A stretch of 64,000 nucleotides of DNA from an uncultured Methanobrevibacter sp. (GTDB lineage: Archaea > Methanobacteriota > Methanobacteria > Methanobacteriales > Methanobacteriaceae), in the NCBI RefSeq assembly GCF_902771435.1, contig NZ_CACXXB010000017.1, positions 1 through 64,000 of the forward strand, in the 5' to 3' direction. Below are positions 1 to 64,000 of the stretch, in pieces. How positions within the stretch are numbered: position 1 is the first letter of the stretch; each line of letters starts with the position of its first letter. The notes below the pieces were generated by a model. That model was given only the letters and a program-made list of their open reading frames with translations. It searched no databases and was not told where the DNA came from. Both the position numbers and the translations under genes were made by a program.

Positions 1-2982
1 GATGTCTTATTCAACTTGACTGTTATTAATGACGGCGAATATGATTTCACCAGAAATGTAACTGTCGTTGATAATTTACCTGATGGAATAATTTACATCG
101 AAACAGTCGACATTATAGGTGCTGATGTAGTTCAAGATGCTGTTCTCAGCAATAATGGCAGAACTGTAACTTGGGTAATTACTAACATTACTGCAAATTC
201 AACTGCTGTTATCATAATTAGAACTAACACTACATCTGTTGGTCCTAAACTCAATCCTGAGACTATTATCTTTGACAATGGTTATAACAAGACTGTCAAC
301 TGTACTATAGATGTACTTCCTATTGTTGATGTGTCTGTTGTTAAAACATCTGATAAAGCTGTTTACTACGTTGATGATATTGTTGTCTGGACCATTAAAG
401 TATCCAATGCTTTCAATGGTACTGATGCAACCGATGTCAGAGTGCAGGATATATTACCAAGTGAATTTACTTTCATCGATTACGATGCAACTAAAGGTAC
501 TTATGAAGACGGCGTTTGGACTATCGGATTTATGGGCAACGGTACTGAAGAGACCTTAATTATCGTTTCACTTGCTAATAGTGCTGTAGTAAATGCTACC
601 AATGAAGCGAATGTATCCTGTAATGAAACTGAATGGAATTACGACAATAACTATGACAATGCTACTGTCACTGTTTTCATAAATCCTCCTCCATTCAAGT
701 ATGTCAATAATACTAAACCGTTCCATCATGAGAACGTAATCTATTACTTGACTGCTACTAATGTTGGACCTGTGACCTTTGAAAATGAGTTACTTGTCAT
801 TGATAGTTTGCCTGATGGTGTGGATTACATTAGAACTCTTAGAATCACTGGTGCTGATGTGTTAATGAATGCTACCCGTGATGGCAATAAAATATATTGG
901 GTAATTACCAATATTTCTGCAGGATCAACTGCTGTCATTGAAGTTTTAGCTCAAGCAAACGCTATTGGTGTTAAAGTCAATAATGAGACTCTTGTTTATC
1001 CTGATGGTTCCAATAAGACAGTTAACGCTACTATTGAAGTACAACCTATAGATGTTTCTGTTGTTAAAACATCCGATAAAGACAGTTACTTCATGGGCGA
1101 TATCGTTGTTTGGACTATTAAAGTATCCAATGCTTTCAATGGTTACACTGCAACTGATGTCAAAATGAATGATGTCTTGCCTGCCGGATTTACTTTAATT
1201 GACTCTACTGCAACTAAAGGTAGTTATGCTAATGGTGTTTGGACTATCGGTGAAATGCTCAAAGGCACTGAAGAGACTTTAACAATCTATTCACTTGCTA
1301 CAACCGAAGGTACATTTACCAATTATGCAAACGTAACCTGTAATGAAACTGAATGGAACTACACTAACAACTTCGATAATAAAACAGTGGATGTTAAAAA
1401 GAATCCTGACATTGAAAAAACAGTTAATAACACAAAACCATATCATTACGAGTTTGTGGAATATTACTTAACTATTACAAATACCGAAGAAATCGATTAC
1501 ACTAACAGTTTAGTTGTGATTGATAGCTTGCCTGATGGATTAGTATATGCGGATACTTTAAACGTTGAGGGTGCTACTTTAGTCAACACTGTTGTCTATG
1601 GCCAAATTATTACTTGGACCCTTAAAGACATTAAAGCTAAATCCAGCGCTGTCATTACTGTAAAAGTATTTGTAGATGGACTTGGAGATTTAACCAACAA
1701 CGGAACTCTTGTTCCTGCTTATGGTAATAACATAACTGTTAACTGTACAATAACTCCTATTCCTATTGCAGATTTAGAAGTAATAAAATTAAGTGATGGT
1801 AAAAAACCAAATACCCACGTTTACTCAAAAGGTAATACAGTAACATGGACAATAAAAGTCATCAACCATGGACCGGATGATGCTGTTAATGCCGTTGCTG
1901 CTGATTTCTTACCTTCCGGTTTAATTTATATTTCAGATGATTCCCAAGGAGCATTTGATCATAATACCGGTATTTGGAACATTGGTAACCTTGCAAAAGG
2001 AGAATCAGTAATCTTGAACATTGTAACCAATATTAGCATAACAAATGCTAGAATTACAAACAATGTTGATGTTACTTCCGAAACCTACGATCCGAACGAA
2101 ACAAATAATCATGACAATAACACTATTCGTGTCGCACCTGAAGCTGATTTAGAAATCGCTAAACTGGTTTCCCAAGCTACTTCTCGTGCTAATGACATAA
2201 TCACTTGGACTATCATTGTGAAAAACAATGGTCCTGATACTGCTGTAAATGCAGTCGTGTCAGATAAATTACCTTCTGGTGTAGTTTATGTTTCAGATGA
2301 TTCAAATGGTGCTTATAATCATAATACTGGCGTTTGGAAACTAGGAAACCTTGCTAAAGGCAAATCCAAAGTTCTTCATATTAAAACCAAAGTAATTGGT
2401 ACTAACAGAACAATCACTAATTTCGCAAATGTTACTTCAGATACTCCTGACCCAGATGAATCAAACAATAAAGATAACAATACAACTAAAGTCGGCCCAG
2501 TTGCAGATCTTATGATCATCAAAGATGTAAACAAAGATACTGTAAAAGTCGGTGACAAAGTTGAATTTACAATTGTTGTTAGAAACTTAGGTCCGGACAC
2601 TGCTGTAAACACTCGTGCATACGATGTTTTACCTGACGGATTGAAACTTATCAGTTTCAAAGTATCCAGAGGTACTTATGATCCTGTCACAGGAATATGG
2701 AATATTGGAGATATGGCTAAAGGTGATAGTGCTACATTAAGCATAGTTGCAAAAGCATTGGTTGTAGGTGAAATTGTCAACGAAGCTTACGTTGAAAGTG
2801 ATACTTACGACAACAACACTTCAAACAACTATGACAATGCTACCGTAACTGTTGTAAATGTTACAGAACCTCCAGAACCTCCTGTAAGTATTTTAAAATT
2901 ATATCCTACAGGTAATCCATTAGTAATGGTGCTTTTAGCATTATTAACAATAGTTGGAGTAAGCATAAGAAGAAGAAACTAA
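1..2982 (+). CDS. Adhesin-like surface protein with DUF11 repeats, 5' end outside window
   Basis: The frame is open from base 1, so the N-terminus and signal peptide lie upstream. About 990 residues are visible. They are tandem DUF11-type beta-sandwich repeats recognisable by WTIKV, VLPSGF and NNYDN-like motifs. Two repeat types alternate in the first half ('DVSVVKTSDK' units and 'VNNTKPFH' units). The last three units are of the 'ADLEV' type. The C-terminus has a sortase-like motif (YPTGNP), a hydrophobic helix of about 20 residues and a basic end (RRRN), which suggests wall or membrane anchoring after export. Asn/Thr-rich composition gives many N-glycosylation sequons. This is a typical Methanobrevibacter adhesin-like protein. 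The ligand cannot be told from sequence. Confidence 0.85.
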   Translation, partial: DVLFNLTVINDGEYDFTRNVTVVDNLPDGIIYIETVDIIGADVVQDAVLSNNGRTVTWVITNITANSTAVIIIRTNTTSVGPKLNPETIIFDNGYNKTVNCTIDVLPIVDVSVVKTSDKAVYYVDDIVVWTIKVSNAFNGTDATDVRVQDILPSEFTFIDYDATKGTYEDGVWTIGFMGNGTEETLIIVSLANSAVVNATNEANVSCNETEWNYDNNYDNATVTVFINPPPFKYVNNTKPFHHENVIYYLTATNVGPVTFENELLVIDSLPDGVDYIRTLRITGADVLMNATRDGNKIYWVITNISAGSTAVIEVLAQANAIGVKVNNETLVYPDGSNKTVNATIEVQPIDVSVVKTSDKDSYFMGDIVVWTIKVSNAFNGYTATDVKMNDVLPAGFTLIDSTATKGSYANGVWTIGEMLKGTEETLTIYSLATTEGTFTNYANVTCNETEWNYTNNFDNKTVDVKKNPDIEKTVNNTKPYHYEFVEYYLTITNTEEIDYTNSLVVIDSLPDGLVYADTLNVEGATLVNTVVYGQIITWTLKDIKAKSSAVITVKVFVDGLGDLTNNGTLVPAYGNNITVNCTITPIPIADLEVIKLSDGKKPNTHVYSKGNTVTWTIKVINHGPDDAVNAVAADFLPSGLIYISDDSQGAFDHNTGIWNIGNLAKGESVILNIVTNISITNARITNNVDVTSETYDPNETNNHDNNTIRVAPEADLEIAKLVSQATSRANDIITWTIIVKNNGPDTAVNAVVSDKLPSGVVYVSDDSNGAYNHNTGVWKLGNLAKGKSKVLHIKTKVIGTNRTITNFANVTSDTPDPDESNNKDNNTTKVGPVADLMIIKDVNKDTVKVGDKVEFTIVVRNLGPDTAVNTRAYDVLPDGLKLISFKVSRGTYDPVTGIWNIGDMAKGDSATLSIVAKALVVGEIVNEAYVESDTYDNNTSNNYDNATVTVVNVTEPPEPPVSILKLYPTGNPLVMVLLALLTIVGVSIRRRN

Positions 2983-2990
2983 ACACGTTA

Positions 2991-3028
2991 TATGGGAAAT
3001 TGATTTTTCCCATATTTTTTTATTTTTT
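2991..3028 (+). terminator. Hairpin/T-run terminator of the first adhesin gene
   Basis: A stem of tatgggaaa and tttcccata with a short loop is followed by a long T-rich stretch, starting 9 bases after the stop codon. The same arrangement, including the aaacacgtta lead-in, follows the second adhesin gene. Confidence 0.75.
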
Positions 3029-3205
3029 ATTTATAAAATTCATCATAATTTTATAAAATATGTATGAAATCACTTTTTTTAAAAAATTTCTAGAATTTTC
3101 ATTGCAATTTTTTTAAGTTTTCAAGATTATTCACTTAAATTTTACATAGATTCATATTTTACATTTAATTTTTATAATCATGAAAAGAAAATTAAAATAA
3201 TAAAC

Positions 3206-3214
3206 TATATATTT
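3206..3214 (+). promoter_or_regulatory. Possible TATA box for the structured RNA region
   Basis: A TATATATT-like box preceded by an A-rich BRE-like stretch would place a start site near 3235. That is about 100 bases before the folded segment. It is weak evidence on its own because the whole gap is AT-rich. Confidence 0.3.
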
Positions 3215-3284
3215 AAAAAATTAGTAAAATATTAATTGCATATGTATTCCGATTATAGAAAATATAATTGAGGTTGCATGTGTT

Positions 3285-3350
3285 ATGGAAAATTTGTTAT
3301 TAAATAGTATTTTAATGAAAATTGGTGAAAAATCATTTCTAACATGTTAG
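3285..3350 (+). CDS. Possible 21-residue leader ORF
   Basis: An ATG-initiated 21-codon frame (starting MENLLLNSIL) has a GAGG motif about 12 bases upstream. Its stop codon lies inside a perfect 12-base palindrome (CTAACATGTTAG, 3339-3350). It sits between a TATA-like box and the folded RNA candidate, so it could be a leader peptide. It could also be chance. No family is recognised. Confidence 0.2.
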   Translation: MENLLLNSILMKIGEKSFLTC

Positions 3351-3433
3351 GAATGTAAGGCTTTTAACCAACAGTCTTAATCGGGATTCAGTCTTGATTC
3401 AGTTCTAGGATGTTCAACCTAGCGAAAAACAGG

Positions 3434-3593
3434 TAATCTATTAAAAATTCGGCTGTTAAAGTTTGGCCATTTTAACGGTTGATTTTCTAGATTATTAAAA
3501 TAATCCAATAACTATGCATTGATCTTATCACATCAGTTATTCTAAATCAACTTTGGTTTTTAATGGCTGATTAATAGTTATTAGATTATTTTA
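3434..3593 (+). ncRNA. Candidate structured RNA upstream of the large adhesin
   Basis: Two large adjacent stems fold from this segment. Hairpin 1 pairs 3434-3440 with 3488-3494 (7 bp) and 3450-3460 with 3471-3481 (11 bp, three of them G-U pairs). Element 2 pairs 3496-3514 with 3575-3593 (19 positions, one mismatch) and encloses 3532-3541 paired with 3562-3571 (10 bp, two G-U). G-U pairs point to selection on RNA rather than a DNA palindrome. A T-rich stretch follows directly, as in a terminator, and the adhesin has its own TATA-like box downstream (near 3663). An unexplained 810-bp gap is rare in this dense genome. It is no SRP, RNase P or tRNA that I recognise. A small degenerate mobile element is the main alternative. 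Confidence 0.45.
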
Positions 3594-3792
3594 TTTTAAC
3601 TTTTTTTATAAGATTTTTTTTAACTTTTGTATAAATTATATTCCATAATATTTTTATTGTATTAATTATATAGTAATATGTGAGGCATTTTTTTGTCTCT
3701 TCATTAATTTTTCATAACTATTTGATATTTTAAGTTTTTCGTTAAAAAAAGTTAAACCAATTTAAAATTTGTTTAAAATGTGAGGTAAATTT

Positions 3793-6700
3793 ATGCGAGA
3801 TAAGCGATGTTTATTTTTCATTTTAATACTATTTTTAATAATTTTTTCAACTTCATTTGTAAGCGCAAGTGAAGATTTAGCACATGGCGATACGAACGGA
3901 AAAATAATGCTGTCAAATGACAGTGTTGCAATTGATAATGATAAATTAAGCAATGTTAATTTGGATTCAATTGATGAGGCAGCGGATTCTACATTGGGCC
4001 TTGTAGATGATGCGAAAAACACGAATGAAATTGAAAATGAAAGTCGTTTAACTTTTAATGATAAAACTCCGATATTGGGAGTAAGTAATGACGAACCTGT
4101 GCTCGGTGCTGCTGTTAATTTAAGGGGCGGTACTGCACAAGATGTAATGGATGAAATTTGGAGAAATAGAGGAACTGGAAATATTATTTATCTTAATGGT
4201 GGAACTTACACCGGTTCAGGAACACTTACAGCTAATAGAAATAGCCATCCGGTAATTAGCGATGTTACAGTCATCGGCGGATCTGAAGATAATCCAGAAC
4301 AAATGGCTGTTTTCACTGATGGCGGTCCTGTTTTAACATTTAGGGGAACTCCTCAAAATTGGGGTACTCGATTTTATGGTGACTCCGGTTATGAAGTAAG
4401 AAATGTTGTCTTCAAGCACATTAAAGCAGAGCAAAAATTTATACAGTTCTGTAGTGGATCTGTAATAGATTGTGTAATTGATGATTGTGAATCAGCTTAT
4501 CAGTTTCTTACATTAGTGGGTTGTTCTGAAACAGGTGATCAAATCCACGTTTATGGTTGTAATTTTACAAACTGTCGCCAAACTTATCCTGGTGATGATG
4601 GTGTTAAGGATGGTACAGGTCAACTTGGAGCAGTATTCGGTATAGATATGCGTAACTGTAATTTTATCAATACTTCTTCTGCTCAACACGGTGGAGCTTT
4701 ATGTATTGCTGATGAATCAGAATGGGGCTCACTTCGTGTTGCTTCTACACTTGTAGACACAAACTTTATCAATGTTACCTCCCGTTGGTTTGCAGTATAC
4801 ATACACGGTAATTTCAGTACTTCAGTAGATTACCTCAAAACTCCTGAAATACTTGATAATTGTAAATTTATAAATTGTACTGGTACTGGAGAATACTCCG
4901 GTGGTTTAGGAATAAGTCACGTTAATGTAATTGTTAGAAATTCTCAATTCGAAAACTGTAGTGGTGGACAAGGTTCTGCTATTATGATTGGTGGATTAAG
5001 TGGTGACCATGACGGATTCAGTGGTAGAAACACTAAGGCTAATAATGTACTTATAGAAAATTGTAATTTTACAAACAATGTAGCTACCCTTAATAAAACT
5101 TCATCATACTGTAACGGTATTTATCAACTAGCTTGGGGTGAACAAAGAAGACCTGGAGTACAATACTATGACAGAACCCCGCCAAGTGAGGTTCTCACTC
5201 CAAATTCTAACGGGAACTGGTATATCAAGCATGAACGTATAACATTTGACCCAACAGGTAATGCCGGTGCGATTTTTGTTTATGGTAATGATACAACTAT
5301 CCGTGGCTGTATTTTTGATGGTAATACTGCAGAAAGTGGTAAGGGTGCTGCTGTTTATATAGAAGGTGAAAGAACTACTATCCAAGATTCTAAATTCTAC
5401 AATCATACAAGTACAAACGGTACTGTTTATATTAAAGGTAATGATGCTAAAATTATAGAGTCTACTTTTGAAGATAACCGGGCTGAAAATGGTGCTGGTG
5501 TTTTCATAGAGGGTAATACTGCTCAAATCACTCAGTCTACTTTTGAAGATAACCGGGCTGAAAATGGTGCTGGTGTTTTCATTAAAGGTAATGGTGCTCA
5601 TATTGAACAGTCTACTTTTGATCATAACAATGTAAACAATCAGGGTGGAGCTGTATATATTGATGGTTCCAATTCTTATATCAGTAAAAATGATTTCACT
5701 TATAACGAAGCTGTTCCTCAAGACAACAGCTCTTCAGGAACTACCGGTTTAGGTGGAGCTATTTATGTAAATGGTGATCATACCCAATCTGGAGAAAATA
5801 CATTCACCCACAACAAAGCCCGTAACGGTTCTGCAATTTATACATCTGGTAACGACTTCAAACTTTATTATGATACATTTAATGAAAATCAGGCTTGGAG
5901 TTACCTTTTGATTATCACTCCTGAACCTGAAGAAAGTTATTATAATCAAAGCGATGTTAACATAACTGTTTGCCATGTTGGTGGAGACAATATCATTAAT
6001 GCAATTCACAATACTGCATCAAATGATCAAATAACCTTCCATCAGGTAACTTACAAAAACAGTCATGGCGATGTCGTTACTACAGACTGGGGAGTTAATC
6101 CTGTTAATGGAGCTGAAGCAAGTAATGATGGTCAGTTATTATATCAAGATGATCGCGAAAACGTGCAACTAATTAACATTACTAAAATTGTACGTGATGA
6201 AGATGGTGAAGTCATTTTACAACAGCATACAGATTATACCAATATTACAGGTGAAATCAGGTATACAATTAGAAAACCTATTAAACCAGGTAATTATACT
6301 GTGTATGCTGAACACCCTGAAGACTGGAACTATAAATTCATTGCAAGCACTGCTAAATTTGAAGTTTTAGGTCTTGTGGATTTAAGTACTAACAAAACAT
6401 CTGATAAAAATGAGTATAATGTCAGTGATATAGTAGTTTGGACAATTAAAGTTCACAATGCTGCTAACGCTTCTAATGCTACAAATGTAACTTTAAAAGA
6501 TGTTTTACCATCCGGATTCTCTTTCATCAATGCTACAGCAACCAAAGGTAATTATAGTGATGCAACTAAAATCTGGACAATCGGAAACATGACCAATGGA
6601 ACTACTGAAACATTGACAATCAATTCCCGCGCCATTAATAATGGTACTTACACTAACGAAGTAAATGTTACTTGTAATGAAAAAGACTGGAATTTAACCA

Positions 6701-7137
6701 ATAACCCATCTAATAGGACAGTTATTGTTCATCCAATTTGTGATTTAGTGATTAACAAGACTGTTAATGCTAGTGTTATTAATTTGAATGAGACTGTTTC
6801 TTGGACTATTAATGTTACTAATAATGGTCCTAGTGTTGCTAAGAATGTTGTTGTGACTGCTCCTGCTGGTGTGACTGTTTCTGGTAATGAGTTTACTTGG
6901 AGTATTGGTGATATGGATCCTTATACTTCTAAAGTGCTTACTATTGTTACTAAGGCGGTTAAAGAGGGTAATTTAACCAACATTGTTGTTGTTACTACTG
7001 ACACTAATGAGACTAACAGTTCTAATAATAAGGCTAATAATACTACTCAGGTTGATCCTATTTGTGATTTGAATCAGTGGAATGGACTATTACTGTTGTT
7101 AATAATGGTCCTAGTGTTGCCGAGAATGTTGTTGTGA
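3793..7137 (+). CDS. Beta-helix/DUF11 adhesin-like protein, N-terminal part of a frameshifted gene
   Basis: A GAGGT ribosome site precedes the ATG. Residues 1-25 are a signal peptide (basic start, hydrophobic core, cleavage near VSA/SED). Roughly residues 95-740 form a right-handed parallel beta-helix with many N-x-F-x-x-N turns. Two coils are identical over 47 bases (5461 and 5536). An Ig-like stretch and DUF11 repeats follow from about residue 855. Reading runs normally to ICDL at about 7070, then shifts frame and ends in an unrelated hydrophobic tail (about 17 residues rich in L, I, V, M). The in-phase continuation is the frame that begins at about 7068 and runs to 10451. Together they would make one surface protein of about 2,200 residues. 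It is a secreted adhesin-like protein, either truly truncated or split by a sequence error. Confidence 0.8.
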   Translation: MRDKRCLFFILILFLIIFSTSFVSASEDLAHGDTNGKIMLSNDSVAIDNDKLSNVNLDSIDEAADSTLGLVDDAKNTNEIENESRLTFNDKTPILGVSNDEPVLGAAVNLRGGTAQDVMDEIWRNRGTGNIIYLNGGTYTGSGTLTANRNSHPVISDVTVIGGSEDNPEQMAVFTDGGPVLTFRGTPQNWGTRFYGDSGYEVRNVVFKHIKAEQKFIQFCSGSVIDCVIDDCESAYQFLTLVGCSETGDQIHVYGCNFTNCRQTYPGDDGVKDGTGQLGAVFGIDMRNCNFINTSSAQHGGALCIADESEWGSLRVASTLVDTNFINVTSRWFAVYIHGNFSTSVDYLKTPEILDNCKFINCTGTGEYSGGLGISHVNVIVRNSQFENCSGGQGSAIMIGGLSGDHDGFSGRNTKANNVLIENCNFTNNVATLNKTSSYCNGIYQLAWGEQRRPGVQYYDRTPPSEVLTPNSNGNWYIKHERITFDPTGNAGAIFVYGNDTTIRGCIFDGNTAESGKGAAVYIEGERTTIQDSKFYNHTSTNGTVYIKGNDAKIIESTFEDNRAENGAGVFIEGNTAQITQSTFEDNRAENGAGVFIKGNGAHIEQSTFDHNNVNNQGGAVYIDGSNSYISKNDFTYNEAVPQDNSSSGTTGLGGAIYVNGDHTQSGENTFTHNKARNGSAIYTSGNDFKLYYDTFNENQAWSYLLIITPEPEESYYNQSDVNITVCHVGGDNIINAIHNTASNDQITFHQVTYKNSHGDVVTTDWGVNPVNGAEASNDGQLLYQDDRENVQLINITKIVRDEDGEVILQQHTDYTNITGEIRYTIRKPIKPGNYTVYAEHPEDWNYKFIASTAKFEVLGLVDLSTNKTSDKNEYNVSDIVVWTIKVHNAANASNATNVTLKDVLPSGFSFINATATKGNYSDATKIWTIGNMTNGTTETLTINSRAINNGTYTNEVNVTCNEKDWNLTNNPSNRTVIVHPICDLVINKTVNASVINLNETVSWTINVTNNGPSVAKNVVVTAPAGVTVSGNEFTWSIGDMDPYTSKVLTIVTKAVKEGNLTNIVVVTTDTNETNSSNNKANNTTQVDPICDLNQWNGLLLLLIMVLVLPRMLL
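5461..5582 (+). repeat. Near-perfect 75-bp tandem repeat in the beta-helix
   Basis: The first 47 bases of the unit are identical at 5461 and 5536. The 75-bp period equals 25 residues, one turn of a parallel beta-helix. This implies a recent duplication of one coil. Confidence 0.7.
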
Positions 7138-10100
7138 CTGATACTTTACCTGCTGGTGCTATTGTCATTGGCTCTTATGCTAAAGATGTGGTTAATGGTG
7201 TTTTAATTTTAAAAATTGGCAATTTAGATGCTTATTCTTCTATTGTTATTAAAATTGTCACCCGTTTAACTACTGAAGGCAATAACACTAACATTGTTGT
7301 TGTAAATACAACTACTAATGAATCAGATTATTCTAACAACAATGCTAACAATACCACTTTCGTTGTTTCAGTTGCTGATTTAGAAATCAATAAGACTGTT
7401 TCTAATGCTTCTGTTCATAAAGGTGATACTGTAACTTGGACTATTACTGTTAAAAATAATGGTCCTAATACTGCTGTTAATGTGACTGTTACTGATGTTT
7501 TACCTAAAGAGTTAATTAACCCTGAAGTGATTAATCTTGGTCACGCTGGTAAGTTTGAGGGTAATGTTTGGTCTATTGATGAGATTGCTAGTGGTGATTA
7601 TAAGGTTTTAGTTATCAGAACTACTGTTAATGCTACTAACACTACAATTGTTAATGTTGTTAATGTGACTTCTGATACTTATGATCCTAATGAAACCAAT
7701 AACAACGCTTCTAATGAGACTGTTGTTCCTCCTGAGGCTGATTTAGAGGTTATTAAATTAACATTAAATCGCACTGCTCATATAGGCGATGTTGTGTCTT
7801 GGGTGATTTTTGTTTATAATCATGGTCCTGATGCAGCTGTGAATGTCACTGTTAGGGATGTTGTTCCTAGTGAGTTAGTTAATGTTACTGTTGTACACAT
7901 TACTAATGGCACATTTGAGAACAATGTTTGGTCTATTGATAGACTTGAAAGCGAAAACTTTAGTATTTTAATTATTAATACTACTGTTGATGCAACTAAC
8001 ACTAATGTTACTAATGTTGTTAATGTGACTTCTGATACTTATGATCCTAATGAGACTAATAATGTGGATAATGATACTGTTGAGATTCCTCCTGAAGCCG
8101 ATTTAGAGGTCTTTAAATTAACATTTAATCGTACTGCTCATAAAGGCGATGTTGTGTCTTGGATGATTTTTGTTTATAATAATGGTCCTGATGCAGCTGT
8201 TAATATCACTGTTAGGGATGTTGTTCCTTCTGAGTTAGTTGATGTTACTCTTGTAATCATTAGTAGGGGTACATTTGAGAACAATGTTTGGTCTATTGAT
8301 AGGCTTGAAAGCGGAACCAGTTTACTTTTAGTTCTTAATACTACTGTTGATGCTACTAATGTCAATATTACTAATGTTGTTAATGTGACTTCTGATACTT
8401 ATGACCCTAATATGACTAATAATGAGGCTAATGACACTGTTGAGATTCCACCTGAAGCAGACTTAGCAGTCACTATTACTAACAACTTTGAGGAGTCCGG
8501 TGAGACTTGTCATAATGGTGATACCATTGTTTGGACTATTACTGTTACTAATAATGGTCCTGATACTGCGGTTAATTCCATTCTTAAAGATGTTTTACCT
8601 GATGGTGTTGTTTATGTAAGTCATGACAATGCTAATGGTACTTATGATGAGGTTAATGCTGTTTGGACTATTGGTGATCTGCCTGTTGGCGAAACAGTTA
8701 CTTTGACTATTACTACTGTTGCAAACACAACTAACGCTACTGTATATAGAAATGTTTCTGTTTCATCTGATACTTATGATCCTGATTTAAGTAACAATTA
8801 TGACAACAGTTCTGTTGATGTTCCACCTGAAGCAGATTTAGCAGTTGTTATTACTAACAACTTTGAGGAGTCCGGTGAGACTTGTCATGATGGTGATACC
8901 ATTGTTTGGACTATTACTGTTACTAATAATGGTCCTGATACAGCGGTTAATTCCATTCTTAAGGATGTCTTGCCTGATGGTGTTGTTTATGTAAGTCATG
9001 ATAATGCTAATGGTACTTATGATGAGGTTAATGCTGTTTGGAGTATTGGTGATTTGCCTGTTGGCGAAACAGTTACTTTGACTATTACTACTTTAGCAAA
9101 TACTACTAATGCTACAGTTTATAGAAATGTTTCTGTTTCATCTGATACTTATGATCCTGATTTAAGTAACAATTATGACAACAGTTCTCTGGACATTCCT
9201 CCTGAAGCTGACTTAGAAGTGACTATTACTAACAATTTCGAACAAGAAGGCACACCTGCCCATAATGGTGATGAAGTTATCTGGACAATTACCGTAACCA
9301 ATCACGGACCTGATGACGCAATCAACACAATATTGAAAGATGTATTACCTGATGGATTAGTCTACGTTTCAGACGATTCTGAAGGTTCTTATGATAATGA
9401 AACTGCTGTTTGGACTATTGGAGACTTACCTGTCGGTGAAACCGTAACTTTAACTATTAGAACTTTAGCAAACGCTACAAATGTTACTGTATATAGAAAT
9501 GTTTCTGTTTCATCTGATACCTATGATCCTGATTTAAGTAACAATTATGATAATAGCTCTGTTGAGATTGTTGCCCAAGCTGATTTAGAAGTAATCAAAT
9601 CCGTTTCTGATAAAGCGGCTGAAATAGGCGACATAATCACTTGGACCATCATTGTTAAAAACAATGGTGTGGATACAGCTGTAAATGCAGTTGTAACCGA
9701 TAAATTACCTTCTGGTGTAGTTTATGTTTCAGATGATTCTCAAGGAGCTTATGATAGTGTTACTGGAGTTTGGACTATTGGTGACCTTGCCAGCGGAGAA
9801 TCAGTAAATCTAACAATTTATACTGAAGTGGTTGTAACAAATAAGACCATAGTTAACCCGGCAAGTGTAACCTCAGATACATATGATCCTAATGAAGAAA
9901 ACAATTATTGCAATGATTCAACTACTGTTCCTCCTAAAGCTGATTTGGAGGTAACTACCGTACCGGATGTTAATATTGTAACAGTAGGTGATGAGGTTAT
10001 TTGGACAATTACTGTAGTAAATCATGGACCAGATTCTGCAGTCAATTCTCGTGCAAGAATTGTTATACCTGATTCATTAAGAGTTTTAGGCTTTAAACCT

Positions 10101-10451
10101 TCCAAAGGTACATATGATTCTGAAACAGGAATATGGACTATTGGAGATTTAGTTCCGGATGAAAAGGTAACTCTCAAACTCGAAACTGAAGTTTTAAAAC
10201 ATGGTTCAATTGATATAGATGCGATTGTTGAAAGTGATACTTACGATCCTAACATGACCAATAACGAAGAACCTGCGGGTGTTATTCCAGACGTGCCAAA
10301 TCCTGACAACGGTACTGATGTGCCTCCTGGTTCTGATGTACCTTCTGTAAAAGTTTCACATGAAGAACTGCCTGCTACAGGAAATCCTATTGTAATGGTT
10401 TTATTAGCATTACTCGCAATTGTTGGCATATCATTAAAACGGAAAAGTTAA
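7077..10451 (+). CDS. C-terminal part of the frameshifted DUF11 adhesin, with LPATG-like anchor
   Basis: This frame has no signal peptide and opens in the middle of a DUF11 unit (ESVEWTITV, beginning at about 7068). It is therefore the continuation of the upstream adhesin, not an independent gene. GTG at 7077 is only a nominal start. Nine DUF11 units can be counted. Most begin with ADLEV or ADLAV, then W-TITV-NNGPDTAVN, VLPDG and SDTYDPN. Units 5-7 are nearly identical. The C-terminus is a Pro-rich linker, an LPATGNP motif, a hydrophobic helix and KRKS, a sortase-type sorting signal. Without the upstream part this product could not be exported, so it is expressed only if the frame is restored or the lesion is an artefact. 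Confidence 0.75.
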   Translation: MEWTITVVNNGPSVAENVVVTDTLPAGAIVIGSYAKDVVNGVLILKIGNLDAYSSIVIKIVTRLTTEGNNTNIVVVNTTTNESDYSNNNANNTTFVVSVADLEINKTVSNASVHKGDTVTWTITVKNNGPNTAVNVTVTDVLPKELINPEVINLGHAGKFEGNVWSIDEIASGDYKVLVIRTTVNATNTTIVNVVNVTSDTYDPNETNNNASNETVVPPEADLEVIKLTLNRTAHIGDVVSWVIFVYNHGPDAAVNVTVRDVVPSELVNVTVVHITNGTFENNVWSIDRLESENFSILIINTTVDATNTNVTNVVNVTSDTYDPNETNNVDNDTVEIPPEADLEVFKLTFNRTAHKGDVVSWMIFVYNNGPDAAVNITVRDVVPSELVDVTLVIISRGTFENNVWSIDRLESGTSLLLVLNTTVDATNVNITNVVNVTSDTYDPNMTNNEANDTVEIPPEADLAVTITNNFEESGETCHNGDTIVWTITVTNNGPDTAVNSILKDVLPDGVVYVSHDNANGTYDEVNAVWTIGDLPVGETVTLTITTVANTTNATVYRNVSVSSDTYDPDLSNNYDNSSVDVPPEADLAVVITNNFEESGETCHDGDTIVWTITVTNNGPDTAVNSILKDVLPDGVVYVSHDNANGTYDEVNAVWSIGDLPVGETVTLTITTLANTTNATVYRNVSVSSDTYDPDLSNNYDNSSLDIPPEADLEVTITNNFEQEGTPAHNGDEVIWTITVTNHGPDDAINTILKDVLPDGLVYVSDDSEGSYDNETAVWTIGDLPVGETVTLTIRTLANATNVTVYRNVSVSSDTYDPDLSNNYDNSSVEIVAQADLEVIKSVSDKAAEIGDIITWTIIVKNNGVDTAVNAVVTDKLPSGVVYVSDDSQGAYDSVTGVWTIGDLASGESVNLTIYTEVVVTNKTIVNPASVTSDTYDPNEENNYCNDSTTVPPKADLEVTTVPDVNIVTVGDEVIWTITVVNHGPDSAVNSRARIVIPDSLRVLGFKPSKGTYDSETGIWTIGDLVPDEKVTLKLETEVLKHGSIDIDAIVESDTYDPNMTNNEEPAGVIPDVPNPDNGTDVPPGSDVPSVKVSHEELPATGNPIVMVLLALLAIVGISLKRKS
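8451..9575 (+). repeat. Three tandem 375-bp DUF11 units
   Basis: Units starting at 8451, 8826 and 9201 have exactly 375-bp spacing (125 residues). The first two are almost identical at DNA level, including synonymous sites. The third keeps the protein pattern but uses different codons. This is a recent duplication inside an older array. Confidence 0.85.
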
Positions 10452-10459
10452 ACACGTTA

Positions 10460-10497
10460 ATGGGAAATTTTATTTTCCCATATTTTTTTATTTTTTG
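10460..10497 (+). terminator. Hairpin/T-run terminator of the second adhesin
   Basis: A stem of atgggaaa and tttcccat is followed by T-runs. It is preceded by taaacacgtta, exactly as after the first adhesin. Confidence 0.75.
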
Positions 10498-10626
10498 TAC
10501 CAAAGCAAAGTTGCTTTAAATTGATTTTACAATTGATAATTTTATATGAAATATAATATTGCTATAAAATAATAATACTTATTTTTAATATAATCAAGTT
10601 CTAATTTTAAAATAATAATTCTTTAC

Positions 10627-10646
10627 ATGGACATGTAGATATCCAT
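10627..10646. promoter_or_regulatory. Inverted repeat upstream of ilvD
   Basis: The dyad atgga...atccat surrounds an acatgt core about 100 bases before ilvD. It might be an operator, but no regulator is known for it. Low confidence. Confidence 0.2.
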
Positions 10647-10709
10647 AACAGTTTTGACTATTTTCATCAATTTAATCATTTAACACCATGTTTTAAAAGT
10701 AATCAGGAA

Positions 10710-10718
10710 GATATATAC
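10710..10718 (+). promoter_or_regulatory. TATA box of the ilvD-hisD operon
   Basis: A GATATATAC box preceded by the purine-rich AGGAA (BRE-like) lies about 32 bases before the ilvD ATG. This predicts a very short 5' leader. Confidence 0.5.
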
Positions 10719-10745
10719 TAATGATTAAATTTGATGTGTGATTAA

Positions 10746-12395
10746 ATGAAAAGTGATAGTATCAAGAAAGGAATTCAAAGAGCACCGCACAGGTCACTTT
10801 TAAGGGCCTGCGGACTTGATGATGATGACTTCAAAAAGCCGTTTATTGGAATAGCAAACAGTTTTACAGACATTGTACCGGGTCACATTCACCTGAGGGA
10901 ACTTGTTGAATTTGTAAAGGAAGGAATTATTGCTGCAGGTGGTATTCCATTCGAATTCGATACAATGGCAGTGTGTGATGGAATAAGCATGAACCATGAA
11001 GGAATGAAATATTCCCTGCCTTCACGTGAAATTATTGCGGCAACCGTCGAATCAATGACAAAGGGCCATGCATTTGATGGATTAGTATTAATTCCAAGCT
11101 GTGACAAGGTCGTTCCGGGAATGATCATGGGTGCTGCAAGAGTAAACATCCCTTCAATCGTTGTAACCGGAGGACCAATGGCATCAGGGGAATATAACGG
11201 CAAACCTGCAGACCTTATTACAGTATTTGAGGCTGTCGGCGCTTATTCTGCTGGAAAAATGTCTGAAGAGGAAGTCAATGAACTTGAAAAATGCGCATGT
11301 CCGGGTGCCGGAAGCTGTTCCGGGTTATTCACTGCAAATACAATGGCATGCATAACCGAAACCTTTGGACTGTCCCTTCCGACATGTGCCACCACCCATG
11401 CCAGAACAGAAGAAAATGATCAGATTGCATACGAATCAGGTAAAAAAATCATAGAGCTTGTTGAAAAGGATATCAAACCGTCAGATATCATGACTCAGGA
11501 AGCGTTCAACAATGCAATTGCAGTTGACATGGCACTGGGAGGTTCATCCAACACAGCACTTCACATTCCAGCTATTGCAAGTGAAGTTGAAGGTGTTGAA
11601 GTGGATTTGGAACTCTTTGATAAAATATCCAGAAAAGTACCTCACATTGCGCTCATTTCTCCGGCCGGAGAAGATTCAATGATGGATTTACATCTTGCGG
11701 GAGGTATTCAGGCTGTATTGAAAACATTAGGCGATAAGATTGATACAGACCAGTTGACAGTAACCGGAAAGACAATCGCCGAGAACTTGGAGACTGTCGA
11801 AAACAAAAATACCGATGTTATCCACACATTGGACAATCCTGTACATGAGGATGGAGGTATTGCAATTCTTAAAGGTAATCTTGCTCCAAATGGAAGTGTT
11901 GTTAAAAAAGGTGCAGTTGCCGATAACCTGATGCATCTTAAGGGACCTGCAAAGGTGTATGATTCAGAAGAGGATGTTACAAAAGCAATATTCGACCATG
12001 AAATTGAAGAGGGAGACATTGTCGTAATCAGATATGAAGGTCCTAAAGGTGGTCCTGGAATGCGTGAAATGTTAAATCCAACATCCGCACTGGCCGGAAT
12101 GAACATCAAAGATGTGGGATTAATAACTGACGGAAGATTTTCAGGAGGAACAAGAGGCCCTTGTATAGGACATGTATCACCGGAAGCCAGAGAGGACGGT
12201 CCGATTGCAGCCATTCAAAATGGCGATATAATTGAAATTGACATTAACAATAGAATAATCAATGTTGAACTTACTGATGAAGAAATTGAAAAAAGATTAA
12301 AAGAAGTGAAACACCCTGAAAGTGATGTTTCCGGATGGCTGGCGATATATCAAAAATTGGTTCACTCAGCAGATACCGGAGCTATAATGAGGTAG
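10746..12395 (+). CDS. ilvD: Dihydroxy-acid dehydratase
   Basis: Cytoplasmic Fe-S dehydratase of branched-chain amino acid synthesis. It converts 2,3-dihydroxy-isovalerate and -methylvalerate to the 2-keto acids. The 549 residues match the family length. Cys77 (AVCDG), Cys119 (PSCDK) and Cys191 (GAGSCSG) lie at the usual cluster positions, and GGSSNTALH and GRFSGGTRG are the classic signatures. It is the first gene of a probable ilvD-hisD-acetyltransferase operon; hisD follows after 7 bases. The other ilv genes lie elsewhere in the window. Confidence 0.96.
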
Positions 12396-12402
12396 TGTTA
12401 TA

Positions 12403-13680
12403 ATGGAAATACTCAAATACTCTGACATTGAGTTACTGGAAACAATAAAAAGGTCGGAACAGGACGTAAACAATGTCCTGGACATTGTGTCTGATATTTT
12501 AGATAATGTCAAAGAGAATGGAGACCAGGCTATCAGACAATATACCGAAAAGTTTGATGGTGTTACAATAGAAAATTTGAAAGTATCCAAAGATGAAATT
12601 GAAGAGGCATATGATACTTTGGACGATGGTTTGCTTATGGCTTTAAAACAGGCTGCCTCAAACATTGAAAAATTTCACAAAAAGCAAATTCCGCAGGAAT
12701 GGGAAATGGAAGTAAATCCTGGTGTGGTTGCAGGCCAAATCGTAAGGCCTATTAACTCTGCAGGCTGCTATATCCCTGGAGGTCGTGCGGCTTATCCATC
12801 ATCAATATTGATGACAGTAATACCTGCGAAAATTGCAGGCGTTAAAAAGGTTGTCTGTGTTACACCTCCTCAAAAAGATGGCAAAATTCTAGATGCGATT
12901 TTGGTTGCGGCAGATATTGCAGGAGCCGATGAAATTTACAAAGTTGGAGGAGCACAGGCCATTGCAGGACTTGCATTCGGAACACAGTCAATTCCACGAG
13001 TTGAAAAAATTGTTGGTCCTGGAAATATATTCGTTACTGCAGCAAAGAAACTTGTCTATGGTCAAGTAGACATCGAGTTTCCGGCAGGCCCATCAGAAGT
13101 ACTTATACTGGCCGATGAAAGTGCAAATCCCGAATTTTTGGCAACCGATATTTTGGCGCAGGCGGAACATGACCCTAATGCATCCTGCTTTTTGGTAACT
13201 GATAGTGAAGATTTGGCAATTAAAACTGATGAATTCATCAAACAGTTGACTGAAATTGCACCAAGACGTGAAATTATAGAGGAATCATTGGCAAAAAGTG
13301 GAAAAATTATTATCACTGACACATTTGACGAAGCCATTCATGTAACAAATGAATATGCTCCTGAACATTTAATCATCTCCACTAATGACGATGACGAAAC
13401 CCTTTCACACATCAACAATGCGGGATCCATCTTTTTAGGTCCATACTCACCGGTGGCAGCAGGAGATTACGGCTCCGGAACAAACCATGTTTTGCCTACA
13501 GGCGGAGGGGCAAAAATGTATTCCGGGCTTTCAACTGAAGCGTTTATCAAAAAACCGACAGTTCAAAGACTTACAAGGGAAGGTCTTAAGGAGCTTTCAA
13601 AAACTTCCGTTCCAATAGCCGAATATGAAGGTTTCTTTGCACATGCAAACTCATTTAAAACAAGATTGAGGGATGATTAG
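12403..13680 (+). CDS. hisD: Histidinol dehydrogenase
   Basis: Zinc enzyme that oxidises L-histidinol to L-histidine in two NAD-dependent steps, the last step of histidine synthesis. It has 425 residues, as usual. The signatures include [10 protein letters not shown], the metal-ligand region AEHDPNA and EYAPEHL with its conserved Glu-His pair. The GAGGT ribosome site overlaps the end of ilvD, which indicates co-transcription. Its stop is directly followed by the ATG of the next gene. The hisB gene is far away at 48.5 kb, so his genes are dispersed. Confidence 0.96.
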
Positions 13681-14220
13681 ATGGATTTTGAAAGAGTGGA
13701 TATGGATGAACTTCCTGCAGAGGAATTGGAGAAATATGCTCGCCAAGGCGAATTGGTCTTCAAGCTCAATCATACCATGCCGATGACTCCCGAGTATGAT
13801 GAGATATTGAAGGAGCTTTTCGGTGATAATCTTGGTGAAAATTCAAGGGTAATGGCCCCTATTTCAGGCGCAGCTTTGGATAAGCTGGTAATCGGCGATA
13901 ATGTATTCATCAATTCCAACTGTTTGGCAATGGCCCGTGGCGGAATAACAATCGAGGATGATGTGATGCTTGCCGCCAATGTGCAGCTTCTTTCCAATAA
14001 TCATGACGAGTACAGCAGAAATGTATTGCTTTGCAAGCCCATCCACATTAAAAAAGGTGCATGGATTGGAGCGGGCGCCACAATACTTCCGGGAGTAACC
14101 ATTGGTGAATATGCTATAGTAGGCGCATCTGCGGTTGTAACAAAAGACGTAGGAGACTATGAGGTTGTTGCAGGCGTTCCGGCCAGGGTCATGAAAACTC
14201 TGGATAAGAATAAGTTTTAA
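13681..14220 (+). CDS. Hexapeptide-repeat acyltransferase (maltose/nodulation acetyltransferase-like)
   Basis: The 179 residues end in a left-handed beta-helix built of hexapeptide repeats (IGDNVFINSN, IEDDVMLAANV, IKKGAWIGAGATILPGVTIGE), with the N-terminal helical part of the LacA/Maa group. Members transfer acetyl from acetyl-CoA to a sugar or similar hydroxyl or amino group. The substrate cannot be read from sequence. The ATG abuts the hisD stop (TAGATG), so translation is probably coupled. A wall or surface sugar is a possible target. Confidence 0.8.
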   Translation: MDFERVDMDELPAEELEKYARQGELVFKLNHTMPMTPEYDEILKELFGDNLGENSRVMAPISGAALDKLVIGDNVFINSNCLAMARGGITIEDDVMLAANVQLLSNNHDEYSRNVLLCKPIHIKKGAWIGAGATILPGVTIGEYAIVGASAVVTKDVGDYEVVAGVPARVMKTLDKNKF

Positions 14221-14229
14221 TCATTTTCA

Positions 14230-14262
14230 GTTGCCGATTAGAAAAGGCAACACTATTTTTAA
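14230..14262 (+). terminator. Terminator of the ilvD-hisD operon
   Basis: A GTTGCC/GGCAAC stem (14230-14235 and 14245-14250) is followed by a T-rich stretch, 10 bases after the stop. Confidence 0.65.
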
Positions 14263-14390
14263 TTTATTTTTTGATTATTTCATTATTTTTTTTAAAATTT
14301 ACATATCTTTATTAAACATTAAATCTAAACTAAAATTATAATGAAAATTTATCATTATTATTTATTTTTACAGACCTCGAGGTGAATAAT

Positions 14391-15710
14391 TTGCAAGGTT
14401 TATTAAAAGATTGGAGAAGAACAAACTATGCTAACCAATGCAATCCTGAAATTGCAGGCAGTGATGTCACTATCATGGGTTGGGTACATGAAATCCGTGA
14501 TTTCGGTGGAATCATGTTCGTCATCATCCGTGATGTGACCGGCAGAGTTCAAATAACCGCTCCAAGTAAAAAAGTAGAAGCAGAAGTGTTAGAACAATTA
14601 AGAGAATTAAGAAAAGAATCCGTAGTAGCCATTAAAGGTATGGCTCAGGAAGCTCCTAAAGCACCGAACGGTGTTGAAATTTTACCTAAAGAAGTGAAAG
14701 TATTGAACATGGCTAATCAGCCTTTACCTATGGATCCTACAGAAAAGGTCAAAGCAGGAATCGATACAAGATTGGATTCAAGATTTTTGGATATCAGAAA
14801 AGAAAATGTTTCAGCTATTTTCAAAATCAAAGGTCAAATGTTCCATACAATCAGAGATTTCTTCTATGATAATGGATTTTATGAAATTAACACTCCTAAA
14901 CTCGTAGCTTCAGCTACTGAAGGAGGTACAGAATTATTCCCAATCGCTTACTTTGACAAGGAAGCGTTCCTTGGACAATCACCGCAGCTATACAAACAGA
15001 TGATGATGGCAAGTGGAATGGACAAGGTATTTGAAATCGCTCAAATATTCAGAGCAGAAGAGCATGATACCCTAAGACACTTGAATGAAGCAGTATCTAT
15101 CGATGCTGAAGTTTCATTTGCAGATGATGAGGATGTAATGAAAATCCTAAATGACATGCTCGTCAATGTAGTAAACGACATCAATGACAAATGTGCAGAC
15201 GAACTTGAAATCTTAGGACATGAACTTGAAATTCCTGATGAGAAATTCCCTCATGTAACCTACGATGAAGCTGTCGAAATCGTCAATGCACACGGCGTTG
15301 AAATGCCATGGGGTGAAGACCTCTCCCGGGAAGCTGAAAAGGCTTTGGGTGACGAAATGGGTGGATTCTACTTCCTGACAGAATGGCCATCTGCAATTAA
15401 ACCATTCTATGTCATGCCTAAGGATGGAGATGAAAAATACTCCCATGCATTCGATTTAATGTACAACAATCTTGAACTGTCTTCAGGTGCTACACGTGTA
15501 CACCAACATGACTTGCTCGTAAAACAAATTGAGGAAAGAGGCTTAAACCCAGAAGGTTTCGGAACATACCTCAAGGCGTTTGAATACGGTATGCCTCCTC
15601 ATGCAGGTTGGGGTGTAGGTGCAGAAAGGCTGACCATGGTCATGACCGGTTCTGAAAACATCCGTGAATGTGCACTCTTCCCAAGAGACAGACACAGATT
15701 AACCCCTTAA
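14391..15710 (+). CDS. aspS: Aspartyl-tRNA synthetase, archaeal type
   Basis: Class II synthetase charging tRNA-Asp, and in many methanogens also tRNA-Asn for later amidation. About 439 residues. An N-terminal OB-fold anticodon domain ([15 protein letters not shown]) precedes the catalytic domain with motif 2 ([14 protein letters not shown]) and motif 3 (GWGVGAERL). There is no bacterial insertion domain. I chose TTG at 14391 because GAGGTGA ends 5 bases before it, the spacing seen at several other starts here. A GTG at 14382 would add three residues but lies inside that ribosome site. Confidence 0.93.
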
Positions 15711-15729
15711 TATTATTTTTTAGATTTAA

Positions 15730-16932
15730 ATGGATGAATATGACATAGCTGTTATTGGCGGAGGCCCGGCGGGAATCATGGCTGCAATTGCCGCAAGCCA
15801 GAATTCCTCCAAGGTAATATTGCTCGAAAAAAACCCGCAGCTTGGACGTAAGCTCCTTATGACCGGCGGCGGAAGATGTAATATCACCAACCTTAAGCCA
15901 ATAAAAAAGCTATTGAACATTTATCCTCAAAAAAACTTTTTAAAACACTCTTTTTTTACATTTACAAATGAAATGCTTCTCTCATTTTTTCAGGATAGAG
16001 GATTGGATTTCATTGAGGAAGATGACAACAGAATATTTCCTGAAACTGAAAAGTCAGGCGATATCTTAAAGATTTTAACAGAATCTCTGGATGATGTTGT
16101 TATAAGGTATAACTTTGAAGTCAAAACAATAACGGAAGGCTTCATCATAAACGACAGCATCAAGGCGGATAAGATTATCATCGCAACCGGGGGCGTTACA
16201 TATCCTCCGACCGGCTGCAGCATGAAAAACTATTCCCTTACCTCACAGCCACTGACAGACATCAGATACGGGCTTTCCCCATTGATTACAAAAAAGGATC
16301 TATCTGAAATTGCAGGAATAACATTGTATGATGTTGCTGTAAGCTATGGGAAAAGTAAAATAAAAGGCAATGTCCTGTTTTCACATGTAGGGCTTACCGG
16401 TCCGGCTATCATCAATCTGAGCAATCTTATTTCCGAAAGCATAACTTATAACTTATTGGAAAACGGGCCTGATTTGGATATTGAAATAGCTATTGATTTG
16501 TGTCCGGATTTCACCCGTGATGAGTTAAGCGAGAAATTCACAAATGATTTCCAGCTTAAGGGAAAAACAATGATTAAGAATTATCTGAAGCTGTTTTTGA
16601 CAAACGGTTTTATAGGTTTCTTTTTGGATGAATGCGGATTGGAAGGCGAGACTCAACTGTCCCGAATAAATAAGAAAGCTAAAAACAGACTGATTGAAAA
16701 ATTAAAAAGATTTACTCTTGAAATCACAGGATTTAATGAAGGCCTTGCAAAGGTAACCATCGGCGGTGTTGATTTGGCTAATGTCAATGCGAAAACAATG
16801 GAATCAACATTAACGCCTAAGTTGTATTTTGCAGGGGAAGTTCTCGACCTGCACGGACCGACAGGCGGTTATAATCTGAAGATTGCCTTTTCAACCGGTT
16901 TTTTGGCAGGTCTGTCGGCCAGTGAAAAGTAG
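15730..16932 (+). CDS. FAD-dependent oxidoreductase, HI0933/BaiN family
   Basis: 400 residues. An N-terminal dinucleotide-binding Rossmann motif (IAVIGGGPAGIMAA) and the family hallmark GRKLLMTGGGRCNITN are followed by a C-terminal FAD site (FAGEVLDLHGPTGGYN). This is a flavoprotein family with few tested members. Some gut bacterial homologues reduce bile-acid double bonds. The substrate here is unknown. It starts 19 bases after aspS without a clear ribosome site, so it may be read through from aspS. Confidence 0.85.
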   Translation: MDEYDIAVIGGGPAGIMAAIAASQNSSKVILLEKNPQLGRKLLMTGGGRCNITNLKPIKKLLNIYPQKNFLKHSFFTFTNEMLLSFFQDRGLDFIEEDDNRIFPETEKSGDILKILTESLDDVVIRYNFEVKTITEGFIINDSIKADKIIIATGGVTYPPTGCSMKNYSLTSQPLTDIRYGLSPLITKKDLSEIAGITLYDVAVSYGKSKIKGNVLFSHVGLTGPAIINLSNLISESITYNLLENGPDLDIEIAIDLCPDFTRDELSEKFTNDFQLKGKTMIKNYLKLFLTNGFIGFFLDECGLEGETQLSRINKKAKNRLIEKLKRFTLEITGFNEGLAKVTIGGVDLANVNAKTMESTLTPKLYFAGEVLDLHGPTGGYNLKIAFSTGFLAGLSASEK

Positions 16933-16988
16933 TCATTTTTTTTCTATAAACAAAATATTTAACATATATTTAATTCTAAAATTAACTT

Positions 16989-17618
16989 ATGACAGACAAA
17001 ATGTTCATGGGTGCATCAACTAAGCAAGGTTTGGATATTGCAAACAAAAGCAGAGAAATTATCCGTGGCCTTATTGGAGATGATGTCAAAGATTTAAATC
17101 CTCTCGAAAGAGATATTGTTGAAAGAATTGTTCACTCCACAGCTGATCCAGAATATGCAAAACTGGTTAAAATCAGCCCGGATTTTGTAGATGCAGCTAT
17201 GGATTCCCTCAGAAATAAAGAAACCATTTTAACCGACATCAATATGGTTAAGTATGGTATTACCAGATATGAAGGGGAAGTTGAGTGTTACATTAAAAAC
17301 GAGGAAGTTGTAAAAATAGCCAAGGAAAATCAGATTACCAGAGCTGCGGCCGCCATGCGCTATGCTGCAGATAATGATTTTGAAGGCATTGTAGTTTCAG
17401 GTAATGCTCCAACCGCTGTTTTTGAAGCTATGGATTTATACCAGAAAGGCGAAATGAATCTTAAAGCTATTGTAGGAGTTCCTGTTGGTTTTGTAGGTGC
17501 GGCCGATTCTAAAGAGGCTCTGCACAATTCCGACATTCCCAACATTATTGTTGAAGGTCCGAAAGGGGGGACCCCGATTGCCGTAGCTTGTGTAAACTCA
17601 TTAATACAACATTTGTAG
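16989..17618 (+). CDS. cbiC: Cobalt-precorrin-8 methylmutase
   Basis: Catalyses the 1,5-methyl shift that converts cobalt-precorrin-8 to cobyrinate in anaerobic B12 synthesis. It has 209 residues, as usual. The conserved catalytic His is His49 in IVHSTADPEY. GTPIAVACVNS near the end is also typical. It lies 9 bases upstream of hemL, which makes the common tetrapyrrole precursor. The two are probably co-transcribed, which makes functional sense. Confidence 0.93.
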   Translation: MTDKMFMGASTKQGLDIANKSREIIRGLIGDDVKDLNPLERDIVERIVHSTADPEYAKLVKISPDFVDAAMDSLRNKETILTDINMVKYGITRYEGEVECYIKNEEVVKIAKENQITRAAAAMRYAADNDFEGIVVSGNAPTAVFEAMDLYQKGEMNLKAIVGVPVGFVGAADSKEALHNSDIPNIIVEGPKGGTPIAVACVNSLIQHL

Positions 17619-17627
17619 TGTGATAAA

Positions 17628-18902
17628 ATGTATTCCGAAGAATTGTTCAATGAATCTAAAAATTATTTTCCGGGTGGAGTAAACTCTCCGGTGCGTGCTT
17701 TTAAGCCTTATCCGTTCTTTGTCAAAAGTGCAGGAGGGTCCAGACTTACCGATGTGGATGGAAAAACCTATATTGACCACTGCCTTGCTTATGGCCCTTT
17801 GATATTGGGACATGCTGACCCTAAGGTAGTAAGGGAAGTTTCAAATCAATTAACTATTGGAACTGCTTACGGTACTCCAACTGAAAACGAAATTAAACTG
17901 GCAAAGGAAGTTGTTGACAGAATCCCGTCTGCTGAAATGGTGAGATTTTGTAACAGCGGAACCGAAGCTACCATGAGTGCAATCAGGCTTGCAAGAGGTT
18001 TCACAGGTAGAGATAAAATTGTCAAATTTGAAGGGGCATATCATGGAGCGCATGACTATGTACTGGTTAAGGGAGGTTCCGGAGCTGCAACATTACCGGA
18101 TTCACCGGGCATTCCGTCAGACACTACCAAAAACACCTTATCAGTTCCGTTCAATGATGAGGAAGCCATGACTGAACTAATTGAAAAGGAAGGCGAAAAC
18201 ATTGCATGTATTATTATGGAAATAGTCATGGGCAATGTCGGATGCATAGAACCTAAACCTGGATTTTTGGAATTCATCAGAAAAATCACAGAGGAAAACG
18301 GAATCGTACTTATATTTGATGAGGTCATCACTGGATTTAGGGCATCAAGGGGAGGAGCCCAGGAATATTACGGCGTCACTCCTGATTTGACCACTTTAGG
18401 TAAAATCGTTGGAGGAGGACTTCCTATGGGTGCATTCTGCGGTAAAAGGGAAATCATGGAATTGATTGCACCGCAAGGTCCTGTATATCAGGCAGGCACA
18501 TTTTCAGGAAACCCTGTATCCGTACAGGCTGGAATTTCCACACTGACACAGCTTGATGATGCATTCTACAAGGAGCTTGAGAGGAAAGGCAATTACCTGA
18601 GAGGCAACATCAAATCCATAATCGAAGATGAAGAGTACAATATTCAGCCGGTGGGACTCGCATCAATGTTTCAGATTTATTTCAATCCCGCACCGGTATA
18701 CAATTATGCGGATGCTCAGAAATCTGACAGAAGGCAGTTTTTAAGATACTTTAAGACATTATTGAAGGAAGGCATATTTATACCGCCATCCCAGTTCGAA
18801 TGTAATTTCATATCAAATGCGCACACCATGGAGGATCTGCAGAAGACTTCCGATGCCATAGAACTGGGACTTGAAGCGGCATTCAAGAAAAGAAGAAGGT
18901 AA
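17628..18902 (+). CDS. hemL: Glutamate-1-semialdehyde 2,1-aminomutase
   Basis: PLP enzyme making 5-aminolevulinate from glutamate-1-semialdehyde (C5 pathway), the entry to siroheme, B12 and F430. It has 424 residues. [11 protein letters not shown] at the start is diagnostic. Lys259 ([16 protein letters not shown]) is the PLP-binding lysine, and Asp231 (IFDEV) contacts the cofactor. It follows cbiC with a 9-base gap and is itself followed after 4 bases by the signal peptidase gene. Confidence 0.96.
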
Positions 18903-18906
18903 TACA

Positions 18907-19332
18907 ATGGAAATAGACTTTAAGGAAGTTGCATCATATGTAATCATTCTTGTAATTGTATTAATTGCGGCACAACACCTGAACGTTGTTGTTTCAGGAA
19001 GTATGGAGCCGGCATTTTACAGGGGAGACATCGTCCTTGTCGAAAAGGCGGATTTTCTGGGAATCCATGAATTCAACCCTGAAGATGTAAAAGTGGGAGA
19101 CGTGGTTGTCTATGATGCTGCATGGTATGACCAGCCGGTCATTCATAGAATTATAAATATTACAGAGATTAATGGAACCACGATGTATGTAATAAAAGGG
19201 GACAATAACAATGCTCCTGACCCTTATTATGTAAAGGCTAGCCAAATCAAGGAAAAGGTAGTGACATTTGGCGACAGTCTGGTCGTTATTCCAAAAGTCG
19301 GTTATCTATCCCTCTGGTTGAGAGGTTTATAA
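18907..19332 (+). CDS. Signal peptidase I, archaeal Sec11 type
   Basis: Membrane protease removing Sec signal peptides. 141 residues from the ATG at 18907, 4 bases after hemL. An N-terminal transmembrane helix (residues 8-25) precedes the catalytic boxes: Ser32 in VVSGSMEP, His80 in PVIHRII (His instead of the bacterial Lys) and Asp99 in KGDNN. A second hydrophobic stretch is missing at the C-terminus, so it is a short form. It probably processes the adhesins seen in this window. Confidence 0.9.
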   Translation: MEIDFKEVASYVIILVIVLIAAQHLNVVVSGSMEPAFYRGDIVLVEKADFLGIHEFNPEDVKVGDVVVYDAAWYDQPVIHRIINITEINGTTMYVIKGDNNNAPDPYYVKASQIKEKVVTFGDSLVVIPKVGYLSLWLRGL

Positions 19333-19351
19333 TTATTATTAAGGTGAGTTA

Positions 19352-21052
19352 ATGTATTTTGAAATTGAAAAACAAGCTATTGAAGCTATTAACAAGGCAT
19401 TAGATCAATATGATGTAGAAGTTGACAGGAATTTCAAGCTGGAATTCCCTCCAAATCCTAATTTGGGAGATCTTGCAAGTACCATTGCATTCGCCCTTAC
19501 TAAAAAGTTAAGGACTTCACCTCCTGAAGTTGCAAAGGATCTGGTTGAAAAAATAGAAGTTCCTGAAATTTTCACAAAAGTCCAGAACTTCGGACCTTAC
19601 GTCAATTTCTTTATTGACTATTCAAAATTCTCAAAATTATTGCTGGAAAAGGTTGATGAAAATTACGGACAGCTTCCTGAATACGGTGAAAAGATTGTCC
19701 TTGAACACACTTCAGCAAATCCCAACGGTCCGCTCCACATAGGACACATCAGAAACTCCGTCTTTGGAGATTCACTTTCAAGGCTATTGAAACTGGCAGG
19801 AAGGGATGTCATAACCCAGTATTATGTAAACGATATGGGAAGACAAATCGCCATCATCGTATGCGGAATAACCGAATGCGGTCTTAAAATTGAAGATTAT
19901 GAAGGCGAAAAACTGGACCACAAAATCGGAAAGCTGTACTTTGATGCCAACAAGGCCGTGGAAGAGGATGAAGCATTGAATGAAAAGGTCGATGAACTGA
20001 TTCAGAAATACGAGGAAGGCTCCGATGAGGAGTTGAATAAAGTCTTTGAAGACGTGGTGTCAAAATGCATCAGCGGAATGAAGGAGTCTCTTTTGAGAAT
20101 GAACATCATCCATGATGATTTCGTATGGGAAGGACAGTTCGTAAGAAACGGCGAAGTCGACGATCTGGTAACATATATCCAAAGGGAAGGCTTCACCCGT
20201 GAAAATGACGTCCTCTACATTGATTTGACAGACTTCAACATTGAAAAGGAATTCGTTTTAAGACGTTCCAACGGCACTTCACTTTACTCAACCCGTGATT
20301 TGGCCTACCACAGGTACAAGGCTACCTTGGGAGATACTGTACTTGACATTTTAGGCTCAGACCATAAGCTGGCCGCAAAACAGATGAAGGTAATCTTTGA
20401 AGAGATTTTAATGCAGGAAGCTCCTGAAGTAATCTTTTATGAATTCATTACCCTTCCTGAAGGTTCAATGTCAACAAGAAGAGGCAAATTCGTATCAGTG
20501 GATGAACTCATTGACGAAGCTGTTTTAAGGGCACACGATGAAATCAAATCAAGAAACCCTGATTTGACCGAAGAGGAAATCGCACCGATGGCAGAAGAGA
20601 TTGGTGTTGGAGCTATCAGGTTCTTCATCGCAAAATTATCTCCTGAAAAGCATCTTACATTCAAATGGGATGAAGCCTTAAGCTTTGAAAGAGGCTGTGC
20701 TTCAATTCAATATGCACATGCAAGAGCATGCAAGTTGCTTGCAAAATCAGGCAAGGACATCGCTTCTTTGGAAGTTGCAGATGATTGGGTTCCTAATGAT
20801 TTTGAACAGGACCTTGTAAGGCAAATCGCCAAGTTCCCGCAGGTTGTTGAAGACTGTGCAAACAAAAAGAGAGTTCACAATATCACACAGTACTGTCAGG
20901 ATTTGGCAGGTTCCTTCAACAAGTTCTACAAATCACAGCAGGTCATAGGTTCTGATGTTGAGGACACCAGACTTATTCTGGTTGACAGAGCCAAAACAAC
21001 AATCAAAAATGCTTTAGATATTTTAGGTGTTTCAGCACCTCGCAAAATGTAG
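19352..21052 (+). CDS. argS: Arginyl-tRNA synthetase
   Basis: Class I synthetase, 566 residues. The N-terminal Add1 tRNA-binding domain (about 1-110) is followed by the HIGH motif (PNGPLHIGHIRNS, about residue 130) and the GSMSTRRGKFVSVDEL loop, which replaces KMSKS. The helical DALR anticodon domain ends in LGVSAPRKM, the normal C-terminus. An AAGGTGA ribosome site lies 5 bases before the ATG. It is the last gene of the cbiC-hemL-sec11-argS run. Confidence 0.96.
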   Translation: MYFEIEKQAIEAINKALDQYDVEVDRNFKLEFPPNPNLGDLASTIAFALTKKLRTSPPEVAKDLVEKIEVPEIFTKVQNFGPYVNFFIDYSKFSKLLLEKVDENYGQLPEYGEKIVLEHTSANPNGPLHIGHIRNSVFGDSLSRLLKLAGRDVITQYYVNDMGRQIAIIVCGITECGLKIEDYEGEKLDHKIGKLYFDANKAVEEDEALNEKVDELIQKYEEGSDEELNKVFEDVVSKCISGMKESLLRMNIIHDDFVWEGQFVRNGEVDDLVTYIQREGFTRENDVLYIDLTDFNIEKEFVLRRSNGTSLYSTRDLAYHRYKATLGDTVLDILGSDHKLAAKQMKVIFEEILMQEAPEVIFYEFITLPEGSMSTRRGKFVSVDELIDEAVLRAHDEIKSRNPDLTEEEIAPMAEEIGVGAIRFFIAKLSPEKHLTFKWDEALSFERGCASIQYAHARACKLLAKSGKDIASLEVADDWVPNDFEQDLVRQIAKFPQVVEDCANKKRVHNITQYCQDLAGSFNKFYKSQQVIGSDVEDTRLILVDRAKTTIKNALDILGVSAPRKM

Positions 21053-21090
21053 ATGGGTAGTTTTAACTCATCTTTAATTTCTTTTTTTTA
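21051..21090 (+). terminator. argS terminator
   Basis: An 8-bp stem (21051-21058 with 21066-21073) is followed by a T-run. It overlaps the stop codon region. Confidence 0.65.
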
Positions 21091-21286
21091 CAGCTACATC
21101 ACATAAGTCAATTGTCTTATTTTTAACCGCTAATTTTATTAAATTAATAATAGGTTAGTTTTAAACAGTAGTTTAAACTTAAACCATTAAAATAATTCAT
21201 TAAAAAACAAAGTATTCTCACACTTAAATTAGACTATAATTCCTCATGTTACATGGATTATTTTTAACAGGAAAAAAAGTAAAGAT

Positions 21287-21820
21287 TTAATCCACAAAGT
21301 GGATGTAATCTTCTTTTCTTGGCAACGGTTCCGGCGCTTCCATGTCAGGATAGCCAAGCACCACATGACCGATTCCCTCATAGGTTTCGGGAATTCCCCA
21401 TTCTTTCAGCAACGCTTTACCTTTCTCAGAGGCAAACTCGTCACGGGCTCTGTGAATCCAGCAGCTTCCAACACCAATCGCATGGGCCGCATTGACCAAA
21501 ACCGCCAGTACGCTTGATCCGTCTTCAACATATGTCGGAAATTCGCTGTCGGCAAGCACGATTAACAGTGTTTTTGCTCCGTAAAATGGATCCATATCCT
21601 CCGGAACATCAACCGGGAAAAAGCTTCTGTTCCATGCTGAAAATTCCTTGATGGTTTCCGGATTTTGAATCACGACAATTTTGGGAGACTGTGCTCCACG
21701 GCCTGTCGGGGCATAGGTTCCTGTTTCGAGAATTGTTTTTAAATCCTCATCTGAAATCTGTTCGTCTTTGAATTTGCGTATGCTTCTTCTGGTTTTTAAG
21801 TCTTCAATTGTTTGGTTCAT
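21287..21820 (-). CDS. Nitroreductase family flavoprotein
   Basis: FMN-dependent NAD(P)H oxidoreductase fold of about 177 residues. It has TRRSIRKFKDEQ near the N-terminus (FMN phosphate contact) and a C-terminal GIGHVVLGYPD typical of the family. The substrate is unknown. The ATG at 21820 overlaps the marR stop as ATGA, and the GAGG site lies within marR, so translation is coupled. It is the third gene of the MATE-MarR-nitroreductase operon, which suggests detoxification of a nitro or quinone-like compound. Confidence 0.88.
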   Translation of the reverse strand: MNQTIEDLKTRRSIRKFKDEQISDEDLKTILETGTYAPTGRGAQSPKIVVIQNPETIKEFSAWNRSFFPVDVPEDMDPFYGAKTLLIVLADSEFPTYVEDGSSVLAVLVNAAHAIGVGSCWIHRARDEFASEKGKALLKEWGIPETYEGIGHVVLGYPDMEAPEPLPRKEDYIHFVD

Positions 21821-22233
21821 ATTAGTTCCTCGCATATTTTTATTAGTAATTTTTGAAAATCTTCAAATTCTCTCTCAGTCAGGCTTTCTTTGATTGTTTC
21901 ATCCCATTTTTCATCATAATTCATTATCTTTTGAGCTATTTTTGCACCTTCGGGAGTCACATTCACAATCTTTTTTCTTTTTTCCGGAGTTTTGACAATC
22001 AGTCCTTTCTTTTCAAGTTTATCCAGGTTTCTTGTCACTGTGCTTTCATTGACATGCAGCTCTCCAGCCAGTTCCTCCTGGCTTATTGCCTTGTTTTTGT
22101 AAGCTTTAATCAGCAGAGGATACAGGCCTGAACTGAGATTGACATCCTTCAGCTTGTCGTTGAGGTATGATGTCTGTTTTCTGTAAAGCAGGGAAACAAG
22201 GGGGGATGTGGGCATGTCATTATCAAATGCCAT
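21817..22233 (-). CDS. MarR family transcriptional regulator
   Basis: 138 residues with a winged helix-turn-helix (SQEELAGELHVNESTVTRNLDKLEKKGLI, split here as recognition and wing) and flanking dimerisation helices. ATG at 22233 is preferred because GGTGA lies 5 bases upstream; GTG at 22242 is the alternative. It overlaps the MATE gene by 11 bases. It most likely represses its own operon by binding the two palindromes before the MATE gene, with release by a small ligand. Confidence 0.88.
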   Translation of the reverse strand: MAFDNDMPTSPLVSLLYRKQTSYLNDKLKDVNLSSGLYPLLIKAYKNKAISQEELAGELHVNESTVTRNLDKLEKKGLIVKTPEKRKKIVNVTPEGAKIAQKIMNYDEKWDETIKESLTEREFEDFQKLLIKICEELI

Positions 22234-23593
22234 TTTTTTCACCTTTTATTAGCTTGTTGATGTAGAGCTCGATGCATGCGTAACATATCAGTGAGCCTAT
22301 TCCTCCTCCGAGAAGCATTCCGCAGTATATTCCGAACTCCCCCATATTGAATGTAAATCCGAGAAGGTATGCGAAAATCAGCACAAGTATGAATTCCCTG
22401 AATGTTGTAAGTACAAATGATATGGTTCCCTTTCCGACTCCCTGAAAGACGTTACCTGCACTGGCTCCGAACGGAACGTATAGGATAAAGAGACACATTA
22501 TCTGCAGGAAACTGGATATCATCGGAGCCAAATCTGCGCTGCTTTTGGAGTATGAGAATATGAATGCAATCTGGTTTGAAAATACATTCAGGATTATGCA
22601 CACGATTATTGAAGCTATCAGCGCCACCTTGACGGCATATCTTGCAGTGACCCTCAGGTTTTCGTATTTCCTTGCACCGTATGCCACTCCGGCAACTGAT
22701 ATGGCCGCTGTTCCGACTCCGATTGCTGGAACCATTCCGATGTTGATTATTCTCCAGCCTGCAGTATAAACGGCCACCGCCACAGGTCCGGATACTATTG
22801 TAAGCATGTAGTTTACGAATATTGTCAGTACAGACAGCACGAGCTGCTCCAGACTTGCAGGAATACCTACAACCAGAATGTCCTTGTACATTTTAAAGTC
22901 ATTATGGAAGTCTTTAAAGTCGTATGAAAGGTAGGTGTCCTTTTTAACAAATATCCAGTAAAGCATTAAAAGCAGGCTTATGAACGGCCCTAGGGCTGTT
23001 GCCAATGCGGCTCCCTTGATTCCCATTCCCATAGGATAAATGAATATAGGGTCCAAAATCATGTTTATTATTGCAGCCAGAGCTATTGGAATTGTTGCTC
23101 TTTTGACGTCCCCTTCCGCTCTGAATGCTGCTCCTACAATCGGCGGCATTAAAATTGCAAATGTCAGTGCGAATATGATGAATCCGTAATCCATCGCATA
23201 GCCTATTACGCTTCCGGCACCCATCATGTTGAGCATTGGTTCCATAACTGCGATGAATATGACTGATATGATTACTGAAACTATAAAGCTTAAAATGAGG
23301 TTGTGGATTGCAGCATTGTTTGCCGAAGCCTTGTCCTCTGCTCCGATGTATCTTGATATCAGTGAGTTTCCCCCGGCTCCGAGTCCGTTTCCAAAACCTA
23401 CCAGAATCATAAACAGTGGCGTAACGTATCCCAGTGCCGCCAGCGGTTCTGCACCTAGTCCGGCTACCCAAATGCTGTCAATAATGTTGTTTACTAAAAT
23501 TAGGAACATGCTTCCTATGATTGGCAGTGAAAGTTTATTGATTGCTTTTTTAGGATCTCCTGTAATCATTTCAATATTTTCATTTTTTCCCAT
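22223..23593 (-). CDS. MATE family efflux transporter
   Basis: 456 residues with 12 predicted membrane helices in two MatE halves (starting PKKAINKLSLPIIGSM, and a second half from about residue 240). These are Na+- or H+-coupled exporters of cationic drugs, toxins or metabolites, in the cytoplasmic membrane. It is the first gene of an operon with marR and the nitroreductase. A GAGGTA ribosome site precedes the ATG. Confidence 0.92.
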   Translation of the reverse strand: MGKNENIEMITGDPKKAINKLSLPIIGSMFLILVNNIIDSIWVAGLGAEPLAALGYVTPLFMILVGFGNGLGAGGNSLISRYIGAEDKASANNAAIHNLILSFIVSVIISVIFIAVMEPMLNMMGAGSVIGYAMDYGFIIFALTFAILMPPIVGAAFRAEGDVKRATIPIALAAIINMILDPIFIYPMGMGIKGAALATALGPFISLLLMLYWIFVKKDTYLSYDFKDFHNDFKMYKDILVVGIPASLEQLVLSVLTIFVNYMLTIVSGPVAVAVYTAGWRIINIGMVPAIGVGTAAISVAGVAYGARKYENLRVTARYAVKVALIASIIVCIILNVFSNQIAFIFSYSKSSADLAPMISSFLQIMCLFILYVPFGASAGNVFQGVGKGTISFVLTTFREFILVLIFAYLLGFTFNMGEFGIYCGMLLGGGIGSLICYACIELYINKLIKGEKNGI

Positions 23594-23606
23594 AATTTAC
23601 CTCACT

Positions 23607-23640
23607 CTTGCATATGCAATTATACTCTTGTATATGCAAG
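23607..23640 (-). promoter_or_regulatory. Double palindromic operator of the MATE-marR operon
   Basis: Two dyads lie 20 bases apart: 23607-23620 (core TTGCATATGCAA, a perfect palindrome) and 23627-23640 (CTTGTATATGCAAG, one mismatch pair). On the minus strand a TTTAAATA TATA box lies at 23654-23647, so the upstream dyad falls between TATA box and start site, and the second just after the start site. The spacing of two helical turns puts both on one face of the DNA. MarR autorepression is the inference. Confidence 0.65.
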
Positions 23641-23811
23641 TGTTTGTATTTAAAGTTATTGATGTCATTTTGAAATATTGTTATAGCTATTTAATATTGA
23701 TTTAAAGCTATTAAATTGCTTTAATTTATAACTGCTCAATTTATATATGGTTTTAATCTAAAATAGTCTTGTATATGTCGGCATATCATATTTGGTAAAT
23801 ATGGTGAGAAT

Positions 23812-24686
23812 ATGTATATTCCATTTGGTAAGGACACGTTGCAAAAACTATCTCTCATAGCCTTTGCACGGGTAATATTGGCGATGATGGGCGATAAAAG
23901 AAAAGTAGTTAGATTCTATCCAACGGAGTTAATAATTCCAACGTTTAGGCACAGATTCATGGATGGTGTTTTGGAGTTGGATGATGGAGTTTTGATTAAT
24001 ATTGAGTTTCAAACAGGAGATTTAACAGAAAAGTTTCTCCTTAGATGTGCTCAATATGCAATTAATCTGAGGGTAATCAGTCGTAAATTTGTTGAAACAA
24101 GTATAATATCCACAGGAAATAGAAACAAATCAAAACTAATAGCATTCATCTCGAAATTCTTCCTTTTTAAGCCAAAGATTTTTTTCTACTCTGAATATGA
24201 TGGATTGGAAATTTTAAATAATATTAGGATAAAATAGAAAATAAAGAGAAATTAACATTACTTGACCATTATTATTTGGTATTCATACCATTTATGGGCA
24301 ATGTTAATCAAGTTGAAGTAGCATTTGAAGTCTTTCGAATTGCAAATAATCGAGAATTGTTTTCTGCAGACGAACAATCGGAAATTAAAAAATGTCAATA
24401 TGTTGTAGCTCAAATTGTTGCAAACGGTAATGAAAATTTATTCAATAAATTTTGGGAGATTATTATGTGGAACAATGATTTTTTAGTTGAATATGAGGAA
24501 AACTTAATTAAAGAAACTACTGAAAACGTTACTCAGCAGGTTACTGAGCAGGTTACTGAGCAGGTTACTGAGCAGGTTACTATGGATGTTAGTAAAAACA
24601 TTGCTAAGAATCTTAAAGATGTTTTAAGTGATGAAGAAATAGCTAAAAGAACTGGTTTGTCTCTTGAAACAGTTAAAGGACTTTAG
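23812..24686 (+). pseudogene. Rpn/PD-(D/E)XK nuclease-transposase family gene, frameshifted
   Basis: The first frame (23812-24237) has the family core MDGVLELDDG and INIEFQTGD, i.e. a D...ExQ nuclease motif. The continuation lies in another frame from about 24226 (DKIENKEKLTLLDHYY onward) to 24686. One base missing in attaggataaa at about 24225 would explain the shift. The C-terminus ends in a short helix-turn-helix-like segment (SDEEIAKRTGLSLETVKGL), normal for these proteins. Members act in recombination or selfish mobility. As read here it is inactive. A TATATA box lies at about 23740, and the GGTGAG site is close to the ATG. Confidence 0.7.
24537..24580 (+). repeat. 12-bp tandem repeat encoding VTEQ
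   Basis: Three exact copies of CAGGTTACTGAG and a partial fourth. The repeat encodes a (VTEQ)n helical linker and is a typical slippage site. Confidence 0.85.
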
Positions 24687-24794
24687 AATTTCCATGGTTT
24701 GGATTTAATTGGAGGCAATTTTCCAGTTAAATTCATCTTAATTTTAATTTCAAAAAAATAGCTAAACAATTATAAAAAAGAATAAAAAAGATGG

Positions 24795-25376
24795 CTATTC
24801 AAGACTGCCATCTACAACTTTTTGTTGGTGGGTTTCAAGATATTCTCTGGAAATACCCGCATTTTGACCGCTTTGAATTATATCAGAATCATCACTTGAT
24901 TGGCTTGAATCTGAATATGTTGAGGAATACGAAGAATCACCGCTGGTATATCTTGTGCTACTTTCATCAGTAGTATAATTGGCAGTTGAATTTTCTGAAG
25001 TTCCGTCTTTGATTGTTATCTTTTGATTGGCGGAACATCCGTTGTGCTTATCGTCACCGTCATAGCTTACTGACACGGTATAATTTCCGGATTTCTCATC
25101 TTTTAAGATTAGACTACCCTTTCCGTTGTCATCTGTAGTTATTGTGAAATTCTGTGTTTCATTCACGCCTCTGAATGTAATTTTTATTTCCTGATTTGAT
25201 AGAGCGTTCCCCTGTGCATCAACAAGCTCAAAGTCTATCTGATTTCCATTTTTCAGATTGCTCCCAGATAAAAAATCGATTTTTGTGTCGGTTTTAATGC
25301 CTGCTGAAAATGAAAGAAGCCCAGCAAGAGCAATTAAAACAATAATTATGAGAGCAATTATTATTTTTCTATCCAT
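24795..25376 (-). CDS. Membrane-anchored Ig-like surface protein, function unknown
   Basis: 193 residues from the ATG at 25376 (AAGGTGA 5 bases upstream; a GTG at 25385 is the alternative). The N-terminal hydrophobic helix (residues 4-25) follows a basic start, so it is a signal anchor. Residues about 35-120 form one Ig-like beta-sandwich with IDFELVDAQGNALSNQEI and GNYTVSVSYDGDDKHNGC, the same domain type as in the large adhesins. The tail is Ser/Thr/Asp-rich and probably unstructured. No catalytic motif is seen. Confidence 0.7.
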   Translation of the reverse strand: MDRKIIIALIIIVLIALAGLLSFSAGIKTDTKIDFLSGSNLKNGNQIDFELVDAQGNALSNQEIKITFRGVNETQNFTITTDDNGKGSLILKDEKSGNYTVSVSYDGDDKHNGCSANQKITIKDGTSENSTANYTTDESSTRYTSGDSSYSSTYSDSSQSSDDSDIIQSGQNAGISREYLETHQQKVVDGSLE

Positions 25377-25498
25377 TAAAATCACCTTGTATTAAATTTT
25401 GTTACGGTTGTATATATAGTATAATGATAGTGTCACATTCAAAATATTAATTATAAATATTTTTAAATACATATCTTAAATCAATAGGAGAATTTATT

Positions 25499-26809
25499 AT
25501 GAAAGTTTTAGTTGTTGGAACAGGTGCCCGTGAACATGCTATTGCCGATGCCCTAAAAGATGATGTGGAATTATATTGCTACATGAGTAAAATTAACCCT
25601 GGTATGTCTAAAATTGCTGAATTCAAGCAAGGAGATGAAGGGGAAGTTGAAAAGGTAGCGCAATATGCTGTTGAAAATGATATTGAAATCGCATTTATCG
25701 GTCCTGAAGCCCCCCTTGGAAAAGGAATTGTGGACGAGCTTCAAAAGAATGGAATCAAATGTGTCGGACCGACACAGAGTGCGGCAAGAATTGAAACTGA
25801 TAAATCATTCATGAGAAAACTCTTTGAAGATTACCAAATCGAAGGATCACTCGTTTACAAAGTATTTGATAACTCCGAAGACGTTTCCAAATTCCTGGAT
25901 GAATTCGACCGTGACGTTGTTGTAAAGCCGGTCGGTTTAACAGGCGGAAAGGGAGTTAAAATTGTAGGCGACCATTTGAAGGATAATGAAGAAGCAAAAG
26001 AGTATTCCTGTGAAGTCATTGACAATGAAATGGGCGGTTTTGCTCAAGTAATCATTGAAGAAAGATTGATAGGTGAAGAGTTCACCATCCAGGCATTTTG
26101 TGACGGCGAACACCTCGCTCCGATGCCTGCAGCACAGGACCATCCTCACGCTTTTGAAGGGGATGTCGGTGCAATCACCGGTGGAATGGGATCATACTCC
26201 GATGTTGGAGGATTATTGCCATTTTTAAGCCAGGAAGATTATGACAAGGCCGTAGAGATAATGAAAGAAACTCTTAAAGCTATTGCTGAGGAAGCCGAAC
26301 CCTACAAAGGAATCCTGTATGGTCAGTTCATGCTGACTGCCGACGGTCCTAAATTAATCGAGTATAATGCAAGATTTGGAGATCCGGAAGCTATGAACGT
26401 ATTGCCGCTTCTAAAAACCCCGTTGGTTGACGTTTGTCAGGCAATTGTTGACGGTAATTTGGATGAAGTGGAATTTGAAGACAAGGCCAGCGTATGCAAA
26501 TACATTGTACCTGACGGATATCCTGAAACCGAATATGCCGGAGAGCTTATTGAAGTAGATGAAGAGGCCATTGAAGATTTAGGTGCCAAAGTGTTCTACG
26601 CTGCAGTTTCTCAAGAAGAAGATGGTATTCACCTGTCCGGTTCAAGGGCATTGGGCATTGTAGCCAGTGGCGAAACCATTGAAAAGGCTGAAAAAATAGC
26701 TGAAAAGGCATGCGAATTTGTTAAAGGTAATGTTTACCACAGAAGAGATGTCGGTACAACAGAACTCGTCAACAAACGTGTCGAACACATGAAAGAAATT
26801 TTAAACTAA
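25499..26809 (+). CDS. purD: Phosphoribosylamine-glycine ligase
   Basis: ATP-grasp enzyme of purine synthesis joining 5-phosphoribosylamine and glycine. 436 residues from [19 protein letters not shown], the usual N-terminus. The ATP-grasp core has [16 protein letters not shown], and [17 protein letters not shown] carries the metal-binding Glu/Asn region. It stands alone with its own AT-rich promoter region. A GGAG site lies before the ATG. Confidence 0.97.
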
Positions 26810-26968
26810 ATTTCTTTTCTTTTTTTTTAATTTCATAATTTTACAATCTGTTCTTGATGATTCCATCAACCATTTGCCACATGGTTCACTACTTAAATTC
26901 ATAGAAACCTTTAATATATATCTTTAACAAATATCTTTTTTTATAATGTTTATAAAGGGGAATTAGTA

Positions 26969-27874
26969 ATGGGTAGTTTATTGTCTATTAGTGACATTAA
27001 AGATGATGTGAAATACATTTTGGATTTGGCTAGCAAAATAAAAGCGGGCGAAATTGAAGAAAGGCCTCTTGAAGGCAAGACATTAGCGATGATTTTCCAG
27101 AAATCATCAACAAGGACAAGGGTTTCCTTTGATGTTGGAATGTATCAGCTAGGAGGAAGGGCAATCTTTTTGTCCTCTAATGATTTGCAGATGGGAAGAG
27201 GAGAGCCGATTTCAGATACTGCAAAGGTCTTAAGCCGTTTCGTTGATGGAATAATGATAAGGGCCATAAAACATTCTGATGTTGAAGAGTTAGCCAAATA
27301 TTCAGATGTGCCTGTTATTAATGGTCTCACAGATTTGGAACACCCTTGCCAGGCGCTTGCCGACGTGCTGACAATCAAAGAACATTTAGGTGATTGGGAA
27401 GGCAGGAAAATCTGTTTTGTAGGTGATGGAAACAATGTATCTAATTCCCTATTGCTGATTGCTCCATTGCTTGGTATGGACATGTCCCTGGCATGCCCTA
27501 AAGGATATGAACCTTGTGAAAGCATTTTAAAAACTGCCCGAGAATATGCTGAAGAATTCAATACTGAAATAACCATTACTGATGATATTGGTGTTGCCCT
27601 GGAAAATGTTGATGCGGTATTTACCGACGTTTGGGTCAGCATGGGTGATGAGGCTGAAAAGGCTCAAAGGGAAATTGATTTTGCTCCGTTCCAGGTAAAC
27701 AATGATTTAATGAGTATAGCTAATGAGGGAGCTATTTTCCTGCACTGTCTGCCTGCAGTCCGAGGCCAGGAAGTTACAGCCGATGTGATTGACGGTCCTC
27801 AGTCTGTAGTTTATGATGAGGCGGAAAACAGGATGCATGCACAAAAGGCTCTTTTATACTACTATTTAAAATAG
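26969..27874 (+). CDS. argF: Ornithine carbamoyltransferase
   Basis: Makes citrulline from ornithine and carbamoyl phosphate. 301 residues. STRTR at 47-51 binds carbamoyl phosphate; HPCQALADV, SMGDE and HCLPA are the other active-site signatures, and SMGDE marks ornithine rather than aspartate as partner. It is a single gene with a GGGGA site before the ATG. Confidence 0.97.
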   Translation: MGSLLSISDIKDDVKYILDLASKIKAGEIEERPLEGKTLAMIFQKSSTRTRVSFDVGMYQLGGRAIFLSSNDLQMGRGEPISDTAKVLSRFVDGIMIRAIKHSDVEELAKYSDVPVINGLTDLEHPCQALADVLTIKEHLGDWEGRKICFVGDGNNVSNSLLLIAPLLGMDMSLACPKGYEPCESILKTAREYAEEFNTEITITDDIGVALENVDAVFTDVWVSMGDEAEKAQREIDFAPFQVNNDLMSIANEGAIFLHCLPAVRGQEVTADVIDGPQSVVYDEAENRMHAQKALLYYYLK

Positions 27875-27880
27875 ATTTTT

Positions 27881-28126
27881 CTATAGGGATCCTAAGATTG
27901 CAAACACGATAAAAATCCCGATTATGCATAAGCAGCAGCCTATCCAGTTGCTGTCATTATTTTTTGAAGTTGTTGTAGTCTGTTGGCTATTGGTATTTTG
28001 CTGATGGTTGCGGGCTTCTAGAACCTCCACTTTTTTAACGGTCTCTTCCTTTTTAAGTGTTGCTCCACAGTTTCTACAGAATTTAGCTTCATCCGGATTT
28101 TCTTCACCGCAGTTATAACAAAACAT
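27881..28126 (-). CDS. Zinc-ribbon protein with C-terminal membrane helix
   Basis: 81 residues. The N-terminal zinc ribbon is formed by Cys3, Cys6, Cys17 and Cys20. A charged linker and a C-terminal hydrophobic helix (about residues 60-80) follow, so it is tail-anchored with the ribbon in the cytoplasm. The function is unknown. It overlaps the end of the DUF2085 gene by 14 bases, which indicates co-expression. Confidence 0.75.
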   Translation of the reverse strand: MFCYNCGEENPDEAKFCRNCGATLKKEETVKKVEVLEARNHQQNTNSQQTTTTSKNNDSNWIGCCLCIIGIFIVFAILGSL

Positions 28127-28457
28127 TGTAAATCCCTCTAATTACTATTTTTAAAAATATTATTAAACCGATTCCACCAATGAAACCTGTGATGAATCGT
28201 ATGGTATTTGTACTTTCCCTTGGACCGAAATACTGTGTAAAACCGTCAATGGCTACCGGTATCATCAATATCATTGAGATTATCAGGGTGTTAATGTCAT
28301 GATTAAGTTCAAAAAAGCAGTTCCAAATCAAAAACACAGCCAAACCTGCGTAAAAGCCGGTACATCTGGCGCAAACCGGAAACTGATGGCCTTTTATGAA
28401 AAAGCTTCTTTCGGGTATTCTGTGACATAGGTATTTTGTCAGTTCCATATCAATCAT
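28113..28457 (-). CDS. DUF2085 family membrane protein
   Basis: About 114 residues from the ATG at 28457. Longer frames run into the ilvB promoter and are unlikely. The family signature is CHRIPERSF followed by CARCTGFYAG, and three membrane helices follow. The Cys/His set could bind metal or heme, but no role is established. It is divergent from ilvB and translationally overlaps the zinc-ribbon gene. Confidence 0.75.
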   Translation of the reverse strand: MIDMELTKYLCHRIPERSFFIKGHQFPVCARCTGFYAGLAVFLIWNCFFELNHDINTLIISMILMIPVAIDGFTQYFGPRESTNTIRFITGFIGGIGLIIFLKIVIRGIYNVLL

Positions 28458-28548
28458 CACAATTTTAGTACATTTATTATATTTTTCAATAATTATATAT
28501 ATTTTTGTATTCAAAAGTAAATGTATAATATATAAAAAGGTTATTACG

Positions 28549-30243
28549 ATGAGAGGCGGAGAAGCGATAATTGAATCCCTCAAAAATATGGGGGTAAAAA
28601 CAATATTTGGTTATCCTGGTGGACAAACCATACCATTCTATGACATGTTATATGATGCAGATTTGGATCATATATTAGTTAGACACGAACAATGCGCTGC
28701 TCATGCGGCAGACGGATATGCAAGGGCTTCAGGCAAAGTTGGTGTGTGTTTGGCAACTTCAGGTCCGGGTGCAACAAACCTAGTCACTGGTATTGCAACC
28801 GCATACATGGATTCTTCTCCAATTTTGGCCATAACTGGACAGGTTCCTACTCATTTGATTGGTAATGATGCTTTTCAGGAAGCTGACATTATTGGAATTA
28901 CAATGCCTATTGTAAAGCATTCATATCAACCGAAAAATCCGGATTTAATACCTTCAATGATTAAGTCTGCTTTTGAGATATCTGCAAGCGGAAGGCCGGG
29001 TCCAGTAGTTATTGATGTTCCAAAAGAAGTTCAAGAAGGTGAATTGTCCAAATTTGACGATTCTTTAATTGATACGCCAGGCTATAATCCAACTACTAAA
29101 GGTAATATTAGACAAATCAAAAAAGCTCGCGATTTAATCAGGCAAGCTAAAAAACCGTTGATTTTAGTGGGTGCAGGCGTAATCATTTCCGGTGCATGCA
29201 AAGAATTAAAAGAGCTTGCATACACAATAAATGCTCCTGTAATGACTTCACTTTTAGGTAAGGGAGCTTTTGATGAGACTGATGATTTGGCATTGGGAAT
29301 GCTTGGTATGCATGGAAGAAAAGTGTCAAACGATTCAATCAACGAATCCGATTTACTGATAGCTATCGGTATAAGATTTTCAGACAGGACCACAGGCAGG
29401 TTGGATAGCTTTGCTCCTAATACTAAAGTTATTCACATTGACATTGACCCTGCCGAAATAGGAAAGAATGTGGATGTTGATTTGCCGATTGTAGGAGACG
29501 CTAAAAATATTTTAGGTTCACTGAATAAACTTTTAAATGATTATAAAGCATCTGATGATGTAAATGCTTGGACAGATACAATCAAGCAGAGAAAACAGGA
29601 TTTGCTTCCTAGAGTAACATATGATGATGTACCTTTAAAACCGCAGACTGTAATTAAGGAAATCTCAGAGGTTTTAACTCCTGAATCCATTCTGACAACC
29701 GATGTCGGTCAAAACCAGATGTGGGCGGCACATTTCTATGACACACAAAAGCCCCGCAAATTCATATCTTCAGGAGGTCTTGGAACCATGGGATTCGGAT
29801 TCCCGTCAGCTATCGGTGCAAAAGTTGCATGTCCTGACGATCCTGTTGTGTCAATAAACGGTGACGGAGGATTTCTGATGGTCTGTCAGGAATTGGCTAC
29901 CGTTCGTGAATATGACATACCTGTAATTGCTGTTGTTCTGGAAAACAGGACCTTGGGAATGGTATATCAATGGCAAAGTTTATTGTATAATGAAAGACAC
30001 TCCCAAACCCTGCTTGGAAACAGTCCGGACTTTGTTAAACTGGCTGAAAGTTTCGGCGTTAATGCAGTAAGAATAACAAAGCCTGGAGAAACCAAAGAAG
30101 CACTGTCTTCAGCAATTAAGGATAACGAGCCAATTTTATTAAATGTTGTAATAGACTCTGAAGAGGCACTGCCTATGCTTCCTCCCGGAGCAGGAATAAA
30201 TGAAATGATTGGTGAATATAAACTCGAAAAGGATGTGATTTAA
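28549..30243 (+). CDS. ilvB: Acetolactate synthase, large (catalytic) subunit
   Basis: TPP-dependent enzyme condensing pyruvate with pyruvate or 2-oxobutyrate, the first step to Val, Ile and Leu. 564 residues. Glu47 (RHEQCAAHAADGYARA) activates TPP. GDGGFLMVCQELATV with the later Asn is the TPP/Mg motif. A TATATA box lies about 60 bases upstream. The stop is directly followed by the ilvN ATG (TAAATG). Confidence 0.96.
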   Translation: MRGGEAIIESLKNMGVKTIFGYPGGQTIPFYDMLYDADLDHILVRHEQCAAHAADGYARASGKVGVCLATSGPGATNLVTGIATAYMDSSPILAITGQVPTHLIGNDAFQEADIIGITMPIVKHSYQPKNPDLIPSMIKSAFEISASGRPGPVVIDVPKEVQEGELSKFDDSLIDTPGYNPTTKGNIRQIKKARDLIRQAKKPLILVGAGVIISGACKELKELAYTINAPVMTSLLGKGAFDETDDLALGMLGMHGRKVSNDSINESDLLIAIGIRFSDRTTGRLDSFAPNTKVIHIDIDPAEIGKNVDVDLPIVGDAKNILGSLNKLLNDYKASDDVNAWTDTIKQRKQDLLPRVTYDDVPLKPQTVIKEISEVLTPESILTTDVGQNQMWAAHFYDTQKPRKFISSGGLGTMGFGFPSAIGAKVACPDDPVVSINGDGGFLMVCQELATVREYDIPVIAVVLENRTLGMVYQWQSLLYNERHSQTLLGNSPDFVKLAESFGVNAVRITKPGETKEALSSAIKDNEPILLNVVIDSEEALPMLPPGAGINEMIGEYKLEKDVI

Positions 30244-30729
30244 ATGAATAAAAAGTATCATGTCATTTCAACATTGGTGGAAAATAAACCGGGGGTTTTA
30301 CAGAAAGTGGCAGGAATGTTTAACAGGAGAGGTTTCAACATTGACGGAATCACTGTTGGAGTGTCTGAAGTTGAAGGACTGTCCCGTATGGTAATTACTG
30401 TTCATGCCGACAAGAAAGGTTTGGAACAGGTTACAAAGCAACTTAATAAATTAGTTGATGTTGTCAAGATTAAAGATATTACTAAAAATGCTGTCAAAAG
30501 GGAATTGTGCCTGATTAAGGTTCATGTTCCTAACGAAATAGCAAGAGCAGAAATAATGCAGTATACCAATATTTTCAGGGCAAATATCGTTGATGTTACA
30601 GAAGAGACATTAATAATTGAGTTGACTGGGGATACTGAGAAAATTGATGCTTTCATATCTTTATTGAAAGGTTATGGAATCAAAAAGATTTCACGTACCG
30701 GCCTTACTGCTATGGCAAGAGGTGTATAA
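30244..30729 (+). CDS. ilvN: Acetolactate synthase, small (regulatory) subunit
   Basis: 161 residues. The N-terminal ACT domain (HVISTLVENKPGVLQKVAGMF, residues 4-75) binds valine for feedback inhibition, and a C-terminal ALS_ss domain follows. It begins at the base after the ilvB stop, so the two subunits are made together. The carbonic anhydrase gene begins 1 base after its stop. Confidence 0.96.
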   Translation: MNKKYHVISTLVENKPGVLQKVAGMFNRRGFNIDGITVGVSEVEGLSRMVITVHADKKGLEQVTKQLNKLVDVVKIKDITKNAVKRELCLIKVHVPNEIARAEIMQYTNIFRANIVDVTEETLIIELTGDTEKIDAFISLLKGYGIKKISRTGLTAMARGV

Positions 30730-30730
30730 G

Positions 30731-31258
30731 ATGACTTTATTGGAGAATGTTTTAGAAGATAATAAGAAATTTGTTGAAAATTTTGAAGGCGAAGAAATGT
30801 CTCACCATGCACAAAAGAAACTGGCTATCCTAACCTGTATGGACTGCAGATTAATTGACTTTTTCGAACCTGCTTTAGGTCTTGAAAGAGGAGATGCAAA
30901 AATTGTTAGAAATGCCGGAAACTCTATTGTTGGTGAAGACGCAATTAGATCAATCGGTGCAGCTCTTTACAATTTAGGATGTGAAGAGGTACTTGTTGTA
31001 GGTCACACTGAATGTGGTATGGCTGGTGCAGATGCTGAAGCTTTAAAAGAAAAAATGCTCGCACGTGGAATTGCTGAAGAGGACATTGCAAAATACGATT
31101 TGGCTGAATGGATTGGCGGATTTGAAGACGAAGAAGAAAACGTTAAAAATGTCGTCGAAAAAATCAAAAACCACCCATTGATTCCTGATGTGCCTGTACA
31201 CGGTCTCATAATCGATATTGTAACCGGTGAGTTGAAAGTTTTAGTAGATGGTTACTAA
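30731..31258 (+). CDS. cab: Beta-class carbonic anhydrase
   Basis: Interconverts CO2 and bicarbonate. 175 residues from the ATG at 30731, matching the small methanogen Cab type. Zinc ligands are Cys36, His92 and Cys95; Asp38-Arg40 is the catalytic dyad (TCMDCR, GHTECG). It is placed immediately behind ilvN and probably in its transcript. CO2/bicarbonate supply suits a hydrogenotrophic methanogen, and acetolactate synthase releases CO2. Confidence 0.93.
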   Translation: MTLLENVLEDNKKFVENFEGEEMSHHAQKKLAILTCMDCRLIDFFEPALGLERGDAKIVRNAGNSIVGEDAIRSIGAALYNLGCEEVLVVGHTECGMAGADAEALKEKMLARGIAEEDIAKYDLAEWIGGFEDEEENVKNVVEKIKNHPLIPDVPVHGLIIDIVTGELKVLVDGY

Positions 31259-31285
31259 ATCCATCTATTTTTTCTTATTTTTTAC
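31246..31285 (+). terminator. Terminator of ilvB-ilvN-cab
   Basis: An AGATGG/CCATCT stem (31246-31251 and 31261-31266) includes the stop codon in its loop and is followed by T-runs. Confidence 0.7.
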
Positions 31286-31379
31286 ATTAACGGCTAATAT
31301 TTCACTATTTTAATGTGTTTTGAAAGCAGGACATGTATATCCCGCTCTTTTTTTAAATTTTGATTTTCAAAAGGTAAGT

Positions 31380-31418
31380 GTTAATGTAAGTGGTGTTTGA
31401 AATTTAACATACATTAAC
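31380..31418. repeat. Inverted repeat between convergent genes
   Basis: GTTAATGTA (31380-31388) and TACATTAAC (31410-31418) are perfect 9-base complements with a 21-base spacer. It lies between cab and the convergent adhesin and may act as a terminator on either strand. Confidence 0.4.
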
Positions 31419-31431
31419 GCTGAAGATGCCG

Positions 31432-33621
31432 TTATCTTATGGTAATTTTGCTTTTTGCGGATATTTTGTAGTTGCCGTTTGCGGATGAAATCACAACCTT
31501 GTGGCTGCCGATTTTCAGGAATTTGGTGTTAAGTTTAGCTATTCCTTTTGAATTGGTTTTGACAGTTTTTGTAATGTATTTTTTGCCGGTGAAGACTTTA
31601 AGTTTGACTTTAACGTTTGAAACTGCCTTTTTGGTGGCCTTGTTTTTAACGATCACTTTGAAATATTTGGATTTTTTGAATTTGCCGGTTACTTTCGGCG
31701 CTTTGACGGTTGTTTTTATCTTGTTGACTTTTATTGTGGTTTTTTTGCTGAATGAATCTCCTGTTGTTATTGTGACTTTATGTTTTCCTACTGCAAGATT
31801 TTTACGTGTTTTTAAAGTTGCAGTTCCATTTGATTTAGTGGTTACAGTATATTTTTTATATTTTTTACCTGTAAACACTTTAACGGTTAATTTAAAACCG
31901 TCCAGTGTGGAATTGGTTTCATTGCTGTTTAGTTTGATTTTTAAATTGCCTCTGTTTCCATATGTGGTTGTTATGGCAGGGGCAGTGATGCTTATCGGAA
32001 TGGATTTCACGTTCAGCTCAATGATTTTGCTGTAGATATGGGCTCCAAAAGGCTCCGGAGTGAATATCATAAGTTTCACGGTTCCGCTTTTTTGAAGTGT
32101 ATATCTAACTGTTCCGTTTTCATCGCTGTAGTAATTGAATGTTTCATTTGTTGATAGGTCTTTTATGTTGATGCATTCGTCTTCAAGCGGATTTCCTCGG
32201 GCATCTATTATGGTAACTGTCAATTTGTCTCCAACTGAATACAGCTCTTTTTCATCAATCAGCAGTTCGTCAATATTATTCGCATCAATATCGGTCACGT
32301 TAAGTTCTGTTATTTTGCTACCGTTAATCAGGTAACAGTTTTTAAAATCAAAACTGCTGTTGTAGTTTTTAAATATTTCAGACATATTTTCATCATTGGT
32401 GAGATTTGTGTTTTTCACAATGTTTCCTGTGTGCAGCAAACGCATTTTTGTTTTGTCAAGATTTGCATCAGTTATTGTAATGTCTGCGAATTTACAGTCA
32501 ATAAATCCGTTATTTAAATTTGAACCGCTAATGTTCATGAAAGATTTTCTGGAATTCATTCCCTCATCGATTTTAAGTTCAAAATCGTCAAGCTCACAGT
32601 TTTCAATAGCTATTTTGTTTCCTGATGAGAAATATCCTCCCCTAAAGCTCATTGTATCGTTGATGAAATATGAGTTTTGGGCATTTAAAACAGGGAAGAA
32701 ATAGTCAATGTTCAGGTTTGAGAGTGATGATGAATTTAAGGTTATGTTGGATGAGCCTCCTTTCCAGGCACCGTCTGTGAAACTGCAGTCATTGATATTG
32801 ACGGTATAATATGTTAGTTCAAGTTTTGAGTTTGAAAAATTGCATCCGGAAATGATTAATGTATTGATCAGTTCGAATCTGGAGCCTCCTACGATTGCCA
32901 TATATGTGCTTAAAAACAGATTGGATGATATTATATCTGATTTTTTAAATTCACAGTCTTCAATTTTGCTGCAGTCCGCTGTGTAGTCGTCCGGAAGCCA
33001 GCCCTGTGGAGTTTTGGTTTCGATTGTTGAGTTGATAAAAATGGAATTTTTGTAGGTGTTGTCCAGTTCATAGTTTGTTACTGTTGAGTTGATGAAATCA
33101 CAATCGATAAAGTCCATGTTATGCCATTCGATTATGTTGATGTTTGTGAATGTCATGTTTTTTAACGTGATGTGCTTTCCAGTGTTTTTAATTTCATAGC
33201 CGTTTCTATATATGCCGAAACCTAATTCGGAGTATTTTTCCTTCTCGACGCAGCTGAAGTACAAAGATGAGTTGTTCCCATCGATTACAGTTCCGTCAGT
33301 CCCTTCAAAATTCAGGGATTTGTTTAAAATAATTTCACTATTTCCGGAAAGGTCATATTTCTTGCCTTCCAGTTTGATGGTATCGTTTTCAGCCGCATTG
33401 TCTATCATGCCCTTAATCTCATCAAAGCTTCCATCATCTGCCAGTGTGGCGGAATAGTCAGATGTGGGGTTGACATTTTCAACAGATATTGTGCTGTTTT
33501 CAGCGGCAGATACAATACCTATTGTCATGAATAAGATTAATGTCAGTATGGTTAATCTTAGAATTTTGTTCTTGATAGTATCACCTGTACTAGATATATT
33601 GATTGTATACACTTTAAACAT
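31432..33621 (-). CDS. Adhesin-like protein with beta-helix and Lys-rich Ig-like tail
   Basis: 729 residues as read. A signal peptide (KNKILRLTILTLILF...VSA) is preceded by 16 extra residues. Residues 60-460 look like a right-handed beta-helix of pectate-lyase type (many x-N-x-x-F/L turns). Residues 460-729 are three Ig-like domains; the last two are very Lys-rich and similar to each other (VFTGKKY in both). There is no sortase motif or membrane tail, so wall binding by charge is an inference. The start is uncertain: ATG at 33621 has no ribosome site, while AGGTGA at 33586-33581 points to codon ATC at 33576, just before the signal peptide. Confidence 0.8.
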   Translation of the reverse strand: MFKVYTINISSTGDTIKNKILRLTILTLILFMTIGIVSAAENSTISVENVNPTSDYSATLADDGSFDEIKGMIDNAAENDTIKLEGKKYDLSGNSEIILNKSLNFEGTDGTVIDGNNSSLYFSCVEKEKYSELGFGIYRNGYEIKNTGKHITLKNMTFTNINIIEWHNMDFIDCDFINSTVTNYELDNTYKNSIFINSTIETKTPQGWLPDDYTADCSKIEDCEFKKSDIISSNLFLSTYMAIVGGSRFELINTLIISGCNFSNSKLELTYYTVNINDCSFTDGAWKGGSSNITLNSSSLSNLNIDYFFPVLNAQNSYFINDTMSFRGGYFSSGNKIAIENCELDDFELKIDEGMNSRKSFMNISGSNLNNGFIDCKFADITITDANLDKTKMRLLHTGNIVKNTNLTNDENMSEIFKNYNSSFDFKNCYLINGSKITELNVTDIDANNIDELLIDEKELYSVGDKLTVTIIDARGNPLEDECINIKDLSTNETFNYYSDENGTVRYTLQKSGTVKLMIFTPEPFGAHIYSKIIELNVKSIPISITAPAITTTYGNRGNLKIKLNSNETNSTLDGFKLTVKVFTGKKYKKYTVTTKSNGTATLKTRKNLAVGKHKVTITTGDSFSKKTTIKVNKIKTTVKAPKVTGKFKKSKYFKVIVKNKATKKAVSNVKVKLKVFTGKKYITKTVKTNSKGIAKLNTKFLKIGSHKVVISSANGNYKISAKSKITIR

Positions 33622-33728
33622 TGGCTTTTTTTAAGTTACTTTTATAAATGTAGAAATTCATAAGTATTAATTGATATTTTATTAGATATCTTAACTTTTA
33701 TTAAATTATTTAAAAGAGATGATTTTAA

Positions 33729-34721
33729 ATGAAAATGTATTACGATGCAGATGTAAATACAGATGCTCTTGAAGGAAAAACCATTGCAGTAATCGGTTAT
33801 GGTTCCCAAGGAAGAGCACAATCTAGAAACATGGCTGACAGTGGAGCTAATGTTATTGTTGGTGTAAGAGAAAACGGAAGTTCTTGGAACTTAGTAAAAG
33901 AAGATGGAATGACTGTAAAAACCATCGAAGATGCAGCTAAAGAAGCTGATATCATTCACATTTTACTTCCTGATGAAACCCAGGAAAAAGTATACAACGA
34001 ACAGATTGCACCATATGTAGAAGCCGGAAACACTATTTCATTCTCTCACGGTTATAACATACACTTCGGTTTAATCAAACCTGATGAAGACGTAAACATT
34101 GTAATGTTTGCACCAAAAGGACCTGGATCCATGGTTAGAAGAACTTATGAAGAAGGATTCGGTATTCCTGGACTTGTTGCTGTTGAACAAGATGCAACCG
34201 GTGACGCATTGCAATTAGCATTAGGTATGGCAAAAGCTTGTGGTCTTACCAAAGCAGGCGTTTTGGAAACTACCTTCAAAGAAGAAACCGAAACTGACTT
34301 ATTCGGTGAACAAACAGTTTTATGCGGTGGTATTACTGAATTGATTAATGCAGGATTCACCACTTTGGTTGAAGCAGGTTACCAACCTGAAATCGCTTAC
34401 TTCGAAACCTGCCACGAAGTAAAACTCATCGTAGACTTAATCTATGAAAAAGGATTTGCCGGAATGTGGACCGATGTAAGTAACACTGCTGAATACGGTG
34501 GATTGACCAGAGGTAATAGAATCATTACCCAAGAAGCAAAAGACGGTATGAAACAAGTATTAACCGAAATCCAAGACGGTACATTCAAAAAAGAATGGCA
34601 TGATGAAAATGTCACCGATGGCGCTAACTTAAAAGAAATGAGAGCTGCTGAAGGTAAAAAAGATATTGAAATTGTTGGTGAAAGATTAAGAAAAGCTTGT
34701 GGATTACAAAAAGACGATTAA
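33729..34721 (+). CDS. ilvC: Ketol-acid reductoisomerase (class I)
   Basis: NADPH- and Mg-dependent isomerisation and reduction of acetolactate or acetohydroxybutyrate. 330 residues, the short class I length. A Rossmann motif ([17 protein letters not shown]) lies in the first 35 residues. [12 protein letters not shown] and [17 protein letters not shown] carry the metal ligands. It is separated from ilvB-ilvN by cab and a minus-strand adhesin. Confidence 0.97.
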
Positions 34722-34740
34722 ACGTCTTTTTTCTTTTTTT
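34708..34740 (+). terminator. ilvC terminator
   Basis: A strong stem of aaaaagacg and cgtcttttt around the stop codon is followed by T-runs. Confidence 0.8.
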
Positions 34741-34769
34741 ATTTTTAAATCTTATTTTTTGTGATGATC

Positions 34770-35774
34770 ATGGTATTTATTGGGATGGACCATGGAACTA
34801 CTGGAATCTCTTTTTGCATAATGTCTGATGAAGGAGACATTGTTGATATTTTCAAAATCGGAAGGGAAGAAAGTAAAAGGGGTCTGGTTTCTGCAACAGA
34901 GGAACTTGAAAAACGTGTTGATTTTGAAGATGTCAAATTGATGGCCATTACCTATGCTATGGGTGATGGAATTAACAAGATCCTGCCGACCGATAAGGTT
35001 GAGGACAGGGGGATTCTGTCAATAAACGGCGCAGGTAAGGTGACCGGTGGTGGAACATCAGTATTTTCTGAACTGGAACAGCTGAATATTGATTCAATAA
35101 TGATTCCTGGCCTTCATAAGGATTCCACTTCACTGGATGAATTGTTCAGGGCTGCATATTCTCATCAGGCAAGCCCGGAGAAGGTAAGCATTTCATACAA
35201 TGCGGTCAAGGAAACAGGATGGTCCAATTTTATAGTGGCGGATATCTCATCCAACAGTGTTGACATTTTAATTGAGGACGGTAAAATCAAAGGGGCAATG
35301 GATGCCTGTGTTGGCGCTATGGGAATTGTCCACGGACCGATTGACCTGGAGATGATTAGAGATATCGATGAGAACAATGCATCTGCAAACGAATGCTTTT
35401 CTCATGCGGGAGCCATCAAGATAGCCGGCATTGACGGCAAGGTGGCAAATATGAAGGATCAGCTTCTTGAAAATTATAGAAACGGTGATGAGAAGGCGAA
35501 ACTTGCCATCGATACATTGATAATGACCGTAGCCATGGAGATAGCAGGTCTTATCGCAGTATGTGAAAATGAAATAGAAGGCATCGTGCTTACAGGTTCA
35601 GTCGGCAGTGCAACAGAACCGTTCAATTTTGAAGATGAAATTAACAAATATTTCAAAAACAAATATGATTTGAAAGTTATTTCAAAAGAATCTGGAGCTA
35701 TTGGAGCTGCTCAAATAGCGATGGATGTATATAATGGTAAAAAAGAAATTTTAGGAATTGAAGTTGATATTTAA
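34770..35774 (+). CDS. Methanogenesis marker 12-like ASKHA-fold protein
   Basis: 334 residues from the ATG at 34770 (GTGAT a few bases upstream; ATG at 34764 and GTG at 34761 are alternatives). The N-terminus IGMDHGTTG is the phosphate-1 loop of the acetate kinase/Hsc70/hexokinase fold, and GIVLTGSVGSA is the adenosine-loop region. This matches what I recall of the methanogen-restricted marker 12 family, distantly akin to DUF1464. The biochemical role is unknown. The gene is monocistronic and follows the ilvC terminator. Confidence 0.7.
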   Translation: MVFIGMDHGTTGISFCIMSDEGDIVDIFKIGREESKRGLVSATEELEKRVDFEDVKLMAITYAMGDGINKILPTDKVEDRGILSINGAGKVTGGGTSVFSELEQLNIDSIMIPGLHKDSTSLDELFRAAYSHQASPEKVSISYNAVKETGWSNFIVADISSNSVDILIEDGKIKGAMDACVGAMGIVHGPIDLEMIRDIDENNASANECFSHAGAIKIAGIDGKVANMKDQLLENYRNGDEKAKLAIDTLIMTVAMEIAGLIAVCENEIEGIVLTGSVGSATEPFNFEDEINKYFKNKYDLKVISKESGAIGAAQIAMDVYNGKKEILGIEVDI

Positions 35775-35777
35775 TTC

Positions 35778-35987
35778 CTATTTTTTGTCTTCTTTTAAAC
35801 TGACAAATACCACATTTCCGCCTTTAATGGTTTCAAGGCCATTTTCATTTTCAAGGACAAGATTCAAATAATTATCAATAGCTATTACTTTTCCTTCGCT
35901 ATGATTGTTATCTCTTAAATCGACACTAACGTACTTATTTTTAAATTGTCTAAAAAGTTTGTTTACATTTTCTTTATCTTGACTCAT
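35778..35987 (-). CDS. LSm (Sm-like) RNA-binding protein
   Basis: 69 residues, the usual archaeal Sm length. Sm1 motif: VSVDLRDNNHSEGKVIAIDNYLNLVL (residues 20-45). Sm2: GGNVVFVSL. These proteins form heptameric rings that bind U-rich RNA. It ends 3 bases after the convergent marker 12-like gene. Confidence 0.92.
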   Translation of the reverse strand: MSQDKENVNKLFRQFKNKYVSVDLRDNNHSEGKVIAIDNYLNLVLENENGLETIKGGNVVFVSLKEDKK

Positions 35988-36032
35988 TTTTTCAAATCCT
36001 TGAATATTCTATTTTTATATTGATGTTTGCAC

Positions 36033-36040
36033 TTTAAATA
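36033..36040 (+). promoter_or_regulatory. TATA box of a leaderless small gene
   Basis: A TTTAAATA box is centred about 27 bases before the ATG at 36063, with no ribosome site between them. This geometry predicts a transcript starting at or within 2 bases of the ATG. Confidence 0.55.
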
Positions 36041-36062
36041 CTTTAATGTTCTAAATATTAGT

Positions 36063-36206
36063 ATGGCAATAAATCAATTAGAAAGTAATTTAGAAGCTAT
36101 TACTCATACAATAGCTCAGTTAAAAAAAGATGGATGCACTGATGAAAAAATTTTAAACGATCTCAGGGAAGAAAGGGAAAAAATACTTAAAGATTTAAAC
36201 TTATAA
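36063..36206 (+). CDS. Small coiled-coil protein, 47 residues, function unknown
   Basis: ATG to TAA gives 47 residues beginning MAINQLESNLEAITH and ending in EREKILKDLNL. Heptad-like spacing of Leu/Ile and high charge predict an amphipathic helix or coiled coil. A well-placed TATA box supports expression as a leaderless mRNA. It fills the gap between LSm (divergent) and surE (convergent, 5 bases away). No family is recognised. Confidence 0.6.
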   Translation: MAINQLESNLEAITHTIAQLKKDGCTDEKILNDLREEREKILKDLNL

Positions 36207-36211
36207 GTATT

Positions 36212-36988
36212 TTAAATCAACCATTCTTTCAATAGACTCATATCACTGGTTAAATCTATTTTTAATGGTGTTATTGTAGTCTTTTGATACTTGCGTAATG
36301 CATGACCATCGGTTCCGGGAGCATCTGATTCATATGGGTCGCCGCCAATCCAGTAATATGGCTTTTCACGGGGATCCAAACGTTTTTCGATTATCGGAAC
36401 ATACATTCTTTTTCCAAGTGTTACAACTTCAAACTCTTCATTTATAGGGTTTGCCGGAATATTCACATTCAGCAAATCGATTCCTTCAGGCAAGCCTTTT
36501 TTTAATATTATTTTAGCTATTTTATTAAGCATTTTTCCTGCAAAGTCAAAATCAATCTCCACTTCACCGGTATCGAACTTGATGTCGTCACGTGTCACTT
36601 CCTGTGAAATGGCAATTGTGGGAATGTTAAAGCTTGCAGCCTCAATTGCCGCCCCTATTGTTCCTGAGGTTGTAAGTTCGGCTTTTCCAAGATTGAAGCC
36701 GGTATTTATTCCAGAAACCATAATGTCCGGTTTTTCATCCATGATTTCAAAAAGGGCAAGTGTTACTGCATCGGTAGGTGTTCCGGTAACTCCATAGCCT
36801 TTACTTCCGTCTCTTAAAGTACGTTCATTAATTCTTAACGGTTCATTTAAAGTTAATGCATGACCTATACCGCTTTGTTGGTGTTCAGGAGCAACCACGT
36901 AGGTTTCGCATAATTCATCGACTGCTTTTTTTGCAGCCAGTATTCCTGAAGCGGTTATTCCATCATCATTACTTATTAATGCTTTCAT
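36212..36988 (-). CDS. surE: 5'/3'-nucleotidase SurE
   Basis: Metal-dependent nucleoside monophosphate phosphatase. 258 residues. Asn7-Asp8-Asp9 (ISNDDG) binds the metal. VAPEHQQSG and VSGINTGFNLG are the other conserved loops. The typical role is nucleotide pool or stress maintenance. It is a single gene on the minus strand. Confidence 0.95.
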   Translation of the reverse strand: MKALISNDDGITASGILAAKKAVDELCETYVVAPEHQQSGIGHALTLNEPLRINERTLRDGSKGYGVTGTPTDAVTLALFEIMDEKPDIMVSGINTGFNLGKAELTTSGTIGAAIEAASFNIPTIAISQEVTRDDIKFDTGEVEIDFDFAGKMLNKIAKIILKKGLPEGIDLLNVNIPANPINEEFEVVTLGKRMYVPIIEKRLDPREKPYYWIGGDPYESDAPGTDGHALRKYQKTTITPLKIDLTSDMSLLKEWLI

Positions 36989-37116
36989 ATATTAATTAAG
37001 GCAGTTCTTTTTTTAAATAATTTTAGGTTGAAACATAATATAAAAAACTTTAATAATAATTTCAATTATAAAATATAATATTAGTATTCTATGAAAAAAC
37101 ACACAAGGGTGGAAAC

Positions 37117-38016
37117 TTGGAAAAACCACAATTAATAAATTTTATAGCAAAAGTAATGGAGGACTCTGGTTTCAAGGTTTACAAGAATTTTAAAACCTCG
37201 CAGAAAGTCGTAGACATTTATGCTATACTACCAACAACAATGGGAGATTTTGGTGTAGTTGTAGCATGTAAAAACTATGACAAGGACTTTGAGATTGGAG
37301 TTGATGTATTAAAAGAAATGGAAGATGTCCAGCAGAGTTTAAAAGCTTCCAAAGTGACTATCGTATCCTCTTCCTATTTTTCCAATCAGGCAAAGAACTA
37401 TGCCCTCAGGAAAAATATTAAACTGGTAGATAGGGATAATCTGCTTGAACTTGCAAAGCGTTATCAGGACAGGACCTCTCAAACAACTCTGGACAATACT
37501 CCTTATGACGGTGGAGCATCATATATTGAAGAAGATTATTCCGATTATGAATATGACGCTTCTGATATGGAATATTTAATGCAGAGAAGGGATGCACATC
37601 CTAACGTCTATAAGAGTTCATTATACAGACAAATAGATGAACCGAAAACTGGAGGTTTATCCTCCCTGTTGAATAGGGGCAGATCTTCTGTCGGAAGTCT
37701 TTCACGCGAACAGACAAATTTATACAACTATGCTTCCCAAAGAAATTCAAATTACCAGCCTTTGTTCTTAAGATTAATTAATAATCCAATAATATTAATT
37801 ATTTTTGTTGTAATCGTTGCCTATGCGCTTGCTTACATATTCGGAAATCTATTGGGCATTGATGCAGGAATAACTGGTCTGGTTGAGATGGTTGTAGCAT
37901 TGCTGCTGTCTTATGGTTTGTCTTTCTATACTGAGAGGAATAGTGATTTTGTAATTAAAGGAACATTCGTATTCTTTATTTCATTGATTATTTTGATTAT
38001 ATTAATTTTTGTTTAA
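37117..38016 (+). CDS. Mrr-like restriction-endonuclease-fold protein with membrane helices
   Basis: 299 residues starting at TTG 37117 (AAGGGTGG upstream; no in-frame ATG fits). Residues 5-120 resemble the Mrr/PD-(D/E)XK fold: Asp33 in VVDIYAI, then VVVACKNYDK with Lys52. The residue two before the Lys, normally Gln or Glu, is Ala50. A Ser/Arg-rich linker follows, then about three hydrophobic helices (225-299). The nuclease-like domain would therefore be held at the membrane. It may be inactive, or a DNA- or RNA-binding relative. Its 3' end overlaps the convergent polymerase-like gene by 15 bases. Confidence 0.65.
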   Translation: MEKPQLINFIAKVMEDSGFKVYKNFKTSQKVVDIYAILPTTMGDFGVVVACKNYDKDFEIGVDVLKEMEDVQQSLKASKVTIVSSSYFSNQAKNYALRKNIKLVDRDNLLELAKRYQDRTSQTTLDNTPYDGGASYIEEDYSDYEYDASDMEYLMQRRDAHPNVYKSSLYRQIDEPKTGGLSSLLNRGRSSVGSLSREQTNLYNYASQRNSNYQPLFLRLINNPIILIIFVVIVAYALAYIFGNLLGIDAGITGLVEMVVALLLSYGLSFYTERNSDFVIKGTFVFFISLIILIILIFV

Positions 38017-39063
38017 TTTTATATAATTAAAATTAATCATTATTAAAACAAATCCTATCAGATATAAAAACCAAATCATGATGTCTGTTGGTCCGGTTTC
38101 TATCCAAATCAATGTGTGTGTTAAAATCATAGAATAGATGCCGACACCAATTCCTTCTTTTAACTTATGGATTAAACCTAAAAACAGTCCCATCACTAAC
38201 ATTTGAACTGTAAGGCCAATATAGCCAAAGTCAAGCATTACAGGTCCGAACAGTGTGGATGTTGCACAGAACGTATATTTCATCACATATTCTCCGACAA
38301 ATGTTCTCGGACTTCCGGATGAGAATATCATGCTTAGGATGTGGCCATGTGTAGTTCCGGCCAACGGAATGATTTTTTCAAACAGTTCCAATGTAAATGC
38401 CGCTCTGTAGAAAATAAGTTCCAGGGGATTCAATGTCCAGGTTTGGGTTGCAATTGATTTGGATGCGATATATCCGATTGCCATTATTCCCATCACGATG
38501 ATTGCAATGAATATTATTCCGACTTTTCTGGATATTTTTTCAAGATAATAAAGTGTGATGAATGAGCTTCCCAGGATTCCCAAAACTGAAGTCCTGTATC
38601 CGTTCAGACCAAAAATCAAGGCTCCCAGAAGGACCAAAAGCAGATATTTTCTCTCATAATGCTTTGCAAGCAATATGTTAATCATTATCAAAAACAGAGG
38701 ATAAGCTATTCTCCAGATGTTTGTTGTTGCATTTGCTTTCAGGGTACTGTTGAAAAGTGGAATTCCTCCAATCAATACAAGATTCAGGGTTTGCAGAGCC
38801 AAGGCTATTATGGTGAGTATTACGAGCAATTTTTCTGATAGAAAACCGACTTCCCTTGTATTTTCAGCACTGATTTTATACTTGACAAACAGTGCGCCTG
38901 CGCTGAAGACGATACATGCGAAAATGACTGTCAGAATGACTTGAGAGTTAAGGGGGTCTTCGAACCGGTAGTTAAATGAACCGATGTATCCCATCAATAG
39001 AAAAGCAAGAATTGCAACTACCACAATAAATGGCTGAAAATAATCTAGTTTTTCAAGCTTCAT
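38002..39063 (-). CDS. Wzy-like oligosaccharide repeat unit polymerase family membrane protein
   Basis: 353 residues with about 10-11 membrane helices and a polar segment near the middle (GYRTSVLG, and ATQTWTLNPLELIFYRAAFTLE split around it). This pattern matches oligosaccharide repeat unit polymerases. The acceptor is unknown; surface polysaccharide or pseudomurein are options. A perfect GGAGGA site at the end of the upstream amidase gene gives a 1-base intergenic gap, so the two are co-transcribed. Confidence 0.6.
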   Translation of the reverse strand: MKLEKLDYFQPFIVVVAILAFLLMGYIGSFNYRFEDPLNSQVILTVIFACIVFSAGALFVKYKISAENTREVGFLSEKLLVILTIIALALQTLNLVLIGGIPLFNSTLKANATTNIWRIAYPLFLIMINILLAKHYERKYLLLVLLGALIFGLNGYRTSVLGILGSSFITLYYLEKISRKVGIIFIAIIVMGIMAIGYIASKSIATQTWTLNPLELIFYRAAFTLELFEKIIPLAGTTHGHILSMIFSSGSPRTFVGEYVMKYTFCATSTLFGPVMLDFGYIGLTVQMLVMGLFLGLIHKLKEGIGVGIYSMILTHTLIWIETGPTDIMIWFLYLIGFVLIMINFNYIKLNKN

Positions 39064-39064
39064 T

Positions 39065-40420
39065 TTATCCTCCGAGCTCTAGAGATGATATTGCAAGGTT
39101 TCCTCCAAAGTCAGGCATTGCCGCCACATGGGTATGGACATAGCTTGCAAGGGTATTTCTTTCCATGAATCCGTCCTGGTTGTTGTATGATCCCTTTCCC
39201 CTCAATATATTGAAAGCCATGTCATGCCTGATGTTATTTTCATCGACAAGGACTTTTGAGTAGTGGAATTCATGGCCATGGAACCTTTCACCCTTTTTGG
39301 AGATGATGTTGTCCTGTGTCACCTCGGCAATTGTATATTTCAGTGCCTGAACACGGTCTGTCAGGATTGACTTATACGGATAGACATCAACCACCTTATC
39401 GTCGTGGATGGAGTTCATCAGATACATAAGGCCTCCGCATTCGGCAAATATTGGCCTGTTTTCCAGATGGAACTGTTTGATGTCTGAAAGCATTGTCCTG
39501 TTTTGTGAAAGCTGCTTTGAAAAGAGTTCAGGATACCCTCCTCCGATATAGAGGCCGTCAACATCTGGCAGGTTTTCATCCTTCAGCGGTGAGAAGTACT
39601 CTATTTTGGCGTTGTTTGCTTCAAGAGCTTCGATGTTTTCCTTGTAATAAAAGTTGAAAACCTCATCAAATGCCACGCCAATCTTGACTGGCTGTTTGTT
39701 TAACTTATTCCAGATTGGAACAATCTCTGATGTGATTTTCGGAGCGCTTTTTGCAATTTCAACCAGGCGGTCCAAGTCGATTGATTCCTTGATTGTTTTG
39801 GACCAGATGTCAATGAATTTTAGAGAATTTTCCCTTTCGACAGCAGGAACAAGGCCCAAATGTCTCTGTTCAATTGAAATATTGTTGTCACGCACGATTC
39901 CGCCGATGACTTCTGTATCTGTCAGCTTTTCAATTGAACGCTTTGTCTTTTGGTAGTGTGCCTCATTTTTCACCTTATTTAGGATGACTCCGGCAATGTT
40001 GATTTCAGGGTCAAGGCTTTTGAAACCCAATACCAGAGCGGCTGCACTTTTGACAAGGCTCCTTGAGTTTATGATTAAAATAACAGGGGCGTTAAGGGCT
40101 TTTGCAACACTGGCAGTACTTCCTATATCATTGATGGAATCAATTCCCTCATATAATCCTCGAACACCTTCAATAACGGCCATGTCTTTTCCCTGCATGC
40201 CCTTTAAAAATGAGTCCCTGACCTGTCCTTCCTTCATAAAAAATGAATCCAGGTTTCTGGAAGTATTTCCAGTTGCTAAAGTGTGATAAGAAGGATCTAT
40301 ATAGTCTGGTCCAACTTTAAATGGCTGTACATTATATTTTTCGCTTAACGCTTTCATTATTCCGGTAGCGATTGTTGTCTTTCCGACCGCACTGCCGGTT
40401 CCTGCTAAAATAATTCTCAT
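39065..40420 (-). CDS. Cobyrinate / Ni-sirohydrochlorin a,c-diamide synthase
   Basis: 451 residues. The N-terminal P-loop ([10 protein letters not shown], residues 7-16) belongs to a dethiobiotin-synthetase-like ATPase domain. The C-terminal class I glutamine amidotransferase-like domain has nucleophile Cys328 (FAECGGL) and later HGHEFHYS. The family amidates the a and c acetate side chains either of cobyrinate (CbiA, B12) or of Ni-sirohydrochlorin (CfbB, F430). Sequence alone does not decide between them, and methanogens often carry both. It is the first gene of a two-gene operon. Confidence 0.88.
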
Positions 40421-40733
40421 AATTATAGATTATATATTATGGATATATAAATTGTTTTTCAAATTTGTGCTAGATGTCATTCCAAAAAAACTTCAAAACC
40501 GAACAGTAACTAAGTCCTAAAATACTCTGTTAAAGCTTCATTTAAATACCATATAAATATAAAAAATATCATTTTATTGTATGAAAATTAAATTTCATGA
40601 AACCTATTGAAAAAACATAGCCAATAGTATTATGGCTTATACATCTAGCAGAGATATTGAATTATTTTTAAATCATTACCAAATTTTATATAATATTAAA
40701 AATAAAATTTAAATCATAATATATGGTGATATA
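40421..40733. other. Intergenic region between divergent amidase and thrS
   Basis: 313 bases, AT-rich. It holds the two divergent promoters. A TTTATATAAT box at about 40684-40693 and GGTGAT just before the ATG fit thrS. An imperfect AGCCA...TGGCT dyad lies near 40622. A 26-codon frame at 40631 overlaps the thrS promoter and is not credible. Nothing else is seen. Confidence 0.5.
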
Positions 40734-42557
40734 ATGAGAATTTTATTAATCCATTCTGATTATTTAAATTATAATGTAAAAAATAAAACACCTGTAGCCG
40801 AAGAAATCGAAGAAGCTAAAAAAGAAGGCTCCTTTGATGATTCTTTAGTAGTATTTACAGCTGTTGAAAAAGAAGACGAAAATAATCCAGAAGGTATTGT
40901 TAGTAATTTAGTTAAAGAAGTTATCAAAGCTAATGATCAAGTTAAAGCAGAAAATATTGTATTATATCCTTATGCTCACTTATCTTCATCATTAAGCTCT
41001 CCAAAAGTGGCTGTCGAAATATTGAAGAATGCGGAACAGGCACTTCTCGATGAAAACTTGACTGTTAAAAGAGTGCCTTTCGGATGGTATAAGGCATTTG
41101 AGATTTCCTGTAAAGGACACCCGTTGAGTGAACTTTCAAGAACAATAACCGCCGATGAGGATGAAAAGAAAGTTGAAAGAAAACCGTCCACCTGGCAAAT
41201 TCTTGAAGGAAACAAAATCACCCAAATCGAAGACTTCAATTTTGAAAACAGAGCTTTCAAGCAGCTTGTTGACTATGAACTTGGAGTCGGCGCATCAGAT
41301 GAGGGTGAACCTCCACACGTAAAATTAATGAGGGAAAAGGAGATTTGTGACTATGAACCGGCTTCCGATGTCGGAAACCTCAGATGGTATCCTAAAGGAC
41401 GTTTGATTCGTGATCTTATGGCTGATTATGTTTACAATTTAACTGTTGACCGTGGAGCAATGCCTGTTGAAACTCCAATCTTTTATGATCTCGACAATGA
41501 AGCAATTTACCAGCATGCATACAAGTTCGGTGAAAGGCAATACAGAACAGACACCAAAAAGAATCTCATGCTCAGATTCGCATGCTGTTTTGGTGCATTC
41601 AGGATAATGGCAGATTCATACCTGACCTGGAAAAACTTGCCTGCAAAGATATATGAGCTTTCCACATACAGTTTCAGATTCGAGAAAAAAGGAGAAGTTG
41701 TAGGTCTTAAAAGATTAAGAGCATTTACCATGCCTGATTGTCATTCATTCTGTGCAGATGTTCCATCATCCCTGGAAGAATTCTCAAATCAGACTGACAT
41801 GTGTATGCAAACCGGTAAGGATTTGGACCTTGACTTTGAAGTTATTTTCAGAGCCACCCAGGACTTCTTCGATGACAACGAGGAATGGATGTATGAAATC
41901 GCAGAAAAATTCGGTAAACCAATTCTTTTGGAAATCCTACCTGAAAGACATCATTACTGGGTATGTAAAATAGACCTGGCCAACATTGACGCTTTAGGCC
42001 GTCCGATTGAAAACCCAACAGTTCAGATTGATGTTGAAAGTGGTAAAAGATTCGGAATTACCTATTTGGGTGAAGACGGCGAGCAGCACAATCCAACAAT
42101 CCTGCACACTTCCCCGACCGGAAGTATTGAAAGGGTTTTATGCGCAATGCTTGAAAAAACAGCATTGGAAATCAATGAAAGGGCTCCTATGTTGCCAACC
42201 TGGTTAAGTCCGATTCAGGCAAGGATTCTCACAGTTGGAGATGCCCACAAGGAATTTGCAGAAGAGTTATATCAAAAAATCAACGCTTCAAACATCCGTG
42301 TAGACATTGACGACAGGGATGAAAGTGTTGGTAAAAAAATCAGAAACGCTGCCAAAGAATGGATTCCATACATTTTTGTCGTTGGAGACAAAGAGGTTGA
42401 AACCGGTAAATTCCAGGTAACAGTACGTGAAACCGGTGAAAAAGTGGACATGACAGTTGACGATTTGATTGCCCAAATCAATGAGAAATGTGAAGGAAAA
42501 CCTTTCAGAAAATTGCCTTTACCTAAGGATATCTCAAGAAGGATTAACTTCCAATAA
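40734..42557 (+). CDS. thrS: Threonyl-tRNA synthetase, archaeal type
   Basis: Class II synthetase, 607 residues. Residues 1-140 are the archaeal editing domain related to D-aminoacyl-tRNA deacylase ([13 protein letters not shown]...[10 protein letters not shown]). The catalytic core has a zinc-site Cys region (FACCFGAF), [16 protein letters not shown] (motif 2) and [12 protein letters not shown] (motif 3). The anticodon-binding domain ends the protein (residues 500-607). A GGTGAT site lies before the ATG. Confidence 0.96.
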
Positions 42558-42614
42558 TTATATTTATCAATAAAAATAAACTATTAAATGTTATATTAAA
42601 ACGGAGGAAATTTA

Positions 42615-43856
42615 ATGGACCCAATGTATAAAATAGGAGAAGCTCTTATTGGAGACGGCCCTGAATTAGCACACATCGATTTATTAATTGGTGATAAAAA
42701 CGGACCTGTTGGTCAAGCTTTCGCTAATGGTTTATCTACTCTTTCTGTAGGCCACACTCCTTTAACTAGTGTAATTAGACCTAATTTGATGACCAAACCG
42801 GCTACTTTAATTATCCCTAAAGTAACTGTTGGTGATTTAGAAGATGCAAGTAAAATATTTGGACCTGCACAAACTGCCGTTGCAAGAGCAGTTGCTGATG
42901 CAGTAGAAGATGGCTACATTCCAAAAGAAGACGTAGAAGATATGGTTATTAATGTAAGCGTATTTATTGATCCATCTGCTAAAGATTTCAGAAAAATCTA
43001 TCAATATAATTATGGAGCAACCAAATTAGCTATCAGAAGAGCAATGGAAGGATACCCATCCATCGAAAAAGTACTTGCAGAAAAAGACCGTGGAACTCAC
43101 CCAATTATGGGATTCAGAGTACAAAGACTTTGGGCTCCACCATACCTACAAGTTGCACTTGACTTGGATAATTTGGATGTAATGGAAAGAATTCTTGCAG
43201 ATTTACCTAACAAAGAAAGAGTACTTATCGAAGCAGGAACTCCTCTCGTCAAAAAATTCGGTGTTGGAGTTGTTGGAAAAATCAGGGAATTACGCCCAGA
43301 TGCATTCATCATTGCTGATTTAAAAACTTTGGATGTTGGTCGTGTTGAAGTTAAAATGGCAGCTGATGAAACTGCTGATGCAGTAGCTATTTCCGGACTC
43401 GGTACCCTTGAATCCATCAAGAAAGCTATCCATGAAACTCAAAAACAAGGTATTTACTCCATCCTTGACATGATGAATGTTAAAGAATTCGATAAAAAAT
43501 TATCTGCAATACCTGATGACTTGAAACCTGACATTGTATTATTACACAGAAATGTTGATTTAGAAACCTGGATTAAAGAACATGGTGGTAATACTGAAGG
43601 AATGACCGAATGGGGTAACATTGAGAAGATTAAAGAAATCACTGGCAGTTTAGTAGCTGTAGCTGGTGGTATTACTCCTGACAATGTCGAAGAAGCAATC
43701 GAAAAAGGCGCAGATATTATCATTGCAGGCAGATACATTATCGGTTCCAGAGATGTAAGAAGATCCGCTCAAGACTTCTTGGCACACTTCGGACCTGACC
43801 CAGACAACATGAGACTTGCAATGGATGAAGACGAAAACATTGAAGAGAAAAAATAG
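42615..43856 (+). CDS. fae-hps: Bifunctional formaldehyde-activating enzyme / 3-hexulose-6-phosphate synthase
   Basis: 413 residues. Residues 1-160 are Fae, which condenses formaldehyde with tetrahydromethanopterin; His20 in [10 protein letters not shown] is the conserved active-site His. Residues 165-413 are Hps, a KDPC-type TIM barrel ([21 protein letters not shown]). In methanogens the fusion is thought to make ribose phosphate from hexulose phosphate while Fae captures the released formaldehyde. A GGAGG site is present. It is followed by a zinc-ribbon gene after a terminator-like hairpin. Confidence 0.95.
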
Positions 43857-43892
43857 ATTAGATTTATCTAATTTATTTTCTTATTTTTTTTT
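43854..43892 (+). terminator. fae-hps terminator
   Basis: A 9-bp stem (43854-43862 with 43867-43875, one G-U) overlaps the stop codon and is followed by a long T-run. Confidence 0.65.
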
Positions 43893-43908
43893 AAAAGGAG
43901 TTTTTATT

Positions 43909-44190
43909 ATGGGATTTTGTAATTCATGCGGAAGGCCAATCGTAAAAGAAGATTATGGAACAAATAAGGATGGTAGTTTAAATCCAGAGTTTTGTAAAGA
44001 TTGTTTCCAGGATGGCGAATATACAGAGCCGGATATAACTCTAAATGAAATGATTGTCAGAAAAACAAAAGAAATGATGGAAAAAAATCCTAGATTGCCA
44101 GAAACTCAAGCTACTGGTATTACTGCGATGTTTATTCCAGGATTAAAAAGATGGAATCCTGAATTCCAAGATGATTATAACTCTTTTTAA
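43909..44190 (+). CDS. Putative zinc-ribbon domain protein (PF12674 type)
   Basis: 93 residues from the ATG at 43909, with AAAAGGAG upstream. Cys4, Cys7, Cys29 and Cys32 form the ribbon (GFCNSCGRP ... EFCKDCFQDG). The following TLNEMIVRKTKEMM matches the family pattern. The family is widespread and of unknown function. The stop overlaps that of the convergent coiled-coil gene. It may be weakly co-transcribed with fae-hps past the hairpin. Confidence 0.75.
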   Translation: MGFCNSCGRPIVKEDYGTNKDGSLNPEFCKDCFQDGEYTEPDITLNEMIVRKTKEMMEKNPRLPETQATGITAMFIPGLKRWNPEFQDDYNSF

Positions 44191-45038
44191 CTTCTTTTTA
44201 ACATGAATTCCCTAACTTTGTTGGCAAGGAGTTCATCACGAGTTTTTGAATTTTTAATATTGTACAACTCTTCTTCTAAATCATTGTATTTATCAACCAG
44301 GTCATTGTATTCAAGACGAAGGGAATCATAATCTTTTTCCAAACCCTCATTAATTTCATATATTTCAGCGTAACTGGTTTTTGTATTTAGATTTTCTTGT
44401 TTTAACAAATCATATTTTGAGCTTACCTGGTTGTAGCTTTCTTTAATTGAACTGTGTTCTTCCCTTAAAGTGGAACACTTGGTTTTGAGATTCTTATTTT
44501 CTTCCTTAATGCTTGAATATTTGGTTTTGAGGTTTTCGTTTTCAGTTTTAATGTTGACGAATTTGGTTTTGAGGTTTTCGTTTTCGATGATCAATTTGGA
44601 ATGTTTATCTTTAATTAAATTATTTTCATTCTTTAAATCGTTGATGCTATCCTCATGTATGGCATTCAATTTGTTTTCCATTTCAGCCAAATTGGAATTT
44701 TTTTGAGCAAGTTCCGCTTTTAATTTATTAATTTCATTTTGAAATTCAATTGTGGATGGGTTTAAATTCTCTTCTAGTTGTCTTTCCAATTCCTTCACTT
44801 CCTCAACATGTAAGTAGTTTGCTATTTTCAGTGCTTTGTTTTCTTCAGTTAAGCTTTTAAAAGTTTCAATTTCTCCATTAGGTATAATTAGCACTTCTTC
44901 TTTGTTTTGGTAAATGTCTTCGTGTTTCGGTACTGTAATTTGAATCTGTTCTGTGGTGTATTTTTTCCTCTCACCATTTTTTAATGTCCTGTTGTATTCT
45001 CTAGAATATTTTTTTACAATACCTTTACCAACTTTCAT
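44187..45038 (-). CDS. Long coiled-coil protein, function unknown
   Basis: 283 residues. Residues 1-52 are basic and beta-rich (KGIVKKYSREYNR, then EQIQITVPKHED). Residues 60-280 are almost entirely coiled coil. The middle is a repeat of the form ENENLKTKxxxIK, about 14 residues, seen four times. There is no membrane helix or signal peptide, so it is cytoplasmic. It could be a structural or DNA-organising protein. No family is recognised. Confidence 0.65.
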   Translation of the reverse strand: MKVGKGIVKKYSREYNRTLKNGERKKYTTEQIQITVPKHEDIYQNKEEVLIIPNGEIETFKSLTEENKALKIANYLHVEEVKELERQLEENLNPSTIEFQNEINKLKAELAQKNSNLAEMENKLNAIHEDSINDLKNENNLIKDKHSKLIIENENLKTKFVNIKTENENLKTKYSSIKEENKNLKTKCSTLREEHSSIKESYNQVSSKYDLLKQENLNTKTSYAEIYEINEGLEKDYDSLRLEYNDLVDKYNDLEEELYNIKNSKTRDELLANKVREFMLKRS

Positions 45039-45267
45039 AGTTAAATCCTCATTTTTATGTTATGTTTGTTTTTAATTATATATTTTACCTATATATTCTG
45101 TTTATTCCATTATTTCAAATCAAATGTGTAGTATAGGATAAGTTTAAAATATAAAGTTATAATTAATGAATTGTTTACAGTGGTCATGTGCAGAATAATG
45201 TTGGGCATTCAATCTTCAACTTATTTTTTTTTAAAAGTATTTAAGAAGTGCATTACAAAGTATTTTC

Positions 45268-45852
45268 ATGAAAATTTTTGGTATTTGTGCTAGCCCTAGA
45301 AATAACACGACTGAATATGTTTTAAAAAATGCTTTAAGTCAGCTTGAGCAGGACGGATTTGAGTATGAAATGTTTACCTGCCAGACTAAAACCATTAAAC
45401 CGTGCATGCATTGCGATTATTGTCTGGAGAACAAGAGATGCATCATAGAGGATGACATGCTTGAAGTTTACAAAAATCTTCAGGAGGCTGACGGAATTAT
45501 TTTGGCCACTCCTGTTCAAAGCGGAGGGATAAGCAGTAATTTGGCAGCCATAATGGACAGGACAAGGGCATTGGAAGCTATTGATTATAATCTGCTTCGA
45601 GGAAAAATTGGAATGAGCATTGCTGTTGGAGGGGACAGGACAGGCGGTCAGGATTTTGCCCACCTTAAAAATGTAACATATTTCATGATTCATGGAATTA
45701 TCCCCGTAAGCGGAGGACCATTCGGTTCCAATTTAGGGGCATCATTCTGGTCAAATGATTCCATTGAGGATATTAAGGAAGACGATTATGGAATGGAGTC
45801 TTTGAACAGGACTTTACATGAATTTAAAAATTTTCTAAATAAATATATTTAA
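45268..45852 (+). CDS. Iron-sulfur flavoprotein (Isf-like, NADPH-dependent FMN reductase fold)
   Basis: 194 residues. A flavodoxin-like FMN fold (IFGICASPRNNTTEY at the N-terminus) carries the compact [4Fe-4S] motif Cys46, Cys49, Cys52, Cys58. The Isf type passes electrons between ferredoxin and FMN, often to O2 or H2O2 as a defence. The exact substrate is unknown. It is a single gene with a TATA-like box about 30 bases upstream. Confidence 0.8.
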   Translation: MKIFGICASPRNNTTEYVLKNALSQLEQDGFEYEMFTCQTKTIKPCMHCDYCLENKRCIIEDDMLEVYKNLQEADGIILATPVQSGGISSNLAAIMDRTRALEAIDYNLLRGKIGMSIAVGGDRTGGQDFAHLKNVTYFMIHGIIPVSGGPFGSNLGASFWSNDSIEDIKEDDYGMESLNRTLHEFKNFLNKYI

Positions 45853-45903
45853 ATATTAAAATCAAGTTAAATTAATAATAAATAATTTTTTTAAAGGTAT
45901 ATC

Positions 45904-47466
45904 ATGGCAAATAAGTTAGTAAGAGGCAGTTTGATAATTTTCATAGGTAATATTATTTTCCGTATCGGAGGTTACCTGTACCGTTTTTTAATGGCTACAC
46001 TTTTGGGACCTGTAAACAACGGTATTTTGGGAACCACAATGTCCGTTCAGGGAATTTTTCAGACTTTAGCTTCAGGAGGTCTTCCTCCGGCCATATCCAA
46101 ATATATTGCGGAATATGAGGCTGTTGAAGATCATAACATGGCCAGGCAGACCATTTATACGGCATTGAAAATGATGGTTTTCCTGGGACTGCTATTGGGA
46201 TTTTTGATGATATTTGTCATTGCTCCATTGCTGGCCAATAATTTCATGGGCAAGCCTGAAGTAATGGTTCCATTGCAGATTATCGGTCTGATTACTCCGT
46301 TCAGTGTTGTTTTAGGTGCATTTAGAGGTGCATTTCAGGGAGTATACAAGATGGAATATATCGTCTATACCCGTGCTATCGAGCAGCTGTCAATGATTTT
46401 ATGTGCAACAGCATTTGTCTTAATAGGTTTTTCTGTCATTGGGGCTCTATGGGGTACTGTAATAGGTTATGCCCTTGCGGCACTTTCATCCGTACTGATA
46501 TTTAAATTTTTCATGCCGAAATATATCCCAAATCCAACCGGTGACTTTGAGTTTCCATTTAGAGAGGAGTTGAAATTGGGCATAATGCTCGTTAAGTTCT
46601 CTATTCCTGTTATCATTACAGCAATTGCTGAAATGCTTATTTATAACATCTGTACACTCATTATGGGCAGATTTTTAACATTGGAAAGTATCGGTTTTTT
46701 CACAGCCGCAGATCCTATTGCCAGATTGCCTTTGATGATTTCTATTTCTGTAGCCACTACAATCCTGCCGGCTTCTTCTGAAGCGTTCAAGCTTAAGGAC
46801 ATTTCTGCACTTCAAAAATATGTCGGCGAATCATATAAGATTTCACTGCTCTTTGTAGTTCCGATGTGTATTGGCCTTGCACTGTTTTCAGTACCTATTT
46901 TAAGGTTGCTATACTTTAAGATACCAGCTTATGCTGCCGGTGCTCCCGCTTTGGCAATACTGTCCATCGGTATGACTTTTTATTCAATATTTGCAATATC
47001 AACAAGTATTATCCAGGGTATTGGAAACCCTAGAATTCCTATGTATATTTTAATTTTCGGTTCCATAATCACTGCAGGCCTTTGCTGGATATTTGCTCCG
47101 ATTTTGGGAATTGCAGGTGGTGCTGCGGCTACAACAATCGCATGTTTCTTAATGATGGTTCCATGCATCTATTTTGTATTCAAGCTGACCAAGACAAAAG
47201 CGCCAACCAAACCGGTCATTAAAATATTGTCCGCTACTGCAATAATGGGTATTGTCGGGCTTCTGATTCCAAAAACCACATTATGGCTGTTCCCTGGAAT
47301 ACTGGTGTGTATGGTTGCCTATTTCTTTGCATTGATTCTAGTCAAATTTTTCACAAAAGATGATATAGAAACTTTAAGGGGATATGCCGCCAAATTCGGT
47401 CCGTTATCCAAAATAGTTAATAAACTGCTAGACTTCGTGGAAAAAATTGAATTTAGAAATAAGTAA
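45904..47466 (+). CDS. Flippase of the polysaccharide-biosynthesis (MVF/Wzx) superfamily
   Basis: 520 residues with 14 predicted membrane helices. The N-terminus (GSLIIFIGNIIFRIGGYLYRFL) and LLGPVNNGILG are typical of lipid-linked oligosaccharide flippases. A role in moving undecaprenyl-linked wall or surface precursors fits uppP and the Mur ligases in this window. Substrate not determined. Confidence 0.82.
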   Translation: MANKLVRGSLIIFIGNIIFRIGGYLYRFLMATLLGPVNNGILGTTMSVQGIFQTLASGGLPPAISKYIAEYEAVEDHNMARQTIYTALKMMVFLGLLLGFLMIFVIAPLLANNFMGKPEVMVPLQIIGLITPFSVVLGAFRGAFQGVYKMEYIVYTRAIEQLSMILCATAFVLIGFSVIGALWGTVIGYALAALSSVLIFKFFMPKYIPNPTGDFEFPFREELKLGIMLVKFSIPVIITAIAEMLIYNICTLIMGRFLTLESIGFFTAADPIARLPLMISISVATTILPASSEAFKLKDISALQKYVGESYKISLLFVVPMCIGLALFSVPILRLLYFKIPAYAAGAPALAILSIGMTFYSIFAISTSIIQGIGNPRIPMYILIFGSIITAGLCWIFAPILGIAGGAAATTIACFLMMVPCIYFVFKLTKTKAPTKPVIKILSATAIMGIVGLLIPKTTLWLFPGILVCMVAYFFALILVKFFTKDDIETLRGYAAKFGPLSKIVNKLLDFVEKIEFRNK

Positions 47467-47530
47467 TGGTAAAGCTATTTATATATAAAATACAAATATT
47501 TATCATATTATATGATTGGGGGATTATATA

Positions 47531-48223
47531 ATGGCTGATGTGAGTGCAGGTGTTGAATATAAAATCAATGTAGATGGAAATTCTTTCTTATTGGACAGTA
47601 AGAAATATCAGCTTTTAGAATACATTTTGGACACTGGCTCTTTAACTCAAGCAGCAAAGGCTATTAATGTTTCTTACAGAACTGCCCTAAACTACATTGA
47701 GAAAATTGAATCAACACTAAACGTTAAAATTGTAAATACAACTAAAGGTGGAAAAGGTGGGGGTGGAGGAACTACCCTTACTGAAGAAGGATATTCTATA
47801 TTAAAAGAATGTAAAAAGATTAACGCAATTATGGAACTTCATAAGGACGTTAATGAAATAGAAGCTGAAATTGTCGATGTTGATACTGTTAAAGGCGTAA
47901 TGACAATTAAGATGAACGAGTTCATGATCAATGCTCCTTTAAACAGGAAATATGAAATTGGAGATAGGATACTGGCATTAATCAGTTATGACAATATCTT
48001 TTTGATGCTGGAACCGCAGACTTCAAGCATACGCAATATTCTTAAGGGCCAGATAGTTGAAATGAAACTTGAAAATGAGATTATTCGCGTCAAAGTAAAT
48101 GTTGGCGGAGTTACATTATGCTCAGACATTACAGTTTCTGCAGAAAAGGAATTAAATCTTAACATTGGAAAAGAGGTATATGTTGGATTTAAGGCAATGT
48201 CTGTTGCCACTCTAAAGTTATGA
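47531..48223 (+). CDS. modE: ModE-type molybdate/tungstate-responsive regulator
   Basis: 230 residues from the ATG at 47531 (GGGGGAT upstream). Residues 1-105 are a LysR-like winged HTH (SLTQAAKAINVSYRTALNYIE), including a Gly-rich loop GGKGGGGGTTLTEEG normal for ModE. Residues 110-230 hold Mop/TOBE-like oxyanion domains (SIRNILKGQIVEM...VYVGFKAMSVATL). It probably senses molybdate or tungstate for formylmethanofuran dehydrogenase or uptake genes. The ferredoxin gene begins 10 bases after its stop. Confidence 0.85.
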   Translation: MADVSAGVEYKINVDGNSFLLDSKKYQLLEYILDTGSLTQAAKAINVSYRTALNYIEKIESTLNVKIVNTTKGGKGGGGGTTLTEEGYSILKECKKINAIMELHKDVNEIEAEIVDVDTVKGVMTIKMNEFMINAPLNRKYEIGDRILALISYDNIFLMLEPQTSSIRNILKGQIVEMKLENEIIRVKVNVGGVTLCSDITVSAEKELNLNIGKEVYVGFKAMSVATLKL

Positions 48224-48233
48224 GGATGATTTG

Positions 48234-48434
48234 ATGTTACAGATTTTAGTTGATGAAGATAAATGTATTGCTTGCGGTAAATGTGAAGAGATTTGTCCAA
48301 AATCTGCTAAAATTTGGAAAATCACTAACGTTGCACATATATTGGATTTAAGATATTGTCATGTTTGTACACTATGTGCAATGGAATGCCCTACAAACTG
48401 CATTAAAATTATACGTCCGGGCGAAGATGCTTGA
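48234..48434 (+). CDS. 2[4Fe-4S] ferredoxin
   Basis: 66 residues from the ATG at 48234 (GAGGATGA upstream). Two full cluster motifs: Cys11-14-17-21 and Cys42-45-48-52. Low-potential electron carrier; the partner is unknown. It is tightly linked to modE, so a role with a molybdenum or tungsten enzyme is a guess. Confidence 0.9.
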   Translation: MLQILVDEDKCIACGKCEEICPKSAKIWKITNVAHILDLRYCHVCTLCAMECPTNCIKIIRPGEDA

Positions 48435-48473
48435 ATGCTTAAAGGTAAAATCAATTTAAATATAGGTTAGATT

Positions 48474-49052
48474 ATGACAAGAAATTCTAATGTTTCAAGA
48501 AAAACTTCAGAAACAGAAATTGCTATAAAGATGAATCTCGACGGCAGTGGGGATTACAATATTTCTACAGGAGTGAATTTTTTTAATCACATGCTGGAAT
48601 CCTTTTCAAAGCACAGTATGATTGATTTGGATGTTCAAGCCGTCGGTGACATTGAGATAGATGACCACCACACCATTGAGGATGTTGGAATATTGCTTGG
48701 TGAAGCATTCAGTGAAGCTATTGGTGATAAGAAAGGAATTAAAAGAATGGCACACGCCATTGTTCCTATGGATGAATCTGTAGCTACCGTTGCAATTGAT
48801 ATAAGCGGACGTAGCTATTGCAATATGAATCTTAACTTTAAAAATGAAAAGATTGGCGACATGACTTCAGATATACTGATTCACTTTTTCGAATCCTTTG
48901 CAGGCAGTGCAAAAGTAAATATTTACGGCACTGTTGAAGGAGTTAATGATCATCATAAGGCTGAAGCTATTTTTAAGGCATTTGCAAAGTCTTTAAAAGA
49001 AGCAATTAAAGTGGAACATGATCAGATTCCATCTACAAAAGGAGTATTATAA
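48474..49052 (+). CDS. hisB: Imidazoleglycerol-phosphate dehydratase
   Basis: Histidine pathway enzyme, monofunctional, 192 residues. The two metal-binding repeats DDHHTIED and NDHHKAEA carry the His ligands for Mn. It stands near modE-ferredoxin without the other his genes (hisD is at 12.4 kb). Confidence 0.96.
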
Positions 49053-49080
49053 CTCCAATACTTTTTCTTTTTTTCTTTGG
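49043..49080 (+). terminator. hisB terminator
   Basis: AGTATT (49043-49048) pairs with AATACT (49056-49061) over the stop codon, followed by T-runs. Confidence 0.6.
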
Positions 49081-49232
49081 GCTATTTGATGGCCATTTTA
49101 ATTTTTTTTACTTATTTATAAAATTAATAGCATTCATAGTGTTATTAAATTAATATTAATTTCATATTGGGTGCAATATATTTAAAAATCAGTTATTGAT
49201 GGGAAATGGTCTGTTTTTCGATTGTCGGCTTT

Positions 49233-49270
49233 AAAAAATAAAAAAAATAAAAGTAGTAAGAATACTACTT
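49233..49270 (-). terminator. mtd terminator
   Basis: A perfect 8-bp stem (49251-49258 with 49263-49270, 4-base loop) overlaps the mtd stop. On the minus strand it is followed by a T-rich run. Confidence 0.75.
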
Positions 49271-50052
49271 ATTGTGGTTTTGAGATTAACTCAGTTTTAC
49301 AACCAGGGTTACCTTCTTTCATGTGAGGGGTTCTTAAAACTGTGTCGTTTGCTTTTTCGATTTCTCTTGCTTCTTGTGCTAATTTAGCAGCGCATGCAGC
49401 AATTTCGTGAGCAGCAGCTACTAATGGGATGAAGTTTTCGAAACCTCATTTCGTAAGCAGCAATAGCTTTTGCTTTTGCGTATGGGTTTGCGAATCCGCC
49501 AGCTTCTGCAGCTTTTTCAGCAGTAACGATGAGTTTAGGTAATTCGATTGCTTCTCCAGCGTCAGCTTGAGCGATTACAGCGTCGATAGTTTTTTGAACT
49601 AATCTTAAAGCACCGGTTTCAGCTAATACTTTTAAGATGTCGGAGTTGAAGATAGCCATTTCAGTTGGGTCTAACCATTCTCTTTTAGCACCAATCATTG
49701 GGTCGGACATAACGATGATGTAACCTAAGCCTTGTTCATCCATTTCGTCCTTTTTACCTTTACCAGGTGCGTCACCAATGATAATAGCAGGAACATCTTT
49801 TTCAGATAATAATTCTCTTGCTTTAGCTGGTCCAGGAGCTCCTGGGTTTGGGCTAATGAAAATTGCGAAATCAGGTTCGAAAGCGTCTATTTTAGGAACA
49901 ACGTCTTCTACTTGTTCTGGGTTCATTTTTGCTCCAGATCCAAAGGTTCTTACATCGATATTTGGTCTGTCTGCTCTTTCGTCTAACAATAGGTCAATTA
50001 CTGGTGAAGTACCAATATTACCACTTTTAATAATAGCAATTTTAACTACCAT
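49269..50052 (-). pseudogene. mtd: F420-dependent methylenetetrahydromethanopterin dehydrogenase, disrupted by internal deletion/frameshift
   Basis: Mtd catalyses reversible reduction of methenyl- to methylene-H4MPT with F420H2, a core step of CO2-reducing methanogenesis. Residues 1-202 (VKIAIIKSGNIGTSPV ... KAIAAYEM) are normal. Then the frame shifts at about 49446 and ends after 20 foreign residues at 49384. The true C-terminus continues in another frame (GFENFIPLVAAAHEIAACAAK ... ELISKPQ, split here) to the stop at 49269. N- and C-parts sum to about 260 residues against about 275 usual. Roughly 16 residues are therefore missing at the junction, with a deletion length not divisible by 3. 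A GGAGAT site and a TATA-like box are intact. It is either a real lesion or an assembly error; such a gene is expected to be needed unless Hmd substitutes. Confidence 0.85.
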
Positions 50053-50319
50053 AATTAAATCTCCTTTTTCGATATTTATAATTTTAATTCAGAAACTATT
50101 TAAATTTTATTATTTACGATTTTTAAGCATTGTATAAATTATTTTAATGAATATTGTTTAATATTCTATTTGATTAGATAAAAAAATATACATTTCGATA
50201 TATTTTTGAAAATTTATTGAGTAAAAATAAGTTAGAAAAGCCAAAATTTCAAAGAAAATTTGTACCGAAAATATGGAGTGTGGTAACTAATATGAAAAAT
50301 TTTTAAAAATTAGAATAAG

Positions 50320-50391
50320 TGGTTCCGACGAGACTCGAACTCGTGATCCCCTCCTTGTAAGGGAGGTATCATACCACTAGACCACGGAACC
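50320..50391 (-). tRNA. tRNA-Val (anticodon UAC)
   Basis: The reverse strand folds into a full cloverleaf. The acceptor is GGTTCCG/CGGAACC with discriminator A. The D arm contains GTGGTCTAGTGGTATGA, the anticodon stem is CCTCC/GGAGG around loop CTTACAA, and the T arm has GAGTTCGAGTCTC. CCA is not encoded. No intron. Confidence 0.95.
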
Positions 50392-50413
50392 AACAAATAT
50401 TATTATGAATTTT

Positions 50414-50428
50414 CTATTATATATACCT
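50414..50428 (-). promoter_or_regulatory. Promoter of tRNA-Val
   Basis: On the minus strand AGGTATATATAATAG, a strong TATA box with BRE-like purines, is centred about 30 bases before the tRNA 5' end. Confidence 0.6.
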
Positions 50429-50514
50429 TTCTATTTTGACAATTTTTGTTAAGAAAATTATATTAATATAAAATATTATATCTATACTTATAAAAAAAAA
50501 TTTGAAGTGATATA

Positions 50515-51438
50515 ATGGCATGGGACGATAAAGAAACTAAAGTTTGGATGGACGGAGAATTTGTTGAATGGAAAGATGCAAACATTTCAGTACTTTCTCA
50601 CGTTGTTCATTATGGTACTAGTGTTTTTGAAGGCATTCGTGCATATGAAAACGAAAATGGTGTAGCAGTATTTCGCCTAAAAGAACATGTACAACGTTTA
50701 TTTGATTCTGCAAAAATTTATAAGATTGATATTCCGTATACACAGGAAGAAGTTGAAGAAGCTATTTTAGAAACTCTTCGTGTCAATGATTTAGGAGCAT
50801 GTTACATACGCCCAATCGTATTTAGAGGATATGGAGAATTAGGAGTAAACCCATTAGGCTGTCCTGTTAATGTAGTAATCGCCGCCTGGGAATGGGGATC
50901 CTACCTTGGAGAAGAAGGAATGGCAAATGGTGTAGACATTGGTGTTTCATCATGGAGAAAACCGGCACCGGATACTTTCCCTGCACTTGCAAAATGTGGT
51001 GCAAACTACATGAACTCCCAGTTAGCCAAACTCGAAGCCATAGACAATGGATTCGATGAAGCAATCATGCTTGATTATGAAGGACATGTTTCAGAAGGTA
51101 GTGGGGAAAACATTTTCCTTGTTGAAAATGGAAAGTTATTCACTCCGTCAATGTCCTCATCCAACCTCAGGGGAATTACCAGAGATTCCATCATGACCAT
51201 TGCACGTGACTTAGGATATGAAGTAGTTGAGGAAGTCATTTCAAGAGAAAGATTATACTCTGCAGATGAAGTATTTTTCACAGGAACCGCAGCTGAAGTA
51301 ACTCCAATCCGTTCAATTGACCACAGACAAATAGGCATTGGAAGAAGAGGTCCTGTTTCCGAAAAATTACAAACAGCATTCTTTGATCTTGTCGAAGCTA
51401 AAGTTGAAGATAAATACGGCTGGTTAAGTTATATCTAA
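50515..51438 (+). CDS. ilvE: Branched-chain amino acid aminotransferase
   Basis: Fold-type IV PLP enzyme doing the last step of Val, Ile and Leu synthesis with glutamate as donor. 307 residues. Lys160 ([13 protein letters not shown]) binds [16 protein letters not shown] and [10 protein letters not shown] are family signatures. An AGTGAT site precedes the ATG. It is followed after 12 bases by uppP. Confidence 0.96.
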
Positions 51439-51450
51439 GCGGTGTAATCT

Positions 51451-52284
51451 ATGGATATAATTCAGGGAATTATAATCGGTATTGTTCAGGGTCTGACTGA
51501 ATTTTTGCCGGTTAGTAGTTCAGCTCATTTGGTGTTTATCCAAAACATATTGGGTGTTGAAAGCTCTCTCGCTTTCGATACTTTTCTTCATTTGGGGTCT
51601 CTACTTGCAGTCTTATGGTTCTTTAGAGGAGATATCATTAAAATGATTTTATCCTGGATAAGCAGTATTCAGGACATTATCCAGGGAAGATTCAGGCAAG
51701 GTTTAATCGATGATCCTTATAAAAGACTTGCGTGGTATGTTATTTTAGCAACTATTCCTGTCGCTATTGTGGGAGTATTGTTTGATGATGCTGTGGAGTC
51801 ACTGTTTGCCGGCGCATTATACGTTCCTGCATTTTTCCTGTTCGTAACCGGTACAATACTTTACCTGTCTCAAAGAATGACAAGCGGTCAAATTAATTTA
51901 AAAAATATTGGACCTAAGGAATCATTATTCATGGGTTTAGGTCAGGCATGTGCAGTCTTACCTGGTCTTTCACGTTCAGGTACAACAATCGCAGCAGGTC
52001 TTGTAATGGGACTTGACAAGGAATTTGCAGCCAAATTCAGTTTTATTTTATCAATTCCCGCTATTTTGGGCGCTTTTGTATTGCAGCTTAAAGACATCGG
52101 CGGGGCAATGGATGCGAACTTCCTGCCTGTAATTTTAGGTTTCATTGCAGCATTTGTTGCTGGATACGCAGCTATTAAATGGATGCTTGAATTAATTCAA
52201 AAAAGAAGTTTGGACATTTTCGCTTACTACTGCTGGATAGTGGGCATAGTTGTATTCATGGGCTCAATAGCTCATATATTTTAG
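51451..52284 (+). CDS. uppP: Undecaprenyl-diphosphatase (BacA/UppP)
   Basis: Recycles the polyprenyl carrier of wall and glycan synthesis by dephosphorylation. 277 residues, about 8 membrane helices. GLTEFLPVSSSAHL near the start and PGLSRSGTTIAAGL in the middle are the two catalytic boxes. It is probably co-transcribed with ilvE by closeness alone. It supports a lipid-linked pseudomurein or glycoprotein pathway. Confidence 0.96.
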   Translation: MDIIQGIIIGIVQGLTEFLPVSSSAHLVFIQNILGVESSLAFDTFLHLGSLLAVLWFFRGDIIKMILSWISSIQDIIQGRFRQGLIDDPYKRLAWYVILATIPVAIVGVLFDDAVESLFAGALYVPAFFLFVTGTILYLSQRMTSGQINLKNIGPKESLFMGLGQACAVLPGLSRSGTTIAAGLVMGLDKEFAAKFSFILSIPAILGAFVLQLKDIGGAMDANFLPVILGFIAAFVAGYAAIKWMLELIQKRSLDIFAYYCWIVGIVVFMGSIAHIF

Positions 52285-52299
52285 ATGTAATTGTAATTC

Positions 52300-52336
52300 A
52301 AAAAAAAATAAATCAATTATCATATGATAATTGATT
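52300..52336 (-). terminator. Perfect palindrome/T-run terminator of the adhesin at 52.3-54.4 kb
   Basis: 52311-52336 is a perfect 26-base palindrome (AATCAATTATCAT and its complement). Read on the minus strand it is followed by a T-run. It overlaps the adhesin stop codon. uppP on the other strand may share it. Confidence 0.75.
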
Positions 52337-54362
52337 ATGCAATTACTTTAATTTTTTTGGTTAAGGTAGTGGTTCCATAAGTCTTAGTTGACTTGAAACC
52401 TACTTTAACGGTATATTTTTTATTTGCTTTTAGGTTAATAGTGATTTTTGCCTGTCCTTTGGCATTTGTTGTTTTGATAAAAGTTTTACCGTTGAGTTTA
52501 AACTTAACTTTAACATGCTTTATCGGTTTTTTATCTGCATTTTTAAAAGTGACAACAAATTTTCCTTTTTTGCGTATTGTAGTTTTTGAAGCTTTAATGA
52601 TTGGTTTGACTACTTTAACTTTTATGGTTTTGCTGTTCCCGGTATAGTATTTATTTCCTTTGTAGGTAACTTTTACATTGAATGTTTTAGGTGCATCCTT
52701 AATTTTAAAACGGGCTATTCCGTCATCATCAGTATATGCACTATATGTTTTACCTCCCATTTTAATTGATACCTTTTCACCGACAATGCCTTCTTTATAA
52801 CAGTTCAGTAAGCTTACAGATAACTTTTTGGTGCTTTTATAGTATTTTGTAAAATCCTTTACACTCAATGTTGAATATTTTGAGTCCACATCCAATTTCA
52901 ATATCTGGTTGTCGATTTTTGCATAAACCTCATCGTCATTCTCTTCAGGCTTAATATTAAATGTTGCAGCACCATTCACCAATTTTTTTGTAATGGTTTT
53001 TGAAGATGTGTAAACTGTAACTTCTAAAGGAAGATTAATGCCTTCATTTAATTTGAGGATCTCTTTTGTTTCATTGTCAAAGTAATAATTTAAATCTACA
53101 GTTAGAATATTATTCCTATTTTTATAAACAATGCCGTTATCTGATGAAAATGTCATGACCAGCCATCTGGAAGCGTTGATTTTTTCAGGTCTATGATCAC
53201 TGCTGTGCGGAGAGTAATAATAGGTGCTTACGTTGTTTTGTCCCCACCAGCAGTATAGTGCAGTTGCATTATCATCCAATGCAATGTCTCCAAAATATCT
53301 GTCTTTTATAATGTAGTTTCCAACAATTGCACATTTTTCCATGATGAGCTCGGTGTCTTTGAAGTTGTTGGTTACCGCTCCAAGGTATCCTGCATGATTT
53401 TTTTCAAAAATGGAATTATAAACTTTTGTAATAACATGCTGGCCGCTTGGCGGTGCTAAAATTGCCGCTGCATAATATTTGACATCATTATATCCGAAAT
53501 AACTATTGTTTATGACCGCATAATTATGATTGCTTATGGCTCCCGCAGTATAGTTTGTAGTCAAATATTCGAATCTGCAGTTGTTGATTGTTGCATTTCC
53601 AAGGTTTAACAGTGCTGCTGCTGAGTAAACCACAAAATTCCTTGAAAATATGCATCCGTCAAGGTTTAATTTTCCGTTAGATGCAATACAACACCCTACA
53701 CTTTCCTGTGCAGTCATAACGTTTTGAGTAAAATTGGAATTTCTGATGATGGTTTGCCCGATTGTATAAATAACTCCTCCATATTGAACTGCAGTATTGT
53801 TTATAAAACATGTATTTTCAATAGTCAATGTTCCAAAATTATTGTATATGGCTCCCCCATTGAGATATCCTTGAGAATTTCTTAAAATACAATTTTCAAT
53901 TATAATTTGTCCGCCTTCATTATAAATCAGCCCTCCATTGTCAGTTAAATTACCATTTGTTAATGTAAGATTAATTAAAGTTAATTTGCTGTTTGAATTC
54001 ATTGCAAATAATCTTCCGGATAATTCACAGTCAATTATTGTATTCTCTTTTGATTTGCCGATAAGAGTAACTGATTTGTCTAATGAAATGTTTCTGTTGT
54101 CTTCACCCACATAACGGCCATCATTTAGGTATATTGTAGAATCATTCGAAGTGTAATCTATAGCATGTCTTAAGCTATTGTAAGGATTTCCCTGACTTCC
54201 ATCACCTAAATGGTCATTGCCGTCTGGCGAAATATATGCTTCAGATGTATCTGAACTTGTAATATTAGTATTAATATCGTCTATTGCACTAACACAGTTT
54301 ATTGATGTAATTATTGATAAAATTACTAAAATAAGCAATATTTGTTTATATCGTCTATTCAT
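52335..54362 (-). CDS. Adhesin-like protein with beta-helix and Lys-rich Ig-like tail
   Basis: 675 residues from the ATG at 54362 with a GGAGGGTA site. Signal peptide residues 1-26 (NRRYKQILLILVIL ... CVSA). Residues 50-370 form a right-handed beta-helix with 'YNNFGTL' and 'GGAIYN' turns, as in polymorphic outer-membrane-type repeats. Residues 390-675 are Ig-like domains; the final two are Lys-rich (KTTIRKKGKFVVTF, HVKVKFKLNGKTF). There is no membrane tail or sortase motif. Same architecture as the protein at 31.4-33.6 kb. Ligand unknown. Confidence 0.83.
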   Translation of the reverse strand: MNRRYKQILLILVILSIITSINCVSAIDDINTNITSSDTSEAYISPDGNDHLGDGSQGNPYNSLRHAIDYTSNDSTIYLNDGRYVGEDNRNISLDKSVTLIGKSKENTIIDCELSGRLFAMNSNSKLTLINLTLTNGNLTDNGGLIYNEGGQIIIENCILRNSQGYLNGGAIYNNFGTLTIENTCFINNTAVQYGGVIYTIGQTIIRNSNFTQNVMTAQESVGCCIASNGKLNLDGCIFSRNFVVYSAAALLNLGNATINNCRFEYLTTNYTAGAISNHNYAVINNSYFGYNDVKYYAAAILAPPSGQHVITKVYNSIFEKNHAGYLGAVTNNFKDTELIMEKCAIVGNYIIKDRYFGDIALDDNATALYCWWGQNNVSTYYYSPHSSDHRPEKINASRWLVMTFSSDNGIVYKNRNNILTVDLNYYFDNETKEILKLNEGINLPLEVTVYTSSKTITKKLVNGAATFNIKPEENDDEVYAKIDNQILKLDVDSKYSTLSVKDFTKYYKSTKKLSVSLLNCYKEGIVGEKVSIKMGGKTYSAYTDDDGIARFKIKDAPKTFNVKVTYKGNKYYTGNSKTIKVKVVKPIIKASKTTIRKKGKFVVTFKNADKKPIKHVKVKFKLNGKTFIKTTNAKGQAKITINLKANKKYTVKVGFKSTKTYGTTTLTKKIKVIA

Positions 54363-54509
54363 TTTACCCTCCTTGTATAAGAATGTTCTTATCGATAGTA
54401 ATTTTGTAGAATAAAATTAATAAAGATATCTAATGGGGGTGTAAAATGGTTGATCTGTGAAAAATTTTTGGTGATGATATAAATTAAAAAAAGGTTTAGA
54501 GAAATATCT

Positions 54510-55577
54510 CTAATTGCATACCTTTTCTATTCTTTTTCTAAGTTTTTCAACGGAATTTCCTAAAACGAGTGCAGTGTACATGGCTCCTCCGGCTCCTGCG
54601 CCCTCTTTAACAAATCCTTTCAGGTAATTTTTCAAACCGCCATGCTCTGATTCTTCAAATCTCGGATTCACTACATTAACGGTAATGTTATCGTCAATCT
54701 GTTTCAATATTCCGAAGAGGTCTGCGGTTTCATCGCCCGCTACAAATACTGTAGTGGCCAGGTTGATTCTTGAAAAGTCAAAGTTAGGCTGTACTGATTT
54801 TACAATGGCACAGACTGCAGCCATCTGTGTTCCTCCTGCCAAAATAATCGGAATATCAGAACCCAGTACGATTCCTGCCATTGCAGCTAATGTAGGGTCT
54901 CCAACTGCTCCGATGGCCTGCATTGCATCAATGTCATCTTTTTCAGGGTCAAGCCCTGCATTTTTCAATCCTTCATCGACGACTTTTGTTTTCATGTCAT
55001 GAGGATTGTGGGGCATGCTGCCGCTGACTTTTTCATTTGCATCATAACCCAAAGCTCTTAAGACTCCTAACGCGGTGGTAGTTCCTGCAGCAATGCTTTC
55101 TCCGATAATTAGCATTTCATGTCTTCTTGACAACTCAGCACCCAAATCTTTTGCATTTTCAAATATTTCTAACGGATTTAAAACTCCTTTACCTGTTCTA
55201 ATGTCTCTTCCGTAGTCTTTTCCGAGATGGACATATTCAACGTCAGGCTTAATTTTGGAACCGGCATCAACAATGACGAATGGGATATTTGCAAGTTGCA
55301 GTGCAGCTTTAGTAAGTCTTGCAGGTGTCGGTGCCGCTTCATCACCCACTACGGTTTCAGCAGGCGCTTCACAGCATCTTACTTCGCCTAAAATCATAAA
55401 TTCGGCATCTGAAGCGGGAGTGTATTCTGTCAGGTCCGCTGATGGGCCTGCTCCTGAAATTCCTTCAATCAATGAGGTTTCAGTAGTTCCAATTGTAAGT
55501 AAAAATACCGGATCATCACATTTCTGAAGCATTTTGGTTAATTCTTCAGATCCGTAAGTTGTAATTCCATCAATCAT
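54510..55577 (-). CDS. CobT-like nicotinate-nucleotide phosphoribosyltransferase (UPF0284/TIGR00303)
   Basis: 355 residues from the ATG at 55577 (AAGGTGA 5 bases upstream; GTG at 55586 is an alternative). Conserved segments are ISGAGPSADLTEYTPASDAE, GESIAAGTTTALGVLRALGY and ILAGGTQMAAV. Archaeal members are thought to activate the lower-ligand base for cobamide synthesis, but direct proof is thin. The start overlaps the end of the upstream gene by 8 bases. Confidence 0.8.
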   Translation of the reverse strand: MIDGITTYGSEELTKMLQKCDDPVFLLTIGTTETSLIEGISGAGPSADLTEYTPASDAEFMILGEVRCCEAPAETVVGDEAAPTPARLTKAALQLANIPFVIVDAGSKIKPDVEYVHLGKDYGRDIRTGKGVLNPLEIFENAKDLGAELSRRHEMLIIGESIAAGTTTALGVLRALGYDANEKVSGSMPHNPHDMKTKVVDEGLKNAGLDPEKDDIDAMQAIGAVGDPTLAAMAGIVLGSDIPIILAGGTQMAAVCAIVKSVQPNFDFSRINLATTVFVAGDETADLFGILKQIDDNITVNVVNPRFEESEHGGLKNYLKGFVKEGAGAGGAMYTALVLGNSVEKLRKRIEKVCN

Positions 55578-56118
55578 TGTTTTCACCTTGTTTTTTCAAC
55601 AAATCAATAATGATTTTATTTTGATTAATAATTTTCTTGTTTTGAATCATGATTTTCTTAAGCATTTCGATTTCCGGAAGTTCATCGTCCCTGTAGAATT
55701 GCTTGCCGTCCCTTGCCCTTGGCGGAATTCTGATCTGGTCTTTTGGAGGCAGTGATGTTTTTTCTTCCATAGGAGGAACTTCCATTTGCTCTTGAGGCGC
55801 TGACTGTTCGTCTGACCTTGGAGGTATGACTCCTCTTGAAGCGCTGTCCTCGTTTGAAACGAAGTCAACATATCTGTGTGTTACCTTATTTTTTGACCTT
55901 TCGTCAAGCAATTCCATCATTCTGTCATCCACTTCTTTAACACCGTGAAGTTGTTCCTGTTCCACCTCATGCAATAATCTTTTTTGAATATTGTAAGCAT
56001 TATAAATTGGAATTCCACGAATTTCACATTCGTTTTTAAACATTTCACTGATGTTAATGTCTCCTGTCAATTTTTTAACTCTTTTCTGTTCCGGAGTATT
56101 CGCACTATAAAATCCCAT
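55570..56118 (-). CDS. Uncharacterised protein with C-terminal coiled coil
   Basis: 182 residues, no signal or membrane helix. Residues 1-85 are helical and charged (FKNECEIRGIPIYNAYNIQKRLLHE, split). Residues 90-140 are Pro/Gln/Glu-rich and probably disordered. Residues 150-178 are an Asn/Lys/Ile coiled coil (MIQNKKIINQNKIIIDLL). It is translationally coupled to the CobT-like gene. I recognise no family; it may be restricted to Methanobacteriales. Confidence 0.65.
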   Translation of the reverse strand: MGFYSANTPEQKRVKKLTGDINISEMFKNECEIRGIPIYNAYNIQKRLLHEVEQEQLHGVKEVDDRMMELLDERSKNKVTHRYVDFVSNEDSASRGVIPPRSDEQSAPQEQMEVPPMEEKTSLPPKDQIRIPPRARDGKQFYRDDELPEIEMLKKIMIQNKKIINQNKIIIDLLKKQGENND

Positions 56119-56197
56119 GTTTTCACATTTGTTTTTTAAATTTAAAAAATATTTTTATATTCTTAATTATTAAATAATATTAATTAAATTTTTTTAG

Positions 56198-57796
<1,599 letters not shown>

Positions 57797-57845
57797 TTTC
57801 ACTTCCAATGGGGCAACCTTATTTTTCAATTTTTAACTGCAAAAA

Positions 57846-58433
57846 CTAGAGTCCGTAAGCCCACATGGCAATCAAAGGTGTAATGTGGCCTTCAATAACG
57901 GCTGCAACAGCCAGTAGGATTACCATAACTACAAATATTGACAGAATATCTTTAAAATCAATATTATGCTCTTTGATCGTGTTTTTAAAATTCCTTTTTT
58001 TGATTATATCAATTTCGATTTTTGTCAACTTAAAGGCGATTGCCAGGGATAATGCTCCTGCGGTGTATTCTAATATGGCATGTGGCAGGATTGTTGAGCA
58101 TGCGAATTTCAAATCAAAACCGAAAACATATCCGATTGAAATTCCATTGAAAACAGTTACTGCAAAGGAAAAAATGGAAAAAATCAATCCGCCAATAATT
58201 GTTAAAAAATCAACGATGAAATTGTGAATGAATAAGCTGATTGAGCTTGAAGCGGTGCTTACATTATTATTGACCGGGTTTGAAGATAGTGCATTTGATA
58301 TGAAATTTAATTTATCGCCATTGTATATGTATCCCATACCTGCACCGATAATGGCCGAAATAAACATTATCAGTATTGCAGTTATTATGACTTTTTTGTT
58401 GCGTTCTATGAATCCTTCTTCAAATAGTTTCAT
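57846..58433 (-). CDS. SpoIIM-like (stage II sporulation protein M, DUF95) membrane protein
   Basis: 195 residues, about 5 membrane helices. PHAILEYTAGALSLAIAFKL is the family core. The family occurs in many archaea with no sporulation; function unknown, possibly membrane or vesicle related. Single gene on the minus strand with no clear ribosome site. Confidence 0.8.
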   Translation of the reverse strand: MKLFEEGFIERNKKVIITAILIMFISAIIGAGMGYIYNGDKLNFISNALSSNPVNNNVSTASSSISLFIHNFIVDFLTIIGGLIFSIFSFAVTVFNGISIGYVFGFDLKFACSTILPHAILEYTAGALSLAIAFKLTKIEIDIIKKRNFKNTIKEHNIDFKDILSIFVVMVILLAVAAVIEGHITPLIAMWAYGL

Positions 58434-58578
58434 AATTATAACTATGTCGAAATAATTATTTAAATTTGAATTTCAATGAGGCGTATCTTTTACATGTCCA
58501 GTCATTGGTTTTTTAAGTTCTGGAAAACATTTTCAAAAACCAACATATATAATAAAAACCACCTTCATATTTAAAAAT

Positions 58579-59130
58579 ATGATAACATTTATAACTGGTA
58601 ACGAACATAAAGTAAAAGAAGCAGAGAATATTTTCAAGGATTATGACATTAACTTGAAGCATATTGATTTAGGTTACGAAGAGCCTCAGGGAACTCTTGA
58701 GGAAGTGGCCATATCAGGCGCAAAATATGCTTGTCATGAACTTGACTGTCCTGTGATTGTGGAAGATGCTGGTTTATTCATTAAAGCTTTGAATGGATTT
58801 CCAGGAACATATTCACATTATGTTCAAGATACTATTGGAAATCAGGGAATTTTAAAGTTATTAGCAGATTCTGATGACCGTTATGCCGAATTCAGGTCAG
58901 TTATTGGGTACTGTGCCCCCAATTCTGAGCCCAAGATCTTTTTAGGCAAAGTGTCAGGAGAAATCGCAGTTGAAGAAAGGGGAGATTTAGGTTTCGCTTT
59001 TGATCCGTTGTTTTATGTACCTAGTTTAGGTAAGACTTTCGGAGAACTTACAACTGATGAAAAAAACCAATTTTCACATAGAAAAAATTCTTTAGAAAAA
59101 TTTATCAAATGGTATTCTAGTCAAGATTAA
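58579..59130 (+). CDS. XTP/dITP diphosphatase (RdgB/HAM1 family)
   Basis: House-cleaning NTPase that hydrolyses non-canonical purine nucleotides to monophosphates. 183 residues. [14 protein letters not shown] binds the phosphate, [15 protein letters not shown] the base and metal, and [11 protein letters not shown] the substrate. A TATATAAT box lies just upstream, so the leader is very short. Confidence 0.94.
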
Positions 59131-59199
59131 CATTGTTTTTCTAATAATATACTTAATTGGGCTTATTTAAGATTTAAAAAATTTAAAGAGGTTTATATT

Positions 59200-59598
59200 A
59201 TGGCAAGACCAGAATGGGTAACTTATAGTGATGAAGAAATTGAAGAAATGATTTTAAAATTTAACAGAGAAGGTAAAAGTACTTCCGAAATCGGTATTGT
59301 ATTAAGAGACCAATACGGAATTCCATCAGTTAAAGATGTAACCGGCGAAAGAATTACCGAAATTTTAAGAAGAAACGGTCAAGCTGGAGACTATCCGGAA
59401 GACTTAATGAACTTAATCAGAAGAGCTGTTAACATCAGAGATCACTTAGAAGAAAACCCTAAAGATTTACACTCCAGAAGAGGTTTAACTATCATTGAAT
59501 CCAGAATCAGAAGATTAGCTTCTTACTATGTAAATGAAGGTAAATTACCAGAAGGATGGAGATATAATCCAAGAGAAGCAGCACTCCTTGTTAAATAG
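59200..59598 (+). CDS. rps15: 30S ribosomal protein S15
   Basis: 132 residues, the archaeal/eukaryotic S13e-type S15 with its N-terminal extension ([18 protein letters not shown]). The core [21 protein letters not shown] binds 16S rRNA. A GAGG site lies before the ATG. It is the first gene of a run with the RecJ-like nuclease and the aconitase X protein. Confidence 0.96.
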
Positions 59599-60922
59599 AG
59601 CTAGTGAAGCTTGCAATATGCTCAAAGAGCATATGGAAAATGATACTGTTATCAGATTAATTTCTCATAACGACGCTGATGGAATCTCAGCAGCGGCAGT
59701 CATAGCGAATGCTTTGGCCGAAGAGGATGTTCAATTCCATGCAACTCTCGTCCCACGTCTTAAGGAAGATATGGTTAATCAGCTTAGAAGTGAAAAGCAT
59801 GATTTATTCATATTTTCAGATATGGGCAGTCCGTTCATTAAGGAATTCAACACCTACAAGCATGATGTTATTGTTGCCGACCACCATCAGGTTAATGATA
59901 CCGAAGCTGAAAGCAATGTCGTCCATGTGAATCCGCACCTTTTCGGTGTTGATGGAAGTAAGGACTTATGCGGTGCAGGTTCTGCTTATTTGACTATCAG
60001 GGATTTGGACAAAAAACATCTGGCTTATTATGCGTTGGTTGGAGCATTTGGTGATATGCAAGGTCAGGAAGGTTTTACAGGTGTAAACAAATTGATTCTT
60101 GACGATGCTCTTGAAAGTGGAAATCTGGAGATTCATGAAGGTTTAAAGATTGTTTCAAAATCATCAGAACCGATTTTCAAATCTCTGGCCTACACATTTT
60201 CACCACCCCTTCCGGGAATCAGTGGAGATTTGGATGGAGCCCGCGAGTTTCTGGAGCGCATGAACCTGTCTTATGGAATCAAATTCACAGACCTTGAAGA
60301 TGAAGAAAAGGACTTGCTGAAGGATGCTTTAATCAGCATCAATCCTGATATTTTTGGGGATTGTTATACAGTTGTAAAGGAATCTCCGATGTTGCGTGAT
60401 TTGGAGGAGTATTCATATATTCTTGATGCATGCGGCAAAAACAAAAAACAGGGATTGGGTTTAAGCATTGCTTTAGGCGAAAAGGATCAGGCTTTGGATG
60501 CCGCTTTAAGATTGCAACGCCAGTACCGTGACCAGATTGTCAAAGGTCTTGAATGGATTAAAAAGGAAGGAGCTCAACAATTAAATTCAATCCAATACCT
60601 TTACAGTGAAGATAAAATGTTGAAATCCATAATGGGAACCATTGCAAGCATTGGTTTGTCCGTTGAGCTATTGGATGATTCCAAACCAGTACTTGGTCTT
60701 TCAAGACTTCACAAGGATATTAAGATTTCAGGAAGAACAACCAGAGACATGGTTGCAAAAGGCGTTAATTTAGGAAAAGCCCTTCAGGATTCATCCAACA
60801 ATTTCGGTGGAACCGGAGGAGGCCACGATATAGCGGCTGGTGCAATGATACCTTATGACAGTAAAGATAATTTCTTACACTTAGTTGATGAAATGGTTGA
60901 ATATCAATTAAACAGTGATTAA
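59588..60922 (+). CDS. RecJ-like DHH phosphoesterase, single-strand-specific exonuclease (GAN-type)
   Basis: About 444 residues. [14 protein letters not shown] and VADHHQVND are the DHH metal motifs; [13 protein letters not shown] is the DHHA1 motif. In archaea these nucleases bind GINS or act on RNA/DNA ends. TTG at 59588 is the favoured start (family N-termini resemble [12 protein letters not shown]) and gives an 11-base overlap with rps15. ATG at 59618 is the alternative. Coupling to rps15 is conserved in many archaea. Confidence 0.85.
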
Positions 60923-60923
60923 T

Positions 60924-62111
60924 ATGTTTTTAACAAAAGAAGAACAACAAATGTGCGATGGGGAATTTGGAGAAACCATCAGAAAAAGTATGGATATACT
61001 TGTAGCCTTAGGCGATATCTATGGAGCTTCCAAATTGGTTGACATTACCTCCGCACAGGTATCCGGTGTTTCTTACAAAACAATCGGAGATGCCGGTTTG
61101 GAATATCTTGAGGATTTGGCTTTGGACGGTTCCGGAAAAGCTAGTGTAAATGCATCACTGAATCCTCCTGGAACCGATTTGGATAACTGGGAAGCATTGG
61201 GTTTTCCAAAGGACTTTGCAATAAAGCAAAATCAGATTGTAGATGCATATGCCAAACTGGGAATTTCCAAAACATGTACCTGCACTCCATATCTTGTAGG
61301 TAATGTTCCAAGGTTCAGAGACCACGTTTCATGGTCCGAATCATCTGCTGTTGCTTACGTAAACTCTGTAATCGGTGCCAGAACCAATCGTGAAGGAGGT
61401 CCTGCAGCACTTGCAGCAGCAATCGTTGGAAAAACTCCATTGTATGGTTTTCATTTGGAGCAAAACAGAAAAGCCAACCTTGTTGTTAATGTTAGCTGCG
61501 AATTAAGCGGCGCTGATTTTGGCGCATTGGGTTACATCATCGGTAAAGTTGTTGGCGGTGGAGTGCCTTACTTCAAGCTTCAAAACACTCCTAACAATAA
61601 CGATTTGAAAACCCTTGGTGCCGCTTTGGCATCATCAGGTTCCGTTGCACTTTATCACATTGATAATGTAACTCCTGAATTCGACAAGGCCGGTGAGGCT
61701 GAAGTTGAGGATATAATGTTCATATCAGAAAATGAAATCAATGAAACCCGTCAGAAATTATCAACCACTGATAAGGATCCTGATTTAATCTGTTTAGGCT
61801 GTCCTCACGCATCACTTGAAGAAATTAAGCAGGTAGCAAGTATCGTACAGGGAAAAACTATTAAGAACAAACTATGGATTTGCACATCAGTCAGCGTAAA
61901 GGCAACAGCCGACAGGATGGGCTACACAGAAATTATTGAAAATGCGGGTGGAAATGTTGTATGTGACACCTGTATGGTTGTGGCTCCTATTGAAGATATG
62001 GGCTTTGAAGTGATTGGTGTAAATTCAGCAAAGGCAGCAAACTATGTTCCATCAATGTGTGGACTTGATGTTGTTTATAATGATGTAGAAAACCTTATTC
62101 AATTCGAATAA
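60924..62111 (+). CDS. Aconitase X-type protein, probable phosphomevalonate dehydratase large subunit
   Basis: 395 residues from the ATG at 60924, 1 base after the recJ stop. The aconitase X fold (DUF521) has Fe-S ligand Cys in TCTCTPY, in [10 protein letters not shown] and near the C-terminal CDTCMVV. The archaeal modified mevalonate pathway uses such a subunit with a small DUF126 partner to make trans-anhydromevalonate phosphate for isoprenoid lipids. The small subunit is not in this window. Confidence 0.85.
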
Positions 62112-62206
62112 GTTTTCTCAAACTCTTTTTTTTTAAAACTTATTAAACTTTAAATTACATAAACTCTATAAATTATACTAATAGAAATTATGAGGAAGAC
62201 TTTTTT

Positions 62207-63592
62207 ATGAATTACTTAGTTGTTGGTGCCGGAAATGCTAGTAGGCCTGTTGCAAGATTGCTAAATTATTTGGGCCATAAAGTTGTAATAACTGATTTAA
62301 AAGATATTTCAGAATTTAAAATTGAATTTCAAAGAAGTTTAATTGAAATGGAAAAGGAAGGTGTTATTCTGGACCTGCCTAATAAAGATCCATCAACAGA
62401 CGGGTTCGATGCAGTTTATATGCCTCCGACATTACCTGATTCCGCTCCGATAGCTCAAAAAGTTAAAAATTCAAATCTAAAAGTCTTAACCAATGAAGAA
62501 TTTTCCCGAATCGTCAACGACCTGATTCCTGTCGACATCATCGGTATCACCGGAACCATGGGTAAGACTACAACAACCTTCATTACTACAAGTCTTTTCA
62601 AACAGGCAGGATTTAAAGTGTGGTCCTGTTCATCACTTGTAAACAACCTGGTTTCAGAAGCCATCATCGACGGTATAGTAAAAGGAAAAGCAGATGATTG
62701 TGATATAGCTATTTTTGAACTTCCTCACGGCACTATAGGTCTTCTAAATAGATTGAATGTTAAAATAGGTCTTTTGACAAATATTGCAGAGGACCATCTG
62801 TCAGAATTCGGAGGTTCACTTGAAAAATACCAGCAGCGCAAACTTGTCCTGCAGGCAATGAGCGAAACTTTCATTGCAAACAATTCCTGCCGTGACATTA
62901 TCGAAAGCGTCCGTGATGATGCAATCTATTATGCATTGGATGAGGATGTGGACTTCAAGGGAACTGTTGGGGAAAAATCATTGACAATAAAGTCAAAGGA
63001 TGTGGAATTTACAACCCCATTTTATATGATGAGCTATTTCTTTGAAAACTCCGTTGCTGCATCAGCAGCTGCATTGACATACGGCGTCAGTGAAAAAGAC
63101 ATTACTGATGCACTGACTGTATTTAAGGGATTGCCTGCACACATGGAGGATGTCGGAGATTACAACGGAAGAAGGGTAATTCTGGATTCCGCATTTTTAT
63201 ATGACGGAATGAAAATTACATTGGACTATTTTAAGGATGAAAGTGTAGTCCTGTTCCTGGATCATTTTGATACATTATCTGTAAGGGATAAGGCTGAAGT
63301 TGGCGAATTAGTAAGCAACTATGATATCAAGGCAGTAATAGCAAGCGGATTTAATGAAGTGACTCAAGAGGTTGAAATGGAAGCGGCCCAGGAAATTCTG
63401 GATGCAATTTCCAATCCTGACATTGAAAAGATAGCTGTTGAAAATATAGAGATAGCCGCATGTGAGACATTCAAATATTCAAGACCTGGTGATATCATTT
63501 TACATATGGGTCCCCTCATAGCATACGACAGGCTTACTACAGTGGACAAGATTATGAAAGGATTAGAGGAAGGGAGCAAAAAGTATGAATAA
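62207..63592 (+). CDS. Mur ligase family protein, MurD-like, probable pseudomurein peptide ligase
   Basis: 461 residues. The N-terminal Rossmann-like domain (VVGAGNASRPVARLLNYLG) resembles MurD. The ATP loop GTMGKTTTT is at 116-124, LTNIAEDHLSEFGG at about 190 holds the Mg-site region, and a C-terminal ligase domain ends the protein. It adds an amino acid to a precursor; in this lineage the target is most likely pseudomurein. It lacks the N-terminal DLTHGG pattern I associate with F430 synthase. Exact step unknown. It overlaps the next Mur ligase gene by 8 bases. Confidence 0.78.
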   Translation: MNYLVVGAGNASRPVARLLNYLGHKVVITDLKDISEFKIEFQRSLIEMEKEGVILDLPNKDPSTDGFDAVYMPPTLPDSAPIAQKVKNSNLKVLTNEEFSRIVNDLIPVDIIGITGTMGKTTTTFITTSLFKQAGFKVWSCSSLVNNLVSEAIIDGIVKGKADDCDIAIFELPHGTIGLLNRLNVKIGLLTNIAEDHLSEFGGSLEKYQQRKLVLQAMSETFIANNSCRDIIESVRDDAIYYALDEDVDFKGTVGEKSLTIKSKDVEFTTPFYMMSYFFENSVAASAAALTYGVSEKDITDALTVFKGLPAHMEDVGDYNGRRVILDSAFLYDGMKITLDYFKDESVVLFLDHFDTLSVRDKAEVGELVSNYDIKAVIASGFNEVTQEVEMEAAQEILDAISNPDIEKIAVENIEIAACETFKYSRPGDIILHMGPLIAYDRLTTVDKIMKGLEEGSKKYE

Positions 63593-64000
63593 AAATAAGA
63601 CCTTTGGAGTCATTGGAGTTTGCGGAGCAAATGGTAATCTAATTGCCAGAATTCTTAAGCAAAGAGGATATAATGTTATAGGTACAGACATAACATTTAA
63701 AAAGGATTGCAGATTCGCAAAGGCTCTGGAAGGTTATGACATTGATGTTTATTACGGACAGACTCCGGAATCATTTTTCAAGAAGGCGGATTACATAATT
63801 CCTCCTGCAAGCATGTCAAAAGATGCTGAAATTTTAAAGAATTGCGGAAAGCCAATTTTGGAATTATGCGACATTATTGATATGATCAAGCCAGAAAAGC
63901 CTGTATTCGGAATTACAGGCACAAACGGCAAAACAACCACAACAACACTTCTTAAAAGAATTGCTTATGATAATGGAATCAAGCCATGTGAACATGACCT
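63585..64000 (+). CDS. Second Mur ligase family protein, 3' end outside window
   Basis: 138 complete codons are visible and the frame is open at the window end. An N-terminal Rossmann-like motif (GVIGVCGANGNLIARIL) and the ATP loop GTNGKTTTT (112-120) resemble MurC or MurD. The ATG overlaps the upstream stop (ATGAATAA), so translation is coupled. The pair probably catalyses successive or alternative additions to the pseudomurein peptide. Confidence 0.75.
   Translation, partial: MNKNKTFGVIGVCGANGNLIARILKQRGYNVIGTDITFKKDCRFAKALEGYDIDVYYGQTPESFFKKADYIIPPASMSKDAEILKNCGKPILELCDIIDMIKPEKPVFGITGTNGKTTTTTLLKRIAYDNGIKPCEHD

Follow-up and report, generated by a model that had tools for sequence, protein, structure and literature searches.

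Directly in front of a giant adhesin-like gene of an uncultured Methanobrevibacter sp., in the window analysed here (the first 64,000 nucleotides of contig NZ_CACXXB010000017.1), lies a region that is very likely a structured and conserved RNA absent from current catalogues. Comparison of its relatives makes it likely that this RNA is a dedicated antisense regulator of the adhesin, acting through an unpaired linker that is complementary to the adhesin message. All of the support for a regulatory role is comparative; no transcript has been seen, and expression of the RNA, pairing with its target and the direction of its effect are inferred.

The original prediction, made without database searches, singled out a strongly folded segment, consisting of two elements with G-U pairs and followed by a T-rich tail, in the 810-bp gap (2983-3792) that separates two adhesin ORFs, and each of these features held. 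Positions 3434-3593 fold with an energy of -46.7 kcal/mol, as compared with -20.9 +/- 3.2 kcal/mol for 200 dinucleotide shuffles, none of which folded as strongly (z -8.19), and the two U.G pairs in the inner stem of the 3' domain are kept in 16/17 and 15/17 relatives. The extent of the element required correction, because the segment makes up no more than the 3' half of the conserved element, which begins at about 3236, and the 5' domain (P1, the linker and P3-P6) had not been listed at all. BLASTN with positions 3240-3620 against the genomes of the genus returned relatives that match over the full length in three genomes and over part of it in others; alignment of these relatives revealed the 5' domain, from which the covariance model R1 was built. 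By comparison across relatives the RNA is about 320-445 nt long, and about 375 nt in the window, with a start that is placed to within 3 nt and an end that is approximate within the T-rich tract (Table 1); both ends are predicted rather than measured. A search of the window against Rfam gave nothing above the gathering score except a tRNA, a relaxed E-value yielded only chance-level matches in the gap, and no description of the RNA was found in the literature searched. A small protein gene was also considered and rejected, since the longest ATG ORFs in the RNA (10-45 aa) are not conserved and are affected by one-base indels.

Table 1. Positions in the window of the predicted RNA, its parts, its signals and its presumed target.
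Feature	Position	Strand	Basis or remark
TATA box of the RNA (CTATATATTT)	3205..3214	+	TATA-like heptamer in 16/16 copies
Predicted non-coding RNA	3236..3610	+	models R1 (3236-3432) and R2 (3504-3584), TATA spacing, downstream T-runs
P1, 5'-terminal hairpin, 19 bp in consensus	3238..3283	+	99% of cells paired (16 sequences), 3 pairs with double changes
Linker without conserved pairing, putatively antisense to adhesin mRNA	3284..3333	+	alignment, partner-permutation and co-folding comparisons
P3 hairpin	3334..3355	+	double changes in 5/6 pairs
P4 hairpin AAGGCU...AGUCUU, loop conserved	3357..3378	+	98.8% of cells paired
P5 hairpin, then conserved CAGUU	3379..3404	+	double changes in 5/7 pairs
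P6 hairpin CUAGG...CCUAG	3405..3422	+	in most members by inspection; outside the counted structure
P7 hairpin (first hairpin as originally predicted)	3434..3494	+	fold; hairpin in most relatives, sequence little conserved
3' domain, multi-branch (second element as originally predicted)	3496..3593	+	P8 enclosing arm P10; covariation
P8	3507-3514 with 3575-3582	+	within 3' domain
Arm P10, enclosed by P8	3532-3571	+	within 3' domain
T-rich tract, candidate archaeal terminator	3590..3628	+	sequence; T-runs in most relatives
First putative antisense target, adhesin 5'UTR (-117 to -51)	3676..3742	+	alignment; cognate specificity
Second putative antisense target, adhesin signal-peptide codons (+18 to +56)	3811..3849	+	34/40 positions paired in the alignment
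Adhesin-like gene, presumed target	3793..10451	+	DUF11 repeats, PMP repeat; signal peptide FFILILFLIIFS

The secondary structure is conserved with compensatory base changes, and covariation in relatives, which had been named beforehand as the test of the prediction, was clearly positive for both the 5' and the 3' domain. Across 16 sequences of the 5' domain, 97.4% of cells are paired and 14 pairs have changed on both sides, values matched by none of 500 shuffles on any of the five measures used, and sliding the pairing by 1-3 columns reduces the paired cells to 29-48%. This alignment was fitted to the covariance model, which was itself built on 11 of the 16 sequences counted, and it therefore leans towards the structure. 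In the 3' domain, P8 and P10 together have 97.2% paired cells and six doubly changed pairs (17 sequences), with 0/500 shuffles as high on four of the five measures. The signal for P7 is weaker: the seven members at one genomic site, site (a), have 97.8% paired cells and four double changes, and 10-13 of 500 shuffles were equally high on most measures. The stem of P7 is otherwise free in sequence, and its apical loop is GGUCCA-like and conserved in many members; a kissing interaction or a protein-binding site is one possibility for this loop.

A search of the genus with R1 found 16 copies in 14 of 67 genomes at E-values of 1e-21 to 1e-38, with no grey zone of matches between this range and the 0.01 cut-off. 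A degenerate 17th copy is present in G002, and a pattern search of 151 genomes added one copy in one further genus of the family (G091), which appears to lie on the same contig as copy L130. No viral contig had the core pattern. The named records that carry the RNA are Methanobrevibacter MAGs, some of them labelled goat jejunum or RUG. A giant adhesin gene lies directly downstream in 13 of the 16 copies, with 519-835 nt from the start of the RNA to the ATG. Most of the context falls into two arrangements: site (a), where albA-PHP-trpB-parA-radical SAM are followed by the RNA and then the adhesin, and site (b), with the order adhesin, RNA, adhesin, ilvD-hisD-aspS (gene names as assigned by our own reading of the sequences). 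In the complete genome G028 the two sites are consecutive, giving a tandem RNA-adhesin-RNA-adhesin array, and a third site is found in G006 and L130. There are three exceptions to the adjacency of RNA and adhesin: in G052 (an assembly that is 84% complete) the RNA is followed by ilvD, with no adhesin downstream; in G048 no adhesin is found between the RNA and the next gene; and in G066, where two contigs were joined by inference, an insertion sequence (IS) lies between the RNA and an intact adhesin start, both of which have been kept. The inserted IS-like element of G066 (L056 and L101) has inverted ends and sits between the RNA and the adhesin promoter.

One alternative reading of these copies is that they are mobile or otherwise act at the level of DNA, either as a MITE or as an invertible phase-variation switch whose inverted repeats are the linker and the UTR. 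The terminal pairing in the 3' domain, and the fact that linker and UTR are imperfect inverted copies of one another, could be cited in its favor. Against it, the window's genome has only two copies (contigs C10 and C17), both before adhesins, the orientation is identical in every copy, the inverted copies are imperfect, and the base changes are compensatory. An insertion element present in many copies with target duplications had been named as what would refute the original prediction; judged by copy number and synteny, with two syntenic copies rather than many dispersed ones, this refutation fails, and a DNA-level element is all but excluded.

The adhesin of the window is represented by two ORFs, 3793-7137 and 7077-10451, which are separated by a frameshift and have DUF11 repeats on both sides; the frameshift may be a real break or an assembly error from repeat collapse. 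In G028 (L057 and L058) an adhesin ORF runs off both ends of the record, and would be about 6,180 aa long if the record is circular.

That the RNA is an independent transcription unit is inferred from sequence alone, as is the presence of separate promoters for RNA and adhesin. A TATA-like heptamer is located at -27 to -32 from the start of the RNA model in 16/16 copies, a position that fits expectation if the RNA begins with P1, and in most copies the 3' domain has T-runs after it. In the interval from the RNA to the start of the adhesin, TATA-like boxes are recognized by pattern in 12 of 13 relatives, at variable distance; the TATA-like box originally proposed before the adhesin is weak in the window and clearer in relatives, and so held only in part. 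The original prediction had allowed for either a small RNA in its own right or a regulatory leader of the adhesin, and had considered that it might not have been described before. This proposal is supported, and the independent version is favored because of the RNA's own TATA box, the T-rich end, the copies without an adhesin and the copy that is separated from its adhesin by an IS.

The main competitor is that the adhesin mRNA begins with a long and structured 5' leader, resembling an attenuator or riboswitch, in which the linker would pair in cis with the UTR and close a large domain. Such a leader would account for why, in 13 of 16 copies, the RNA immediately precedes the adhesin and shares its strand, and the complementarity of linker and UTR could also form inside a single transcript. 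Against it stand the T-runs and TATA-like boxes that separate RNA and adhesin in most relatives, the persistence of the RNA without a downstream adhesin in G052 and G048, and the IS that splits the two in G066 with both kept. A leader is considered unlikely; the support for a link to the adhesin comes from antisense complementarity to the adhesin message and not from a leader arrangement.

The antisense evidence comes from 13 cognate pairs of linker and adhesin. In nearly all of them the reverse complement of the linker aligns with the adhesin 5'UTR, mostly at -115 to -45, and also with codons around +18 to +56. For the UTR the mean local score is 54.2 for cognate pairs and 45.8 for non-cognate pairs, as against 36-40 for the sense, complement and reversed controls, and random assignment of partners reached the observed cognate sum in none of 20000 permutations (p < 5e-5); without four of the strongest pairs the cognate excess remains (p = 0.0013). 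For the signal-peptide codons the score is 45.8, versus 23-25 for the sense and reversed controls (13 pairs). The signal is confined to RNA windows that start at nt 30-60, with none outside about nt 30-120, and net co-folding energy is stronger than the shuffled mean in 13/13 pairs. Because both partners are AT-rich, individual pairs exceed shuffles only by a modest margin (z 0.5-5.9). The predicted accessibility of the linker (0.36-0.59) is only somewhat higher than that of the rest of the RNA (0.30-0.38), the 13 pairs share common descent, and the sense control too has a small cognate excess (p 0.008). What the comparison shows is that complementarity to the target message has been maintained in evolution; there are no pairing data. 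Direct masking of the ribosome-binding site is not predicted, the two target sites lying on either side of it. At several site (a) loci the UTR unit occurs in tandem repeats.

In G000 and G028, which have two units each, the RNA has no preference for its own adhesin over the neighboring one, and cross-regulation of both adhesins is probable in genomes with two units. A search of the window's genome for a wider regulon, using the signal-peptide codons, returned only the two linked adhesins. The codon pattern occurs beside the RNA, the matches inspected in genomes without the RNA were due to chance, and in G006 and G017 the search also recovered the opposite strand of the RNA itself.

Copies without an adjacent adhesin are informative about the linker, which was lost or shortened in three of four. 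In G048, G002 and G040-C164, P3 is missing together with all or most of the linker, and what is kept comprises P6, P7, the 3' domain and P5, or a remnant of P5; G052, also without an adhesin, retains most of the linker in shortened form. That the linker is lost in copies without an adhesin connects it with the adhesin, and retention of the core hints at an additional function for this part. Records L112, L068 and L111 carry variants of this kind, with no adjacent adhesin, P3 and the linker (wholly or for the most part) gone, and core and 3' domain present.

The 3' domain also occurs alone. At L115-L121, L123 and L124 it follows an ORF for a secreted protein (MN[LF]KS.ILKLS...) and precedes an adhesin of another class (MKxxAKLL...), observations that rest on 1500-base flanks; at L115 the lone domain adjoins the radical SAM gene of site (a). 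In G030 (L122) it is joined to a different 5' part, which may have its own TATA box, and a gene for another secreted protein comes next. Loci with the 3' domain only, which served as a negative control, gave no consistent antisense signal.

These copies bear on a further alternative, that the RNA is structured for some other function, such as protein binding or 3'-end stabilization, and merely lies beside adhesins, the antisense match having arisen incidentally, from AT-rich inverted sequence or through an old duplication. Persistence of the core and 3' domain where both linker and adhesin are missing speaks for it, as does the position of the 3' domain after secreted-protein ORFs in other genomes. 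It is opposed by the cognate specificity, by a strand- and direction-specific signal that is confined to the linker, and by loss of the linker where the adhesin is absent, and is regarded as unlikely.

In the preferred reading, that of an antisense regulator, the RNA would be transcribed independently of the adhesin, and its linker would pair with the adhesin mRNA at sites flanking the ribosome-binding site and alter translation or stability of the message; repression is the most likely effect, by analogy only. The hairpins and 3' domain may serve to stabilize the linker or to present it, or may be bound by a protein, and each such giant adhesin gene would be immediately preceded by an antisense RNA dedicated to it. 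A bolder reading, for and against which the case seems evenly balanced, is that large structured RNAs of this kind form a new archaeal class, travel with giant adhesin genes as a unit and control adhesin display through pairing of the linker with 5'UTR and signal-peptide codons, the related linker-less core having another role.

In rumen methanogens, adhesin-like proteins rank with the most numerous proteins of the cell surface, and they have been considered in connection with methane mitigation (PMC2812497). Little is known about the control of their expression, and only a few sRNA-mRNA pairs have been described in archaea. The RNA probably controls the amount of cell-surface adhesin made in a group of gut methanogens; if so, a dedicated RNA before a giant adhesin gene would be a direct and testable control mechanism, and would add a new family for annotation.

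The closest parallel is sRNA162 of Methanosarcina mazei, where pairing of a single-stranded linker with mRNA has been shown experimentally, the targets being a regulator operon and MM2442, and which also acts on the 5'UTR of its cis-encoded neighboring gene (PMC3510493). Both are methanogen RNAs in which structured parts surround a linker, and in both a neighbor's 5'UTR is the target (by inference here). Unlike sRNA162, the present RNA belongs to another archaeal order and is associated with adhesins; its 3' domain is branched, and it is located upstream of its presumed target without overlapping it. No sequence relation was seen, though none was tested directly. A second parallel is FasX of Streptococcus pyogenes, which base-pairs with a pilus (surface adhesion) mRNA at the ribosome-binding site (PMC7900414). 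FasX differs in being bacterial, unrelated, controlled by a two-component system and active in trans. There is no sign that the RNA belongs to the family of either, and the likeness to both is one of mechanism, drawn by analogy.
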